From NCBI GenBank assembly GCA_900467185.1, contig UBPA01000002.1:62001-126000 (forward strand): a DNA stretch of 64,000 nt. The letters are read 5' to 3'. Shown here piece by piece: positions 1-64,000 of the stretch. The notes beneath the pieces are model-generated. The model saw nothing but the letters and a program-made list of their open reading frames with translations. It made no database searches and had not been told where the DNA came from. The translations under genes were made by a program, and so were the position numbers. The DNA is from Hyphomicrobiales bacterium (lineage in GTDB: Bacteria; Pseudomonadota; Alphaproteobacteria; Rhizobiales; Rhizobiaceae). The stretch's first letter is position 1; each line of letters begins with the position of its first letter.

Positions 1-3000
1 TGCGCACCTGTCCTTCGGCAAGCCAGTCGAGCGCGCCGCTGTTGACGGAATAGACCCAGGGCAGCAGGCCGAACTGTGCGGAGGTCGGCTGCTTGTACTC
101 CACGGTCCCCAGATAGCCGCCGTCGCGCGGCGTGATCGTCACGCTATGCGTGTCGCCGAGGTTCTTGTCGGTGAACTCGATCGTGCCGTTGGTCTTCAGG
201 ATGGTGCTGTTCTCGCCGATCTTTCCGTCGGCAAGCTCGCTGACGGCGCCGGTCTTGGTGGTGCCGGAGGCCACCACTTCGGGCGCGTCGTTGCGGCCCG
301 CGACCTTCAGTTCCGCGCTTTCGAAATTGATAAATGTCATGCCGCGCCAGGTCAGGTTGCCGCGGGGCGTCCAGGCGTCGTTGCCGAGCGCGACCCAGCC
401 TGCTGCCTTTGCCGCTGCTTCGAAGCTGGCGAGATCGCCCGCGTCGATGCTGAGGGATAGCGCGTCCCTGCCGGCGCCGCCGTCGAACGTGGTCGGCGTC
501 GTATCGACCGTGGAGAGGCCGAGGCTCAGCCGGTCGTCGCCACCGCCCAGGCTGACGCGGCCATCGATGTTCCAGTTCTTGCCGAGCGTCACCGTATCGA
601 CGCCGGTCGTGCTGCCGGTCAGCGCGCCGCGAAGAGTAAAGTTGTCGCCGGCCTTGATGGTGTTGACGTTCTGCGCGCCGTTCAGCGTCATCGCGCCGCC
701 CACGGTCACGCCGGACCCGAAGTCGAAGGTTTTGGTGGAGTAGGCGCCGTCGGCATCGATCCCGCCGCCGATGCTGACGCCGTCGCCGAGCCTGATCTTC
801 ATCGACGCGAAGTTCGCAGCCGTGCCGGCACCATCCATGTCGATGGCAGCGTCCGACTTCGACCGGTCGCCGATCGTCACCGTGTTGACGGTGCCTGCGC
901 CCGAGCCATCGGCCCGGATCAGGCTGAAGGTCGTTTCTTCACCAAGGACAACCGTGTTCTTGATGCCGCCCTTGCCCATGAGGATATCGCCGCCATTGAG
1001 GCGGGCACCCAGGCCGGTGGAGAGATTGGCGGAATGCAGGCTGTTGCCGAAGTCCAGATTGCCGGCCTTCAACTCGAAGAAGTTGCCGGCTTCCAGCCGG
1101 TTCGAGCCGCCGCCGAAGTCGCCGCCGGTCATCAGGCGGACATTGTCGCCGAAGACGACGTTGTCGTCGGCCTTCGTGGTTGCAAGGCGGGAGACCACGG
1201 TGACCTGGCTGTCCGTCGGGAAGCCCGGATCGTCCGAGCCGCGTAGCGTGACCGAGATGGTCTGCACGGTGATGCCGCCATGGCCGTCGTCGATGGCGAC
1301 GTCGTAGGTCTGCACGACCTCCTGGCCCTCCGACAGCTTGTCGAGGGCAGCGTCGTTGACCTTGTAGGTCCACGTGATCGAGCCGGTCTTCACGCCGACG
1401 CCGGTCGTCGGGTTGCCGATCGTCAGCTGGCCGAGATAGTCGGCGCCCTTCGGGGTGATGCGTGCGGTGTGGGCTTCCGCGTCCGCATCGGCAAAGGCGA
1501 TAATGCCGCTCGTGCTCAATTCGGTCTTGTTCTCGCCCGGCGTGCCGTTCTTCAGTTCGGTCACATCTCCGGCCAGCGTCGAGTATTTCGTGAACACTTT
1601 CGGCGCGTCGTTGCCGGCCGTATCGTCCACATCCGGCACGAGCAGGCCGCAAAGGCAGACCGCCTCGCCCGTCGTGGCGCAGGGGCTGCTCGGTGCGGAC
1701 GGATCGAGATCGGCGAAATTGCCGTAATTGGCGATTTTCAGGTCGCGGATAAGCCCGACGAAATGCGCGTCGCCGGAGACGCTGGATTCGCCGATGAGGT
1801 AATGCGCGCGATCGACGTCGGCGGGCACGACGCCCTGGCCTTCTTTGAGGACCTCGGAATTCTTGATGATGCGCATCACGCCGTTCGGATCGACGCCGAC
1901 GCGCCATGTCGCGGTCTCGCCTTCCACGATCGCATTGGTCGCGACGATCCGGTAGGTCTCTCCGCCCTGCTTGATCACGAATTCGATGTCATGGGTCTCG
2001 CCGACCTGACCGAGCCAGATATTCTGCGCATCCGGGCCGTTGCCGAGGTCGAAGATCTTCTGGTTCTTGCCGCCGGCCAGATCGTCGAAGCGTGCGCTGA
2101 CCGCCAGCGCGAAGGCGCCGTCGATCTGCTCGTTATCGATGGCGTAGATGGTCGCGCCACCCCCCTGGAGATTGTCGGTCTGCTTGAGATCGACCATGTC
2201 GACGCCGACCATCTTTGCGACGGACGGCACGCCGTTCTTGTCCACGACGAACATCATCCAGGCGCCGGGAATGGCGATATTGGCCTTGGGGATGGTGATC
2301 TCGACCGTGTTGCCGTCGATGATCTTGTGGTCAAGCTCCACGAACCGCACGTCGGCATTGCGCGCATGGGTATTGGCGCCGGACTTGATGAAAGTGATCT
2401 TGCCGATGTCGGAGGTGTCGTCCACGGTAATGCGGATGACGCTGTCCGTATCGATATTGGTCGGTGCGGACACGATCGAGGGGCGATCGGAAGTCGGATT
2501 GCCGTTCGCGTCGAACAGGTAGGACGGGTTGAGGATCTGGAAGTTCGCGTTCTCTTCCGGCCCCGGCGAGCCGCTGCCGCCGGAATAGATCGTGCCGTCG
2601 GGCAGGAGAAGCGCGCTCGAATGGTACATCCGGGCGAGATCCTGCTTCTCGGAATAGGTGACGGCGCCCGTCGCGGGATCCCAGAAGAGGACGGAGTGTT
2701 GCGCCGTCCCGATATTGTCGGCCAAGAGGCCGGCGCTGGAGGCGCCGCCGACCATGGCGACCTTGCCGTCCGGCATCATGATGAAGGTGCCGTTGGTGCG
2801 GGCGACCAGGCCGCCGCCATTCTCGTTCGCGATCGAGAAGGCGAGCTCCCACTTGATCGTCGGCTGCGACAGATCGGCCTTCCAGACCTGACCCGTGCTA
2901 GAGGCGACGATGACCTTGTCGGTCTCGTACATCATGGAGCCGGTGAGGTTACGGGTGTCGAAGGGCAGCTTGCCGATCTTCTGCACGGAGCCTTCGCCGT

Positions 3001-3694
3001 GCACGTCCATGCGATAGACGTCATGGCCTGCATTGCTGGTGCCGCCGGCCTCGATGATGATCACCGACCCATCCGTGACCTGCCAGGCATGCGGATAGTA
3101 ATAGGTGCCCGTCAGCGTGCCCTCGCCATCCTTCATGTCGCCCATATAGGTGCCGGACAGCTGGCGCATGCCGGTTTCGCTGTTGTAGATCTCGGCGAAG
3201 GTCGAGCCGTTGGAGTTCTCGTCGCGCCCGCCGACCATCAGGATTTCGCCGTTGCTCAGCGTGACCGTGGTTCCGTACCAGCGGGCCTGGTGCAGGGCGA
3301 AGCTCGAATCCTCCTGCGAGATGTTGCGGATCGACTGGGTGGTATAGTCGAACACCACGACATCGTGCCGGCCGGTCCACGTGCCGCCGGCTTCGCCCGT
3401 ATTGTGATTATCGCCACCCATGATGATGACGTTGCCCGTGGTCGGGTCGATCGACATCTGCGAGCAGAAGATGTTGGTGCCGGTGGTGTTGGGCAGGACC
3501 TTGAGCACGCCCGTGACCGGATCGTAGATGGAGTAGACGAACCGCGCGTCGTAATCTCCGGCAACGCCGTCCGTGCCGAAGGCGAGGACCTTGCCGTCGG
3601 GAAGGACGATGGAATGCAGCGGAATGAGAGCGTCCTTGATGATGGCACCCCATTCGCCGTTGCCATTCATGTCCTTGGAGGTCGGGTTGGCCAT
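1..3694 (-). CDS. Galactose/glyoxal-oxidase-like copper-radical oxidase with LamG-like and VCBS domains (partial)
   Basis: The frame is open from an ATG at 3694, with GGAG 8-10 nt upstream, to the left window edge, so at least 1230 residues are present and the C-terminus is missing. Residues about 20-400 form Kelch-type propeller blades, and 400-540 match the early-set domain that follows the propeller in galactose oxidase. Every residue of the copper-radical centre can be placed by motif: Cys77 (NIFCSQMSID) and Tyr140 (ARWYGTTVTL), which would form the thioether cofactor, Tyr357-His358 (RMYHSSALLLPDG) and His443 (GANTHARNADVRF). Residues about 545-690 look like a LamG/concanavalin domain. 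VCBS/cadherin-like repeats begin with NDAP at about 694 and 1135, around a Gly/Asp-rich beta-solenoid-like stretch. There is no N-terminal signal peptide, which with VCBS repeats suggests type I secretion. The inferred activity is oxidation of an alcohol or aldehyde to give H2O2; the substrate is unknown. Confidence 0.85.
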   Translation of the reverse strand, partial: MANPTSKDMNGNGEWGAIIKDALIPLHSIVLPDGKVLAFGTDGVAGDYDARFVYSIYDPVTGVLKVLPNTTGTNIFCSQMSIDPTTGNVIIMGGDNHNTGEAGGTWTGRHDVVVFDYTTQSIRNISQEDSSFALHQARWYGTTVTLSNGEILMVGGRDENSNGSTFAEIYNSETGMRQLSGTYMGDMKDGEGTLTGTYYYPHAWQVTDGSVIIIEAGGTSNAGHDVYRMDVHGEGSVQKIGKLPFDTRNLTGSMMYETDKVIVASSTGQVWKADLSQPTIKWELAFSIANENGGGLVARTNGTFIMMPDGKVAMVGGASSAGLLADNIGTAQHSVLFWDPATGAVTYSEKQDLARMYHSSALLLPDGTIYSGGSGSPGPEENANFQILNPSYLFDANGNPTSDRPSIVSAPTNIDTDSVIRITVDDTSDIGKITFIKSGANTHARNADVRFVELDHKIIDGNTVEITIPKANIAIPGAWMMFVVDKNGVPSVAKMVGVDMVDLKQTDNLQGGGATIYAIDNEQIDGAFALAVSARFDDLAGGKNQKIFDLGNGPDAQNIWLGQVGETHDIEFVIKQGGETYRIVATNAIVEGETATWRVGVDPNGVMRIIKNSEVLKEGQGVVPADVDRAHYLIGESSVSGDAHFVGLIRDLKIANYGNFADLDPSAPSSPCATTGEAVCLCGLLVPDVDDTAGNDAPKVFTKYSTLAGDVTELKNGTPGENKTELSTSGIIAFADADAEAHTARITPKGADYLGQLTIGNPTTGVGVKTGSITWTYKVNDAALDKLSEGQEVVQTYDVAIDDGHGGITVQTISVTLRGSDDPGFPTDSQVTVVSRLATTKADDNVVFGDNVRLMTGGDFGGGSNRLEAGNFFELKAGNLDFGNSLHSANLSTGLGARLNGGDILMGKGGIKNTVVLGEETTFSLIRADGSGAGTVNTVTIGDRSKSDAAIDMDGAGTAANFASMKIRLGDGVSIGGGIDADGAYSTKTFDFGSGVTVGGAMTLNGAQNVNTIKAGDNFTLRGALTGSTTGVDTVTLGKNWNIDGRVSLGGGDDRLSLGLSTVDTTPTTFDGGAGRDALSLSIDAGDLASFEAAAKAAGWVALGNDAWTPRGNLTWRGMTFINFESAELKVAGRNDAPEVVASGTTKTGAVSELADGKIGENSTILKTNGTIEFTDKNLGDTHSVTITPRDGGYLGTVEYKQPTSAQFGLLPWVYSVNSGALDWLAEGQVR

Positions 3695-3786
3695 TGGTCA
3701 TACTCCATGTGATGAACAGACTGCCAAGGCGTTCAGCCTGCAGTGTCCCGAAACGGTCAAAGATGAAATGCGGCCGAAAGCCTGCG

Positions 3787-4077
3787 TCAGCGCGCCGCGT
3801 GCAGCAGAAGGGCAGCGGCCGGACGCTGCCGTGCGGCGACGATGGCAGACGCCATGAGGCCGAGGCCGAGAGCGGCGGCCGGGCAGCCCCAGCAATGGAC
3901 GGCGTCGGCCAGCATCGAGCCCGAAGCATCGGCCGAACCGCCGCAGATTGCGCCGATGAAGGCCTCTGTCGTCGGCAGGTGGGCGGCGATCCTTGCAACA
4001 CCTGCCGTCGCCAGCATGACGCCGAGACCGGCAACGCCCATAATGAAGGCCGCCTGTTTTTCGGAATGATGGATCAT
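3787..4077 (-). CDS. Small membrane protein with CxxC motif, unknown function
   Basis: This 96-residue frame starts at ATG 4077, preceded by GAGGG at 5-nt spacing. It has two hydrophobic segments (about residues 10-32 and 66-84) separated by a loop with one Cys (AICGGS) and a HCWGC motif. I do not recognise the family. It lies 92 bp upstream of the copper-radical oxidase on the same strand and could share its promoter. His and CxxC residues in a small membrane protein next to a copper enzyme could point to metal handling, but that is only inference. The good ribosome site and clean membrane pattern support it being real. Confidence 0.55.
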   Translation of the reverse strand: MIHHSEKQAAFIMGVAGLGVMLATAGVARIAAHLPTTEAFIGAICGGSADASGSMLADAVHCWGCPAAALGLGLMASAIVAARQRPAAALLLHAAR

Positions 4078-4363
4078 ATTACCCTCGTCAGTATAACGCG
4101 CTTAATATCGAAAAACAGTATTGCCTAAACTCCTTAAATAAGAAGCAAAATGCAAGATCGCTAATATTCGACCGATTTAAACGGTTAATTTTAACGCTGA
4201 TCGCAGGAATTTCTCATCCGTATCAAGCGCAGTCTCGCGATGTGCATCATCGCCCTCAGGGCCGGGAGATCGTGGACGTGTGTCCGGAAGGCGCTTGATT
4301 TGATCCGTGATGTTTGATCAAACTTGGTCCGTCGAGCAGATCCGGCGGCAATGGGAGAGGGCG
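4078..4363. other. AT-rich divergent intergenic region
   Basis: This stretch separates the minus-strand membrane protein/oxidase unit from the plus-strand GntR operon. About 4085-4200 is clearly AT-rich compared with the surrounding coding DNA, which suits two divergent promoters. A 12-bp palindrome lies near the right end. No gene is supported here. Confidence 0.5.
4312..4323. promoter_or_regulatory. Palindrome GTTTGATCAAAC, candidate GntR operator
   Basis: This perfect 12-bp palindrome lies about 40 bp upstream of the preferred GntR start at 4364. A related half site (TTGATTTGATC) lies just upstream at about 4295-4305. The position suits autoregulation of the FCD-type regulator. It would fall inside the coding sequence if translation began at the upstream GTG 4307 or ATG 4310, another reason to prefer 4364. 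Confidence 0.45.
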
Positions 4364-5122
4364 ATGACAAAAGGCACGGGAGGCGGTTTGCGAAACGACC
4401 TCGCGACCGGTGGCGCCGAGACGTCGACCCTTTCGCCGGTCGGGCGCGAGACGGTGCAGGATCGCGTCTATGCCCAGCTGCGGAATTCGCTCATCAACGG
4501 CATGTTCGATGCCGGCGACGTGCTGCGCATCGTCGATCTGGCCGAGCGCCTGCAGACCAGCACCATGCCGGTGCGCGAGGCGCTGGGGCGTCTCGTGTCG
4601 GAAAAGGCGCTGGAGTCGCTGCCGAACCGCTCCGTCCGCGTGCCGCTCATCACCCGCGCCCGGCTCGACGATCTCGCTCGCGCCCGGATTCTCATCGAAG
4701 GGCGGATGGTCTCGCTCGCGTTGCCGCACCTGACGCGCGAGGATATCGCCATCCTGACGCAGGCCAATGCGGCGTGCGATGCCGCCTTCGAAACGCATGG
4801 CAAGGACATCGGCCATGTCACCTCCGCGCTGAACCAGCGCTTCCATTTTCATCTCTACAGCGTTGCCCGCTCGCCCGTTCTGCTGTCGATCGTGGAAAGC
4901 CTCTGGCTGCAATCCGGCGCCATCATCCGACAGGCGGCGCAGATTCACGACGCACAGGGCGGTCTGGCGGCGACCGATCATCACTGGGCGCTGATCGCCG
5001 CGCTCAAGGCAGGCGACGAGGACGCGGCGCTTCGGGCGCTGACCAATGACATCAGCCGATCATTCGATCTCATCCGGGGACGGCTTGACGCACAGGACGG
5101 ACGTGAGGTGCGCTATGGTTGA
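4364..5122 (+). CDS. GntR family (FCD subfamily) transcriptional regulator
   Basis: This 252-residue protein has an N-terminal winged helix (about residues 30-100, including the STMPVREALGRL recognition helix) and an all-helical FCD effector domain. The FCD domain keeps His-rich metal/ligand segments (NQRFHFHLY, TDHHWALIAAL). I chose ATG 4364 because GGGAGAGG precedes it; GTG 4307 would add 19 residues but lacks a ribosome site and covers the palindrome. Its stop overlaps the start of the TIGR04076 gene by 8 nt. It is the likely regulator of the downstream aldo/keto reductase and binding-protein genes, responding to an unknown acid or sugar-acid effector. Confidence 0.85.
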   Translation: MTKGTGGGLRNDLATGGAETSTLSPVGRETVQDRVYAQLRNSLINGMFDAGDVLRIVDLAERLQTSTMPVREALGRLVSEKALESLPNRSVRVPLITRARLDDLARARILIEGRMVSLALPHLTREDIAILTQANAACDAAFETHGKDIGHVTSALNQRFHFHLYSVARSPVLLSIVESLWLQSGAIIRQAAQIHDAQGGLAATDHHWALIAALKAGDEDAALRALTNDISRSFDLIRGRLDAQDGREVRYG

Positions 5123-5474
5123 GGCTGGCGATGACGGCTTCGAGCTGTTCGATCTGCAGGTGGACGTGATCATTCCTGAGGGTGGCGCGGTCTATTGCGG
5201 CGCGAAGCCGGGCGACCATTTCGAGCTGCGCGGCGAAATGCTGCATCTGCCCGACGGGCAGGGCCTGTCGATCTATTCGCTCGCCTCCGTGCTGCCGCTG
5301 CTGGCCGCCAAGCAGCGCCCCACACACCGCAACGACTGGATGACGACGGATGCGGAGATCGCGTGTCCCGACCCGAACTGCTCGACGCGGCTGCGCATCA
5401 CGCGGCTCCGCCACCGGCATTTCAGCCACGCGGCGACCACCGCAGTACCCTTGAACGACGAAACACAGGCCTGA
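5115..5474 (+). CDS. TIGR04076 family protein
   Basis: This 119-residue protein shows the TIGR04076 pattern: a beta-rich N-terminus with a Cys-Gly-x-Lys-x-Gly-Asp turn (YCGAKPGDHF), a central SLASVLPLL helix, and a C-terminal CPDP motif. The family has no established biochemical function but is often found with oxidoreductases, including aldo/keto reductases. The start ATG 5115 overlaps the end of the GntR gene and has GAGGTG upstream, so translation is probably coupled. The aldo/keto reductase follows after 4 bp. An upstream in-frame ATG (5046) lies inside the regulator gene and is less likely. Confidence 0.75.
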   Translation: MVEAGDDGFELFDLQVDVIIPEGGAVYCGAKPGDHFELRGEMLHLPDGQGLSIYSLASVLPLLAAKQRPTHRNDWMTTDAEIACPDPNCSTRLRITRLRHRHFSHAATTAVPLNDETQA

Positions 5475-5478
5475 CGAC

Positions 5479-6525
5479 ATGCAACGCATCGCCATTGCTC
5501 CCGGTTACGAGATTTCCCGCGTGATCCGCGGCGGCTGGCAACTTGCCGGGGGCCACGGCGCCGTCGATGCGGACACGGCGGTGGAGGACATGATCGCCTT
5601 CGCGGATGCCGGCATCACCACTTTCGACTGCGCCGACATCTATACGGGTGTCGAAGACCTGATCGGCCGCTTCCGGCTTGCCTATGGCAACCTGCGCGGG
5701 GCAGAGGCGCTGTCCCGCATCCGGGTCCACACGAAGTTCGTGCCCGATCTTGCCGTCCTGCCGACCATCGACAAGGCCTATGTCGAGGGCGTGATCGACA
5801 CATCGCGCCAGCGGCTGAAGCTTGAGACGCTCGATCTCGTCCAGTTTCACTGGTGGGCGCTCGACGTGCCCGGCTGGCTGGAGACGGCCGGATGGTTGAA
5901 GGACCTGTCCGACGAGGGCAAGATCGGGAAGGTAAGCCTCACCAACTTCGACACCGACCACGTGGCGGCCATCATCGATGCCGGCGTTCCCGTTGCCTCC
6001 CTCCAGCTGCAATATTCGCTGCTCGACCGGCGGCCGGAAAAGCGCATGGTCGATCTCGCACATGCCAAAGGGTTCGCCCTGTTCTGCTACGGAACCGTTG
6101 CCGGTGGCTTCCTCAGCGATCGCTGGCTGGGGCAGGCGGAACCGGAGCACCCGCTCGAAAACCGGTCGCTGACCAAGTACAAACTGATCATCGACGATAT
6201 CGGCGGATGGGATGTGTTCCAGTCGCTGCTGGGCACATTGCGGCGCATTGCCAACCGCCACGGCACCGACATCGCGACGGTCGCGAGCGCCGCCATGCTG
6301 ACGAAGCCTGCCGTTGCCGCCGTCATCGTCGGCGCGCGCAACCGCGCCCACCTGCCGGCCAATCTCGCCATTTTCGATATCGCACTCGATGACGCAGATC
6401 ATGCGGCGCTGGCAGCGGTCCTTGCCGACGCCCGGCCGCTGGACGGCGATGTCTATGCGCTGGAGCGCGACCGCACGGGCCGCCACGGCGCCATCATGAA
6501 ATACAATCTCAACAAAGGGGAATAA
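5479..6525 (+). CDS. Aldo/keto reductase
   Basis: This 348-residue TIM-barrel NAD(P)H-dependent oxidoreductase has the catalytic tetrad by motif: Asp50 (TTFDCADIY), Tyr55, Lys86 (VHTKF) and His124 (QFHWWA). Length and motifs fit the aldo/keto reductase superfamily. It acts in the cytoplasm on an aldehyde, ketone or sugar not identifiable from sequence. It sits 4 bp after the TIGR04076 gene and 2 bp before a LivK-type binding protein, so all four plus-strand genes from 4364 form one operon, probably for uptake or sensing and reduction/oxidation of one compound. Confidence 0.88.
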   Translation: MQRIAIAPGYEISRVIRGGWQLAGGHGAVDADTAVEDMIAFADAGITTFDCADIYTGVEDLIGRFRLAYGNLRGAEALSRIRVHTKFVPDLAVLPTIDKAYVEGVIDTSRQRLKLETLDLVQFHWWALDVPGWLETAGWLKDLSDEGKIGKVSLTNFDTDHVAAIIDAGVPVASLQLQYSLLDRRPEKRMVDLAHAKGFALFCYGTVAGGFLSDRWLGQAEPEHPLENRSLTKYKLIIDDIGGWDVFQSLLGTLRRIANRHGTDIATVASAAMLTKPAVAAVIVGARNRAHLPANLAIFDIALDDADHAALAAVLADARPLDGDVYALERDRTGRHGAIMKYNLNKGE

Positions 6526-6527
6526 GA

Positions 6528-7787
6528 ATGAGACCGTCACATCTGCTCGCAGCGCTTTTCACCACGCTGGCCGCCTCCACGTCACCGGCTCTTTCGGCCG
6601 ATTGCGACATCACCGTCGGCCTTGTGATGGAACTGACGGGGCCTGCCGGCGAGTACGGCCAGGCGGGGGCGAAATCCGTCGAGATGGCCTTCCGCGACAT
6701 CAACGACGCCGGAGGCGTCGGCGGCTGCAAGGTCGTGGCCGATACGCGCGACAGCCAGAGCCAGGGCAACGTCGCCGTCGATCAGGCGACGCAGCTCGTC
6801 AACATCAAGAAGGTGCCGGTCATCATCGGCGGCATCATTTCCTCCGTGTCCATCCCGATCCTGACCTCGGTCACGGCGCCAGCTGGTGTCGTGCAGGTCT
6901 CGCCGGCCTCCTCGTCGCCGACGCTGACCGCGCTCGGCCGTGACGGCAAGACGAACGGCGTGTTCTTCCGCACCATCACCTCGGATGCGCTGCAGGGAAC
7001 GGCGGCGGCGAAATACGCGATCGACCAGGGCCTGAAGAAGATCGCCATCATCAACGTCAACAACGATTTCGGCGTCAACATGGTGCGCGAGTTCAAGACG
7101 GCGTACGAAAAGCTCGGTGGCACGATCACCACCACGACGCCCTATAACGAGAAGCAATCGAGCTATGCGTCGGAGGCAAGTGCTGCCATGGCCGGCGAGC
7201 CGGATGCGCTTTACCTCGTCAGCACGCCGGTGGACGGTGCGACGATCGCACGCGCCTGGATTTCCGGCGGCGGCAAGCAGACGTTCCTCCTGAACGACGG
7301 GATGAACTCCAAGGACTTCATCGAGAGCGTTGGCGCGCAATATCTCGAAAATGCCTACGGCACGTCGTCCGGCACGAGCCCGACCGCCTCGACCGAATAT
7401 TTCAACGCCAATTACGAGGCCTTCTCCGGCGGCATCGCGCCGTCGGCGCCGGCGGCTGACCGTTCCTACGATGCCGGCGCCATCGTCGGGCTTGCCATCG
7501 CCAAGGCCGGCAAGTCCGATGCAGCGGCCATCAAGACCGCGATGCGCGAGGTCGTGGCCGAAGGCGGCACGCCGATCCACGCCGGCAAGCAAGAGTTCGT
7601 CAAGGCTCTGGCGCTGATCAAGGAGGGCAAACCGGTGAAGTACGAGGGCGTCATCGGCCCGGTGAGCTTCGACCAGTATGGCGATATCACCGGTCCCTTC
7701 CGCTTGTGGAAGATCACGAACGGTGAGGTGACGACCGTCGGCGAACTGAGCTCCGAGGAGGTCGGCAAGCTGAAGGACGGCAAGTAG
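6528..7787 (+). CDS. LivK-type ABC transporter substrate-binding protein (orphan)
   Basis: This 419-residue periplasmic protein has an N-terminal signal peptide (about 24 residues, cleavage near PALSA). The mature part starts with CDITVGLVMELTGPAGEYG, typical of the branched-chain amino-acid/amide binding family (Peripla_BP_6). An AAGG-type ribosome site lies in the end of the reductase gene. No permease or ATPase follows: the next gene is convergent. The protein must therefore use components encoded elsewhere or serve as a sensor. The ligand is unknown. The gene ends in a strong hairpin at 7797-7822. Confidence 0.88.
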   Translation: MRPSHLLAALFTTLAASTSPALSADCDITVGLVMELTGPAGEYGQAGAKSVEMAFRDINDAGGVGGCKVVADTRDSQSQGNVAVDQATQLVNIKKVPVIIGGIISSVSIPILTSVTAPAGVVQVSPASSSPTLTALGRDGKTNGVFFRTITSDALQGTAAAKYAIDQGLKKIAIINVNNDFGVNMVREFKTAYEKLGGTITTTTPYNEKQSSYASEASAAMAGEPDALYLVSTPVDGATIARAWISGGGKQTFLLNDGMNSKDFIESVGAQYLENAYGTSSGTSPTASTEYFNANYEAFSGGIAPSAPAADRSYDAGAIVGLAIAKAGKSDAAAIKTAMREVVAEGGTPIHAGKQEFVKALALIKEGKPVKYEGVIGPVSFDQYGDITGPFRLWKITNGEVTTVGELSSEEVGKLKDGK

Positions 7788-7796
7788 GCTGTCTTC

Positions 7797-7822
7797 GGCC
7801 GGCGGGGAATTCCCTGCCGGCC
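7797..7822. terminator. GC-rich hairpin between convergent genes
   Basis: An almost perfect 26-nt inverted repeat (GGCCGGCGGGGAA / TTCCCTGCCGGCC, one G-T pair) fills the 42-bp gap between the convergent binding-protein and lactonase genes. There is no long T-run, so it may work as a bidirectional terminator or as a 3' stabiliser. Confidence 0.65.
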
Positions 7823-7829
7823 TCTCCAA

Positions 7830-8918
7830 TCACGCGAAGCGGATGCACATCGGCGAGCCCACGGCGATCGTCTTTCCGCTCGGTCTCAGGCTGCCGGTAT
7901 CGGCATCGCGTCTAAAGATGGTGATGACGTCGGCGTTCTGGTTGGCGCAAAAAAGGTGCCGGCCTGACGGCGAGATCGCAAGGTTTCGCGGGGTCGCGCC
8001 GCCACAGGGCGTCTGCGCGACATGTGTCAGTTGGCCGGTGGCGTCGTTGACGGCAAAGGTGACGATGCTGTCGTGCCCACGGTTCGAGCCGTAGACGAAA
8101 CGTCCGTCCGGCGAGATCTGGATATCAGCGCAGTGATTGTCTGCGCGGGCCGTCTCGGGTACGGCGGGCTTCGCATCGACGGGCGTCAGCCGGCCGTCGG
8201 TGCCGACGGCGTAGCTTGCAACGGTCGAGTCGAGCTCGTTCATCACGAAGATCCAGCCTCCGCCGGGATGAAGTGCGACATGCCGGGGACCGGCCCCGGG
8301 CGCGGTTGGGCAGACATGGCGGCGTGACAGGCCGCCCTCTTCGTCGACGGCATAGGTGGTCAACGTGTCGGTTCCGAGATCCGCGACCAGCAGCAGGTTT
8401 GGACCGATACGTGTGACGCTATGGGCGTGGCTGCGCTCCTGCCGGTCGGCATCCGGCCCGGTTCCCGCCTGCTGCACGCTGGAGATCGGCGGCGTCAGGC
8501 TTCCGTCCTCCCGAATGCCATAGACCACGAGCGATTGATCCGGGCCGCCGGCACCCATGCCGTAATTGACGACTAACAGCCATCTGCCGTCGTCCGAAAG
8601 CGTGTTGTGCGCCGTGATGCTGCCGAGGGTCGGCTGCATGCCGATCGGCGCTAGGGTTCCCCTTGCCCGGTCGAAGGATAGGGCCGAGACCAGACCTTCC
8701 GACCAGCCGAAGATCTCGGAATTGGCATAGACCCGGCGCTCGTCCGGCGTCACCGAGAGGAAGGTCGGGTTGTCGATGCCGGTAAAGCTGGCAAGCGTTT
8801 CCACCACCAGTGTATCCTCGTCGAAGCTGTAGACCGTCAGGCCTGTGCCGCGCGCGCCTTGAAAATACGGCGCCTCGCGATTGAGCGATCCGACAAACAT
8901 CAGGCAGGGCTCCGCCAT
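7830..8918 (-). CDS. Lactonase family protein (YbhE/6-phosphogluconolactonase-like beta-propeller)
   Basis: This 362-residue seven-bladed beta-propeller matches the lactonase family PF10282: repeated blades such as DNPTFLSVTPD, GPRHVALHPGG and NHCADIQISPDGRFVY, with the typical C-terminal blade ATPRNLAISPSGRHLF. Members hydrolyse sugar lactones such as 6-phosphogluconolactone or act on related cyclic esters. I chose ATG 8918 (MAEPC) because GGAGG lies 7 nt upstream; a start at 8939 would place this ribosome site inside the gene. It is divergent from the MaoC/CoA-transferase operon and shares its promoter region. The substrate is probably an aldonolactone but is not shown by sequence. Confidence 0.85.
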   Translation of the reverse strand: MAEPCLMFVGSLNREAPYFQGARGTGLTVYSFDEDTLVVETLASFTGIDNPTFLSVTPDERRVYANSEIFGWSEGLVSALSFDRARGTLAPIGMQPTLGSITAHNTLSDDGRWLLVVNYGMGAGGPDQSLVVYGIREDGSLTPPISSVQQAGTGPDADRQERSHAHSVTRIGPNLLLVADLGTDTLTTYAVDEEGGLSRRHVCPTAPGAGPRHVALHPGGGWIFVMNELDSTVASYAVGTDGRLTPVDAKPAVPETARADNHCADIQISPDGRFVYGSNRGHDSIVTFAVNDATGQLTHVAQTPCGGATPRNLAISPSGRHLFCANQNADVITIFRRDADTGSLRPSGKTIAVGSPMCIRFA

Positions 8919-9002
8919 GTCTCTTCCTCCCATTTCCACCGTCTTCCAGCAGTTCCTTTTCCCAAGGCGAGAATGATCGATGCCTCTTGCAAAAGCAATC
9001 CA

Positions 9003-9025
9003 TATGTGAACACTATCTTCACATA
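9003..9025. promoter_or_regulatory. Inverted repeat TATGTGAA-N7-TTCACATA in divergent promoter
   Basis: Two perfect 8-bp arms (9003-9010 and 9018-9025) separated by 7 nt lie 24 bp before the MaoC-like gene and 85 bp before the divergent lactonase. The location suits an operator controlling either or both units. The left arm lies in CCATATGTGAA (9000-9010), which matches the IclR-promoter sequence CCATATACGAA (18473-18483) at 9 of 11 positions. Confidence 0.55.
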
Positions 9026-9048
9026 AGAAAATACGGAGGAGGAGCTTC

Positions 9049-9597
9049 GTGGAGACGTTTCAGCCGACTGTGGGTGTGGAAAGCACATTTCCCTCGGACA
9101 TGCCGGCAGATCATGCGGGCCTTCCGGTTTGGAATGCGGAGAACTGGTTCTACGAGGATTGGCCGGTCGGCCAGAAAATCCGTTCGCTGCGCCGTACCAT
9201 CGGGGAGTCCGACAGCCACCTCTTCAACACGCTCGTGACCGACATCCATCCTTACGTTCAGGACGAGATGTTCGCCCGGCGGGAGGGCGTCTTCGGCCGT
9301 CGGCTCGTTGCCGGGGCCTTCGTCTTTTCCGCAGGCCTCGGCCTCGTCGCCACCAATTGCGTCAACGCCTTTTCCTACGGCTATGACAGGCTGCGCTTCA
9401 TCAAGCCGGTCTTCATCGGCGACACGATCTACACGATCCGGACCAATATGGAGAAGACGCCGCGCACGGCGGATCTCGGCCTGATCAGGGCCAGCTACGA
9501 GATCTTCAAGGGCGAAGGCGAGCTGGTGCTTTACTGCGAGCATCTCCAGACCGTCCGCTACAAGAACCCCGGCGCTGTCGCCGCCACCGAAAAGTAA
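9049..9597 (+). CDS. MaoC-like hot-dog dehydratase/hydratase
   Basis: This 182-residue hot-dog protein resembles mesaconyl-CoA/beta-methylmalyl-CoA hydratase-type MaoC proteins ([17 protein letters not shown], then [21 protein letters not shown]). It starts at GTG 9049 with GGAGGAGG upstream. The hydratase motif 2 region normally reads D-x-N-P-(L/I)-H-x-D, but here it is D65-I-H-P-Y-V70-Q-D. The catalytic His position therefore appears to be Val unless the alignment shifts. It heads an operon with a CoA-transferase 6 bp downstream, so a CoA-thioester substrate is likely. It shares the [11 protein letters not shown] block with the MaoC protein at 25474. Confidence 0.82.
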
Positions 9598-9603
9598 GCC
9601 GTC

Positions 9604-10803
9604 ATGCCGATCTCCGATATCCCGACCCTCGAGACTCCAGCCGCAACGAACGACGCCGAACTCCCTTTGAGCGGCCTTCTGGTCGTGGATATGAGCCAGT
9701 TCCTGTCCGGCCCCTATTGTTCGCTCCGTCTGATGGACCTCGGCGCCCGCGTCATCAAGATCGAGCGGCCCGATGGCGGCGACCTGTCGCGGCGGCTGTA
9801 TCTCAGCGATACGGAAATCGGCGGCGACTCTACGATCTTCCACGCCATCAACCGCGCCAAGGAGAGCCTGGCGATCGACCTGAAGAATGCGGATGACCTT
9901 GCAGCGCTTCGCAAGCTCCTGCAAAGCGCCGACGTCGTCATCCAGAACTTCCGCCCCGGCGTCATCGAGCGGCTGGGGCTCGACTATGCCAAAGTGAAGG
10001 CGATCAATCCGCGGATCGTCTTCTGTTCGATCAGCGGCTACGGCAATGAGGGTCCCTGGGTCTCGCGGCCGGGGCAGGATCTTCTGGCGCAGTCGCGCTC
10101 CGGCGTGATGTGGCTGAACGGCGACGAGGGGCAGGGGCCGGTGCCCTTCGGGCTCGCGATCGGCGACATGCTGGCCGGTGCGGCTGCGGCGCAAGGGATC
10201 CTTGCTGCGCTCGTGCGGCGCGGCGTGACGGGCAAGGGCAGCCATGTGGAAACCAGCCTGCTCGAAGCTCTGGTCGATCTGCAGTTCGAGGTGCTGACCA
10301 CCCACCTCAACGACGGCCTGCGCCTGCCGAAGCGCTCTGATTTCCGCAGTGCCCACGCCTATCTCTCGGCTCCCTACGGCGTCTATCCCGCAGCCGACGG
10401 ATACCTCGCCATCGCCATGACGCCCATCCCGAAACTGGCGGACCTTCTGGAGATGGACGAGCTCGCCATGTTCCGGGACGACCCGTCGAGCTGGTTTACC
10501 GCGCGCGATGCGATCAAGGCGCTCATTGCCAAACGCATTTCCGAAAAAACCATCGACGAATGGCTGGCGATCCTGGAGCCGGCCGACATCTGGTGCGCCA
10601 AGGTGCTGGACTGGAAGGAGCTGATGGACAGCGACGGCTTCCAGCATCTGGATATGCTGCAAACGGTGTCGCGCGACGATGGCGTGTCCATCCACACCAC
10701 GCGCTCGCCGCTCAGGATCGACGGCGTGCGGCCCACCTTCGATCGGGCCGCACCGCGGATCGGCGAGCAGAGCGCGGCCATCCGCGCGGAGTTCGGCCTG
10801 TGA
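9604..10803 (+). CDS. CaiB/BaiF family (class III) CoA-transferase
   Basis: This 399-residue protein has class III CoA-transferase hallmarks: LLVVDMSQFLSGPYCS, GARVIKIERPDGGD, a DVVIQNFRPGV segment and the active-site region GQDLLAQSRSG, in which Asp159 is the predicted nucleophile forming the aspartyl-CoA anhydride. It would transfer CoA between a carboxylate and an acyl-CoA in the cytosol. It lies between the MaoC-like gene and a signal-less binding-protein homologue whose GTG start overlaps its stop by 4 nt. The operon suggests that an imported carboxylic acid is activated and then hydrated or dehydrated. The substrate is unknown. Confidence 0.88.
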   Translation: MPISDIPTLETPAATNDAELPLSGLLVVDMSQFLSGPYCSLRLMDLGARVIKIERPDGGDLSRRLYLSDTEIGGDSTIFHAINRAKESLAIDLKNADDLAALRKLLQSADVVIQNFRPGVIERLGLDYAKVKAINPRIVFCSISGYGNEGPWVSRPGQDLLAQSRSGVMWLNGDEGQGPVPFGLAIGDMLAGAAAAQGILAALVRRGVTGKGSHVETSLLEALVDLQFEVLTTHLNDGLRLPKRSDFRSAHAYLSAPYGVYPAADGYLAIAMTPIPKLADLLEMDELAMFRDDPSSWFTARDAIKALIAKRISEKTIDEWLAILEPADIWCAKVLDWKELMDSDGFQHLDMLQTVSRDDGVSIHTTRSPLRIDGVRPTFDRAAPRIGEQSAAIRAEFGL

Positions 10804-11945
10804 GCGCGCCACGCACTACCCTCAAGGGCATGACCTGGAACCACCCGCGCGGCTACGATCCGATGGTCGCCTGCTCGCGTCTCTGGGAGGAGCAGACCGG
10901 CGTCACCGTCACCTGGGACAAACGCTCCTTGCAGGATTTCGAGACCTATCCCGTCGAGGAACTGGCCCGCGCCTACGACCTCATCGTCATCGACCATCCG
11001 CATGTCGGCCAGATCACGCGCGAGAACTGTCTCGCGCCGCTGGATGTACCGGAAAAGGCAGCGGAGGCAGAGGCTCTTCGCGCCGGCAGCGTCGGGTTGT
11101 CCTTTCCGAGCTACCACTGGCAGGGCCGGCAATGGGGCTTGCCCATTGATGCGGCAACGCAGGTGCAGGCCTTCCGGCCGGATCTCCTGTCCGCACCCCC
11201 GAAGCGGTGGGACGCCGTGATCGATCTGGCACGCGAAGGCCGCGTGCTGCTGCCGCTTCGCCCGCCGCACAGCCTCATGAGCTTCTACACGCTGGCCGCC
11301 AATCTGGGCACGCCCTGCGCCGTCGAAGGCGACGAACTCATCGCGCCGGCCGCCGGCGCGGCTGCGTTCGAGGCGCTGCGGGAACTTGCGGGCCTCGTCC
11401 CCTCGATGTGCTTCGAGATGGACCCGATTGCCGTTCTCGAAGCCATGGCGGAGACCGGCTCGGCCTATGCCGTGGCGCCCCTGATCTACGGCTATGTCAG
11501 CTATGCCATGGCCGGGTTTCGGGAGAAGCCGATCCATTTTTGCGACATACCCGCAGCCGGCCGGAACGGCTCTGTCGGGTCTGCTCTGGGCGGCACCGGC
11601 ATCGCGGTTTCCGCCTTCTCGTCATCGCCCCGGGACGCGATCGATTTTGCCTACTGGATCGCCGGCGGCGATGTCCAGAAGGGCGTCTATGCCGCTTCCG
11701 GCGGACAGCCGGGACATGCGGCGGCCTGGGAAGACCGGGCGGTGAACGCCGCAACGGCCGATTTCTACCGTGCCACGCGAGCGACGCTGGAGGCCGCCTG
11801 GGTTCGCCCGCGGCACGATGGCTACATGCCGTTCCAGCAGGCGGCATCCGACCGGATCAATCGCGGCCTTCTGGAAAAGCGGCCGCCGGCAGAGGTCGTC
11901 GCCGACCTCAACCGCCTGTTCCGCGAGAGTTTCAAGACGATCTAG
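10800..11945 (+). CDS. Solute-binding-protein-like protein without signal peptide
   Basis: This 381-residue protein is organised like family-1 extracellular solute-binding proteins (GYDPMVACSRLWEEQTGVTVTWDKRS near the N-terminus, a QWGLPIDAATQV strand, FAYWIAGGDVQKGVYAASGGQPGH near the C-terminus). It begins directly with the mature-like sequence and has no hydrophobic export signal. GTG 10800 overlaps the CoA-transferase stop (GTGA); ATG 10830 is an alternative that also lacks a signal. It may be a cytoplasmic binding protein or an enzyme using the periplasmic-binding fold. A true signal-bearing binding protein follows 40 bp later. Confidence 0.78.
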   Translation: MSAPRTTLKGMTWNHPRGYDPMVACSRLWEEQTGVTVTWDKRSLQDFETYPVEELARAYDLIVIDHPHVGQITRENCLAPLDVPEKAAEAEALRAGSVGLSFPSYHWQGRQWGLPIDAATQVQAFRPDLLSAPPKRWDAVIDLAREGRVLLPLRPPHSLMSFYTLAANLGTPCAVEGDELIAPAAGAAAFEALRELAGLVPSMCFEMDPIAVLEAMAETGSAYAVAPLIYGYVSYAMAGFREKPIHFCDIPAAGRNGSVGSALGGTGIAVSAFSSSPRDAIDFAYWIAGGDVQKGVYAASGGQPGHAAAWEDRAVNAATADFYRATRATLEAAWVRPRHDGYMPFQQAASDRINRGLLEKRPPAEVVADLNRLFRESFKTI

Positions 11946-11985
11946 CACACCGGCGGAGGAGCCGGACATTCGGGAGGAGATACAT

Positions 11986-13176
11986 ATGACAATGAGGATC
12001 AACGGCCTTCTGGCCGCAACGGCGCTCATCCTGTCCACGCACGCCGTTCAGGCGCAGGATGCCGTCGCAACCGTCATCGGCAGTCTGCCGGAGCCCCTGA
12101 AGGCGCAGTACGAGGGGGCGCCACAGGCGGTTCTGCCGTCGGCCTGGGATGGCTTCACGGCGCCGGCAAAGCCCTGGAAATGGTGCCATTCGGAATCCTA
12201 TCAGGGCAATCCGTGGCGGGTGACCGTGACGAAGGAACTACAGCGTCTGGTCGAAGGGCTGATCGCGGACGGCACCGTCGCAAGCTTCGAAGTCTCCGAC
12301 AGCAACAATGACGTCAGCCAGCAGATCAACCAGATCCGCGCCTTCGTCGACAAGGGCTGCTCGATCATCACCTCCATTCCCGGCTCGGCGACGGCGCTGG
12401 ACGATGCGATCGACGCGGCTGCCAAGGCCAGCATTCCGTTCGTGACGGCTGCCGGGTCCGTCACCAGCCCGAACGCGATCAATGTCGATTCCAACTATGC
12501 GCGCTGGGGCTACGACATGATGAGCGCTGTCGGCAAGGCTCTGCCGGACGGCGGCAGCGTTCTTCTGGTCGAGGGCATCGCCGGTCACCCGATCGTGGTG
12601 CAGGAACGGCAGGGTGGCGACAAGGCGCTTGCCGAAAACACCAAGCTGAAGGTCGCGCGCAGCGTCAACGGCAACTGGACAGCCAACGTCACGAAGACGG
12701 TCGTCTTCCAGGCGATCGCCACCAATCCGGCGCCGATCGATGCGGTCTGGACCACCGGCAGCGAGAGCCGCGTCGTGGCCGAAGCCTTTGCCGAAGCCGG
12801 ACGCCCGGCGCCGCTGATCACCGGTTCGCTCACCGGCGACGCACTCGGTTACTGGAAGGCCAATCCCGACAAGTTCCGTTTCGAGGGCCACGCGCTCCTG
12901 CCGCATTGGACGGCGCAGACGCTGTTTCGCGTCGGCGCGCGCATGCTGGACGGGCAGAAGCCGAAGCTGAACACGCTGATGATCCCGATCCCCGCCATCC
13001 ACAATGCCGATCTGCCGAACTGGTACAAGGACTGCATGATGCCGGACTCCGTGTCGGTCTTCCCTATTCCGCCGCAGGACCCGATGCCGGAACCGCTGCT
13101 CGACGCCTACTTCACCGGCGCCAAGCCCACGCCCGGCTGGGACTATGCGTCCACGCCCGATGCGTGCGCGAAGTAG
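11986..13176 (+). CDS. CUT2-type sugar ABC transporter substrate-binding protein
   Basis: This 396-residue periplasmic protein has a signal peptide of about 23 residues (cleavage near VQAQD). It belongs to the RbsB-like Peripla_BP_4 group: KWCHSESYQGNPWR, SNNDVSQQINQIRAFVDKG, GSVLLVEGIAGHP and DAVWTTGSESRV. ATG 11986 is preceded by GGGAGGAG. It comes directly before two ATPase genes and two RbsC-like permeases with which it should form a CUT2 importer. It is larger than RbsB (about 270-300 aa in its mature form), so the ligand may be something other than a simple pentose. Its 3' side carries a hairpin near the next start. Confidence 0.9.
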   Translation: MTMRINGLLAATALILSTHAVQAQDAVATVIGSLPEPLKAQYEGAPQAVLPSAWDGFTAPAKPWKWCHSESYQGNPWRVTVTKELQRLVEGLIADGTVASFEVSDSNNDVSQQINQIRAFVDKGCSIITSIPGSATALDDAIDAAAKASIPFVTAAGSVTSPNAINVDSNYARWGYDMMSAVGKALPDGGSVLLVEGIAGHPIVVQERQGGDKALAENTKLKVARSVNGNWTANVTKTVVFQAIATNPAPIDAVWTTGSESRVVAEAFAEAGRPAPLITGSLTGDALGYWKANPDKFRFEGHALLPHWTAQTLFRVGARMLDGQKPKLNTLMIPIPAIHNADLPNWYKDCMMPDSVSVFPIPPQDPMPEPLLDAYFTGAKPTPGWDYASTPDACAK

Positions 13177-13216
13177 CGATCATATGAGGAAAAGGCGGGC
13201 GCGTTCCAGGTGGGCG

Positions 13217-13236
13217 GTCCGCCGCCACAGGCGGAC
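13217..13236 (+). promoter_or_regulatory. Stem-loop between binding-protein and ATPase genes
   Basis: GTCCGCC (13217-13223) and GGCGGAC (13230-13236) form a perfect 7-bp stem with a 6-nt loop, 40 nt after the binding-protein stop. The second arm lies 6-12 nt before the ATPase ATG at 13243, where a ribosome site would be, so it may lower ATPase translation and protect the upstream mRNA. Confidence 0.55.
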
Positions 13237-13242
13237 GGCACT

Positions 13243-13980
13243 ATGCTCGAAATCCATACCCTGTCGAAACGCTACGGCGAGACGGTGGCTCTTGCCGGCG
13301 CCAGTATTGCGTTCCGCCCCGGCACCATTCACACGATCCTCGGCGAGAACGGCTCCGGCAAGAGCACGTTGGTGAAGCTTCTCTCGGGCATCGTCCAGCC
13401 GGACGGCGGCACGATGCTGCTGGACGGGGCGCCCTTTTCGGGACGGAGACCTGCCGATTTTCAGGCTGCGGGCTTCGCGACCGTGTTCCAGGAAGTGCTG
13501 ATCGCGCCGGACAGGAGCGTTGAAGACAATATCCTGCTCGGGCTCGACGGGCTCGTGCATCGCAAGATCCCGCGCGACCGGCGGCGGCAGACGGCGGCGG
13601 ATGCGCTGGCCCGCTTTGCCGTCACGCCGGTCCCGCTCGATGTCGAAGCCGGCTCTCTGCCGCTTGCGGCACAGCAGTTGATCGTTCTGGCGCGCGCGGT
13701 CGTTCGCCGTCCGCGCGTTCTCATCCTCGACGAAGTGACGGCCGCGCTCGATTATGCCGACCGCGAGTCCGTCTTTTCCCTGATGCGCCAGCTGGCGGCG
13801 GAAGGCTCGCTGCTGCTCTTCATCACCCACCGCATGGACGAGGTCATGAGCCTCTCCGACAGGATCTCCATCCTGCGCAGCGGCAAGGTCGTGACGACCG
13901 AGGAGCGCGGGCTCTCGACGCCTGCGGAGCTGCTGAAAGCCATGGCGCCACAAACGGCTGCGGAGTTGCTGCATGTCTGA
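13243..13980 (+). CDS. CUT2 ABC transporter ATP-binding protein, N-terminal RbsA-like half
   Basis: This 245-residue protein equals the first nucleotide-binding half of RbsA/MglA ATPases. Walker A is GENGSGKST, Walker B VLILDE, and the switch His lies in FITHRMDEV. The signature region reads SLPLAAQQL instead of LSGGQ, a degeneration typical of this half. I prefer ATG 13243 (MLEIHTLSKRYG) because it starts at the domain edge; GTG 13210 would add 11 residues. The gene overlaps the second ATPase by 8 nt. Together the two genes replace the usual single fused protein of about 500 residues. Confidence 0.85.
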   Translation: MLEIHTLSKRYGETVALAGASIAFRPGTIHTILGENGSGKSTLVKLLSGIVQPDGGTMLLDGAPFSGRRPADFQAAGFATVFQEVLIAPDRSVEDNILLGLDGLVHRKIPRDRRRQTAADALARFAVTPVPLDVEAGSLPLAAQQLIVLARAVVRRPRVLILDEVTAALDYADRESVFSLMRQLAAEGSLLLFITHRMDEVMSLSDRISILRSGKVVTTEERGLSTPAELLKAMAPQTAAELLHV

Positions 13981-14716
13981 TCCCGCACGCCTTCATGCCC
14001 GTGATCTCGTCATCCGGCGCGGCGCGACCCCGATCGTCGAGGAGATCCGCTCCGGCGAGATCGTCGGCCTTGCCGGCCTCGACGGACATGGGCAGGAGCG
14101 CTTTCTCGAAACGCTCGCCGGCCTGCAAAAGCCGCTCGCCGGAGCCGTGTCTCTGGAACGGAACGGCACGGAAACGCGGATCACCGATTTCCGCAAGGCC
14201 GTCGCTGCTCATGTCGCCTACCTCCCGCGCGACCGGCGGGCGACAGGCATCTTCCCCACCCAGTCGGTCCTCGACAACTTCGCCATTTCCACGGTTTCGG
14301 AGGATGCCCGCTTCGGCTTCATCAGCGCCGGCCAGCGCGCGCGGCGCTACGAGGTCTATCGCGACCGCCTGTCGATCGCCGCGCCGCGACCGGATGCGGC
14401 GATCACCACGCTCTCGGGCGGCAACCAGCAGAAGGTGCTGCTGGCGCGTGCTCTCGCCTTGAAGCCGGGTGTGCTGCTGCTCAACGACCCCACCCGCGGC
14501 GTCGATGTCGCCACCCGTCACGTGCTTTACGACGTCTTCCGCGATCTCGCGCGGGACGGCATGGCGCTGGTCGTTCTCTCCAGCGAGATCGAGGAGATCC
14601 TGCTCTTGTGCCACCGCGTTCTCGTGTTCCGCGATCATGATATCGTCGCCAACCTGCAGGGGCCTGCCATGACCACCGATGCCGTCATCGCCGCCATGTT
14701 CGGACGCGCGGCATGA
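13973..14716 (+). CDS. CUT2 ABC transporter ATP-binding protein, C-terminal RbsA-like half
   Basis: This 247-residue protein equals the second half of RbsA-type ATPases. It has a degenerate Walker A (GLDGHGQER), an intact signature LSGGNQQK and a changed Walker B (VLLLNDPTRGVD, Asn-Asp where Asp-Glu is usual). It therefore probably contributes the signature motif to the active site formed with the first-half protein but hydrolyses little ATP itself. It overlaps the upstream gene by 8 nt and the downstream permease by 4 nt, showing tight translational coupling. The split looks ancestral or functional rather than a recent frameshift, because each part has its own start and complete domain. Confidence 0.85.
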   Translation: MSDPARLHARDLVIRRGATPIVEEIRSGEIVGLAGLDGHGQERFLETLAGLQKPLAGAVSLERNGTETRITDFRKAVAAHVAYLPRDRRATGIFPTQSVLDNFAISTVSEDARFGFISAGQRARRYEVYRDRLSIAAPRPDAAITTLSGGNQQKVLLARALALKPGVLLLNDPTRGVDVATRHVLYDVFRDLARDGMALVVLSSEIEEILLLCHRVLVFRDHDIVANLQGPAMTTDAVIAAMFGRAA

Positions 14717-15672
14717 CGAAGGCGTTCCTGCAAACCCTTCAGGGGCTCCGGCGCGATACGGGCTTTGCGCTCGTGCTCCTCGTCATCCTGCTCGTCGTCA
14801 ACCTCATCCTCAACCCGGCACGCTTCCAGCCATCGGCCTGGGGGTCGCTCATCGGGCTTGCAGCGCCCCTCATCGGCGCGGCGGTGGCCTCCGCGCCGGT
14901 CATTCTCGGGGGCCGCGGCGGCATCGATATTTCGGTCGGGCCGCTGATGGGCTTCGTCAATGCCATCGTCATTCAGCTTCTGTTTCTGAAAGCCGGCATC
15001 TCGTCGCCGTTCGGCATCATTCCAGCAGCTCTGCTCATCGGCGCTGCCATCGGCGCCATCAACGGGGCGCTGACCACGCTGGTGCGGATCCAGCCGATCG
15101 TGGCGACGCTCGGGACCTATCTCGTCCTCACCGGGGTGACTTTGACCATCCTGCCCGCGCCGATCGGTCCGGCGCCGGGCTGGCTGAAGGCGTTGGCCGG
15201 CCCCTGGTCGGCCCTGCCGCTGATCGCGCTTTTTGCCGCATGGTGGACCATCCGCCGGCTGCCCTATTACGACCAGTTGATGGCGATCGGCAGCGACGAC
15301 CGCGCGGCCTATACTGCCGGCGTCGATGTCACCCGCGTCCGCTTCATCGCCTATGTCATCACGGGCGTCTTTGCCGCCGTCGCGGGGCTGATGCTGACGG
15401 CCTTGATCGGCTCGGCCGACCCGAACATCGGGCAGGCCTATACGCTGATCTCGATTGCGGCCGTCGCGCTCGGCGGCGTCAGCCTTGCCGGCGGGCGTGG
15501 CGGGCTGGTCGGCGCCTCCATCGGCGCGATCGACATCTTCCTGCTGCAAAGCGTGCTCACCGCCTTCAACGTTTCCACCTATGTACTGCAAATCGCCTAT
15601 GGCGCCATTCTCGTTGCCGCCGTCATTCTGACGGCCGTGCAGGAGCGGGCGGCCCGCAGCCGGGAGGTCTGA
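14713..15672 (+). CDS. CUT2 ABC transporter permease (RbsC-like)
   Basis: This 319-residue inner-membrane protein of the BPD_transp_2 family has eight to ten hydrophobic segments and the conserved GGRGGIDISVGPLMGF and AGGRGGLVGASIGAIDIF regions seen in ribose/galactose permeases. Its ATG overlaps the preceding ATPase stop (ATGA), and the second permease starts 1 bp after its stop. The two permeases probably form a heterodimer. Confidence 0.88.
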   Translation: MTKAFLQTLQGLRRDTGFALVLLVILLVVNLILNPARFQPSAWGSLIGLAAPLIGAAVASAPVILGGRGGIDISVGPLMGFVNAIVIQLLFLKAGISSPFGIIPAALLIGAAIGAINGALTTLVRIQPIVATLGTYLVLTGVTLTILPAPIGPAPGWLKALAGPWSALPLIALFAAWWTIRRLPYYDQLMAIGSDDRAAYTAGVDVTRVRFIAYVITGVFAAVAGLMLTALIGSADPNIGQAYTLISIAAVALGGVSLAGGRGGLVGASIGAIDIFLLQSVLTAFNVSTYVLQIAYGAILVAAVILTAVQERAARSREV

Positions 15673-15673
15673 C

Positions 15674-16693
15674 ATGTCTGTCGTCGAAACAGGTCGCACC
15701 GGAGAGGCAAGGTCAAGCCTTGCCCTGCGCATCCGTTCGGGCCTCGCCGGCACGAACGGCCGCATCCTCATGGCCTTCCTCATCGCGGGCGTGCTGCATC
15801 TGGTCGGCACGCTCGCCATATCCGGCTATTCCTCACCGTTCGCCATCCGTGCTTTGCTCGTCATCGCCGCGCTCCTCGCCGTCGCCTCCATCGGGCAGAC
15901 GCTCGTGGTCATCCTCGGCGGGATCGATCTGTCCATCCCCTTCATCATCGGCTTTGCCAATGTGGTGGCCGCACAGCTCTATGGCGACAAGTGGAATTTC
16001 GCGCTCGTCTGCCTGTTCGTCATCGTGGTCGCCATGCTGATCGGTGCGCTGAACGGTTACATCTCGCGGCGGCTCGATATTCATCCGCTGATCGTCACTC
16101 TGGGGATCGGCATGATCGTGCAGGGGGCCGTTCTGCTCTGGACGAAGGGGTTCCCGTCCGGGTCCGCGCCACCCTACGTCTCCGCCTTCGTCTCCATCGG
16201 CGGTTCGGCGGGCCCGCTGCCCTTTCCCTGGGTGGTGCCGGCGCTGGCGGTGCTTGCGACGCTCATCGTGCTCGTGCTCGCCCGCACGCCCTACGGGCGG
16301 CGGCTGTACGCGCTCGGCAGCAATCCCGGCGCTGCCACCCTCGCGCTGATCGACCCCGTGCGCATGTGGATGCTGACCTTCTCGCTCAGCGCCATGTTTG
16401 CCGCCGTCACCGGCATCCTGCTCCTCGGCTTCACCGGCTCGGCTTATGGCGATGTCGGTCAGCCCTATCTTTTCCAGACGATTGCCGCGGTCGTGGTCGG
16501 TGGCGCGGCGCTGGTCGGCGGGCGCGGCAGCTATCTCGGCACGATCGCCGGCGTGCTGGTTCTCACCGAGATCAACACCTTGCTGATCGGCCTCGGCTTC
16601 CAGCCCGCAGCCGTGCAGGCGTCGCTCGGCGCCGTCATCATCCTGCTCGTCTCGATCTATGGCCGGGAGCGGCATGTCAGCATGACGATCTAA
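15674..16693 (+). CDS. CUT2 ABC transporter permease (RbsC-like)
   Basis: This 339-residue inner-membrane protein is homologous in layout to the preceding permease, with ILGGIDLSIPFIIGFANV near the middle and GGAALVGGRGSYLGTIAGVL near the C-terminus, the usual conserved loops of this family. A longer polar N-terminus (about 30 residues) precedes the first membrane span. It ends the operon that begins at 9049. The convergent amidohydrolase gene stops only 6 bp beyond, leaving almost no space for a terminator. Confidence 0.88.
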   Translation: MSVVETGRTGEARSSLALRIRSGLAGTNGRILMAFLIAGVLHLVGTLAISGYSSPFAIRALLVIAALLAVASIGQTLVVILGGIDLSIPFIIGFANVVAAQLYGDKWNFALVCLFVIVVAMLIGALNGYISRRLDIHPLIVTLGIGMIVQGAVLLWTKGFPSGSAPPYVSAFVSIGGSAGPLPFPWVVPALAVLATLIVLVLARTPYGRRLYALGSNPGAATLALIDPVRMWMLTFSLSAMFAAVTGILLLGFTGSAYGDVGQPYLFQTIAAVVVGGAALVGGRGSYLGTIAGVLVLTEINTLLIGLGFQPAAVQASLGAVIILLVSIYGRERHVSMTI

Positions 16694-16699
16694 GGCGCG

Positions 16700-17554
16700 T
16701 CAGGCTCCAATCGGAAGATCGAGGCTCCAGAGCTTCAGCGCATTGCCGGCCAGCAGCGCATGGCGCTCGGAATCGCTGCTGCCTGCAAGCAGCGCATGCG
16801 TGGCGGCGACCCAGGTCGAGAGGCTGCCGGCGAGCGTGCAGACGGGCCAGTCGCTGCCCCATACGACCCTATCCCATCCGAATTGCAGGATGGCGGTTTC
16901 GGCATAGGGGCGGATCGTGTCCACGCTCCAGCTGTCGGGATCGGTATAGGCGATGAGCCCGGATATCTTGCAAACCACGTTCGGCCGGCGTGCGACATCC
17001 TTCAGCTCGTCCCGCCAGAGCGAGATATCGCCCGCCTTGATATCGGGAACGCCGCAATGGTCGAGGATGAAGGTCACATCCGGCGCGAGGTCGGCAAGGG
17101 CCGCCGCGTGACCCAGCTGGCGCGGCAGCACGCAGAGATCGAAGGTGAGGCCCGTGCCCGCGAGGCGCTTGATGTTGTCGCGAAACACTGCGCTTTCCGA
17201 CAGGTCGTCCGGCATCACGTGGAGGACGCGGCGAAAACCCTTGACCAGCGGGTTCTCGCGCTGACGCTCGAGCATGGCGGGAAAGCTCTGGTCTTCCGGC
17301 CGGCAGGCGGCGATGGCGCCGACGAGAAGGCTTTCGGGCAGCGCGGCGAGCTGCCCCACATGCAGCGTTTCCGCCTCGATCTCCTCGGCCGCGACATCGA
17401 CTTCCATGTGCAAGCTTGCGGCGATGCCGCAGCGCAGGGCCTCCTGGCGATAGGTCTCGTAGAGGTAATCCCGGTCGAGCGCCGGCACCGTGGAGAGCCA
17501 GGGATAGGTGAGGGCCGTCCTGTCGATCAGGTGAAGATGGGTGTCGATGATCAT
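16700..17554 (-). CDS. Amidohydrolase family protein, probable L-fucono-1,5-lactonase-like
   Basis: This 284-residue TIM-barrel metal hydrolase belongs to Amidohydro_2: an N-terminal H-x-H (DTHLHLID, His6/His8), a barrel His in ILDHCGVPD and a catalytic Asp in VVWGSDWPV. The family includes L-fuconolactonase, L-rhamnono-lactonase and 2-pyrone-4,6-dicarboxylate lactonase. ATG 17554 has GGAGGAG directly upstream, so longer forms are unlikely. It follows the IclR gene on the same strand and lies opposite the fucose/rhamnose-type catabolic operon. The inferred role is opening the sugar lactone made by the first dehydrogenase. Confidence 0.85.
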   Translation of the reverse strand: MIIDTHLHLIDRTALTYPWLSTVPALDRDYLYETYRQEALRCGIAASLHMEVDVAAEEIEAETLHVGQLAALPESLLVGAIAACRPEDQSFPAMLERQRENPLVKGFRRVLHVMPDDLSESAVFRDNIKRLAGTGLTFDLCVLPRQLGHAAALADLAPDVTFILDHCGVPDIKAGDISLWRDELKDVARRPNVVCKISGLIAYTDPDSWSVDTIRPYAETAILQFGWDRVVWGSDWPVCTLAGSLSTWVAATHALLAGSSDSERHALLAGNALKLWSLDLPIGA

Positions 17555-17648
17555 GGCTGCTCCTCCTGCGTCATGCGTCTTTGCCGACACTCTCACAGGG
17601 AAGCAGAGGTTTCAAATAAGAATGTCGCGTCGCATGCTAAGAAAAGCC

Positions 17649-18446
17649 TTACGTTTCCGCCGGCCCGTCGTGCTGGACGTCGGAGCCGGCGAGAAGCGAA
17701 AGCTGCTCGGCGGTCTTCTGCAGCAGCGAGATCGTCGTGGAGATATCGGGCGCCGACGGCGCGTTGACGAGGCTGATATAGGGGACAGTGAGGGCCGCGA
17801 TGCCGCGGCGGTCCGGACCGAGAATGGGGGCCGAGAGGTTGAACACGCCGGCCGTCTGGGCGCTCGCCATCATCTCGTAGCCACGGGCGCGGATCTCGTC
17901 GAGGCGCGCGTAGAACTCCGGCGTCAGCTCAATGTCCTTCCGGCTCTTGACATGCTCGGAAATCATCATCTCCCTCTCCTCGGGCGGGCGAAAGGCGAGG
18001 AGGACATGGCCGGAGCCGGTGTCGAACAGGCTGATATGTGAGCCGACGCGGATGGAAATGCCCCAATAATCCGGCGCTTCCTGCTGCGCGATGACGACGG
18101 CGGAGCCGCGGTCGAACACGGCAAGCTGGTTGGCTTGTCGGGTCCGCTGCGCAAGGTCGCGCATCAGCGGCGTCGCATAGGCCGCCAGACGCCGCGTTGG
18201 GGCATGCAGCTGCGCGAGACCGAAGAGCTTGAGCGTGAGGGAGTAGCGGTCGCCATCGATGCGGGTGATGTAGCCGCGCCGCACGAGGCGGTCGAGCATC
18301 CGGTAGAATTCGTTCGGGCTGCGATTGAGCTTCTTGGAAATCTCCGCCTGCGTCAGCCCGCCATCCACACCAGCCAGAAGCTCCAGAATATCGAGCCCCT
18401 TGTCCAGCGCCGGTGCGCGGTAGCGATCGTCTTCTCCGTCCGACAT
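17649..18446 (-). CDS. IclR family transcriptional regulator
   Basis: This 265-residue regulator has an N-terminal winged helix (about residues 12-70: ALDKGLDILELLAG, LTQAEISKKLNRSPNEFYRMLDRL) and a C-terminal IclR effector domain (ANQLAVFDRGSAVVIAQQ, FNLSAPILGPDRRGIAALTVPY). ATG 18446 has AGGGG 8 nt upstream. It is divergent from the CUT1/fucose operon. A sequence TTCCATATACGAA lies in its own leader, and TTTGTATATGAA overlaps the -10 of the divergent promoter, consistent with control of both. It probably senses a sugar acid or keto-acid intermediate of the pathway. Confidence 0.88.
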   Translation of the reverse strand: MSDGEDDRYRAPALDKGLDILELLAGVDGGLTQAEISKKLNRSPNEFYRMLDRLVRRGYITRIDGDRYSLTLKLFGLAQLHAPTRRLAAYATPLMRDLAQRTRQANQLAVFDRGSAVVIAQQEAPDYWGISIRVGSHISLFDTGSGHVLLAFRPPEEREMMISEHVKSRKDIELTPEFYARLDEIRARGYEMMASAQTAGVFNLSAPILGPDRRGIAALTVPYISLVNAPSAPDISTTISLLQKTAEQLSLLAGSDVQHDGPAET

Positions 18447-18470
18447 GCGGGATCCCCTGTGAATATGCAT

Positions 18471-18483
18471 TTCCATATACGAA
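18471..18483. promoter_or_regulatory. Candidate IclR site in the iclR-type leader (TTCCATATACGAA)
   Basis: The reverse complement TTCGTATATGGAA differs by one inserted base from TTCGTATATGAA at 28990. It lies 25-37 bp upstream of the IclR start codon, as expected for autoregulation. Confidence 0.5.
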
Positions 18484-18514
18484 GAACGATGGACCGACAA
18501 AGCAAAGTTGTCGC

Positions 18515-18543
18515 TTGACGATGTCTGAAAATGTTGTTTGTAT
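18515..18543 (+). promoter_or_regulatory. Probable sigma-70 promoter of the CUT1/fucose operon
   Basis: TTGACG (18515-18520) and TTGTAT (18538-18543) are separated by 17 bp, upstream of the binding-protein gene at 18612. The -10 hexamer is covered by the candidate IclR site. Confidence 0.55.
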
Positions 18544-18548
18544 ATGAA
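18537..18548. promoter_or_regulatory. Candidate IclR operator TTTGTATATGAA over the -10 element
   Basis: This 12-bp sequence overlaps the predicted -10 of the fucose operon and differs at one base from the sequence at 28990-29001 before the TRAP operon. Binding here would block RNA polymerase. Confidence 0.55.
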
Positions 18549-18611
18549 TGAGTTTCTCGCAGATGAGAGACCGTGCTCCCGAGGAGGAGTGCACCCGGAG
18601 GAGGGAATCTG

Positions 18612-19931
18612 ATGAACAAGCTGCTGTGTGGTGCCGCATCCGGCGTCGTGGCATTCGTTCTGGCGCACGGCGCAGCCGGAGCGGCCGAACTGATGGGCAA
18701 ATTCGATGGCGTCACGATCGACGCCAAGCTGATCGGTGGTCAGCAATACGAGCCGCTCTATGCGCGGATCGCGGAATGGGAGAAGGCGACGGGGGCAAAG
18801 GTCAACGTGCTCTCCAAGAAGAACCATTTCGAGCTCGACAAGGAGATCAAGTCCGACATCGCCTCGGGATCGATTTCCTGGTGCGTCGGCTCCAACCATT
18901 CGTCCTTCGCCCCGCAATATCCCGATCTCTATGTCGATCTGAACACGCTGGTGCCGAAGGAGATCGTCGGCGAATATGTCGATACCGTCATCAAGGCGTC
19001 CACTATCGACGACAAGCTCGTGATGCTGCCGCGCGCACAGTTCGACGTGTCGGCACTTTATTACCAGAAGAGCCTCTATACGGATGACGCCAAGAAGGCG
19101 GCATTCAAGGAGAAGTATGGCTACGATCTCGCGCCGCCGGATACGTGGAGCCAAGTATCGGACCAGGCAAAGTTCTTTGCCGCGCCCCCGAATTTCTACG
19201 GCACGCAGTTTGCCGGCAAGGAAGAGGCGATCAACGGCCGTTTCTACGAAATGCTGATCGCCGAAGGCGGCGCTTATCTGGATGAAGAGGGCAAGCCTGC
19301 CTTCAATTCGGAGGCCGGTGTCCGGGCACTCGATTGGTTCGTCGATCTCTACAAGTCGAAGGCCGTTCCCGCTGGCACGACCAACTATCTCTGGGACGAA
19401 CTTGGTGCGGGCTTTGCCTCGGGCACCGTCGCGCTCAACTTGGACTGGCCGGGATGGGCGACCTATTTCAACGACCCGAAGTCGTCCAAAGTCGCCGGCA
19501 ATGTCGGCGTCACCGTGGCCCCCAAGGGTTCCTCCGGCAAGCGAACGGGCTGGTCCGGCCATCACGGCTTCTCCATCACGGAAGCCTGCGCCAGCAAGGA
19601 AGCTGCGGCATCCCTCGTCTGGTTCCTGACCAACGAAGACTCGCAGAAGCTTGAGGCCGCAAACGGCACCCTGCCGACCCGCACCGCCGTCTGGGCCTGG
19701 GATATCGAGCAGGCCGCTTCCGACCCCTACAAGAAAGAGGTGCTGAGCACCTTCCAGGAGACGGCGAAGGGTGCCTTCGCCGTGCCGCAGACGCCGGAAT
19801 GGATCGAGATCTCGAACACGGTCTATCCCGAGCTTCAGGCCGCCATCCTCGGCGACAAGACGTCGAAGGAAGCGCTGGACGCCGCCGCCGAGAAGGCGAC
19901 GACCATCCTCAAGGATGCCGGCGCGCTCTGA
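18612..19931 (+). CDS. CUT1-type sugar ABC transporter substrate-binding protein
   Basis: This 439-residue periplasmic protein has a signal peptide of about 24 residues (cleavage near AGAAEL). It belongs to the SBP_bac_1 (MalE/UgpB-like) group: YEPLYARIAEWEKATGAKVNV, the DIASGSISWCVGSN region and a C-terminal helix-rich half. ATG 18612 has GGAGGAGGGA upstream. It leads an operon with two MalF/MalG-type permeases and a MalK-type ATPase, followed by catabolic enzymes. The ligand is probably L-fucose, L-rhamnose or an oligosaccharide containing one. An 11-bp stem-loop follows the stop. Confidence 0.9.
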   Translation: MNKLLCGAASGVVAFVLAHGAAGAAELMGKFDGVTIDAKLIGGQQYEPLYARIAEWEKATGAKVNVLSKKNHFELDKEIKSDIASGSISWCVGSNHSSFAPQYPDLYVDLNTLVPKEIVGEYVDTVIKASTIDDKLVMLPRAQFDVSALYYQKSLYTDDAKKAAFKEKYGYDLAPPDTWSQVSDQAKFFAAPPNFYGTQFAGKEEAINGRFYEMLIAEGGAYLDEEGKPAFNSEAGVRALDWFVDLYKSKAVPAGTTNYLWDELGAGFASGTVALNLDWPGWATYFNDPKSSKVAGNVGVTVAPKGSSGKRTGWSGHHGFSITEACASKEAAASLVWFLTNEDSQKLEAANGTLPTRTAVWAWDIEQAASDPYKKEVLSTFQETAKGAFAVPQTPEWIEISNTVYPELQAAILGDKTSKEALDAAAEKATTILKDAGAL

Positions 19932-19941
19932 CGCCGCCTCG

Positions 19942-19973
19942 CCTTCGCCCGCAGCAGTGCTTGCGGGCGAAGG
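19942..19973 (+). promoter_or_regulatory. 11-bp stem-loop after the CUT1 binding-protein gene
   Basis: CCTTCGCCCGC (19942-19952) pairs perfectly with GCGGGCGAAGG (19963-19973) across a 10-nt loop, 10 nt after the stop. There is no T-run and the operon continues. It is a likely 3' mRNA stabiliser or partial terminator, setting more binding protein than permease. Confidence 0.65.
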
Positions 19974-20050
19974 ACCCGGTGGCGCATGTCGCCGCGCTCT
20001 CTTCTCGATCGGCCAGGCGCGCGATGTCGCCGGCCGTCAGGTGCCACAGC

Positions 20051-20944
20051 ATGTTTCGAAAAATCTCAACGCCGGTTCTTCTGCTGCTGCCGGCCTTCGT
20101 CGTGCTCGCGGCCGTCGTGCTGCTGCCGCTGCTCCTGTCGCTCTATTCCAGCTTCACGCCGTTCCGACTGACGCGCCCGGCCACCCTCTGGGTCTGGGCC
20201 GGCTTTCGCAATTACGAGCGCATCCTCTCGGACGGCGTGTTCTGGGCGGCGTTCGTGCGCACGATCGTCCTGCTCACCATCGCGCTCAATCTGGAGATGC
20301 TGCTCGGCCTCGGCCTGGCGTTGCTCGTCAACAAGGCGACGCGGGGCAAGCGCGTGCTGCGCACGATCATGATGTTCCCGATGATGTTTTCCCCGGTTCT
20401 CGTCGGCTTCCAGTTCAAGTTCATGTTCAACGACAATGTCGGCCTCGTGAACAATGCGTTGCAGTCGCTCGGTCTGACGGATCAGGCGATCCCGTGGCTG
20501 ATCGACGGCAACCTCGCGCTGTTCGCCATCGTCGTCGCCGAGGTCTGGTCCTCCACCTCCGTCTTCGCCATCCTCATCCTCGCAGGGCTTCTCGCCATGC
20601 CGCAGGAGCCGGTGGAAGCGGCGAAGGTCGATGGCTGCACGGCCTGGCAGACCTTCCGCTATGTCACGCTGCCCTTCGTCATGCCGTTCGCCTACATCGC
20701 CATGACCATCCGATCGCTCGACATCGCCCGCGCCTACGACATCGTGAAGATCATGACGGATGGCGGGCCAGCGCGACGCACGGAATTGATCTGGACGCTC
20801 GTTGGCCGCACCGCCTATTCGGATGCGCAGATGGGCCTTGCCAACGCCATGGCCTACGTCTCGATCCTCCTGTCGATCCTGTTCACCGTCTATTTCTTCC
20901 GGAAGCTTGCTGCCGCCCGGACCCAGATCGGAGCGGAGTGGTAA
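20051..20944 (+). CDS. CUT1 ABC transporter permease (MalF-like)
   Basis: This 297-residue inner-membrane protein has about six membrane spans and the cytoplasmic EAA loop (EPVEAAKVDGCTAWQTFRYVTLP) that contacts the ATPase. ATG 20051 (MFRKIST) places the first membrane span at a normal distance and has a weak CAGGTG site; ATG 20024 would add 9 residues. It is separated from the binding-protein gene by 119 bp containing a strong hairpin and from the second permease by 1 bp. Confidence 0.87.
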   Translation: MFRKISTPVLLLLPAFVVLAAVVLLPLLLSLYSSFTPFRLTRPATLWVWAGFRNYERILSDGVFWAAFVRTIVLLTIALNLEMLLGLGLALLVNKATRGKRVLRTIMMFPMMFSPVLVGFQFKFMFNDNVGLVNNALQSLGLTDQAIPWLIDGNLALFAIVVAEVWSSTSVFAILILAGLLAMPQEPVEAAKVDGCTAWQTFRYVTLPFVMPFAYIAMTIRSLDIARAYDIVKIMTDGGPARRTELIWTLVGRTAYSDAQMGLANAMAYVSILLSILFTVYFFRKLAAARTQIGAEW

Positions 20945-20945
20945 G

Positions 20946-21812
20946 ATGGACCGTAACTCCAAACAGCGCCTCAAGCGTCGCGTTCTCCATGTCGCCTATC
21001 TGATCGGGCTTTTCCTGGCGATGCTCGTCATCTGCCTGCCGGGTCTCTGGATCGTGTTGAGTTCGCTGCGCCCGACGGTCGAGATCATGGCGAAGCCGCC
21101 GGTCTGGATCCCGCAGGAGATCACGCTCGATGCCTACCGCGCCATGTTCGGCGGCGTGGGGCAGGGCGGCATCCCGATCTGGGACTATTTCCGCAACTCG
21201 CTGATCGTGTCGATCACCTCGACCGTCATCGCGCTCGCCATCGGCATGTCCGGCGGTTACGCCTTTGCGCGCTTTCGCTTTCGCGGCAAGTCCGGCACGT
21301 TTCTCGGCCTGATGCTGACGCGCTCGGTGCCCGGCATCGCCCTGTCGCTGCCGCTCTTCATCGTCTATTCCCGCATCGGCATCATCGACACGCATTTCGG
21401 GCTCATCCTTACCTACGTCGCGCTCAACGTGCCGTTCACGATCTGGCTGATCGACGGATTCTTCCGGCAGGTACCGCGCGATCTGGCGGAAGCCGCCCAG
21501 ATCGACGGCTGCACGCGGTGGCAGGCCTTCTGGCAGGTGGAGTTTCCGCTGGCTGGCCCCGGCATTGCCTCCGCCGGCATCTTCTCGTTTCTCACCTGCT
21601 GGAACGAGTATGCGCTCGCCTCGCAGCTGACGCGGTCGGTCAATTCCAAGACGCTTCCCGTCGGATTGCTCGATTACACCTCCGAATTCACCATCGACTG
21701 GCGCGGCATGTGCGCGCTCGCGGTGATCATGATCCTCCCGGCGCTGGCTCTGACCTTCGCCATTCAAAAGCACCTTGTGTCAGGTCTGACATTCGGCGCT
21801 GTCAAAGGCTGA
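20946..21812 (+). CDS. CUT1 ABC transporter permease (MalG-like)
   Basis: This 288-residue inner-membrane protein has an N-terminal amphipathic/basic segment, about six spans and the EAA loop RDLAEAAQIDGCTRWQAFWQVEFP. ATG 20946 follows the upstream stop by 1 bp, with GGAG in the end of the upstream gene. It is the partner of the preceding permease. The ATPase gene begins 4 bp after its stop. Confidence 0.88.
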   Translation: MDRNSKQRLKRRVLHVAYLIGLFLAMLVICLPGLWIVLSSLRPTVEIMAKPPVWIPQEITLDAYRAMFGGVGQGGIPIWDYFRNSLIVSITSTVIALAIGMSGGYAFARFRFRGKSGTFLGLMLTRSVPGIALSLPLFIVYSRIGIIDTHFGLILTYVALNVPFTIWLIDGFFRQVPRDLAEAAQIDGCTRWQAFWQVEFPLAGPGIASAGIFSFLTCWNEYALASQLTRSVNSKTLPVGLLDYTSEFTIDWRGMCALAVIMILPALALTFAIQKHLVSGLTFGAVKG

Positions 21813-21816
21813 TTGC

Positions 21817-22926
21817 ATGGCTCAGGTCTCTCTCAAGAAACTGGTCAAATCCTACGGCGCCCTGCAGGTCGTCCACGGCATCGATCTCGATGTTGCGGAC
21901 GGCGAGTTCGTCGCGCTCGTCGGCCCCTCTGGCTGCGGAAAGTCGACGACGCTGCGCATGATCGCCGGGCTCGAAAGCGTGTCGGGCGGGGCGATCGAGA
22001 TCGGCGGCATCGTCGTCAACGACCTGCCGCCGCGCGACCGCAACATCTCCATGGTGTTCCAGTCCTATGCGCTCTACCCGCACATGACCGTGCGCGAGAA
22101 CATGGGCTTCTCGCTCAAGATCGCCAAGCAGCCGCAGAGCGAGATCGACCGGCAGGTCAACGAGGCCGCCGCGATCCTCGGGCTGGACGCGCTGATGGAA
22201 CGGCGGCCGGCACAGCTCTCCGGTGGCCAGCGTCAGCGCGTCGCCATGGGTCGCGCCATCGTCCGGCATCCCGAAGTCTTCCTGTTCGACGAGCCGCTTT
22301 CCAACCTCGATGCCAAGCTGCGCACGCAGATGCGCACCGAGATAAAGAAGCTGCATGCCAAGGTACAGTCCACCGTTATCTATGTGACGCACGACCAGGT
22401 GGAGGCGATGACGCTGGCCGACCGGATCGTCATCATGCGCGACGGCTACATCGAGCAGGTCGGGACGCCCGACGAAGTGTTCAAGCGACCGGCCAGCCGC
22501 TTCGTCGCCGGTTTCATCGGCTCGCCGCCGATGAACATGGAGGAGGCGCGTGTCGCGTCCGGCCAGCTCGTCTTTGCAAACGGTGATAGCCTTCCGCTTC
22601 CGCGCCAGTTTGCGGACCAGGTGACAGAGGGCGAACAGGTGGTGTTCGGCCTGCGCCCCGACGATATTTTCCCGAGCGGTCATGGCTTGAGTTCGGGAAG
22701 CGACGGCACTGTTCATGAGGTGACGCTGCCGGTTTCGATCACCGAGCCGCTCGGCAACGAAACGTTGGTCTTCGTGGAGTTTGCGGGACGCGAATGGGTG
22801 TCGCGGATGCTCAATCCCCGGACGCTCAAGTCCGGCGAACGGATTGCCATGAGCTTCGATTTCTCGCAGGCGCACCTGTTTTCGGCCGAAACCGGGCGCA
22901 GCCTGGCTGCAGCCCGGGAGATCTGA
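21817..22926 (+). CDS. CUT1 ABC transporter ATP-binding protein (UgpC/MalK-like)
   Basis: This 369-residue protein has Walker A (GPSGCGKST), signature (LSGGQRQR), Walker B (VFLFDEPLSNLD) and switch His (VTHDQVEAM) all intact, followed by a C-terminal TOBE/OB-fold region (about residues 240-369). It is the energising subunit for the importer encoded just upstream. The enolase-superfamily gene starts 1 bp after its stop, linking transport and catabolism in one transcript. Confidence 0.9.
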   Translation: MAQVSLKKLVKSYGALQVVHGIDLDVADGEFVALVGPSGCGKSTTLRMIAGLESVSGGAIEIGGIVVNDLPPRDRNISMVFQSYALYPHMTVRENMGFSLKIAKQPQSEIDRQVNEAAAILGLDALMERRPAQLSGGQRQRVAMGRAIVRHPEVFLFDEPLSNLDAKLRTQMRTEIKKLHAKVQSTVIYVTHDQVEAMTLADRIVIMRDGYIEQVGTPDEVFKRPASRFVAGFIGSPPMNMEEARVASGQLVFANGDSLPLPRQFADQVTEGEQVVFGLRPDDIFPSGHGLSSGSDGTVHEVTLPVSITEPLGNETLVFVEFAGREWVSRMLNPRTLKSGERIAMSFDFSQAHLFSAETGRSLAAAREI

Positions 22927-22927
22927 C

Positions 22928-24043
22928 ATGGCCCGGATCGAGCGGATCGAACTGCGCATGGTGGACCTGAAGCCGAAGGTCAAGCGGACGGATGCCATCC
23001 AGAGCTTCGTCAGCCAGGAAACACCCATCGTCACCATCACCGACAGCGATGGCGCGACCGGCACCGGCTATTCCTACACGATCGGCACCGGCGGCTCTTC
23101 CGTCATGCGGCTGCTGGCCGACCATTTGGCGCCCGTCCTGATCGGCGAGGACGCGGACCGGATCGAGGCGATCTGGCACAAGCTCGAATTCCACACCCAC
23201 GCCACCACCATCGGCGCCATCAGCGCGCTGGCGCTGGCAGCGATCGATACCGCGCTTTGGGATCTGCGCGCCCGCAAGCAGAACCTGCCCCTCTGGAAGC
23301 TTGCCGGCGGCGCACGCGAAAGCTGCCCGCTCTACACCACCGAAGGCGGCTGGCTGCATATCGAGGCTGGCGCGCTGGTGGACGATGCGCTGCAGGCCAA
23401 GGAGAAAGGTTTCGCCGGCTCGAAGGTGAAGATCGGCAAGCCGCATGGTTCCGAGGACGTCGCCCGCCTCTCCGCAATGCGCAAGGCGCTTGGCGATGGC
23501 TTCGAGATCATGACGGACTGCAATCAGGGCTTTACGGTGGACGAAGCCATCCGGCGAGCCGAGCGGCTCAGGGAGCTCGACCTCGCCTGGATCGAGGAGC
23601 CGTTGCCGGCCGACGATCTCGACGGGCACATCCGCCTGACGCACTCCACGGCGACGCCGATTGCCGTCGGCGAATCCATCTACTCCATCCGCCACTTCCG
23701 CGAATATATGCAGAGGGGCGCCTGCTCGATCGTGCAGGTGGATGTGGCCCGCATCGGTGGCATCACGCCGTGGCTGAAGGTCGCGCATGCCGCTGAAGCC
23801 TTCGACATCCCGGTCTGCCCGCACTTCCTGATGGAGCTGCATGTCAGCCTCGTCTGCGCTGTGCCGAATGGGCGCTATGTCGAGTACATCCCGCAGCTCG
23901 ACGACCTGACGACCAAGGGCATGGAGATCCGTGACGGCCGGGCGATGGCGCCAAGCGAGCCGGGCCTCGGCATCGCCTGGGATTGGGAGGCGGTCAAGGC
24001 GCAGAGCGTTCCCGAGTTCACCCGCGATATCACGGCGCAGTAG
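22928..24043 (+). CDS. Mandelate racemase/muconate lactonizing enzyme family dehydratase
   Basis: This 371-residue enolase-superfamily protein is of the mandelate-racemase subgroup. It has Lys166-x-Lys168 (SKVKIGKP), metal ligands Asp197 (MTDCNQGF), Glu223 (WIEEPL) and Glu249 (VGES), and the Asp272 (VQVDVARIGG) / His299 (CPHF) dyad. Such enzymes dehydrate or epimerise sugar acids. The fucose-type pathway here already has a fuconate dehydratase at 27585, so this second enzyme probably acts on a different sugar acid or lactone. The exact substrate cannot be told from sequence. Confidence 0.86.
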   Translation: MARIERIELRMVDLKPKVKRTDAIQSFVSQETPIVTITDSDGATGTGYSYTIGTGGSSVMRLLADHLAPVLIGEDADRIEAIWHKLEFHTHATTIGAISALALAAIDTALWDLRARKQNLPLWKLAGGARESCPLYTTEGGWLHIEAGALVDDALQAKEKGFAGSKVKIGKPHGSEDVARLSAMRKALGDGFEIMTDCNQGFTVDEAIRRAERLRELDLAWIEEPLPADDLDGHIRLTHSTATPIAVGESIYSIRHFREYMQRGACSIVQVDVARIGGITPWLKVAHAAEAFDIPVCPHFLMELHVSLVCAVPNGRYVEYIPQLDDLTTKGMEIRDGRAMAPSEPGLGIAWDWEAVKAQSVPEFTRDITAQ

Positions 24044-24052
24044 GAGGTCGCG

Positions 24053-24382
24053 ATGCAACGGATGGGAATGGTCATCGGGCTGCAGCCGGACAAGATAGCG
24101 GAATACAAGGCGCTACATGCGGCGGTGTGGCCGGAGATCCTGGCGCTCATTTCGGCCTGCAACATCACAGACTATTCGATCTTTCTGAAGGAGCCGGAGA
24201 ACCTGTTGTTCGGCACCTGGACCTATATCGGCACTGATTTCGCGGCGGATATGGCGAAGATGGCGGCCGATCCGCGCAATCAGGACTGGTGGGCCGTGTG
24301 CATGCCCTGCCAGAAGCCGCTCGAGACGCGGAAAGAGGGTGAGTGGTGGGCCATGATGGAGGAGGTCTTCCATCATGACTGA
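24053..24382 (+). CDS. L-rhamnose mutarotase family protein
   Basis: This 109-residue protein matches RhaM (PF05336): Tyr18 and His22 (EYKALHAAVWPE) at the positions used by E. coli RhaM, plus the DYSIFL strand and the C-terminal WWAVCMPCQKPL segment. It interconverts alpha and beta anomers of L-rhamnose; in fucose-type clusters homologues probably do the same for L-fucose. It overlaps the following oxidoreductase by 8 nt. Its presence shows that the imported sugar is handled as a free hexose. Confidence 0.88.
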   Translation: MQRMGMVIGLQPDKIAEYKALHAAVWPEILALISACNITDYSIFLKEPENLLFGTWTYIGTDFAADMAKMAADPRNQDWWAVCMPCQKPLETRKEGEWWAMMEEVFHHD

Positions 24383-25472
24383 CACCCGCGAAGGTGCCGC
24401 GAATTTCGATCCCGCGAGCCTGCAGCAATGGTGGCCGAAGCCGAGCCGTCCGCGCCCGATCGTCATTTTCGGCGCGGGCAGCATCGTCAGTGATGCACAT
24501 TTTCCCGCCTACAGGAAAGCCGCTTTCCCTGTGGCGGGGCTCTACGACCCGGATCGGGAGAAGGCGCACGCAACGGCGGCGCGCTGGGGTGTCGAGGCCT
24601 ATGCGTCCATGGAGGACGCCGCGGCGGTCGACGGCGCGATCTTCGATCTGGCGACGCCGCCGGCCGCGCATGCCCGAATTCTCGGGGCGATTCCGGAGGG
24701 TTCCTACGCTCTCATCCAGAAGCCGATGGGTGCCGATCTCGATGCGGCGACCGAGATCCTCAAGCTCTGCCGAAAGCGCAAGCTCCACGCCGCCGTGAAC
24801 TTCCAGCTCCGCTTTGCGCCGATGATGCTGGCGCTCACGGATGGCATCCGGCGCGGGCTGCTTGGCGATGTCGTGGATTTGGATGCCCATCTGGCAGTTG
24901 CCACGCCCTGGGGGCTGTGGCCTTTCCTCAAAGGACTGCCGCGCATCGAGATCGCGATGCACTCGATCCACTATCTCGACCTCGTCCGCAGTCTGCTGGG
25001 TGAGCCGCAAGGCGTTCATGCAAAGACCATCGGACACCCCAACCACGATGTCGCGCAGACCCGAACGAGTGCGATCCTCGATTATGGCGACAGCGTGCGC
25101 TGTGCGCTGTCGATCAATCACGACCATGATTTCGGCCGAAAATTCCAGGCCTGCGAATTCCGAATCTGCGGCACCAAAGGGGCGGCCTACGTGAAGCTCG
25201 GGGTCAATCTCGACTATCCCAAGGGTGAGCCGGACGAGCTGTGGATCCACCCCGAAGGCGGCGATGGCTGGGTCGAGATTCCGCTCGAAGGCACGTGGTT
25301 TCCCGACGCCTTCATCGGCCGCATGGCGAACCTTCAGCGCTTTGCGAGCGGCGAGGACGAGACGCTCGTCGGCACCGTGGACGACGCCTGGCGAACCATG
25401 GCCCTGGTCGAAGCCGCCTATCAATCCAGCGCCCAGCCCGCGACGCCGGTGCGCGCGCTGCCGGAGACATGA
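24375..25472 (+). CDS. Gfo/Idh/MocA family oxidoreductase
   Basis: This 365-residue protein has an N-terminal Rossmann fold (IVIFGAGSIVSDAHFP) and the family catalytic Lys in LIQKPMGADLD (Lys116; QKP where EKP is usual). An HSIHYLDLVRSLLG helix carries the His often used in catalysis. It is a plausible NAD(P)-dependent dehydrogenase of the sugar or sugar acid taken up by this operon, possibly the first oxidation step, because no separate fucose or rhamnose dehydrogenase is evident. It is tightly packed between the mutarotase and MaoC genes. Confidence 0.86.
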   Translation: MTDTREGAANFDPASLQQWWPKPSRPRPIVIFGAGSIVSDAHFPAYRKAAFPVAGLYDPDREKAHATAARWGVEAYASMEDAAAVDGAIFDLATPPAAHARILGAIPEGSYALIQKPMGADLDAATEILKLCRKRKLHAAVNFQLRFAPMMLALTDGIRRGLLGDVVDLDAHLAVATPWGLWPFLKGLPRIEIAMHSIHYLDLVRSLLGEPQGVHAKTIGHPNHDVAQTRTSAILDYGDSVRCALSINHDHDFGRKFQACEFRICGTKGAAYVKLGVNLDYPKGEPDELWIHPEGGDGWVEIPLEGTWFPDAFIGRMANLQRFASGEDETLVGTVDDAWRTMALVEAAYQSSAQPATPVRALPET

Positions 25473-25473
25473 G

Positions 25474-25923
25474 ATGATCGAGCAGACGCTCTATTTCGAA
25501 GACTACGAGCTTGGCCACCAGCGGCTGACGACGGGACGAACCATGACGGAGACGGATTTCGTCGTCCATGCAGGCCATACCGGCGACTTCTTTCCGCATC
25601 ATATGGATAGCGAATTCGCACGGACCCTGCCCGGCGGGCAACGCATCGCGCATGGCACCATGATCTTCTCGATCGGCATCGGAATGACCGCATCGCTTAT
25701 CAATCCTGTCGCCTTTTCCTACGGTTACGATAGGTTGAGATTCGTGCGCCCGGTTCATATCGGCGATACGATCAGGACGCGGGTGACGATCTCCGCCAGG
25801 GAGGACGATCCCAAGCGCGCCGACAGGGGCCGGGTGATCGAGCGATGCGAGGTGCTGAACCAGCGAGACGAGGTCGTGCTGGCGGCAGACCACATTCTGC
25901 TCGTCGAACGAAAACAGAAGTGA
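25474..25923 (+). CDS. MaoC family dehydratase
   Basis: This 149-residue hot-dog protein has a canonical hydratase motif: Gly37-Asp38-F-F-P-His42-H-M-Asp45, with Asp38/His42 as the expected catalytic pair. It shares [11 protein letters not shown] and HIGDTI with the longer MaoC-like protein at 9049. ATG 25474 follows the preceding stop by 1 bp. A CoA-ester hydratase is unexpected in a nonphosphorylative sugar pathway, so it may process a side product or a non-CoA hydroxy acid. Confidence 0.83.
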   Translation: MIEQTLYFEDYELGHQRLTTGRTMTETDFVVHAGHTGDFFPHHMDSEFARTLPGGQRIAHGTMIFSIGIGMTASLINPVAFSYGYDRLRFVRPVHIGDTIRTRVTISAREDDPKRADRGRVIERCEVLNQRDEVVLAADHILLVERKQK

Positions 25924-25933
25924 GGACGAAACC

Positions 25934-26668
25934 ATGACGACGACAATGACGGGCAGGACGGTGCTGATCACCGCGGCGGCCCAGGGGATCGGGCGCGCGA
26001 CCGCTCTCGCCTTTGCCAAGGCGGGTGCCACGGTGCACGCGACCGACATCAACCTCGACATTCTCTCCGAAATCGCCGGCGAGCCTGGCATCCTGACGCA
26101 CAAGCTCGATGTGCTCGACGACGCTGCCGTGAAGGCGTTGGTCGAGGAGGTCGGTGCGGTGGACGTGCTCTTCAACTGCGCGGGCGTCGTCCATTCCGGC
26201 TCGATCCTCGAAATGGCCGACAAGGACCTGGACTTCGCTTTCGACCTCAACGTCAAGGCGATGATCCGCACCATCCGTGCGGTGCTGCCCGGCATGATCG
26301 ATCGCAAGGACGGCGCCATCATCAACATGGCCTCCGTCGCTTCCAGCATCAAGGGCGTGCCGAACCGCTTCGCCTATGGCACGACCAAGGCTGCCGTCAT
26401 CGGCCTCACCAAGGCGGTCGCCGCCGATTATGTCGCCGCCGGCATCCGGTGCAACGCGATTTGCCCCGGCACGGTCGAGAGCCCCTCGCTCGAGGGGCGC
26501 ATGCGCGCCCAGGGCGACTACGAGACGGCGCGTGCCGCCTTCATCGCCCGCCAGCCGATGGGCCGGCTGGGAACGGCGGAAGAAATCGCCGATCTCGCCG
26601 TCCATCTCGCCGGCGCCACCTATACCACGGGCCAGGCCTATGCCATCGACGGCGGCTGGTCGATCTGA
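25934..26668 (+). CDS. SDR oxidoreductase, probable 2-keto-3-deoxy-L-fuconate/rhamnonate dehydrogenase
   Basis: This 244-residue classical short-chain dehydrogenase has the nucleotide loop TAAAQGIG, Asp38 (HATDIN) favouring NAD, an NCAG motif at about 81, and the Ser134-Tyr148-x3-Lys152 catalytic set (YGTTK). It resembles the group of bacterial 2-keto-3-deoxy-L-fuconate dehydrogenases and human BDH2. Its position immediately before an FAH-family hydrolase and fuconate dehydratase supports oxidation of the 2-keto-3-deoxy acid to the 2,4-diketo acid. Confidence 0.84.
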   Translation: MTTTMTGRTVLITAAAQGIGRATALAFAKAGATVHATDINLDILSEIAGEPGILTHKLDVLDDAAVKALVEEVGAVDVLFNCAGVVHSGSILEMADKDLDFAFDLNVKAMIRTIRAVLPGMIDRKDGAIINMASVASSIKGVPNRFAYGTTKAAVIGLTKAVAADYVAAGIRCNAICPGTVESPSLEGRMRAQGDYETARAAFIARQPMGRLGTAEEIADLAVHLAGATYTTGQAYAIDGGWSI

Positions 26669-26709
26669 CCGACCGCTCGCCTCTTCACTGAAACCGCAAG
26701 GATACTGCC

Positions 26710-27555
26710 ATGAAATTCGTTCGTTACGGTGCTGAGGGCGCCGAGAAGCCCGGTCTGGTCGACGCGACCGGTGCCATTCGCGACCTTTCCGGTCACATCT
26801 CCGATCTCTCCGGCGCGTCCATAGAACCGGAAGCACTGGCTAAACTCAGCGCCGTCGATCCGGCAACGCTGCCGCTGGTCTCCGCAGACGAGCGCCTCGG
26901 CGCCTGCGTTGCCGGCACCGGAAAATTCATCTGCATCGGCCTCAATTACTCCGACCACGCCGCGGAAACGGGTGCGACCGTGCCGCCGGAGCCGATCATC
27001 TTCATGAAAGCGACTTCGGCCATCTCGGGCCCCAACGACGATCTTCTCATCCCGCGCGGCTCGGAAAAGACCGACTGGGAGGTCGAACTCGGCATCGTCA
27101 TCGGCCGCAAGGCGAAATATGTCAGCGAGGCCGAAGCGCTCGATTATGTCGCCGGCTATTGCACGATCCACGACGTCAGCGAACGCGCCTTCCAGACCGA
27201 GCGCTCGGGCCAGTGGACCAAGGGCAAGTCCTGCGACACGTTCGGGCCGACCGGTCCGTGGCTGGTGACGAAGGACGAGGTTCCCGATCCGCAGAACCTG
27301 CGCCTCTGGTTGAAGGTCAACGGCGAGACCATGCAGGACGGCACCACCAAGACCATGGTCTACGGCGCGGCCTATCTCGTTTCCTACCTCTCGCAGTTCA
27401 TGTCGCTGCAGCCCGGCGACATCATCTCCACGGGCACGCCTCCGGGTGTCGGCATGGGCATGAAGCCGCCGCGCTATCTCAAGCCCGGCGACGTCATCGA
27501 ACTGGGGATCGACGGTCTCGGTTCGCAGCGCCAGACCGCCCGCGCCGACGCCTGA
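26710..27555 (+). CDS. FAH-family hydrolase, probable 2,4-diketo-3-deoxy-L-fuconate/rhamnonate hydrolase
   Basis: This 281-residue fumarylacetoacetate-hydrolase-family protein has the usual metal-binding acidic residues (DWEVELGIVIG and CTIHDVSER) and the FICIGLNYSDHAAETG and STGTPPGVGMG loops. In nonphosphorylative L-fucose/L-rhamnose breakdown this enzyme cleaves the 2,4-diketo acid to pyruvate and L-lactate. It lies between the SDR and the fuconate dehydratase, 41 bp after the SDR stop, giving a consistent last-step assignment. Confidence 0.86.
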   Translation: MKFVRYGAEGAEKPGLVDATGAIRDLSGHISDLSGASIEPEALAKLSAVDPATLPLVSADERLGACVAGTGKFICIGLNYSDHAAETGATVPPEPIIFMKATSAISGPNDDLLIPRGSEKTDWEVELGIVIGRKAKYVSEAEALDYVAGYCTIHDVSERAFQTERSGQWTKGKSCDTFGPTGPWLVTKDEVPDPQNLRLWLKVNGETMQDGTTKTMVYGAAYLVSYLSQFMSLQPGDIISTGTPPGVGMGMKPPRYLKPGDVIELGIDGLGSQRQTARADA

Positions 27556-27584
27556 ATTTCATCGCCTCTCTCTCCGGAGCCCCC

Positions 27585-28862
27585 ATGACCCGCATTACAG
27601 ATCTGCGCGTGTTCGACCTGCGCTTTCCGACGTCCCAGAGCCTTGATGGCTCGGATGCCATGAATCCCGATCCGGATTATTCGGCAGCCTATGTCATTCT
27701 CGACACGGACACGCCCGGTCTTGCGGGTCATGGCCTGACATTCACCATCGGTCGCGGCAACGAGATTTGCTGCATGGCCATCCAGGCGATGCGGCATCTC
27801 GTCGTGGGCACGGAGCTTTCCACGGTGCTGGAAAACCCGGGCCGCTACTGGCGGCACCTCACAAGCGACAGCCAGCTGCGCTGGATCGGGCCGGAAAAGG
27901 GCGCGATGCATCTGGCGACCGGCGCGGTCGTCAACGCCGTATGGGACTTGCTCGCCAAACAGGCGGGCAAGCCGGTCTGGCAGATGGTCAGCGAGATGTC
28001 GCCCGAGCAGATCGCCGATATCGTCGATTATCGCTACCTGACCGACGTGCTGACCCGCGACGAGGCGATCGACATTCTGAAGCGCGCCGAGCCCGGCAAG
28101 GCCGAGCGCATGGCGTTGCTGCGGGCCGAGGGCTACACCTGCTACACCACGTCGGCCGGCTGGCTCGGCTATGACGACGACAAGCTGCGCCGGCTCTGCC
28201 AGGAGGCGATCGACGAGGGGTTCAACCACGTCAAGATGAAGGTCGGGCGCGATCTCGAAGACGATATCCGACGCCTGACGATCGCCCGCGAGGTCATCGG
28301 CCCCGATCGCTATTTGATGATCGACGCCAATCAGGTCTGGGAAGTCGGCGAAGCCATCGACTGGGTCAAACAGCTCGCTTTCTGCAAGCCCTTCTTCATC
28401 GAGGAGCCGACGAGCCCGGATGACGTCGCCGGCCACCGCAAGATCCGCCAGGCGATTGCCCCCGTGAAGGTCGCCACCGGCGAGATGTGCCAGAACCGCA
28501 TCATGTTCAAGCAGTTCATCGCCGAAGGCGCGATCGATATCGTGCAGATCGACAGCTGCCGCATGGGCGGGCTGAACGAGGTTTTGGCCGTGCTTCTCGT
28601 CGCCGCGAAGTACCAGCTGCCGGTCTGGCCGCATGCCGGCGGCGTCGGTCTCTGCGAATATGTGCAGCATCTCTCGATGATCGACTACGTCGCCGTTTCC
28701 GGCACGAAGACGGATCGTGTCATCGAATATGTCGACCATCTGCACGAGCATTTCCTTGAGCCCTGCGTGATCGAGAACGCGGCCTATATGCCGCCGACCC
28801 GTCCGGGATTCTCGATCGAGATGAAGGCGCAGTCGATCGCGGATTATACCTTCAAGGGCTGA
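27585..28862 (+). CDS. L-fuconate dehydratase-like enolase-superfamily enzyme
   Basis: This 425-residue protein has the layout of L-fuconate dehydratase and human ENOSF1: Lys217-x-Lys219 (VKMKVG), metal ligands Asp247 (MIDANQVW), Glu273 (FIEEPTSPDD) and Glu300 (ATGEMCQNR), and the Asp323 (IVQIDSCRMGG) / His350 (WPHAGGVGLCE) dyad. The N-terminal DLRFPTSQSLDGSDAMNPDPD block is typical of the family. It removes water from the L-fuconate-type acid to make the 2-keto-3-deoxy acid. It is the last gene of the operon and is followed by a strong terminator. Confidence 0.92.
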   Translation: MTRITDLRVFDLRFPTSQSLDGSDAMNPDPDYSAAYVILDTDTPGLAGHGLTFTIGRGNEICCMAIQAMRHLVVGTELSTVLENPGRYWRHLTSDSQLRWIGPEKGAMHLATGAVVNAVWDLLAKQAGKPVWQMVSEMSPEQIADIVDYRYLTDVLTRDEAIDILKRAEPGKAERMALLRAEGYTCYTTSAGWLGYDDDKLRRLCQEAIDEGFNHVKMKVGRDLEDDIRRLTIAREVIGPDRYLMIDANQVWEVGEAIDWVKQLAFCKPFFIEEPTSPDDVAGHRKIRQAIAPVKVATGEMCQNRIMFKQFIAEGAIDIVQIDSCRMGGLNEVLAVLLVAAKYQLPVWPHAGGVGLCEYVQHLSMIDYVAVSGTKTDRVIEYVDHLHEHFLEPCVIENAAYMPPTRPGFSIEMKAQSIADYTFKG

Positions 28863-28889
28863 GACGAGCCCGATGGATTGCCGAGTTTC

Positions 28890-28925
28890 ACGAAAGCCGG
28901 GCTGTTCGCAGTCCGGCTTTTTCGT
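28890..28925 (+). terminator. Intrinsic terminator of the fucose-type operon
   Basis: ACGAAAGCCGG...CT (28890-28903) pairs with AG.CCGGCTTTTTCGT (28910-28925) around a GTTCGC loop, with one mismatch and a T-run within the second arm. It lies 28 nt after the dehydratase stop. Confidence 0.8.
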
Positions 28926-28953
28926 GTCCGGAGGTAAGGCCGGCACTTACATC

Positions 28954-28982
28954 TTGACCAAGCGCGACTATTCTTTCATAAC
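28954..28982 (+). promoter_or_regulatory. Probable promoter of the first TRAP operon
   Basis: TTGACC (28954-28959) and CATAAC (28977-28982) are separated by 17 bp. The shared 12-bp motif lies just downstream at 28990-29001, near the expected transcript start. Confidence 0.45.
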
Positions 28983-28989
28983 AGATCTA

Positions 28990-29001
28990 TTCGTATATGA
29001 A
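28990..29001. promoter_or_regulatory. Candidate IclR operator TTCGTATATGAA before TRAP operon
   Basis: This 12-bp sequence matches TTTGTATATGAA at 18537 in 11 of 12 bases and the reverse complement of the site at 18471 with one extra base. It lies 38 bp before the DctP start. Confidence 0.55.
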
Positions 29002-29038
29002 TGATGCCAGGGGAGGAGCCCGGGCAGTGGAGGGTCTC

Positions 29039-30013
29039 ATGAAGAGCATGCTCGTCGCGTCCGCACTGGCGGCGCTGTCCTTTTGTGGTGTGGCGCAGGC
29101 GCAGGATTACAGCCTGCGGTTCTCCACTTCGCAGGTCAATCCGAACGAACCGATCGTCAAGGCGATGAAGCTCTATGCCGAGCGCGTCGGCGAGCGTTCC
29201 GGTGGCCGCATTGCCATCACCGTGATGACGGGCGACCAGCTGGGTGCGCAGAAGAAGGTCAACGAGATGGTCATGAGCGGCGCCAGCCTGCTCAGCGCCA
29301 CGGATTATGGTCAGCTCGGGCAATTCGAGCCGGATATGTCGATCCTCGCCGGCCCCTACGTTTACCCAAGCATCGAGGCGAGCGACAAACTGTTTGCCTC
29401 CGACGTCTTCAAGGAGCTATCGGCGAAGCTCGAGGCCAAAGGCCTCAAGATCATCATGCCGAATGGCCTGTTCGGCTACCGGCACATTATTGCCAACAAG
29501 GCGGTCCGCACCCCCGCCGATCTCGCCGGCGTCACCGTGCGCGTTCCCTCTTCGCCGATCATGATGGCGACGTTTGCCACCTACGGTGCCCGCCCGACGG
29601 AGCTTCCCTGGGGCGACGTCTACAATGCGCTGCAGACGGGCGTGGTCGATGCTGCGGAAGGGCCGTTCGGCTCCATCGCCGGCTCGAAGCTGAACGAGAC
29701 GCGCAAGGTCATCTCCAAGACCGGCCATCAGGTCATGTTCACGGCCTGGGTCGCCTCGGCCAGCTTCTACAACAGCCTGCCGGAAGACCTGCAGAAGGTG
29801 CTGACGGAAGAAGGCCAGAAGATCGCCGTCGACCTGACGAAAATGACGATCGAGACCGACGACGGCTATGCCAAGCAGCTGGCCGACAGCGGTGTCGAGA
29901 TCGTTTCGGACGTGGACGTCCCTGCCTTCATCGAGGCCTCGAAATCCGCCTATGGCAAGGTGCCGAACCTGACGCCGGGCATGTTCGAGCGCATTCAGGC
30001 CACCATGCAGTAA
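29039..30013 (+). CDS. TRAP transporter substrate-binding protein (DctP family)
   Basis: This 324-residue periplasmic protein has a signal peptide of about 22 residues (cleavage near AQAQDY). It has the DctP-family core: GGRIAITVMTGDQLGAQKKVNEMVMSG-type segments, GVTVRVPSSPI with the ligand-contacting Arg, and the ELPWGDVYNALQTGVVDAAEG block. ATG 29039 has GGAGGG upstream. It is followed by DctQ and DctM genes. The location beside a sugar-acid cluster and the shared operator suggest a sugar acid or keto-acid ligand. Confidence 0.9.
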   Translation: MKSMLVASALAALSFCGVAQAQDYSLRFSTSQVNPNEPIVKAMKLYAERVGERSGGRIAITVMTGDQLGAQKKVNEMVMSGASLLSATDYGQLGQFEPDMSILAGPYVYPSIEASDKLFASDVFKELSAKLEAKGLKIIMPNGLFGYRHIIANKAVRTPADLAGVTVRVPSSPIMMATFATYGARPTELPWGDVYNALQTGVVDAAEGPFGSIAGSKLNETRKVISKTGHQVMFTAWVASASFYNSLPEDLQKVLTEEGQKIAVDLTKMTIETDDGYAKQLADSGVEIVSDVDVPAFIEASKSAYGKVPNLTPGMFERIQATMQ

Positions 30014-30020
30014 GGGCGAG

Positions 30021-30045
30021 GGCCCGGCCGGGCACAGGCCGGGCC
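30021..30045 (+). promoter_or_regulatory. 9-bp stem-loop after dctP-type gene
   Basis: GGCCCGGCC (30021-30029) pairs with GGCCGGGCC (30037-30045) across a 7-nt loop, 7 nt after the stop and inside the TRAP operon. It is probably an attenuator or mRNA stabiliser favouring the binding protein. Confidence 0.6.
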
Positions 30046-30066
30046 TTCCCCCTCCCGGGAGCTTTC

Positions 30067-30579
30067 ATGGACATTCCTGACCAAACCTCGACCGAGCCGC
30101 CGCTCTGGAGCCTTCGCCGTCTCGATGAGGCCGTGGGCGTCCTTGCCCTGCTGGTCATCGTCGTCTCCATCCTCTGGGGCATCGTCAGCCGCTACATTTT
30201 TCCGCAGCCGGCAGCCTGGACCTACGAGCTTGCAATACTCGCCTTCTCCTACCTCGTCTTCTTCGGAGCGGTTGCCGGCGTGCGTCTCGGCACCCATGCC
30301 GCCATCGACGTCTTGGTCGGTGCGCTGCCGGAGCGCTGGCAGGACGGGGTCCGCTGGTTCAACTACGCGCTTCTGACCGCCTTCTTCGTCCTGATGACCG
30401 GCCTCTTCGTCTGGCAGGCCTGGACCTCGCGCAATGTGCACACCATCGCGCTCGACCTGTCCCGCAGCATTGCCTATGCGCCGCTGGCCATCGCCTCCGC
30501 CGGCATGCTGGTGCAGCACCTCCTCGTCGAGAGGCCCTGGCGCCCGCGCACGCATCGCATCGTGGATTCGATCATATGA
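30067..30579 (+). CDS. TRAP transporter small permease (DctQ family)
   Basis: This 170-residue membrane protein has four hydrophobic segments (starting at about residues 25, 55, 95 and 138) and the DctQ-type segments IVSRYIFPQPAAWTYELAI and VRLGTHAAIDVL. It is the small membrane subunit of the TRAP carrier. Its stop overlaps the DctM start by 4 nt. Confidence 0.87.
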   Translation: MDIPDQTSTEPPLWSLRRLDEAVGVLALLVIVVSILWGIVSRYIFPQPAAWTYELAILAFSYLVFFGAVAGVRLGTHAAIDVLVGALPERWQDGVRWFNYALLTAFFVLMTGLFVWQAWTSRNVHTIALDLSRSIAYAPLAIASAGMLVQHLLVERPWRPRTHRIVDSII

Positions 30580-31889
30580 CATTCTTCCACTTGGCCGGCC
30601 CATCGCTCGTCGTCGTTCTCCTGTTCCTGTTGTCGACGCCGATCACCTGGGCGCTGGCAATCGGCGCACTGACCTTCTTCTTCCTGAACATGGCTATGAT
30701 TCCCCTGTCCAATTTCGCGCAGGAAATGGCGGAAGGCAGTCAGTCCGTGTCCCTGCTGGCGCTGCCGCTCTTCGTGCTGGCAGGCTGCATCATGAACGCG
30801 TCGGGCATCACGCGGCGGCTTCTGACGCTCGCCGACGTGCTGGTCGGGCACATGACCGGCGCGCTCGCACAGATGTGCACCGTGCTCGCCACGCTGCTCG
30901 GCGGCCTGACCGCGTCGGCCAACGCGGATGCGGCGATGCTGGCAAAGACGCTCGGCATCCAGATGGCCGAGCGTGGCTACAGCCGGGCCTTTGCTGCCGT
31001 CATCACGTCGTCCGCCGCGATCATCACCAGCCTCATCCCGCCGTCGATCGGCCTCATCGTCTACGGCTTCCTCGCGGAAACATCGATCGGGCGGCTGTTT
31101 GCGGCCGGCGTCATCCCCGGTCTCGTGCTCGCGCTCGGCCTGATGATCACGACGCATTTCATCGCCCGCAAGCGCGGCTATCGCTCGCTTCGCGACAAGC
31201 GCGCCACCGGCGCGGAAATGCGCACGGCCCTCATCGATGGGCTGTGGGCACTCTCCATTCCCGTCGTCATCTTCGTGGGCACGCGTTACGGCTTGTTCAC
31301 GACGACGGAAGCCGGCGCCGTGGTCGTCGTCTATGTCCTGTTCGTCGCGATCTTCGGCTACCGCGAGTTCACCGTGCGTCAGATCCCCGAGGTGCTGGCG
31401 GAGGCCGTGCGGGATTCCGCCGTCGTCATGGTGATGATCTGCGCGGCTGCCGCCTTCGGCTTCTACCTCGCCTGGGAGCAGGTGCCGCAGGCGATGTCGG
31501 GCTGGCTCGGCGGTGCCACCAGCAATCCGCTCGTCATGCTGCTCCTCATCAATCTCATGCTGCTCGTCATCGGCACGGCGATCGAGGGCTCGGCGGCGCT
31601 CATCATTCTGACGCCGATGCTCATCCCGATCATCGACGGCGTCCATATCGACCGCGTCCATTTCGGCATCATCTTCATCACCAACTTGACCATTGCCGGC
31701 ATCACCCCGCCCGTTGGCGGGCTGATGTATATTTCGTCCATGGTGATGAAGGTGCCGATGATGGCCTATGCGCGGGAGGTTTTGCCGTACCTCGCCATGA
31801 TGATGGTGTTGCTCGGCGTGCTCAGCCTCTTCCCGCAGCTCTCGCTCTGGCTGCCGAACCTCATCTACGGAACCGCCGCCGTTCAATAG
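30576..31889 (+). CDS. TRAP transporter large permease (DctM family)
   Basis: This 437-residue integral membrane protein is of typical DctM length. It has the conserved family segments ASGITRRLLTLADVLVGHMTG, GGLTASANADAAMLAK and SLIPPSIGLIVYGFLAETSIG, and a C-terminal half repeating the fold (ITPPVGGLMYISSMV). It is the sodium-coupled transport channel of the system. It ends 98 bp before the convergent chemoreceptor gene. Confidence 0.9.
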   Translation: MTFFHLAGPSLVVVLLFLLSTPITWALAIGALTFFFLNMAMIPLSNFAQEMAEGSQSVSLLALPLFVLAGCIMNASGITRRLLTLADVLVGHMTGALAQMCTVLATLLGGLTASANADAAMLAKTLGIQMAERGYSRAFAAVITSSAAIITSLIPPSIGLIVYGFLAETSIGRLFAAGVIPGLVLALGLMITTHFIARKRGYRSLRDKRATGAEMRTALIDGLWALSIPVVIFVGTRYGLFTTTEAGAVVVVYVLFVAIFGYREFTVRQIPEVLAEAVRDSAVVMVMICAAAAFGFYLAWEQVPQAMSGWLGGATSNPLVMLLLINLMLLVIGTAIEGSAALIILTPMLIPIIDGVHIDRVHFGIIFITNLTIAGITPPVGGLMYISSMVMKVPMMAYAREVLPYLAMMMVLLGVLSLFPQLSLWLPNLIYGTAAVQ

Positions 31890-31943
31890 CGTCCCTTCCG
31901 CCACGACAGCGCCGGAGCCGGCAGCGTCCCCTCAAGCATGCGA

Positions 31944-31961
31944 CAGCCCTGATCCGGGCTG
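31944..31961. terminator. Weak hairpin between convergent TRAP and chemoreceptor genes
   Basis: CAGCCC (31944-31949) and GGGCTG (31956-31961) form a 6-bp stem in the 98-bp convergent gap. There is no T-run, so this is only a possible bidirectional terminator. Confidence 0.35.
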
Positions 31962-31987
31962 CCGCCGTCCATTCCGGCCCCCAAACC

Positions 31988-33655
31988 TCAGGCGACGATG
32001 CGCAGCCGGGTCTCGCGATAGGTGAAGGCGGACAGGAGCTGACGCAGGGCCGTCGTCTGCGCGGCCAGTTCCACGCTTGCCGCCGTGCTCTCCTCGGCCA
32101 TTGCCGCATTCTGCTGCGTCGCCTGGTCCATGGCGTTGACCGCGATATTGACCTCGCGCAGACCGACGGCCTGCTCGCGTCCGGCCTGGACGATCGCGGC
32201 GATATTGACGTCGATCCGGGTCACCTTGCCGACGATCTCCTCCAGAGCGCGCCCGGTTTCGCCCACGAGGTCCACGCCGTTGCGGACGATGCCGTTCGAG
32301 GCGGCGATCAGGGCGCCGATCTCCTTGGCGGCCTGCGCCGAGCGCTGCGCCAGCTCCCGGACTTCCTGCGCGACGACCGCAAAGCCGCGGCCCGCGTCTC
32401 CGGCCCTTGCCGCTTCGATACCGGCATTGAGCGCAAGTAGGTTCGTCTGAAACGCGATCTCGTCTATGACGTCGATGATGCTGGTGATCGATTGCGACGA
32501 TGCCGCGATCTCGGCCATGGCGGAGACGGCTCGCTCGACCACGGCGCCGGACCGCTCGGCGCCGCTGCGGGTCTCGTTCACGAGGCTGCCCGCTTCCTGC
32601 GCACGGGCACTGGTGTCGTTGACGGTGGTGGTGATCTCCTCGAGAGCGGCGGCGGTCTCTTCCAGGCTTGCCGCATTCTGCTCCGTGCGGCGCGACAGGC
32701 TGCCGGCGTTCTGGCTGATCTCGCGCGAGCCATCGGCAATGGCCGCGACGCTGATGCCGATGTTCTCCATCGTGCTGCGCAGCTGTGCCAGCGTCGCGTT
32801 GAAGTGATGCCGCAAGTCCTCCATCGAGGGCACGAAGGGCCGGTCGAGCGACAAAGTGAGGTCGCCGTTCGACATCGCTTTCATGGCCGTGCCGATCTCG
32901 GTTATGGCGCTCATGCGCTCGGTGACGTCGGTCGCGAACTTCACGACCTTGCAGACCTTGCCGCTGGAATCGAGGATCGGGTTGTAGGCTGCCTGGATCC
33001 AGACCTCCTTGCCCCCCTTGCCGACGCGCACGAACTCGTTGGCGATGAACGCGCCGCCCGCCAGTCGCGCCCAGAAATCCTTGTATTCCGGCGATGCGGC
33101 ATAATCCTTGCGGCAGAACAGGCTGTGATGCCGGCCGGTGATCTCGCTCAGCGCATAGCCCAGCGTCTTGCAGAAATTGTCGTTCGCCGTGATGATTTCG
33201 CCGGTCGGGTAGAACTCGATGACCGCCTGCGAGCGGGAAATGGCCTCCAGCTTTTCGGCATCCTCGATCGCCTTTTCCCGGGCGGCGGTGATGTCGGCGG
33301 CCAGTTTCACCACCTTGTAGGGCTTGTCTCCCTTCATCACGGGGTTGTAGGTCGCCTGGATCCAGATCTCGCGCCCGCCCTTGCCGATGCGCTTGTAGGC
33401 GCCGGAATCGAACGTGCCTGCCGCCAGCCGCTTCCAGAACGCGGCATAGTCCGCGGACGCGACCGTCTCGGGCGCGCAAAAGAGACTGTGATGCTTCCCG
33501 ACGATCTCTTCGATCGTGTAGCCGAGCGCCCGGCAGAAATTATCGTTCGCCCTGAGGATGTTTCCCTCCAGGTCGAACTCGATGATCGCCTGCGATCTGG
33601 AAAGCGCATCCGAGATATCGGATCCCCATCCCGCGCCTTTGTTCAATCCAAACAT
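31988..33655 (-). CDS. Soluble methyl-accepting chemotaxis protein with tandem PAS domains
   Basis: This 555-residue cytoplasmic receptor has no membrane span. Two very similar PAS/PAC units (about residues 15-120 and 137-242) each begin SRSQA(I/V)IEF, contain a HHSLFC block and end in a TYNP/AYNP PAC motif. They look like an internal duplication. Residues about 290-540 are the signalling coiled coil with the kinase-contacting tip [17 protein letters not shown]. Such PAS receptors often sense redox state or small ligands through a bound cofactor, which is not identifiable here. ATG 33655 overlaps the end of the GGDEF-EAL gene by 13 nt. Confidence 0.88.
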
Positions 33656-36030
33656 GTGTTCCGCTCTTTTCTTGGCTTCGTTGTCTTCAGCTCGACGCGA
33701 TGCCCCCGCGCGCCGATGACTGTTTCCGGTCCCGTGTCCGGCCTGCCGAACAGGTAGCCCTGGGCGTGTGCGCACCCTTCGTCGACGATCATGCGGTACT
33801 GGGCTTGCGTCTCGATGCCCTCCGCTGTCACCGGAAGATTGAGGCTGCGCCCTAGGCTGACGACGGCGCGCACGATGGCACGCGCATTGGCGTCGTGATC
33901 CATACCCGCAATAAAGCTGCGGTCGATCTTCAGCCCGTCGAAGGGGAAGGATTGGAGGTTGCTCAGCGACGAATAGCCGGTGCCGAAATCGTCCATCACG
34001 ACCTTGACGCCGAGCGCCTTGATCTGACGAAGGATGTCGAGCGTTGCGACGCGATCCTTCAGCAGCGCCGTTTCGGTGATCTCGAGTTCGAGCCGCGCCG
34101 GCGGAAGACCTGTCGCGTCGAGGATGCTGGCGATCGCCCCGGCCAGGTTGGCCAGACGGAACTGGACGGCCGACATGTTGACGGCGACTTTCAGCGCCGG
34201 GTCCCACCCGGCAGCCTGCCGGCAGGCCTCGCGCAGTACCCATTCGCCGATCGACAAGATGATGCCGCTCTCTTCCGCAATCGGAATGAAGACGTCCGGG
34301 GGAACGTTGCCGCGAACCGGATGCGACCAGCGGAGCAGCGCTTCGTAGCCGAGGATGGCGGCCTGATCGATCGACTGGATCGGCTGGAACAGGAGGTGCA
34401 GTTCGTTGCGGGAAATCGCCTGACGCAGATCGCTTTCGAGCTGGCGCCGGTCGCGCCGTTCCTGGTCCATCGCAAGATCGTAGAAGGCGTGCATACCGCG
34501 CCCGCTCGCTTTCGCCCGGTAGAGCGCAACGTCGGCTGCCTGCGTGAGCGCGTCGGCGTCGGCGCCATCCTTCGGAAAAACGGCGATGCCGATGCTGACG
34601 CCGACGGCGGTCGGGTCGAGCGCGATGTTCATGCGCTCGCGGAAGGTGGAACGGATGCGCGCGGCCAGCGCCCCGGCCCCCTCCGTATCGACACCTTCCG
34701 CCGTCAGGATGACGAACTCGTCGCCGCCGATCCGCGCGACGGTGTCGCCGCCGCGGCAGCTGGCACGCAGGATCGCGGCGACGTCGCGCAGCACCCGATC
34801 GCCTTCCGCATGCCCGAAAACGTCGTTCACCGCCTTGAAGCGATCGAGATCGAGCGCGAGCAGCCCGAAGGGCTTGCCGGTCACCGCGCTGCGTTCCAGC
34901 TGCGTCTGCAGGCTTTCCTGAAAGATCGAGCGGTTGGTCAGCCCCGTGAGCATGTCGTGGCGCGCGAGGTATTCCACCTTCTTCTGCACCGCGCGCCGCT
35001 CGGTCAGGTCGCGCACCGCAATGACCTCCGACGGCCGGCCGCCATATTCGATGGTGTGCACGGCGACCTCGAAAATGCGGGCATGATCCCCGGTGCGTGG
35101 CGATGCCTCGACGGCCGAGCGGCGCGGCTGGTCGATCGGCTGACCATCGATCGCGACCAGAAACTGATCCGCCCGTCGGCCGACGAGGTCGCCGTCCTCG
35201 CGATCGAGCAGCGCGGAGAACTTGGCGTTGACCTCGAGGATAACGCCATCGCGCACAACGGCGAGGCCATCGAGCGTGGAGTTGGCAAAGCCCTTCAGGT
35301 CGACCAGATGCCGGTCGATGATGACGCCGATGGCGGAGGAGACGAGGATCAGCAGCGTCACGCCCGTGATCGCGCTCGTCAACCAGACATTGTCCGCCAT
35401 GTCGATAACGACGGCCGGCAAGGACGGGTCGGGCGTGATGATCGTTGCCGACATCGTCACGAAATGCAGCGTGCAGATGCCGAGGACGGCGCAGAGTGCC
35501 GGGGCCGCGATCCGGGAAGGACCGCGCAGGCGGGAAAAGAGCAGGAGCGACAGGGTAAACAGCGCGAATGCGACGACGGCTCCGGTGGCGATCGGCGCCC
35601 AGGCGAAGCTGAGATGGGCCTCCGCGCGCAGCCCTGCCATGCCGACGAAATGCATGGCGGCAACGGTGAGGGTGATCAGGCCGGCGGAGGCGACCATCGA
35701 CCCCGCGCCCAGGAGGCCGTAGCGGATCGCCAGCCAGAAACCGACGACGGCGATGGCGGCGGAGAGCGTCGTGAACACCAGGTCGAACCGCAGCGCGACC
35801 GTTCCCTCATAGGCCAGCATGGCCACGAAATGCGTGGCCCAGACGCTGAGGCCGGCGGAGAAGGCTGCGACCAGCCGCCAGTTTCGGCGTCGGCTGGCCG
35901 TGCTCTCCTCCGCGCGCTGGATGAGGTGATAGAAGGCGAGCATGCCAAGCAGCGCGATCGAGCCGGAGATGACCGTGATCGACCGGTCATGCCGATCCGT
36001 GACGCATTCGAGGACAGTGAACATCTGCAC
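33643..36030 (-). CDS. MHYT-PAS-GGDEF-EAL cyclic-di-GMP enzyme
   Basis: This 795-residue membrane protein begins with a seven-span MHYT sensor with three copies of the His/Met motif (THFVAM, MHFVGM, LHFVTM), thought to bind copper or sense O2/CO/NO. A PAS-like segment lies at about 245-350. The GGDEF domain keeps RIGGDEF, and the EAL domain keeps YEALLRW, the metal-binding ELEITET segment and [10 protein letters not shown]. Both synthesis and hydrolysis of c-di-GMP are therefore possible. It is co-transcribed with the chemoreceptor and may coordinate motility and attachment. Confidence 0.9.
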
Positions 36031-36075
36031 CGGTTTCCTTGGTCGAAATCAGAACGTCTTGGCTCTTGCCCCGGG

Positions 36076-37812
36076 CTATTGGACGAGCACGGGATTTGCG
36101 CAGTCAACTTGGGTCACACGGACGTCCGCTTCGCCGATACGCACGCCGGCAACGGCGAGGACTCGTTCCAGAAGCGCATCGATGCTGGGTGTGACGGCGC
36201 CCAGCGTTTTCGCCAGCGCGGCCTGCACCACCTTGTCCGTCATCAGGGAGAGCAGCGGCAGACGGATTTCCGCTTCGAGATTGGCCAGAAGAGACTGGGT
36301 CACCGAGGTCAGGAGACCGCTCGACGAAACGTTCTTCGTCGTTCCCACCGCGATGTCTCCCGGCGTGAAGGTCAGCTTGCGCACCTGCGCGCTGCCGATA
36401 TCGACGGATGCCAGACCCTCGACGGTGAGGAGGCCGGACTCGACCAGCTTCGCCTTGGTCACGCGCGGCGACGATCCGAAATTCTTCAACGCTGCCGCAT
36501 CGACCTGGCCGATCGACACCTCCGCCACGCCCGGAACCGTGTCGATCGTGACCGTCGCATGGCTCGGCTTGCCACCATGACACTGGATGCTCGCCAGCTT
36601 CGCCTCGGCATGGGCAACCTCGATGTAGAGCGGAAGACTGATCCTGACGCCGAGCAGGTCCGCCAGACCGTCGATCTTGATGGCGAGGGCGACGCGGACC
36701 TGTGCGGTGCGAACGGCCTGCCCGGGTTCGCCGACACGGTGAAGCGGTGTGCCGACCGGCGGCTCGCCGATGGCCAGTGCCAGATCGACCGAGCCAAGGC
36801 CAGGCAGGTCCAGCTTCGTATCAACCTTGACCAATTCCGTGCCGTTGGCGAGCGCCGCGCTCGACTGGAGAAAATCGAGCACACCGACCTTGATGCCGAG
36901 CCCCGTGGGCGCATCGATGCGCAGATGGCCCTTGGTGCCGAGATCGATGAGGCGGGCGAGAGACAGGCGCTTGCCACTCGCCGGTAAAGACTGCCGGATC
37001 TTCGAAACGAGCATCGTCGTGCTGGACGAAAGGCCGCCGTGCCGCAGGATCGCGGTGAGGAGCTGTGGCACGGTGATATCGGTCGCGAGGATCTCGTCAT
37101 AGGTGACGGCCGTCAGGTTGAGATCGGATGCAAGACCGCGCGTCAGCTGGAACAGGTCGAGATCCGCCGTGGCCAGAGTGCGGTAATCCACAGCTCTCAG
37201 ATCGAGCGTGGTGCCGAGCATCTTGCCGAGAATCGCGTTCAGCAGTCCCCCTTCGAGGCTTGCGAGGCGCGATCCGATGGAGAAGGCGGCAGTCTTGGTC
37301 ATGGCGGCCGTGCCGACGACCGACATGACCGGCGGGGTGGTGAACATAGAGGCGAAGAACAGCGTTCCCGGCTGCTCGACGGTGACGCGCACGGCATCGC
37401 TCGGTGCAACACCCGCCTGGAACCGCTGATCGACGCCGAGCGCGGCGTTGGCGACATAGCGCCCCTTTTCAAGGGTTACCCGACCGGTCGTGCCGATGAT
37501 GGACGCATCCGGAACGAGGGCTCCACTCGGCGCCTTCCACCCCTGCGGCGTCTTCAGCACAAGGTTCAGACGGTTGTTTTCGATGTGCGACAAGGCGGCC
37601 GCTTCCGCATGCGCCATATTGGAGGCGACGGCGATGGCGGTCAGATCCGCCGCCACCTGCATCGCCCGGCGCTCCAGCGTCAGGTGGCCGTAATCCACAC
37701 CGATGGCGATCACGCTGATGCAGGCGGGCAGGACGAGCGCCGTCATCACGGCGACATTGCCGTCGCGACGGGATCTCAAGGACTGCATCTTCCGGTTGAC
37801 GATGGAGGTCAT
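36076..37812 (-). CDS. TadG-like pilus-assembly protein
   Basis: This 578-residue protein starts with a basic segment and a TadE/G-type hydrophobic helix (GNVAVMTALVLPACISVIAIGVD) followed by the usual ERRAMQVAADLTAIAVAS. The remaining large extracytoplasmic region is rich in beta-type repeats and Val/Leu/Ser without recognised enzyme motifs. It ends NPVLVQ. It overlaps the TadE gene by one nucleotide (TAATG). The rest of the tad secretion locus is not in this window. Confidence 0.8.
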   Translation of the reverse strand: MTSIVNRKMQSLRSRRDGNVAVMTALVLPACISVIAIGVDYGHLTLERRAMQVAADLTAIAVASNMAHAEAAALSHIENNRLNLVLKTPQGWKAPSGALVPDASIIGTTGRVTLEKGRYVANAALGVDQRFQAGVAPSDAVRVTVEQPGTLFFASMFTTPPVMSVVGTAAMTKTAAFSIGSRLASLEGGLLNAILGKMLGTTLDLRAVDYRTLATADLDLFQLTRGLASDLNLTAVTYDEILATDITVPQLLTAILRHGGLSSSTTMLVSKIRQSLPASGKRLSLARLIDLGTKGHLRIDAPTGLGIKVGVLDFLQSSAALANGTELVKVDTKLDLPGLGSVDLALAIGEPPVGTPLHRVGEPGQAVRTAQVRVALAIKIDGLADLLGVRISLPLYIEVAHAEAKLASIQCHGGKPSHATVTIDTVPGVAEVSIGQVDAAALKNFGSSPRVTKAKLVESGLLTVEGLASVDIGSAQVRKLTFTPGDIAVGTTKNVSSSGLLTSVTQSLLANLEAEIRLPLLSLMTDKVVQAALAKTLGAVTPSIDALLERVLAVAGVRIGEADVRVTQVDCANPVLVQ

Positions 37813-38237
37813 TACGCACCGCCGATCCGGATCGTCGCGGAGCGCGCGATGATGGTATCCGGCAGGGCGAAGGTCATCAGGTTCCAGATCGGCAGATCGC
37901 TTGCGTCATAGGTGAGCTTGACGGTGAACTGATTGGGGCGAACCTTGTCGTCTTCGACGAGAACGTTCAGCTTCTTCTGGTTGATCAGCGCGAACTCGCC
38001 CGGCTTCATCGCGTCGATATGAGCGGAGGCCAAGGCATTGCGCTCGCTTGCCGACAGGCCGGCGATGGCGGCGCGCGCCGTGTCGGCTGCGATCTGCTGG
38101 ACGGAATGGGTAGCACCGAGGTAGAGACCCCAGGCAGCCATCGTGAACATGACCGCCAGAAACAGCGGTGCAATGATGGCGAACTCGATCGCGGCGACGC
38201 CAGAGGCGTCACGCGTAAAACGTGACATGATCGACAT
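37812..38237 (-). CDS. TadE family pilus-assembly protein
   Basis: This 141-residue pseudopilin-like protein has the TadE signature at its N-terminus: SRFTRDASGVAAIEFAIIAPLFLAV, with the Glu before the hydrophobic helix. ATG 38237 has AGAGG upstream; GTG 38240 and ATG 38228 are alternatives. It is probably a minor pilin anchoring surface pili or, with TadG, an envelope component. The two-gene operon stands alone here. Confidence 0.83.
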   Translation of the reverse strand: MSIMSRFTRDASGVAAIEFAIIAPLFLAVMFTMAAWGLYLGATHSVQQIAADTARAAIAGLSASERNALASAHIDAMKPGEFALINQKKLNVLVEDDKVRPNQFTVKLTYDASDLPIWNLMTFALPDTIIARSATIRIGGA

Positions 38238-38240
38238 CAC

Positions 38241-38942
38241 GAGACCTCTGATTTATCGTGAATCCAAGCCCCCTTGGTTCTCCGTAAGGTTGCACTTAAA
38301 AAACTAACGAGAGGTTAACAGGGTCTCCCCAACATCCGCGCGCGGCCCGGATCTCTCTATCTGGGGTAATCCTCCTAAAATCTTGGGTACAACCCATTAT
38401 TTGGGGCCGACTGCGCAGATCCCTGTGGCGACGGCATTTGCGCATCGTCTTCAATTGACCGCGCTAATGCGCGTGTGTTTGCAAAGTGGTAAAGGGTTGT
38501 AACAGGCTGCCGTATCCGGTCTGCAATTTCAGCGCGCATGCATATAGCTATCCAAGTGCCGTCGTGCATCGAAGGCATCCATCACCCGGACGGCGTGGCG
38601 CTAGGTATAACGGATGACAAAAATTTTACGGGTAAACGTAAAATTTATGCGCGGCGACCAGCCGGGGATGGGTACAGATCGCTGGGGCGAAACAGGTAAC
38701 CCCATGATCCGAACCGGCCGGAATGGCGAGTCGGTCGGTGATGTTCCCGCCCAGACCATGATGAAACGCCGTCTTCATCATATCCATAAAACCTATTGTA
38801 TGATGATTCGGAATCTGGTGTAGTGCGTCGACAGCGTCGGTGACGGGCCGTGCTGCGGATAGGGTCGCCAGACCACGTCGCGCGCGCCTGCCATCGCCGC
38901 ACCGGAACGTGAGAGCCCGATGGGCAGGCAAGGGAGGCGTCG
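38241..38942. other. 700-bp divergent intergenic region
   Basis: This region separates the TadE/TadG unit (minus) from the FadR-type regulator (plus). 38270-38400 is AT-rich and should carry the pilus promoter. A possible FadR-type operator lies at 38796-38806. A 67-codon minus-strand frame at 38375-38578 has no convincing ribosome site or family. I see no RNA gene or repeat. Confidence 0.5.
38796..38806. promoter_or_regulatory. Possible FadR-subfamily operator (TTGTATGATGA)
   Basis: The site follows the TnGTnnnACnA operator pattern of FadR-type regulators with one mismatch. It lies about 140 bp upstream of the GntR regulator start and could serve autoregulation. Confidence 0.35.
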
Positions 38943-39719
38943 ATGAGAAGACCGCGTGAACGCATCGCTTCCTTGCCGACGGCAGCCGGCGCAGACACTT
39001 CGTTGAAGCGTCCCCGCGTGCAGAAGAACGTGACGCGCTCGCTCGCCTCCGATATCTGCGCCGATCTGTTTCCGCCAAACGGCATGTTGCCGACCGAGAA
39101 CGATCTCTGCATCCGCTACGGCGTCAGCCGGACGGTGATCCGCGAATCCCTGAAGATCCTGGAATCCAAGGGCATGGTGCGTGGCCGTTCACGGATCGGC
39201 ACCCAGATCTGCCCGCGCGAGGCGTGGAACCTCCTGGATCGGCAGGTGCTGGAATGGATCGGCCCGCGCATCTTCGATCTCGACCTGCTGCAAAGCATTC
39301 TGGATGCGCGCCGGGCGACAGAGCCCTTCGCGGCGGAACTTGCCGCCGAGCGCGCCACCGTGCAGGAGATCGCCGAGATCGAGAGCGCCTGGCAGCGCAT
39401 GCAGGACGCCGAAGGCGATGTGGAAGCCTTTACGGCGGCCGACGTCGCGTTTCACACCAATCTCATGAAGGCCAGTCACAATCAGGTCTTCATGCAGCTT
39501 TCCAGCATCATCCAGGCGGCCCTCGAATTTGCGCTTCATGCGTCCAATGAGGCCGTTGACGCCCGGGGCGAAGCCGTGGATATCCACCGCGCGCTGATCG
39601 AGGCCCTGAGGGTGCGGGACAAGGCCGCCGCCCGGGACTGTTCGATGCGCATGCTTGACCTTGCGGCCCGCGATCTGGCCACCGCGCTGCGAAAGCATCC
39701 GCGAACGCCGTCGTCCTGA
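38943..39719 (+). CDS. FadR/GntR family regulator, DgoR-like
   Basis: This 258-residue protein has an N-terminal winged helix (about residues 25-90: [31 protein letters not shown]) and an FCD effector domain ([20 protein letters not shown] and the C-terminal [17 protein letters not shown] helix). ATG 38943 has GGGAGGCG upstream. It is 46 bp before a D-galactonate dehydratase gene, the same pairing as E. coli dgoR-dgoD, so it probably represses this unit and is released by D-galactonate. The pilus genes diverge from it. Confidence 0.85.
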
Positions 39720-39765
39720 TCACCTCCATCCCTTCGAACCCCCCGTCACTTCCGAGACAGATCCC

Positions 39766-40914
39766 ATGAAAATCACGAAACTGACCACCTACATCGTGCC
39801 CCCGCGCTGGATGTTCCTCAAGATCGAGACCGACGAGGGCATTACCGGCTGGGGCGAGCCCGTGGTCGAAGGCCGGGCGCTGACCGTGCAGGCCGCCGTC
39901 CACGAGCTCGAGGACTACTTGATCGGCAAGGATCCGTTCCTGATCGAGGACCATTGGAACGTGATGTATCGCGGCGGTTTCTACCGCGGCGGCGCCATCC
40001 ACATGAGCGCGATTGCCGGCATCGACCAAGCGCTGTGGGACATCAAGGGCAAGGCGCTCGGCCAGCCGATCCACTCGCTGCTGGGCGGGCAGGTTCGCGA
40101 CAAGATCAAGGTTTACTCCTGGATCGGCGGCGATCGTCCGAGCGACGTCGCCAACAATGCGCGCGAGGTCGTCGCCCGCGGCTTCAAGGCCATCAAGCTG
40201 AACGGCTGCGAGGAAATGCAGATCGTCGATAGCTGGGACAAGGTGGAGCGCGCCGTCGAGACCATCGCCGTCATCCGCGAGGCCATCGGTCCGCATATCG
40301 GCATCGGCGTCGATTTCCACGGTCGCGTGCACCGGCCGATGGCCAAGGTGCTTGCCAAGGAGCTTCAGCCCTACAATCTGATGTTCATCGAAGAGCCGGT
40401 GCTGTCGGAAAACCGCGAGGCGCTGAAGGAAATCGCCAATCATTGCTCGACGCCGATCGCACTTGGCGAGCGGCTCTACTCGCGCTGGGACTTCAAGCAG
40501 GTGCTCTCCGACGGCTACGTCGACATCCTCCAGCCGGACCTTTCGCATGCCGGCGGGATTACCGAGTGCCGCAAGATTGCGGCGATGGCCGAAGCCTACG
40601 ACGTGGCGTTGGCGCCGCATTGCCCGCTCGGCCCCATCGCGCTCGCTGCCTGCCTCCAGGTGGACGCCGTCAGCTACAATGCCTTCATCCAAGAGCAGAG
40701 CCTCGGCATTCACTACAACACGGGCAACGATATCCTCGATTACATCTCCAACAAGGAGGTCTTCCACTACGAGGACGGCTTCGTGTCCATCCCGCAGGGT
40801 CCGGGTCTCGGCATCGAAGTGGACGAGGACTATGTGATCGCCCGCGCCGCCGAGGGCCACCGCTGGCGCAATCCGCTGTGGCGTCATTCCGACGGCAGCG
40901 TCGCGGAATGGTAG
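39766..40914 (+). CDS. dgoD: D-galactonate dehydratase
   Basis: This 382-residue protein is the same length as E. coli DgoD and has its catalytic residues at the same positions: Asp183 and His185 (GVDFHGRVH), Glu209 (FIEEP), Glu235 ([10 protein letters not shown]) and His285 (LAPHCPLGP). It converts D-galactonate to 2-keto-3-deoxy-D-galactonate in the cytoplasm. The KDGal kinase, aldolase and transporter of the DeLey-Doudoroff route are not adjacent. A perfect hairpin follows the stop. Confidence 0.94.
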
Positions 40915-40925
40915 GTCTTTGACCT

Positions 40926-40952
40926 GGTTTCCGGTCGATCAGACCGGAAACC
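40926..40952. terminator. 11-bp perfect hairpin after dgoD
   Basis: GGTTTCCGGTC (40926-40936) pairs with GACCGGAAACC (40942-40952) around a 5-nt loop, 11 nt after the dgoD stop. A second hairpin with the same GTTTCCGG core (41007-41014 with 41031-41038) covers the end of the convergent rutF gene. Confidence 0.7.
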
Positions 40953-41026
40953 ATCTCCCGCGCCATGGAAATCTGGCCTTGCGGCCAAAGATCTACGATG
41001 ATTCTTGTTTCCGGCGCGCGAAGCGA

Positions 41027-41557
41027 TCAGCCGGAAACCGCATGATAGGCCCGGTCGAAATAAAACAGCGCCTGTCCTTCCGTGCGGGTGGCGGTGGAGA
41101 CGACGCGGCAGAAGAGGACGTCATGCGTGCCCTGCGAGACGGTGTTCTCGATCACGCAATCGAACGACACCAGCGCGTCGTCCAGCGCTGGCGCGCCCGT
41201 CGTCAGAACCGACCAGTCGGCCGTGGCGAACCGCTCGGCTGCCGGGGTCTTGCCGCCGAAGAGCTGCGAAAGTGTCTGGTGACCAGCACTGAGCGTGTTG
41301 ACGCAGAGCACCTTGTTGGTCGTGACCGCATCATAGACCGAAGCCGAGCGGTTGAGACAGACGAGCAGTGTCGGCGGATCGTCGGTCACGCTGCAGACGG
41401 CGGTTGCCGCGAAGCCAGTGCGTCCGCCCGGCCCATCCGTCGTGATGATGTTGACGGCCGCCCCGAGCTTCGCCATCGCACCGCGGAACGCTGCGCGCCG
41501 CATATCGTTGTCGGTGATCTCGGAGAGATCGGTCCGGGTGGAAACGGCGATGCTCAT
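41027..41557 (-). CDS. rutF: Flavin reductase of the Rut pathway
   Basis: This 176-residue protein belongs to the flavin-reductase-like FMN-binding family: [46 protein letters not shown] near the N-terminus and [10 protein letters not shown] at the end. It should supply reduced FMN to RutA. It is the last gene of the rut operon, and its start overlaps the rutD stop by 4 nt. Catalysis does not depend on one fixed residue, so the assignment rests on family pattern plus operon context. Confidence 0.9.
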
Positions 41558-42354
41558 GAGGCGGTGGCTTTCCTGTCGTTCGAGCTCTTGAGAAAGTCGA
41601 GCAGCCGTTGATTGAACGGGCCGGGATCGACCACGTTGACCGCATGGCCACCATGATTGACGAGTTCCAGAACGCCGTTCGCAAGCCCTTCGACCAGTCT
41701 GCGCGAGCGGGTCCAGGGAACGAGAAGATCGTCCTTAGTCGCTATCACCAGGGTCTCGTGATCGATTTCGGCCAGCCGGTCATCGACGTCGAAGGCGCGC
41801 AGTGCGGCGATGCGGCGCAGAATGTTCGTGCGGCCCTGAAAATGCGCGATGCCGTGGGCTTCGTCGGCGGCCATCCGTTCGGAATTCTCCGCCATCCACA
41901 CGGCCGGATAGAGAAACAGCGGTTGCGCCTTGATGAAGGCGGGAATGCCGGATTTCTCCAGAAGTTCGATGCGGATGTCGAAGCAGCGGCCCGAATGCGG
42001 GTCCGCCTTGCTCCAGGCATTGACCAGCACGAGACGACCGATGCGGCTTGGTGCGCGGAGCGCGATATCGAGCCCGATCAGGCCGCCGAGGGCGTGGCCG
42101 ACGAAATCGACCTGCTCGATTTCCAGCGCGTCCAGGATCTCCAGCACGTCATCCGCCATCGCGGGGATTCCGCCGCCTTCCGGCACCGCGCCGCCCGTGC
42201 GGCCGGTACCCCGGTGATCATAGGTGACGACGCGGAAATCGGCCGCGAGCGCCGAGATCTGATCGGCCCAGTAAGCGCCCGAGCCACCGAGGCCGGAAGA
42301 GAGCAGAACGGTGCGGGCACCCGCATCCGTACGGCCGTGAAGATCGAAATGCAT
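41554..42354 (-). CDS. rutD: RutD-like alpha/beta-hydrolase
   Basis: This 266-residue alpha/beta-hydrolase-fold protein has [14 protein letters not shown] and the DHRGTGRT oxyanion region. The nucleophile elbow reads G-H-Ala88-L-G instead of G-x-S-x-G, and a C-terminal His is in [12 protein letters not shown] 42354 has AAGGTGG upstream. RutD speeds the decay of 3-aminoacrylate to malonate semialdehyde, a reaction that also occurs spontaneously, so loss of the serine is compatible with the role. Confidence 0.87.
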
Positions 42355-42404
42355 GGGTCCACCTTTGTCGATACCGGCCCGGAGGTGACGGGCTGCGACC
42401 TGTG

Positions 42405-42788
42405 TCAGCCGATATGGGCGATGGTCGCGATTTCGATCAGCGCGTCCGGCTTGACGAGGCCGCACTGGATGCAGAACCGGGCGGGCTTGTCGCCTAGAAA
42501 ATACTCAGCATAGACGGCGTTGACGGCCTGATAGTTCGCCCAGTCGGTGATGAAGATGTGGTTCATGGTCACGTCGTCCATCGTGCCGCCGGCGGTCTCG
42601 ATCACCGACTTGATGGTTTCGAGCACATGGCGGGTCTGCGCGCCGGCGTCGCCGACATGGACCACGTCATTGTTCTTGTCGAAGGGGAGCGTTCCCGAGA
42701 CGTAGACGACGCCATCGGCGAGCGTGCCGGGAGAAAACGGGGCGATCGGCTTGTGCGTGCCTTCGGGGACGATGATGGACTTGGGCAT
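42405..42788 (-). CDS. rutC: 3-aminoacrylate deaminase RutC (RidA family)
   Basis: This 127-residue RidA/YjgF-type protein has the family core: [19 protein letters not shown], the [23 protein letters not shown] helix and the [24 protein letters not shown]-terminus with the conserved Arg and Glu. It trims reactive 3-aminoacrylate peracid/enamine products in the uracil pathway. ATG 42788 has AAGGAG upstream. It lies between rutB and rutD with short gaps of 42 and 50 bp. Confidence 0.92.
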
Positions 42789-42830
42789 GGTGTCTCCTTG
42801 ATCGAATGGGGTCGGTTATGCGTGTCCGGT

Positions 42831-43567
42831 TCAGGCCTGATCGGGTGCGACCTGCGAGATCGCGCCGCAGAAATCGTTGACGGTGGAAACCCAGCCGAAG
42901 AACTTCTCGACGTTGTAGACTGTCGCCTGCTGGATGAACTCCGGTCCGAGATGATGCGTCGCATCCTCCAGCATGACGCCGAAATATTCGAGATGGAAGG
43001 CGTCGCGCAGCGAGCTTTCCACGCAGACATTGGTGGCGATGCCGACGAAGACGAGATTACGGATGCCGCGTGCGCGCAGCACGCTGTCCATGTTCGTGTT
43101 GAAGAAGCCGCTGTAGCGCGTCTTCGGCACGAGAATATCGCCCGGCTGCGGCTGCAACTCGTCAACGATCGCGTAATCCCAGGTGCCTTTGGCAAGAAGC
43201 TGGCCCTGCAGATCCGGCCGCGCGCGCATGGTCTTCAGCGCGTTGGACTTGTGCCAGTTCGGCGACCCCGGTCCGCCGGCCTCGACATAGTCCTTGTCCC
43301 AGCCGTTCTGGAAATAGACGACGAGCACGCCGGCCGCGCGGGCGGCATCCAGCGTCTTCTTGATGTTGGCGATGGTGCCCTTGGCGCCGGCAATGTCGAA
43401 ACCGGCGAGATCGACATAGCCGCCCTCGGTGGAATAGGCGTTCTGCATATCCACGACGACCACGGCCGTTTCGTTCGGCTTGAGGCTGATCGGCTCCGGC
43501 CGCGCGGGCACGGTCACGCTCTGGACGTGGCGGCGGGGCAGTTGGTAGCCGGCGGTTACGGTCTCGC

Positions 43568-43571
<4 letters not shown>
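42831..43571 (-). CDS. rutB: Ureidoacrylate amidohydrolase RutB
   Basis: This 246-residue cysteine-hydrolase (isochorismatase-like) protein has catalytic Asp41 ([10 protein letters not shown]), a Lys in VPKTRYSGF and the nucleophilic Cys in [15 protein letters not shown]. It hydrolyses the ureidoacrylate product of RutA, releasing carbamate and aminoacrylate. The N-terminus [15 protein letters not shown] is typical of RutB. ATG 43571 overlaps the rutA stop by 4 nt (ATGA). Confidence 0.93.
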
Positions 43572-44662
<1,091 letters not shown>

Positions 44663-44776
44663 GGTGCGATCCCCTCGTTTGTCCGCCTGAACCGCGCCTC
44701 TCGGGCGCTGCTTGACGGCAAACCTGCACCGAAAAACGGGAATGCACCAGCAATAAATTTATCAAAAGGTCAAAAA

Positions 44777-44792
44777 TTTACCGTCCGGTAAA
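44777..44792. promoter_or_regulatory. RutR-like operator TTTACCG-TC-CGGTAAA
   Basis: This 16-bp dyad has two perfect 7-bp arms and a 2-bp centre. The known E. coli RutR consensus TTGACCA-NN-TGGTCAA has the same 7-2-7 geometry and shares the TTxACC/GGTxAA positions. It lies 115-130 bp upstream of rutA in an AT-rich stretch. Repression relieved by uracil or thymine is the expected control. No rutR gene is visible in the window. Confidence 0.65.
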
Positions 44793-45111
44793 AACCTGCC
44801 GAACATCTCGGCGGCATGCCGAAACTTTCATCCGCGGAAGCATATTTCGTGGGCAATCCGGGGGATCTGGGATGGGGGCATACCCTCGCTCCGGCACGAT
44901 TCGAGCCGGGCCGGCCTGGGACGGTTCGACTTGTGGCCGCTGAGGGGCTGGGTGCACGGAAGGAGAGGAGGGGTGTGCCTGTGGACCTGTTGCCGGAACA
45001 GGGCGCTCGCGATGGCGCGGCCGATAAGGGCGCAATGGCTTCACGCACGAACATGGTTTGCTTGAATGTCGGCCCGACGACGGTGAAGCGTTGTTCACCG
45101 TGCAGAGATGG

Positions 45112-45144
45112 CCGTGCCGTTGCGCGTTGGCGCAACCGGCACGG
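45112..45144. terminator. Long GC-rich hairpin near small-gene 3' end
   Basis: CCGTGCCGTTGCGC (45112-45125) pairs with GCGCAA and CGGCACGG (45130-45144) around a GTTG loop with one bulged C. It is 12 nt beyond the stop of the minus-strand 41-residue gene, a suitable terminator position, though without a T-run. Confidence 0.55.
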
Positions 45145-45155
45145 GCGGGAGTGGA

Positions 45156-45281
45156 TCAGCCCTTCTTGCCCGAGGCTGCGGCCTTGACCTGCGAACCGAG
45201 CGCGGGTGCGGGGGTTGCGGCGGCCTTTTCCTTCTTGGGCTTGCGGGTTTCCTTGTTGCCGCGAACTTGACCTTTGGCCAT
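45156..45281 (-). CDS. Small basic Lys/Ala-rich protein (41 aa)
   Basis: The protein begins MAKGQVRGNKETRKPKKEK and ends in Ala/Pro- and Lys-rich sequence. ATG 45281 has a strong GGAGG 5-6 nt upstream. Similar short MAKGQ-type basic proteins are annotated as hypothetical in rhizobial genomes as I recall them; the function is unknown. A charged, disordered, probably nucleic-acid or ribosome-associated role is only a guess. The next small gene lies 35 bp upstream on the same strand. Confidence 0.65.
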   Translation of the reverse strand: MAKGQVRGNKETRKPKKEKAAATPAPALGSQVKAAASGKKG

Positions 45282-45316
45282 GATATCCTCCGAGAGTGTT
45301 TGTGGGGTCGACCTGT

Positions 45317-45445
45317 CTACCAGACGAAGCCCGTGAGCGTGCAATATGTGATGAAGATCATCGACAGAACGGGCGTCGCCTTCATAAGGACAAGCGCCGT
45401 CTGGGACGCGACGGTCGGAACGAATGCGGTCGATGGGGAAGACAT
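45317..45445 (-). CDS. Small hydrophobic protein (42 aa), unknown
   Basis: ATG 45445 has GGAGG 6 nt upstream, one of the better ribosome sites in this region. The protein (MSSPSTAFVPTVASQT..., ending TLTGFVW) has one likely membrane segment at about residues 20-40. Nothing in the sequence shows its role. It may be co-transcribed with the 41-residue basic protein downstream. Its size makes chance occurrence possible, but the ribosome site argues for translation. Confidence 0.45.
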   Translation of the reverse strand: MSSPSTAFVPTVASQTALVLMKATPVLSMIFITYCTLTGFVW

Positions 45446-45612
45446 AATGTCCTCCTTTGCTTGGGGCCAGGGCTTCATCACCCCGAACGGCAGCGCCCGC
45501 ATCATGTGCCGCCGATGGCATTATCTTGCGCCCATATCGGTGAGTTGGCAATGGGTTGCGCAGTGGCGCCGGCGTGCCGGACGAACTTTGGCCGCACGGC
45601 GTGGACGGCTTG

Positions 45613-46731
45613 CTAGTACTTCTTCTTCCGGAAGATCTTGTTGCCTTTCGGGCCGCTTGAAACCGGCGTCATATCTCGGTTCTCGGCCAGCAGGCCGCGC
45701 CAGCGCTCGAGGCGTGCGGCGTCGAGGGTGCCGCTGGCGATGGCCGCCTGGACGGCACAGCCCGGCTCGTGCTGGTGGGTGCAGTCGCGGAAACGGCAAA
45801 GCGGAGCCAGTTCGGTGATCTCGGCAAACAGGGTGTCGATACCGTCGGTGACGTCGCTCACATAGAGCGTCCGGATGCCCGGCGTGTCGATGACCCAGCC
45901 GCCGCCTGCGATGGAATGCAGCGAGCGGGCGGTGGTCGTGTGGCGACCCTTGGCATCGTGCTGGCGGATCTCGCCGGTCTTCTGCTGTGCTTCCGCACCG
46001 GACCCGGCGAGCGTGTTGACCAGTGTCGACTTGCCGACGCCCGACGATCCGACGAGGGCGACCGTTTCGCCCGGGCCGCACCAGGGGGCGAGTTTCGAAA
46101 GCGCGTCGGGCGAGCGGGCGTTGAGCACCACGACCCGCAGGTCCCGCTGCAGCGCCTGTGCCTGCGTTTCGTAGGATGCGGCATCCCCGACCGTATCGGC
46201 CTTCGTCAGCACGATGACCGGCCGGGTCCCGGCCTGGTTCGCCATGATGAGGTAGCGTTCGAGCCGTGCCGGATTGAAATCCGCATTGCAGGATGTGACG
46301 ATGAAGAGCGTATCGACATTGGCGGCCGCGAGCTGTTGCCCATGACTGCCTTCGGTGCGCCGCTGGAGCACCGTCTTGCGATCCAGACGCCGGACGAAGT
46401 CGCCGGTCACTGGCGATGCCAGCACCCAGTCGCCGACGGCGAAATCCGCCGTGTTCGTATTGGCCGGCAAAATCACCTCAGCCGCGCCGTCCACATCGAT
46501 CACGTCGACACGCGAGCGATGGACGGAGGAGACGCGCAGAATCTTGAGATCGCTTTCGTCCGGCGCCAGTTGCTCGGCGAATGCGTCCGACCAGCCGAGG
46601 CTCCGGAGCCGATCCGTCCCGTCGGACCCCGTCAAAGCCGTGTCCGAAGATGCGTGAGCGAGATCATGTCCGGGCCTTGCATGCTGGATTTCGTGTTTGT
46701 CCATCGGACGGACGTGCGGTGACAGCCGCAT
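45613..46731 (-). CDS. rsgA: Ribosome small-subunit-dependent GTPase A
   Basis: This 372-residue circularly permuted GTPase has an OB-fold N-terminus (about 60-120), G4 TKAD before G1 GSSGVGKST, G3 DTPG and a C-terminal zinc-binding segment (CRFRDCTHQHEPGC). It ends in a basic tail NKIFRKKKY. RsgA helps final maturation of the 30S subunit. The N-terminal 30 residues are longer than in E. coli; ATG 46704 (MDKHEIQ) is an alternative, and neither start has a strong ribosome site. Confidence 0.92.
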   Translation of the reverse strand: MRLSPHVRPMDKHEIQHARPGHDLAHASSDTALTGSDGTDRLRSLGWSDAFAEQLAPDESDLKILRVSSVHRSRVDVIDVDGAAEVILPANTNTADFAVGDWVLASPVTGDFVRRLDRKTVLQRRTEGSHGQQLAAANVDTLFIVTSCNADFNPARLERYLIMANQAGTRPVIVLTKADTVGDAASYETQAQALQRDLRVVVLNARSPDALSKLAPWCGPGETVALVGSSGVGKSTLVNTLAGSGAEAQQKTGEIRQHDAKGRHTTTARSLHSIAGGGWVIDTPGIRTLYVSDVTDGIDTLFAEITELAPLCRFRDCTHQHEPGCAVQAAIASGTLDAARLERWRGLLAENRDMTPVSSGPKGNKIFRKKKY

Positions 46732-46910
46732 GTCCTATCTATAGGGACGAACGACGCCCGTCGGCAAGGCCGGAACGGCCCGCGTGGCGCATTCAGGCCG
46801 CGATAGGGTCAAAAACGCCGCAACAGAGCTGTCTTGCAAACGCGCGCCGACCATCGATGCCGAGAAGGCGCCGATGGGAGCGCCGTTGCGGAGCGTCGGC
46901 CCGGGATCGC

Positions 46911-47204
46911 TTATTTGTTCTGGAGCAGCCAGATCTTGCCGGCCATCGTGATTTCGTGCGGCGTTTCCAGCGGGGCGCTGTCAGCCTCGATGGCGCGCAG
47001 CAGGCCCATTCCGCGCAGTTCGTCGAGCGTCGTGGTCGTCACGAACTTGATCTTCTGCGGGCGTTCCTTGAAACGGTCGGTCTTCGCATAGGTGATGGTG
47101 GCGTTCTCGTGCGTCCACTTCTTGGCCTCCTGCGGGAAGAGATTGCCGTCCTTGGCAAGCTTCAATCCGCGGATCTGCGTCGGCGTCAGTGTTAAAGTGG
47201 TCAT
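46911..47204 (-). CDS. Conserved hypothetical protein (97 aa)
   Basis: ATG 47204 has AAGGA upstream. The sequence has no signal or membrane segment: TLTPTQIRGLKLAKDGNLFPQ, then WTHENATITYAKTDRFKERPQKIKF and a C-terminal ITMAGKIWLLQNK. The winged or beta-type pattern and small size recall uncharacterised rhizobial proteins, but I cannot assign a family. It stands alone between rsgA and the DUF6481 gene. Confidence 0.6.
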   Translation of the reverse strand: MTTLTLTPTQIRGLKLAKDGNLFPQEAKKWTHENATITYAKTDRFKERPQKIKFVTTTTLDELRGMGLLRAIEADSAPLETPHEITMAGKIWLLQNK

Positions 47205-47651
47205 TTCGGGTCCTTCACGTGGGATATGCGCCCTCCCACATTCACATGGGCCACGATCTCACGATCTCACGGGCACGGCAGGCTGCAAGCGGTTGCCCGC
47301 CGAAGAGAATGCTACGGCAGGCGGGCCTTGCGAAACGCGGTCCGATCTGTCGCTTGTCAGCGCCGATCATCGAAGTTCGGCGGTCGTGACTGCTGCAGGG
47401 TTCCGTCGATCGGGGCGATCTCGGGGCAAACGATGCAGCAGGTCATGCGCGTTACAGCGGCCCGGAGTGCGTCTTGCGGGACGCACGGCGCTGTTTCCAG
47501 ATCGCCGGTCGGGCGCTGCAGGGCTCCGGCAACCGCGATCGATCAAGGGAGAAGAGGCGCATCGACACCGATCTTCGGCACGGCGTAGGAAAACCGGCTG
47601 ACCGCGGGATGGCGGCGCAGGGCACCGCCATCGTCCGATCGCCGGAAAATA
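47205..47651. other. Intergenic region without supported gene
   Basis: Several overlapping open frames exist on both strands but none has a convincing start, composition or family. A hairpin (GATGGCGG 47608-47615 with CCGCCATC 47625-47632) lies 20-44 nt beyond the stop of the DUF6481 gene and could terminate it. The right end should also carry the promoter of the 97-residue gene. Confidence 0.45.
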
Positions 47652-48032
47652 TCAGCCCTGGCGGGCCTTGCGGGCCGCATAACGGCGGTCGCGTTCGGCC
47701 TTGCGCGCGGCCTCGTCGGCCACGACGCGGGCGACACGATCGTTGACTTCGGCCTGGCGGGCCTCGGCTTCGGCACGCTCGTTGGCTTCGGCAGCAGCGG
47801 CGGCTTCGGCAGCCTCGGCCATCTGGCGTTCGTTTTCGGCCTTCTTCAGGGCTTCGCGTTCTGCGCGGCGCTCCTCACGGGCCTTGGCGGTCGCTTCGCG
47901 GGCCGCAAGCTGAGCCTGCATTTCAGGATCGGTCGGCTTGGGGGCTGCGGCAAATTTGGCGAGAAGCTGCTTCTTGGCTTCGATCGCCGTCTTGCGGCGC
48001 TCGTTGAAGCCATTGTCGTTCGGGTGTCTCAA
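47652..48032 (-). CDS. DUF6481 family protein
   Basis: This 126-residue protein is almost entirely charged alpha-helix and coiled coil, rich in Ala, Glu, Lys and Arg (NDNGFNERRKTAIEAKKQLL at the start, KAERDRRYAARKARQG at the end). It matches the layout of DUF6481 proteins of rhizobia. The start is TTG 48032, with AGGAAG at a good distance. The function is unknown. The composition is compatible with an RNA- or membrane-associated structural role. Confidence 0.75.
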   Translation of the reverse strand: MRHPNDNGFNERRKTAIEAKKQLLAKFAAAPKPTDPEMQAQLAAREATAKAREERRAEREALKKAENERQMAEAAEAAAAAEANERAEAEARQAEVNDRVARVVADEAARKAERDRRYAARKARQG

Positions 48033-48329
48033 CGTGTCTTCCTTGTTCTACTTTCTCGATGGCAGCGAAGCTGCCGCGTCTTTCTTCACGGACCGGATCC
48101 GCGGCAGCCCACCAAGGGTGGGTCGGCGAGCGTGCAGGACCCATCGGGACCTGCCGCCACATCATGCCTCAAATCCGCGCCGGCCGAAAGAACATGCGTC
48201 GCCGGCAAAACCCGCAAACGCTGCCGATCGTGATTGTCAGCCGACGCAAAAAGGCCAGGCATCCGCCTGACCTTTCACCATCTCATGCTTCCCATGCCGG
48301 TACATCCGCGGTCAAGGGGAGCGAAAGAC
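48033..48329. other. Gap between DUF6481 and cold-shock genes
   Basis: The right half holds the terminator of the cold-shock gene, and the left half should hold the DUF6481 promoter. I see no further gene or repeat. Confidence 0.45.
48248..48275 (-). terminator. Intrinsic terminator of the cold-shock gene
   Basis: Read on the minus strand, AAAGGTCAGGC pairs with GCCTGGCCTTT across a GGAT loop (one G-U pair) and is followed by a T-run. It is about 55 nt beyond the cold-shock gene stop. Confidence 0.8.
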
Positions 48330-48539
48330 TTAAGCCGCCTGGAGCGAACCGGCGGACATCTTGCCCGACTTGCGGTCCTTCTCGAGCTCGAAGCCGAGCT
48401 TCTGGCCTTCGACGATTTCGCGCATTCCGGCGCGTTCGACGGCCGAGATGTGAACGAAAACGTCAGCCGAGCCGTCGTCCGGCTGAATGAAGCCGAAGCC
48501 CTTGGTAGCGTTGAACCATTTTACGGTGCCTGTGGTCAT
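48330..48539 (-). CDS. Cold-shock domain protein (CspA family)
   Basis: This 69-residue protein is a single cold-shock domain with RNP1 ([11 protein letters not shown]) and RNP2 (VFVHISAVE) motifs and the [12 protein letters not shown] start. It binds single-stranded RNA/DNA and acts as an RNA chaperone. ATG 48539 has GAAAGGG upstream. The leader before the gene is long, as in many cold-induced csp genes, and an intrinsic terminator follows. Confidence 0.94.
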
Positions 48540-48955
48540 GATAAACCCTTTCAGTGCAATATTCGTTGCCCGCCATACGACGCATGGCAGGATTTTTGTC
48601 GACTTTTGAGAGGGGATTTTATCACGTGGCGCAAAGCGCAGCAAAAAAACGATCGGCAAACAAAGTATCGATGAGCATGTTGTACGGCACGGAATACGCT
48701 TTGTCAAACGCTTGTGGCCCGCTACCTGCGCCGATATGTCGGATAATCGGGGAGAACGCATCGAAATACTGTCGTAGATCTGGAGAATATCCACCCTGAG
48801 ACCCTGCGCAGAGCTGTTTCCGGGCGCGTCCGTCCTCCATTTCGGCTTTTCTGAAAATTCGCTTGTGGACGCTTTCAAAACAGCGCGGATTCCGTCACGT
48901 CCGATCGGAATTGCTGATAGAGTCTGATTTTCCACTCGACATGAGGATACGATCG
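48540..48955. other. Divergent region with likely long csp 5' leader
   Basis: This 416-bp region separates the minus-strand csp gene and the plus-strand BrnA-like gene. The 100 bp nearest csp contain A/T-rich segments in an otherwise GC-rich setting. Long structured leaders are typical of cold-induced csp mRNAs, but I could not fold this region. No other gene is supported. Confidence 0.4.
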
Positions 48956-49189
48956 ATGGCGATCACCCCCCGCAGGCCCATGAGCGCCAAGGATGCAGCC
49001 GAAGCGCTGTTCAAACCCGTCAAGAAGCCCGTCGCGCCTGCGGTGGAGCGTCAGGTTGTACCCAAGACCCGCGAAATGGTGACGCTGAAAATCGACAGCG
49101 ACGTGCTGGCGCATTTCCAGTCCGGCGGCCCCGGCTGGCAGGAGCGGGTGAACGCGACGCTGCGCGCCGCGATGAACGACAAGGGCTAA
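48956..49189 (+). CDS. BrnA-like antitoxin family protein (orphan)
   Basis: This 77-residue protein has the C-terminal ribbon-helix-helix-like segment of BrnA antitoxins: [32 protein letters not shown]. The N-terminal half is basic and Pro/Ala-rich ([23 protein letters not shown]). ATG 48956 has GAGGAT upstream. No BrnT-type toxin gene lies next to it: upstream is csp and downstream a ribokinase. It may be a free-standing DNA-binding regulator derived from an antitoxin. Confidence 0.75.
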
Positions 49190-49310
49190 GCGCGCGGCAG
49201 CCCGCCAAGGGCTGCCTGGCTTGCGAGGCGATGCGCGGGCGATCGGGGAGGAGAGACCGGTCGCGGCCCGTCAGTTCCGACGATGACATGAGGACGGGAG
49301 GAGAAGACAC

Positions 49311-50237
49311 GTGAAGAACGGCGTATCCATTCTCGGGATTTTCGTGGCCGACACGGCCTATCTTGCAGCGCGCATGCCGGTGATCGGCGAGACGATCCGT
49401 GGCAGCGGGTTTGCGGTCGGGCCGGGCGGCAAGGGATCGAATCAGGCGGTCGCCGCGGCGCGCGCGGGTGCTGACGTGTCCTTCATATCGAAGATCGGCC
49501 GCGACACGTTCGGCGATCTCGCGCAGAAGACCTATCTGGACGCCGGCGTCACGCCGGTTCTCACCGTCATGGAGACGGAGCCGACCGGCGCAGCCTTCAT
49601 CTACGTCAACGAGAGCAATGGCGACAACGCCATTATCGTCTATCCCGGCGCGGCTGGCACGATCGGCGTCGAGGATGTCGAGGCTGCCCGCGCGACGATC
49701 GAGCAATCCGCCATCTTCGTCACCCAGCTGGAGCAGCCGGTGGCAGCGGCGCGGCATGCGCTCGAGATTGCCCGAAGTGCCGGCGTCGTCACCGTGTTCA
49801 ATCCGGCCCCGGCCGAGCCCTTCCCCGACGCGCTCTACGGTTTGAGCGATTTTATCATTCCGAACGAGACCGAGGCGTCCGCCCTCGTCGGCTTCGGCAT
49901 CGAGACGCTGGACGATGCGCGCCGTGCTGGCGATGCTCTGTTGAAGCGCGGCGTCGGTGCGGCCGTCATCACACTCGGCGGTCGTGGCGTTCTTCTCCAC
50001 ACATCGGCGCGGTCCCATCACCTGCCGGTCTTCAGCGTCGGGCCGGTGATCGACACGACGGGCGCGGGCGATGCGTTTGTCGGCGGTTTCTCCGCGGCCC
50101 TTTCCGCAGGGCGGGATCCGCTGGAGGCCGTCCGATTCGGCTGCGCGACCGCCGGCATCTCCGTCACGCGCCGCGGAACGGCGCCGGCCATGCCCTCGGT
50201 CGCCGAGATCGAGGCCGTTCTTGCGGGAACGCGTTAA
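49311..50237 (+). CDS. rbsK: Ribokinase / PfkB family carbohydrate kinase
   Basis: This 308-residue protein has the two PfkB signatures: GGKGSNQAVAAARAG near the N-terminus and DTTGAGDAFVGGF with the catalytic Asp. This pattern and length fit ribokinase. It phosphorylates ribose or a related sugar. GTG 49311 has GGGAGGAG upstream. No ribose transporter is adjacent. The glycerol repressor gene follows after 60 bp containing a GlpR-type dyad. Confidence 0.85.
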   Translation: MKNGVSILGIFVADTAYLAARMPVIGETIRGSGFAVGPGGKGSNQAVAAARAGADVSFISKIGRDTFGDLAQKTYLDAGVTPVLTVMETEPTGAAFIYVNESNGDNAIIVYPGAAGTIGVEDVEAARATIEQSAIFVTQLEQPVAAARHALEIARSAGVVTVFNPAPAEPFPDALYGLSDFIIPNETEASALVGFGIETLDDARRAGDALLKRGVGAAVITLGGRGVLLHTSARSHHLPVFSVGPVIDTTGAGDAFVGGFSAALSAGRDPLEAVRFGCATAGISVTRRGTAPAMPSVAEIEAVLAGTR

Positions 50238-50251
50238 GGTCGATTGTGCTC

Positions 50252-50286
50252 CTTTCGTTTTCTGCCTAGATTGAAAAAAACGAAAG
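50252..50286. promoter_or_regulatory. Inverted repeat CTTTCGTTTT-N15-AAAACGAAAG, candidate GlpR site
   Basis: Perfect 10-bp arms (50252-50261 and 50277-50286) lie just before the DeoR/GlpR-type gene start at 50298. The TTTCGTTTT core recurs twice before glpD, so autoregulation by the same repressor is likely. Confidence 0.65.
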
Positions 50287-50297
50287 GGGAGGTGACC

Positions 50298-51059
50298 GTG
50301 CTGCTATCATCGCGTCAGCGCGAGATCGTATCGATCGCGCGGGAGCAGGGCCGTGTGCTGGTCGAGGATCTCGCACTCCGTTTTTCCGTCTCGCCGCAAA
50401 CGATCCGCAAGGACCTGAACGACCTCTGCGACGCTCGCGCGCTCAGCCGCATCCATGGCGGTGCGCTCTTTCCGCGCGGCAACGAGAATGTGGAGTATGA
50501 GGAGCGCCGCTCGATGGCGGCCGTGGAGAAGCAGGCGATCGGGCGGGCTGCAGCCGCGCTCATTCCGGACAATGCGTCGCTCTTCATCAATATCGGCACC
50601 ACGACGGAAACAGTGGGCGACGCGCTTGTCGATCATACGTCGTTGATGGTCATCACCAACAATATCAATGTTGCCAACCGTTTGAGGGTCTATCCGCAGT
50701 TCGAGGTCGTCATTGCCGGCGGCGTCGTGCGCGGGTCCGATGGCGGCATCGTGGGGGAAGCTGCGGTCGATTTCATTCGCCAGTTCAAAGTCGATTTCGC
50801 CATTATCGGCGTCTCCGCCATCGATGAGGATGGAGCGCTGCTCGACTATGATTTTCGCGAGGTGAAGGTCGCTCAGGCCATCATCGCCAATGCCCGTCAC
50901 GTTATTCTGGTCTCCGACTCGTCGAAGTTCGATCGCACCGCGCCGGTCCGCATCGCCCACATCTCCCAGGTCGATACATTCATCACCGACCGGTGTCCGT
51001 CCGAGAGCGTTCGCGCCATCTGCCGCGAGCACAAAGTGGAGCTGCTGGAAACGGCCTGA
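50298..51059 (+). CDS. glpR: DeoR/GlpR family repressor of the glycerol regulon
   Basis: This 253-residue protein has a DeoR-type helix-turn-helix (SSRQREIVSIAREQGRV, SPQTIRKDLNDLCDARALSRIHGGA) and the DeoR C-terminal sugar-phosphate-binding domain (FINIGTTTETVGDALVDH, VIAGGVVRGSDGGIVG). GTG 50298 has GGGGAGGTG upstream. Glycerol-3-phosphate is the expected effector. It lies directly before glpD and the glycerol transport operon. Confidence 0.88.
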   Translation: MLLSSRQREIVSIAREQGRVLVEDLALRFSVSPQTIRKDLNDLCDARALSRIHGGALFPRGNENVEYEERRSMAAVEKQAIGRAAAALIPDNASLFINIGTTTETVGDALVDHTSLMVITNNINVANRLRVYPQFEVVIAGGVVRGSDGGIVGEAAVDFIRQFKVDFAIIGVSAIDEDGALLDYDFREVKVAQAIIANARHVILVSDSSKFDRTAPVRIAHISQVDTFITDRCPSESVRAICREHKVELLETA

Positions 51060-51107
51060 TCACTTTCCAGCCCCGGAACGTCGATTTACAATCACTTTCA
51101 TTTGACA

Positions 51108-51126
51108 TTCGTTTTCTTTTCGTTTT
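51108..51126. promoter_or_regulatory. Tandem TTCGTTTT half-sites before glpD
   Basis: Two TTCGTTTT copies (51108-51115 and 51119-51126) are spaced 11 bp apart, one helical turn, 58-76 bp before the glpD ATG. They repeat the core of the dyad before glpR and are probably the operator for glpD-glpK. Confidence 0.6.
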
Positions 51127-51183
51127 AGATGCCCCTGTTTCGCAGACGCGCATTTATGTTGCATTGCGAAAGGGGTGGGGAAC

Positions 51184-52704
51184 ATGGCAGGGCAGGAACC
51201 TTTCGATATTTTCGTCATCGGTGGCGGAATCAACGGCTGCGGCATCGCGCGCGACGCCATCGGCCGCGGATACTCGGTCGGCCTTGCCGAAATGAACGAT
51301 TTCGCGTCCGGCACCTCGTCCGGCGCCACCAAGCTCATTCATGGCGGCCTGCGCTATCTCGAGCATTACGAGTTCCGGCTCGTGCGCGAATCGCTGATGG
51401 AGCGCGAAGTGCTCTGGGCCATGGCGCCGCACATCATCTGGCCGATGCGCTTCGTGCTGCCGTTTCACAAGGGCGGCATTCGTCCGGCCTGGCTCATCCG
51501 CCTTGGCCTCTTTCTCTACGACCACATCGGCGGCCGCAAACTTCTGCCGGCGACGAAAACGCTCGACATGCGGCGCGATCCCGCCGGCAAGCCGCTGAAG
51601 CCGCTTTTTACCAAGGCCTTCGAATATTCGGACGGCTGGGTCGACGATGCGCGGCTCGTGGTGCTGAACGCCCGCGATGCCGCCAATCGTGGCGCGGAAA
51701 TCCTGTCGCGCAGCCGTGTGATCTCCGCCCGGCGCGAGGGCAAGCTGTGGGCGGTCGATATCCAGGAAGGCAAGGGCGGTCCCGTCCGGCGCGTCACGGC
51801 GCGGATGCTGATCAATGCGGCGGGTCCGTGGGTGGACCGCGTGCTCTCAAATGCGGTCGGCAAGAACCAGGTTCACAATGTCCGCCTCGTGCAGGGCAGC
51901 CACATCGTCATTCGCCAGAAGTTCAACGATCCCAGGGCCTACTTCTTCCAGAATCCGGATGGCCGTATCATTTTCGCTATTCCCTACGAGCGCGATTTTA
52001 CGCTGATCGGCACGACGGACCAGGATTTTACCGGCGACCCCAAGGACATTCGCATCACGGATGCGGAGACCGACTATCTATGCAAGGCGGCCAGCGAGTA
52101 TTTCGCGGAACCCGTGCGCCGTGAGGATATCGTCTGGAGCTATTCCGGCGTCCGGCCGCTGTTCGACGACGGCGCATCCAAGGCGCAGGAGGCGACCCGC
52201 GATTACGTGCTGAAGGTCGAGGCTGAGGATGGTGCCGCGCCGCTGCTCAACGTCTTCGGCGGCAAGCTTACGACCTATCGCCGTCTTGCCGAGCACGCGC
52301 TGGAAAAGATCGGCGAAGCGATCGGCAACAAGGGTGCGCCGTGGACGGCCAGGAGCACGCTTCCGGGCGGCGACTTCGCGCCGACAGGCTACGAAGCCGA
52401 GGTGGCTGCGTTGAAGAACCGGTACGGGTTTCTCAGCGATCGCCATGCGCGCCGTCTGGTGCGGCTCTACGGAACGCTCGCCCGCAAGATCGTCGGCGAT
52501 GCGCAGACGATCGAGGCCCTTGGACGGCATTATGGCGCGGATCTCTACGAAGCCGAGGTTCGCTATCTGATCGAGGATGAGTGGGCGCGCACGGCGGAGG
52601 ACATCCTCTGGCGCCGCACAAAACTCGGACTGAACCTTTCGGGAACCGAGGCGAGCGCGCTCGCGGATGACATGCAGGATTTGACGGCGCGCTGCGTCGC
52701 CTGA
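51184..52704 (+). CDS. glpD: Aerobic glycerol-3-phosphate dehydrogenase
   Basis: This 506-residue FAD enzyme has the N-terminal dinucleotide-binding motif VIGGGINGCGIARDA and the GlpD signature segments SGTSSGATKLIHGGLRYLE and VFGGKLTTYR. It oxidises glycerol-3-phosphate to dihydroxyacetone phosphate at the membrane, feeding electrons to quinone. ATG 51184 has a GGGG-rich site upstream; ATG 51175 would add 3 residues. It leads the transport operon that follows 42 bp later. Confidence 0.94.
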   Translation: MAGQEPFDIFVIGGGINGCGIARDAIGRGYSVGLAEMNDFASGTSSGATKLIHGGLRYLEHYEFRLVRESLMEREVLWAMAPHIIWPMRFVLPFHKGGIRPAWLIRLGLFLYDHIGGRKLLPATKTLDMRRDPAGKPLKPLFTKAFEYSDGWVDDARLVVLNARDAANRGAEILSRSRVISARREGKLWAVDIQEGKGGPVRRVTARMLINAAGPWVDRVLSNAVGKNQVHNVRLVQGSHIVIRQKFNDPRAYFFQNPDGRIIFAIPYERDFTLIGTTDQDFTGDPKDIRITDAETDYLCKAASEYFAEPVRREDIVWSYSGVRPLFDDGASKAQEATRDYVLKVEAEDGAAPLLNVFGGKLTTYRRLAEHALEKIGEAIGNKGAPWTARSTLPGGDFAPTGYEAEVAALKNRYGFLSDRHARRLVRLYGTLARKIVGDAQTIEALGRHYGADLYEAEVRYLIEDEWARTAEDILWRRTKLGLNLSGTEASALADDMQDLTARCVA

Positions 52705-52746
52705 GGCTGCTCCAAGGAGGGAGCGCCGCGGGCTGGGAGGAAAGAC

Positions 52747-53829
52747 ATGCTGGAACTAACGAATATCACAAAGGTCGTAGGAGCGGATACGCATATCCAT
52801 CCGACGAACCTCGTCCTGCAGCGGGGCTCGCTCAACGTGCTGCTCGGACCGACCTTGTCGGGCAAAACCTCGCTGATGCGGCTGATGGCCGGCCTCGACA
52901 AGCCGACATCCGGAACGATCCGTTTCGACGGCAAGGATGTGACCGGCGTTCGCGTGCAGGATCGCTCGGTCGCCATGGTCTACCAGCAGTTCATCAACTA
53001 CCCCGCCATGACGGTCTATGAGAACATAGCCTCGCCGATGCGGATCGCCGGCAAGGATGCTGCCACCATCGACCGCGAGGTGAAACAGGCGGCCGAGTTG
53101 ATGAAGCTGACGCCTTATCTCGCACGTACGCCACTCAATCTCTCGGGCGGCCAGCAGCAGCGCACGGCGCTGGCGCGTGCGATCGTCAAGAATGCAAGCC
53201 TCGTGCTGCTCGACGAGCCTCTCGCCAACCTCGACTACAAGCTGCGCGAGGAACTGCGGGAGGAACTGCCGAAGATCTTCGCGGCATCGGGCGCTATCTT
53301 CGTCTACGCAACGACCGAGCCGGGCGAAGCCCTGCTGCTCGGCGGCCATACCGCGACCATGCATCACGGCAGCATCAGCCAATTCGGCCCGACCATCGAC
53401 GTCTACCGCCGTCCGGTCGATCTGGTGACGGCGAGGACCTTCGCCGATCCGCCGTTGAATACGCTCGCGGTGGTGAAGTCCGGCGGCAGCTTCCTGCAGG
53501 ATGGCGCACCGCTTCTGCCGGTTCCGGCGCACCTCGCAGATATCGCCGACGGTCCCTGCACCATCGGGTTCCACCCCTATCACCTGTCGCTCGACGGGGC
53601 CTCGGACACGGCGGCGGTGCTTCCGGCGCAGATCATCATCAGTGAAATTGCCGGATCGGAAAGCTTCGTGCACGTCCAGAGCGCCGGCGCACGCTGGGTG
53701 ATGCTGTCACCCGGCATCTTGAACATCGAGCCCGACACAGCCGTGACCCTGACGCTCGATACCCGCCATCTCATGGCCTTTTCCACCGACGGACGCGCCA
53801 TTGCCGGCCGTCTCGACCAAGCGGCGTGA
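52747..53829 (+). CDS. glpS: Glycerol ABC transporter ATP-binding protein GlpS
   Basis: This 360-residue ATPase matches the first ATPase of the rhizobial GlpSTPQUV importer by order and type. Walker A reads GPTLSGKTS, the signature is intact (LSGGQQQRTALARA) and Walker B is VLLDEP. The switch-His region (normally V-T-H-D) reads VYATTEPGEA, with Thr in place of His. It therefore probably pairs with GlpT, which has the opposite set of intact motifs. A TOBE-like C-terminus occupies residues about 240-360. Confidence 0.88.
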   Translation: MLELTNITKVVGADTHIHPTNLVLQRGSLNVLLGPTLSGKTSLMRLMAGLDKPTSGTIRFDGKDVTGVRVQDRSVAMVYQQFINYPAMTVYENIASPMRIAGKDAATIDREVKQAAELMKLTPYLARTPLNLSGGQQQRTALARAIVKNASLVLLDEPLANLDYKLREELREELPKIFAASGAIFVYATTEPGEALLLGGHTATMHHGSISQFGPTIDVYRRPVDLVTARTFADPPLNTLAVVKSGGSFLQDGAPLLPVPAHLADIADGPCTIGFHPYHLSLDGASDTAAVLPAQIIISEIAGSESFVHVQSAGARWVMLSPGILNIEPDTAVTLTLDTRHLMAFSTDGRAIAGRLDQAA

Positions 53830-53839
53830 GGAGACAGAC

Positions 53840-54931
53840 ATGGCCCGCATCAGCCTCGACCATATCCGCCACGCCTACGGCCCGAACCCGAAATCGGCGG
53901 CCGACTACTCGCTGAAGGAAGTCCACCACGACTGGGACGATGGCGGCGCCTATGCGCTGCTCGGGCCCTCCGGCTGCGGCAAGACCACGCTGCTCAACAT
54001 CATCTCCGGCCTCGTTTCGCCGTCGGAAGGCCGCATCCTGTTCGACGGTCGCGACGTCACCAATCTGCCGACGCAGGACCGCAACATCGCGCAGGTGTTC
54101 CAGTTCCCGGTGATCTACGACACGATGACGGTCTACGACAATCTCGCCTTTCCCTTGCGCAATCGCCGCGTTCCGGAAGCCGAGGTCGATCGCCGCGTCA
54201 AAGACATCCTCGAGATGATCGATCTCTCCTCCTGGGCGAAGAAGACCGCACGCGGTCTGACGGCCGACCAGAAGCAGAAGATCTCGCTCGGCCGCGGTCT
54301 CGTGCGCAACGATGTCAGCGCCATCCTGTTCGACGAGCCGCTGACCGTCATCGATCCGCACATGAAATGGGTGCTGCGCTCGCAGCTGAAGCGGCTGCAC
54401 AAGCAGTTCGGTTTCACCATGGTCTACGTCACGCACGACCAGACGGAGGCGCTGACCTTCGCCGATAAGGTGGTGGTGATGTATGACGGCGAAATCGTGC
54501 AGATCGGCACTCCGGCCGAACTGTTCGAGAAGCCGAAGCACACCTTTGTCGGATACTTTATCGGTTCGCCGGGCATGAACGTCCTGCCGGCCCGCATCGA
54601 GGGTGCGACCGCGGATCTCGGCGGCGGTCAGGTGCCGCTCGGTTTTGCACCGCAGATCGCCGCAAATGCCAAGGTGGAACTCGGCATTCGCCCGGAATTC
54701 GTGCGGCTCGGCCGCGAGGGCATGCCGGTCACGATCTCCAAGGTCGAGGATATCGGCCGCCACAAGATCGTGCGGGCACTGTTCGCCGACCGGCCGATGG
54801 CGATCGTTCTCGGCGAAAACGGCGAGATCCCGTCGGAGCCACGCATCACCTTCGATCCCGCCGCCGTCAACATCTATGCCGACAGCTGGCGGGTCTCCGA
54901 TCCGTCGACCGCTGCAAACGGGAGGGCCTGA
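53840..54931 (+). CDS. glpT: Glycerol ABC transporter ATP-binding protein GlpT (ABC type)
   Basis: This 363-residue ATPase has Walker A GPSGCGKTT, Walker B ILFDEP and the switch His in YVTHDQTEAL, all intact. The signature is degenerate (LTADQKQKISLGRG where LSGGQ is usual). GlpS supplies the missing signature and GlpT the missing His, so one composite ATP site should be fully active. ATG 53840 lies 10 bp after glpS. The name follows the rhizobial operon and is unrelated to the E. coli GlpT antiporter. Confidence 0.88.
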   Translation: MARISLDHIRHAYGPNPKSAADYSLKEVHHDWDDGGAYALLGPSGCGKTTLLNIISGLVSPSEGRILFDGRDVTNLPTQDRNIAQVFQFPVIYDTMTVYDNLAFPLRNRRVPEAEVDRRVKDILEMIDLSSWAKKTARGLTADQKQKISLGRGLVRNDVSAILFDEPLTVIDPHMKWVLRSQLKRLHKQFGFTMVYVTHDQTEALTFADKVVVMYDGEIVQIGTPAELFEKPKHTFVGYFIGSPGMNVLPARIEGATADLGGGQVPLGFAPQIAANAKVELGIRPEFVRLGREGMPVTISKVEDIGRHKIVRALFADRPMAIVLGENGEIPSEPRITFDPAAVNIYADSWRVSDPSTAANGRA

Positions 54932-54934
54932 GCC

Positions 54935-55801
<867 letters not shown>

Positions 55802-55822
55802 TCCGGGGAGGGAGGAGAAACC

Positions 55823-56701
55823 ATGACCACCACAATGTCCAATCCGGCGATCGACGCGCCGACATCGACGACGACAAGCCGCGCAGCAGCCCCATCGACT
55901 GGCGTCAGCCTGTCCTGGCTGGTGCCGACGCTCTACATCGTCTTCCTGCTCCTGCCGATCTACTGGCTCGTCAATATGAGCTTCAAGACGAATATGGAGA
56001 TCACCAGCACCTTTTCGCTCTATCCGCATCAGCCGACCTTGCGAAACTATGCCGTGATCTTCACCGATCCGTCCTGGTACAAGGGTTACATCAACTCGAT
56101 CATTTATGTGGTGATGAACACGGTGATCTCGGTGCTGGCGGCGCTTCCCGCAGCCTATGCCTTCTCGCGCTACCGGTTCCTCGGCGACAAGCACCTGTTC
56201 TTCTGGCTGCTCACCAACCGCATGGCCCCGCCGGCCGTCTTCGCCCTGCCGTTCTTCCAGCTCTATTCGGCCTTCGGCCTGATCGACACGCACATCGCGG
56301 TGGCGCTCGCACACTGCCTGTTCAACGTACCGCTGGCCGTCTGGATCCTCGAAGGCTTTATGTCCGGCGTGCCGAAGGAGATCGACGAGACCGCCTATAT
56401 CGACGGCTATTCCTTCCCGCGCTTCTTCGTGAAGATCTACATTCCCCTGATCGCATCCGGCATCGGCGTCGCCGCCTTCTTCTGCTTCATGTTCTCCTGG
56501 GTCGAGCTTCTGATCGCCCGGACGCTGACGACGACGGACGCCAAGCCGATTGCCGCGATCATGACGCGCACCGTCTCGGCATCTGGCATGGACTGGGGTG
56601 TGCTGGCGGCCGCCGGCGTGCTCACCATCATCCCCGGCGCCATCGTCATCTATTTCGTCCGCAACTACATCGCCAAGGGCTTTGCCCTCGGCCGCGTGTA
56701 A
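55823..56701 (+). CDS. glpQ: Glycerol ABC transporter permease GlpQ
   Basis: This 292-residue MalG-like inner-membrane protein has a polar N-terminus, about six spans and an EAA loop (KEIDETAYIDGYSFPRFFVKIYIPL) in which Tyr follows Ala. ATG 55823 has GGAGGAG upstream. It is the GlpP partner and is unrelated to the periplasmic phosphodiesterase GlpQ of E. coli. Confidence 0.88.
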   Translation: MTTTMSNPAIDAPTSTTTSRAAAPSTGVSLSWLVPTLYIVFLLLPIYWLVNMSFKTNMEITSTFSLYPHQPTLRNYAVIFTDPSWYKGYINSIIYVVMNTVISVLAALPAAYAFSRYRFLGDKHLFFWLLTNRMAPPAVFALPFFQLYSAFGLIDTHIAVALAHCLFNVPLAVWILEGFMSGVPKEIDETAYIDGYSFPRFFVKIYIPLIASGIGVAAFFCFMFSWVELLIARTLTTTDAKPIAAIMTRTVSASGMDWGVLAAAGVLTIIPGAIVIYFVRNYIAKGFALGRV

Positions 56702-56711
56702 GGAGACCGAC

Positions 56712-56993
56712 ATGAACTTCTCCTGGATGGCGTGGACGCTGCCGACGGTCCTGTTCTTCGTGACGATCCTCGCCTTGCTGATCGGCATGGGGATCTGGGA
56801 ATTCCTTTCGCCCGGCGGCAATCCGCGCGTCGGCATCCTGCGCTTCGAGACGACACGGGGGGATCGCCTCTTCGTGTCGCTGCTCGGCAGCGCCTTCATT
56901 CACCTTGCATGGCTGGGGCTGATCGGCCCCAACGTGTGGTGGGCTCTTGCCCTGTCCGTTGTCTACGCCATCGGCGTCTTCAAACTGGTCTGA
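56712..56993 (+). CDS. glpU: Small integral membrane protein GlpU (DUF2160)
   Basis: This 93-residue protein has three hydrophobic segments (about residues 8-28, 52-70 and 74-91) and a short polar loop PGGNPRVGILRFETTRGDR. It matches the DUF2160 family. In the rhizobial glycerol locus a protein of this type lies between the permeases and the binding protein. Its exact role is unknown, perhaps complex assembly. It begins 10 bp after glpQ with AGGAG upstream. Confidence 0.83.
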   Translation: MNFSWMAWTLPTVLFFVTILALLIGMGIWEFLSPGGNPRVGILRFETTRGDRLFVSLLGSAFIHLAWLGLIGPNVWWALALSVVYAIGVFKLV

Positions 56994-57079
56994 GGCATCT
57001 GAACGACACGGGGTCTGCCAGGGGAGGGTCCATGGCGCTCGTGACAGCAATCGCAGAAACCTTAAGAGGAGGACTACTC

Positions 57080-58801
<1,722 letters not shown>

Positions 58802-58819
58802 ACCGGACTCGCTAGACAA

Positions 58820-58848
58820 AGGCCGGGGCGCAAAACGTGCCCCGGCCT
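58820..58848 (+). promoter_or_regulatory. 10-bp stem-loop between glpV and glpK
   Basis: AGGCCGGGGC (58820-58829) pairs perfectly with GCCCCGGCCT (58839-58848), with further inner pairing, and is followed by CTTATTG. It could be a partial terminator that lowers glpK relative to glpV, or an mRNA stabiliser. Confidence 0.65.
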
Positions 58849-58961
58849 CTTATTGACGACCGCACGTCCGAACGGCGACATGGCCGGAGGGGCGGGCGGA
58901 ATGACAAGGCAATGCGCGCGCCGGACCGGCGTGGGCTCGGTCGATGGGGAGACGAGGACGA

Positions 58962-60464
<1,503 letters not shown>

Positions 60465-60479
60465 CGTGCGCTTTCCCTG

Positions 60480-61343
60480 TCAGGTGACAGGTTCGGCGAG
60501 CGTCAGCCGATCGGCAATATAGAGGGCGCGCATGCGCGCCGTTAAGGGCCCCGGCCGGCCGTCGCCGACCGGCGTGCCGTCGATGGTCGTGACCGGCAGG
60601 GCAAAGTTCGTGGCCGAGGTGACGAAAGCTTCCCGCGCCTCTTTCGCCTCCTCGGGCGTAAAGGCGCGCTCCTCGACCGGAATGCCGGCGCCGCGCGCGA
60701 GCGACACGATGCTCGCGCGGGTGATGCCGGGCAAAATGGCATGCGACAGCGGACGGGTGACGAGCGTGCCGCCTTTGGTCACGATATGCGCATTGGCGGA
60801 CGTCGCCTCCGTCACGAAGCCGTCCTCCACCAGCCATGCATCGTCGGCCCCCTGTCGCACGGCCTCCATCTTGGCCATGGAGGGATAGAGAAGCTGCACC
60901 GTCTTGATATCGCGGCGCGCCCAGCGCTGGTCGGGCAGGGTGACGACCGCAATGCCGGTCGCGTTAGAGGGATTGTCGAGAACGGCCTTGGCCTGCGTGA
61001 ACAGCACGAGCGTCGGGCGCGCCGCTTTCGGAAAGACGAAGTCCCGATCCGCCGCGCCGCGGGAAATCTGCAGGTAGATCAGCCCTTCCTCGAGCGCGTT
61101 GCGCGCCACGATCTCGCGATGAACGGCGAGAAGCGCGTCCGGGCCGAGCGGGCAGGCGAGAGATAGCTCGCTCAGGGAACGCTGCAGCCGCACCGCATGG
61201 CCGGCATAGTCGATCAGCCGGCCGCCGATGACGGCCGTGACCTCGTAGACGGCATCCGCAAAGAGAAAGCCGCGGTCGAAAACCGAAACCTTGGCCTCGG
61301 CTTCGGCAAGCCAAGCGCCGTCGAGATAGACGATCCTGTTCAC
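60480..61343 (-). CDS. D-amino-acid aminotransferase-like protein (class IV)
   Basis: This 287-residue PLP enzyme of fold type IV has RIVYLDGAWLAEAEAKVSVFDRGFLFADAVYE at the N-terminus, the PLP-Lys in IKTVQLLYPSMAKMEA and a TEATSANAHIV segment. The length equals bacterial D-alanine aminotransferases. Branched-chain aminotransferase or aminodeoxychorismate-lyase-like activities remain possible. The start is GTG 61343 (AAGGA 8 nt upstream). It converges with glpK, with 15 bp between the stops. Confidence 0.85.
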   Translation of the reverse strand: MNRIVYLDGAWLAEAEAKVSVFDRGFLFADAVYEVTAVIGGRLIDYAGHAVRLQRSLSELSLACPLGPDALLAVHREIVARNALEEGLIYLQISRGAADRDFVFPKAARPTLVLFTQAKAVLDNPSNATGIAVVTLPDQRWARRDIKTVQLLYPSMAKMEAVRQGADDAWLVEDGFVTEATSANAHIVTKGGTLVTRPLSHAILPGITRASIVSLARGAGIPVEERAFTPEEAKEAREAFVTSATNFALPVTTIDGTPVGDGRPGPLTARMRALYIADRLTLAEPVT

Positions 61344-61622
61344 GATCGGTGTCCTTGCCGGCGCCGGGTTGACGGATGGCGCCCGTGCTGACCGATGCAA
61401 TCGCCGCCTCCGTCTGTCAACCCATCCGTCTCTCTGAAGGCGCTCGCTGCTGCATCCGACCCGTGACCGTGTTGGCATCGGCCGTCTCCGCGGCGATGTG
61501 TGGCGCCATAACGTTTTGATATACTGACATAACACTTCACAATCGACTTTTTTGCTTTACCGATTGAACCCTCGACAAAGGCCTCACATACTCGATGTCA
61601 TAACAATGACAAAGAGGGCAAC
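61344..61622. other. Divergent promoter region, AT-rich on the right
   Basis: About 61510-61622 is AT-rich and should contain the TRAP promoter. An exact dyad lies just before the DctP start. The left part contains the upstream region of the aminotransferase. No gene is supported. Confidence 0.5.
61596..61611. promoter_or_regulatory. 16-bp dyad TGTCAT-AACA-ATGACA
   Basis: Perfect 6-bp arms with a 4-bp centre lie 11 bp before the DctP ATG at 61623, ending next to the GAGGG ribosome site. It could be a repressor site or a short RNA hairpin close to the start. No cognate regulator is visible in the window. Confidence 0.5.
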
Positions 61623-62621
61623 ATGTTCAAATCTAACGTTATTCTGGCTCACGCCAGCCGATTGTCCACGTCCGCCATCGCGGGGCTTCTTGTCCTTTGC
61701 GCAGGATCCGCCCATGCCGAAACGCTGCGTCTCGCTCATGCGTCGAGCTCGAAGAGCCTGATTCAGGAAGCCGTCGTCATGTTCGCCGACACGTTGGCCA
61801 AGGAGACGAAAGACGGGCTGACGGTGCAGATTTTCCCGGACGGCCAGCTGGGAGACGAAGGGCCGATTGCGGATGGCGTCGGCTCCGGTTCGATCGACAT
61901 CGGCCTCGGTGGGGTGGCCGATGCGATCGATCCCAAACTGAACGTCGTTACCCTGCCGTTCCTGTTCTCGGACGCCAAGGCGGCACATGCCTTTCTCGAT
62001 GGGCCGGTGGGCAAGACGGTGTTCGACACCGGCGCCGACAACGGCTTCAAGATGCTCGGCGCGCTCGACTCCGGCTTCCGCCAGTTCGCGACCGTCAGCA
62101 CCTCCATCGCCACGCCGGCGGACATCAAGGGCCTGAAGCTGCGCACGCCGCCGAACCCGGTCATTCTCGCGACCATCGAACAGTTGGGCGCCTTGCCGCA
62201 GTCCCTGCCGTTCGGCGAAGTCTACACATCGCTTCAGTCGCATGTCGTCGACGGCGTCGAGCCGGAGATCCGCGATTTCGCAGACCAGAAATGGTATGAG
62301 AGCGCGAAGTTCCTGTCCGTCTCGAACTACATCTGGACGCCGAACTACTGGTTCATGAACAAGGAGCGGTTCGACGGCCTGAGCCCGGAGAACCAGGCCG
62401 CCGTCCTCAAGGCCGTCGATGCGACGACCGCCTGGTATCGCGGCAGGCTCGACGACGTCTACGCCAAGGTCATCGAGGACTTGAAGACCAAGGGCGTGAC
62501 GGTGACCACGGTGGATGCAGGGCCATTCCGGTCCATGGTCGATCCCGTCTATGCGAAGTTCGGAGCGGAGTGGGGCGCAGACTTCGTCTCGTCCGTCCGC
62601 ACGGCGGCCGCCGGCCAGTAG
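61623..62621 (+). CDS. TRAP transporter substrate-binding protein (DctP family)
   Basis: This 332-residue periplasmic protein has a signal peptide of about 32 residues (SAHAE). DctP-type features include DGLTVQIFPDGQLGDEGPIADGV, IKGLKLRTPPNPV with the ligand-contacting Arg, and LPFGEVYTSLQSHVVDGVEPE. It is 12 residues shorter or longer than the first DctP in loops and clearly a different paralogue. DctQ and DctM genes follow. The ligand is a carboxylate of unknown identity. Confidence 0.9.
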   Translation: MFKSNVILAHASRLSTSAIAGLLVLCAGSAHAETLRLAHASSSKSLIQEAVVMFADTLAKETKDGLTVQIFPDGQLGDEGPIADGVGSGSIDIGLGGVADAIDPKLNVVTLPFLFSDAKAAHAFLDGPVGKTVFDTGADNGFKMLGALDSGFRQFATVSTSIATPADIKGLKLRTPPNPVILATIEQLGALPQSLPFGEVYTSLQSHVVDGVEPEIRDFADQKWYESAKFLSVSNYIWTPNYWFMNKERFDGLSPENQAAVLKAVDATTAWYRGRLDDVYAKVIEDLKTKGVTVTTVDAGPFRSMVDPVYAKFGAEWGADFVSSVRTAAAGQ

Positions 62622-62630
62622 TCAAAGCGG

Positions 62631-62664
62631 GCCGTCCCCCCGAGCGATCGTCCGGGGGGACGGC
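62631..62664 (+). promoter_or_regulatory. 12-bp stem-loop after second dctP-type gene
   Basis: GCCGTCCCCCCG (62631-62642) pairs perfectly with CGGGGGGACGGC (62653-62664) around a 10-nt loop, 9 nt after the stop and inside the TRAP operon. Confidence 0.7.
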
Positions 62665-62706
62665 ATCGTCTGATTGCGAAGTCCTCCCTCCTATCCTGGA
62701 AACCCC

Positions 62707-63171
62707 ATGAAACACCTCGCTTCCTCAGCGGTTCTGGTGATGACGGTCATTGGCGTCCTGGTCGTCGTCGGTCTGATCCTGTCCACGGGTCTTGGCGCCG
62801 TCGGACGATACCTCGGCCTGTCCGGCATCACATGGTCGTTCGAAATGGTCGGCATCCTGTTCCTGTGGACCACAGCCATCGGTGCCGTGCTCTCGGAGGT
62901 CGCCGGCGAGAACGTCTCCATCGACGGCAACACCTCGACGAGCGGCCGCAATCGCTGGTTCCGCATCTATCACAATGTCGTTCTCCTCAGCGTGGCCGCG
63001 GCCTTTCTCTGGAGCGGCCGGGCAATGCTCGCCCGCACGGCTTTCGTGCCCACGCCGGTGATGCGCGCGCCGAGCTGGACCGTTCAGAGCATCATCGTCT
63101 TCATGGGAGCGACGCTGGCCGTCATCGCCCTGGCACGGATCGTCTCAGCCTTCCGGGAGCGCGCCCGATGA
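62707..63171 (+). CDS. TRAP transporter small permease (DctQ family)
   Basis: This 154-residue membrane protein has four hydrophobic segments and DctQ-like features (AVGRYLGLSGITWSFEMVGILFLW, GAVLSEVAGENVSID). ATG 62707 starts just before the first span; its ribosome site is weak, and a start at 62674 would add 11 residues. The stop overlaps the DctM start by 4 nt. Confidence 0.84.
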   Translation: MKHLASSAVLVMTVIGVLVVVGLILSTGLGAVGRYLGLSGITWSFEMVGILFLWTTAIGAVLSEVAGENVSIDGNTSTSGRNRWFRIYHNVVLLSVAAAFLWSGRAMLARTAFVPTPVMRAPSWTVQSIIVFMGATLAVIALARIVSAFRERAR

Positions 63172-64000
63172 CCCTTCTCGTCCTTTTCGGCGTCTTCGCC
63201 GTAACGCTCTACACCGGCGTGCCGGTCGCCTGGTCGATCGCGTTCTCCACGCTTGTCGTCATCTTCTGCGGTCTGGTTCCGTTGCCGCCATCCTGGTTCG
63301 CCCAGCAGGTCTACATGGGTGCGGATTCGATATCGCTTGCCTCCATTCCCCTGTTCCTCGTCGCCGGCGGCATCATGAACGAGGGTGGCCTGACGCGCCG
63401 GATCATCGACCTTGCCAATGATATGTTCGGCTGGGTCAGGGGCGGGCTCGGCGTCGTCAATGTCGCCACCTGCATGATCTATGGCGGCATTACCGGATCC
63501 GCGACGGCTGATACCGGCGCCGTCGGTGCCATCATGATCCCGGCCATGGCCGAACGCGGCTATCCCCGGGACTTCTCGGCCGCCGTGACCGCCGCCGCCG
63601 GCACGCTCGGCATCATCCTGCCGCCCAGTGTCGTGATGATCATGTACGGCGTCATCACCGATACCTCCATCGGCGGCCTGTTCGCCGCCGGCATCATCCC
63701 TGGCTTGATGCTGGCGGTCACCTTCGGGCTGACGGCCTGGTGGGTCGGCGTCAGGGAGAACTTCCCGAAGTCGGAGACCCGTCCGACGGTCTCGAGCTTC
63801 AGCCGTCATCTTTTTCGCGCCCTTCCGGCCCTGATGATGCCGATCGCGGTGCTCAGCTCCATGCTGAGCGGACTGGCAACGACCACGGAGGCCGCCTTCG
63901 TCGCCGTCGTCTGGGCGCTGCTGGTGGGTGGCGTGCTCTACCGGGAGATCACCTGGGCCGGTCTCTGGAAGATCGGGGTCGAGACGGTGCGCATGACCGG
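63168..64000 (+). CDS. TRAP transporter large permease (DctM family), partial
   Basis: ATG 63168 overlaps the DctQ stop (ATGA). The 277 residues visible carry DctM hallmarks: SIPLFLVAGGIMNEGGLTRRIIDLAND, GGITGSATADTGAVGAIMIPAM and LGIILPPSVVMIMYGVITDTSIGGLF. About 150 C-terminal residues lie beyond the right edge. It completes the second TRAP transporter. Confidence 0.9.
   Translation, partial: MTLLVLFGVFAVTLYTGVPVAWSIAFSTLVVIFCGLVPLPPSWFAQQVYMGADSISLASIPLFLVAGGIMNEGGLTRRIIDLANDMFGWVRGGLGVVNVATCMIYGGITGSATADTGAVGAIMIPAMAERGYPRDFSAAVTAAAGTLGIILPPSVVMIMYGVITDTSIGGLFAAGIIPGLMLAVTFGLTAWWVGVRENFPKSETRPTVSSFSRHLFRALPALMMPIAVLSSMLSGLATTTEAAFVAVVWALLVGGVLYREITWAGLWKIGVETVRMT

Follow-up and report, generated by a model that had tools for sequence, protein, structure and literature searches.

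A predicted type I-secreted copper-radical oxidase with a VCBS and RTX tail in a plant-associated member of the Rhizobiaceae

Organization of the oxidase locus

The window analyzed here, a stretch of 64,000 nucleotides, is contig C17:62001-126000 of the 5.04-Mb genome of a plant-associated bacterium (G000); contig positions are window positions plus 62000. By its oxidase locus, the nearest named relative is Ferranicluibacter rubi CRRU44, whose oxidase domain is 98% identical, and Ferranicluibacter is a genus within the Rhizobiaceae. The features are listed below.

Window 2..3694, minus strand: oxidase gene, N-terminal 1231 codons, with an ATG start and a frame open to the left window edge.
Window 2195..3694, minus strand: copper-radical oxidase (CRO) domain, residues 1-500, kelch propeller and E-set, with ligands C77, Y140, Y357, H358, and H443 and second-shell W139.
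Window 1625..2188, minus strand: LamG-like segment, approximately residues 503-690, a subthreshold Pfam match common to relatives.
Window 1190..1612, minus strand: first VCBS unit, approximately residues 695-835, with a VCBS match and an NDAP start.
Window 290..1189, minus strand: first of three 300-residue beta-solenoid copies, residues 836-1135.
Window 2..292, minus strand: second VCBS unit, start only, residues 1135-1231, with an NDAP start, truncated by the window edge.
Window 3787..4077, minus strand: gene lying 92 bases upstream of the oxidase and encoding a 96-amino-acid candidate partner in copper or thiol handling, whose sequence has two hydrophobic stretches and a loop of the form C-G...HCWGCP.
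C17:53782-55512, strand opposite to the oxidase: PrtD-type ABC transporter, passing TIGR01842.
C17:55503-57017, strand opposite to the oxidase: HlyD adaptor, passing TIGR01843.
C17:56939-58570, strand opposite to the oxidase: TolC-type channel, passing Pfam OEP and below the NCBIfam cut-off.

Inspection of the reading frame revealed an in-frame stop one codon ahead of the oxidase ATG. The initial annotation had pointed to the sequence left of the window for the C-terminus and neighboring type I secretion system (T1SS) genes, and both were located there. The gene extends past the window edge to C17:58586, adding approximately 1,140 residues and the RTX-bearing C-terminus, and the T1SS trio (C17:53782-58570) lies directly behind its end. 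A single frame of 2,369 amino acids is present in two congeners, G001 (F. rubi) and G005, the congeners with a full gene besides G000. The intact protein runs from an N-terminal CRO domain through the LamG-like segment, VCBS and beta-solenoid modules, and RTX repeats to a conserved C-terminus.

Window 4307-8939, past the small upstream gene, is probably a catabolic locus in its own right, with genes for a GntR/FCD regulator, a 142-amino-acid protein to which no Pfam family matched, an aldo/keto reductase, a periplasmic binding protein, and a propeller of the lactonase type. The regulator and the aldo/keto reductase are also close to the oxidase in G001.

Fold and copper ligands of the catalytic domain

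The E-set model GO-like_E_set (PF09118) was above its Pfam cut-off at residues 404-498 (E 4.4e-19), and kelch models, Kelch_4 among them, span parts of the propeller. Phmmer searches against solved proteins aligned approximately residues 9-498 with 9g8h, 1gof, and 5c86 at E values of 1e-30 to 1e-34, and all solved relatives found were CROs. The oxidase domain modeled by AlphaFold2 on a 35-sequence alignment reached a pLDDT of 87.3 and a pTM of 0.91, and in comparison with the PDB its first 27 matches were all CROs (TM approximately 0.81); after these the similarity fell abruptly, and the further matches were other folds and generic propellers. The domain resembles the AA5 enzymes galactose oxidase (1GOF/9G8H) and alcohol oxidase (5C86) in the kelch and E-set fold and the five first-shell ligands. 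It differs from them in its approximately 25% identity, the missing signal peptide, the lack of an aromatic counterpart to Trp290, the giant RTX-ended tail, and the adjacent T1SS. The Glyoxal_oxid_N model scored below its cut-off (30.2 versus 37.5 bits), and the best solved matches belong to AA5_2.

The five residues previously read by motif as a complete oxidase site (C77, Y140, Y357, H358, and H443) correspond in alignment to the copper ligands of solved CROs; they were invariant in 12 of 12 and then in 35 of 35 aligned sequences. Their convergence on one site is supported by the predicted fold and the alignment rather than by distances. The remainder of the protein is adhesin-like (VCBS, LamG-like, and solenoid repeats), as would suit a catalytically dead kelch propeller whose sole role in a secreted RTX adhesin is binding. 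This reading is very improbable given that none of the 35 sequences has lost any of the five ligands or the second-shell Trp/Tyr and that the oxidase domain evolves at a dN/dS of 0.04-0.05.

Second shell and predicted substrate

In galactose oxidase, the aromatic residue W290 stacks on the cofactor. In the window's oxidase, Asp158 aligns with this position, so that the aromatic residue expected of AA5_2 is missing, and no aromatic residue was present there in any of the 35 aligned sequences. The same alignment places Trp139 immediately N-terminal to Tyr140, with Tyr replacing Trp in a few homologs. The arrangement expected of AA5_1, a second-shell Trp directly preceding the cross-linked Tyr, is thereby present as W139-Y140. 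It is shared with the fungal AA5_1 aldehyde oxidase FgrAldOx (PDB 9n3u), whose 2026 structure shows the cross-linked Tyr immediately following the second-shell Trp and nothing that corresponds to the W290 position (PMC13094651). FgrAldOx differs in being fungal, Sec-secreted, and equipped with WSC domains, and its sequence match to the window's oxidase is weak (E 5e-14).

Because of the W139-Y140 pair and the lack of a Trp290 equivalent, the AA5_1-like second shell favors aldehydes over galactose as the predicted substrate. The enzyme could instead act on glycans as a galactose-6-oxidase or as a general alcohol oxidase, an alternative that is less likely but of some weight: galactose and alcohol oxidases are its nearest solved sequences, and the tail could bind glycans. 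Against it stand the position of Trp290 devoid of an aromatic residue and the Trp-before-Tyr layout of the fungal AA5_1 aldehyde oxidase.

Among bacterial enzymes, GlxA of Streptomyces (4UNM; PMC3543389) is likewise an extracellular CRO, but its gene encodes a signal peptide and is grouped with cslA rather than with a T1SS. The window's oxidase fell far below the GlxA equivalog cut-off (NCBIfam NF052501, 117.8 versus 800 bits).

Modules of the tail

The VCBS repeats placed at 694 and 1135 in the initial annotation agree with the NDAP unit starts found at 695 and 1135, and a VCBS repeat was above its cut-off at residues 729-825 (27 versus 15.5 bits). The intact protein contains five VCBS-type units, starting at 695, 1135, 1259, 1386, and 1504. 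The LamG-like domain held up in part: the match by itself is weak (19.1 bits, cut-off 27.6), and the segment recurs in relatives. It follows the oxidase in the window's protein and precedes it in loci L032-L035 and L049.

The 300-residue domain occurs in three copies in the intact protein (approximately 836-1135, 1636-1935, and 1946-2245) and matched no Pfam family at its cut-off. A confident model (pLDDT 93.4) shows it as an all-beta solenoid that contains a single helix. Comparison of the model with solved structures gave no significant match, the best being 3p4g, a calcium-dependent beta-helical antifreeze protein (E 0.04). Near the C-terminus, RTX repeats (PF00353) were above the cut-off of 23 in G000 (23.3) and in G001 (25.4).

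Type I secretion system beside the oxidase

The catalytic domain starts at approximately residue 8 and no Sec-like hydrophobic N-terminus precedes it, in agreement with the earlier reading that a signal peptide is missing. The secretion partner, left open in the initial annotation, can now be identified as the adjacent PrtD/HlyD/TolC system. A near-identical ABC transporter is confined to G000, G001, and G005, the three in which the oxidase gene is complete, and across seven congeners the two genes were both present in three and both absent in four (Fisher P = 0.029, uncorrected for relatedness). Genes for ABC, HlyD, and TolC also adjoin the oxidase in Methylobacterium dankookense, M. hispanicum, Rhizobium sp. 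L1K21, and F. endophytica, and T1SS genes are partly present in a Hyphomicrobium metagenome-assembled genome (MAG) and in MAG BEIJ3. In several members of the clade, no T1SS was found inside the fetched flanks. Adjacency by itself is not proof of export by this route, because at locus L041, outside the clade, Sec-type oxidases have a distant ABC/HlyD pair nearby.

Congener G003 retains an oxidase remnant of 95 codons, approximately 80 of them matched (L016:6951-7238), together with the upstream small gene but with no transporter beside it; oxidase and transporter have been deleted together. Another congener, G006, carries an 848-amino-acid Sec-type CRO, 33% identical, in place of the T1SS type (L015:8544-11090).

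With T1SS-exported RTX/VCBS proteins, the oxidase shares the C-terminal RTX repeats, the lack of an N-terminal signal, the ABC/HlyD/TolC genes nearby, and the VCBS units; it differs from them in that the cargo is a CRO. The sequence features strongly support a very large type I-secreted CRO, and a secreted AA5-type enzyme using a dedicated T1SS in place of the Sec route is the likely interpretation of sequence and model together. The initial annotation had proposed a very large surface or type I-secreted enzyme. The secreted part of that proposal stands on the RTX tail, the missing Sec signal, and the adjacent co-inherited T1SS; an anchored surface adhesin is the less likely form. The VCBS units, solenoid copies, and RTX end do resemble giant T1SS adhesins, and the protein could be a LapA-type surface-retained adhesin that incidentally carries an oxidase. 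Retention of the LapA type depends on an N-terminal retention module, for which an oxidase beginning at approximately residue 8 leaves no space. This makes the LapA-type alternative improbable, and release or noncovalent retention likelier than an anchored adhesin.

To our knowledge, the bacterial CROs described so far use signal peptides, and our literature search found no paper linking galactose or glyoxal oxidase to type I secretion, VCBS, or RTX. Work on CROs has addressed their role as sources of H2O2 in fungi, plant infection, and Streptomyces development and their use as industrial catalysts. If the T1SS-exported clade is real, a radical cuproenzyme would have to complete every step of cofactor formation extracellularly.

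Gene integrity and selection

The assembly containing the window has one frame change left of the window, at approximately C17:61,555-61,600, before the RTX end. Between G001 and G005, dN/dS was 0.096 for the whole gene, a sign of strong purifying selection, and 0.052 for the oxidase domain, and for the window's copy it was 0.037-0.049 in the oxidase domain and 0.13-0.16 downstream of the frame change. Few parts of the gene are as constrained as the oxidase domain. Because both sides are still constrained, the interruption is either recent or an assembly error.

The orthologue in M. hispanicum has an in-frame stop at L029:15830-15832, ahead of the last solenoid copy and the RTX end. Its last two solenoid copies are nearly identical, which suggests a recent duplication or gene conversion. 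Considering the interruption in G000 and the stop in M. hispanicum, some gene copies may be dead. That the window's copy is decaying and without function in this strain would fit its frame interruption, the M. hispanicum stop, and the G003 remnant. Such decay is nevertheless rather unlikely, as both halves are constrained (dN/dS approximately 0.05 before and 0.13-0.16 after the frame change), the congeners are intact, and a draft-assembly error is equally possible.

Upstream 96-amino-acid membrane protein

The 96-amino-acid protein had no Pfam match and nothing above an NCBIfam cut-off. A relative of it is likewise encoded ahead of the oxidase in M. hispanicum, M. dankookense, F. endophytica, and a Rhizobiaceae MAG. 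Among 298 genomes of the family, chosen irrespective of the oxidase, four gave strong matches (G000, G001, G003, and G129), all adjoining the oxidase or its remnant, and among 387 genomes of the order the own genome alone scored. A class-level match led to 28 genomes of another alphaproteobacterial order that carry relatives of the protein. In each of the 20 contexts inspected (L122:9012-9275 and L124-L143; G482 and its relatives), the relative lies next to ccoN of a cbb3 oxidase, and in 19 of them a FixL-like kinase flanks it on the opposite side. The literature on ccoN/fixL and on Methylobacterium was searched and nothing relevant was found.

Occurrence beside two unrelated copper oxidases suggests copper handling, and the protein probably handles copper or thiols for the secreted oxidase. 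More tentatively, and with the odds against it, the HCxGC two-helix protein could be a copper-supply or maturation factor common to the secreted CROs of Rhizobiales and the cbb3 heme-copper oxidases of the other order. In that case, T1SS-exported cuproenzymes would have a dedicated partner helping an enzyme exported unfolded to acquire copper outside the cell.

Proposed route and reaction

In the proposed mechanism, the chain would exit the cytoplasm unfolded via the T1SS, and its RTX part would be folded outside by calcium. The propeller would then bind copper and, with O2, form the Cys77-Tyr140 thioether cofactor by itself; such self-processing is known for galactose oxidase. The upstream HCWGCP membrane protein probably serves copper or thiol handling in the course of these events. 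The lectin-like and VCBS tail may hold the enzyme close to glycans, either of the cell matrix or of the plant surface, where an aldehyde (or primary alcohol) would be oxidized and H2O2 released. We infer both the enzymatic activity and the substrate from sequence; the second-shell Trp gives a specific substrate prediction, and the 96-amino-acid neighbor is a candidate partner without a Pfam or NCBIfam name.

A secreted heme peroxidase as the general partner using H2O2, on the model of the oxidase-peroxidase pairs of fungi, was rejected: PF03098 was found in 1 of 10 genomes (F. endophytica) and not in G000. In F. endophytica, a 2,711-codon open frame has matches to animal-type heme peroxidases (G129:C27:126352-128514; L107-L109) and is a possible H2O2 user in that species.

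Clade and distribution

In a tree of 35 oxidase domains, the window's oxidase falls in a group of 17 (support 100/100), almost all from Alphaproteobacteria. None of the group has a Sec-type N-terminus except Marinomonas (L064), whereas in the rest of the tree a signal peptide or lipobox is nearly always present. Tails within the group carry RTX, LamG, C-type lectin, legume lectin, PA14, and DUF642 modules. The initial annotation had named fungi and single-domain bacterial forms as the best-known sources of CROs. Accessory binding domains (ricin, discoidin, and lectins) are, however, common in bacterial CROs, so that the novelty is the export route and the clade, not the multidomain build as such.

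The oxidase domain was matched in 12 of 298 genomes of the family, the G003 remnant included, and the trait is therefore patchy. From this patchiness, horizontal transfer between Ferranicluibacter and Methylobacterium is plausible; identity between the two is 77-80% for the oxidase and approximately 80% for the ABC transporter. Carriage by plasmids was considered and rejected, as no close plasmid copy of the oxidase (best approximately 28% identity) and no plasmid copy of the small protein was found. In Fulvimarina manganoxydans, two RTX-ended CROs of 1898 and 1151 codons lie in tandem (L030:9950-19321).
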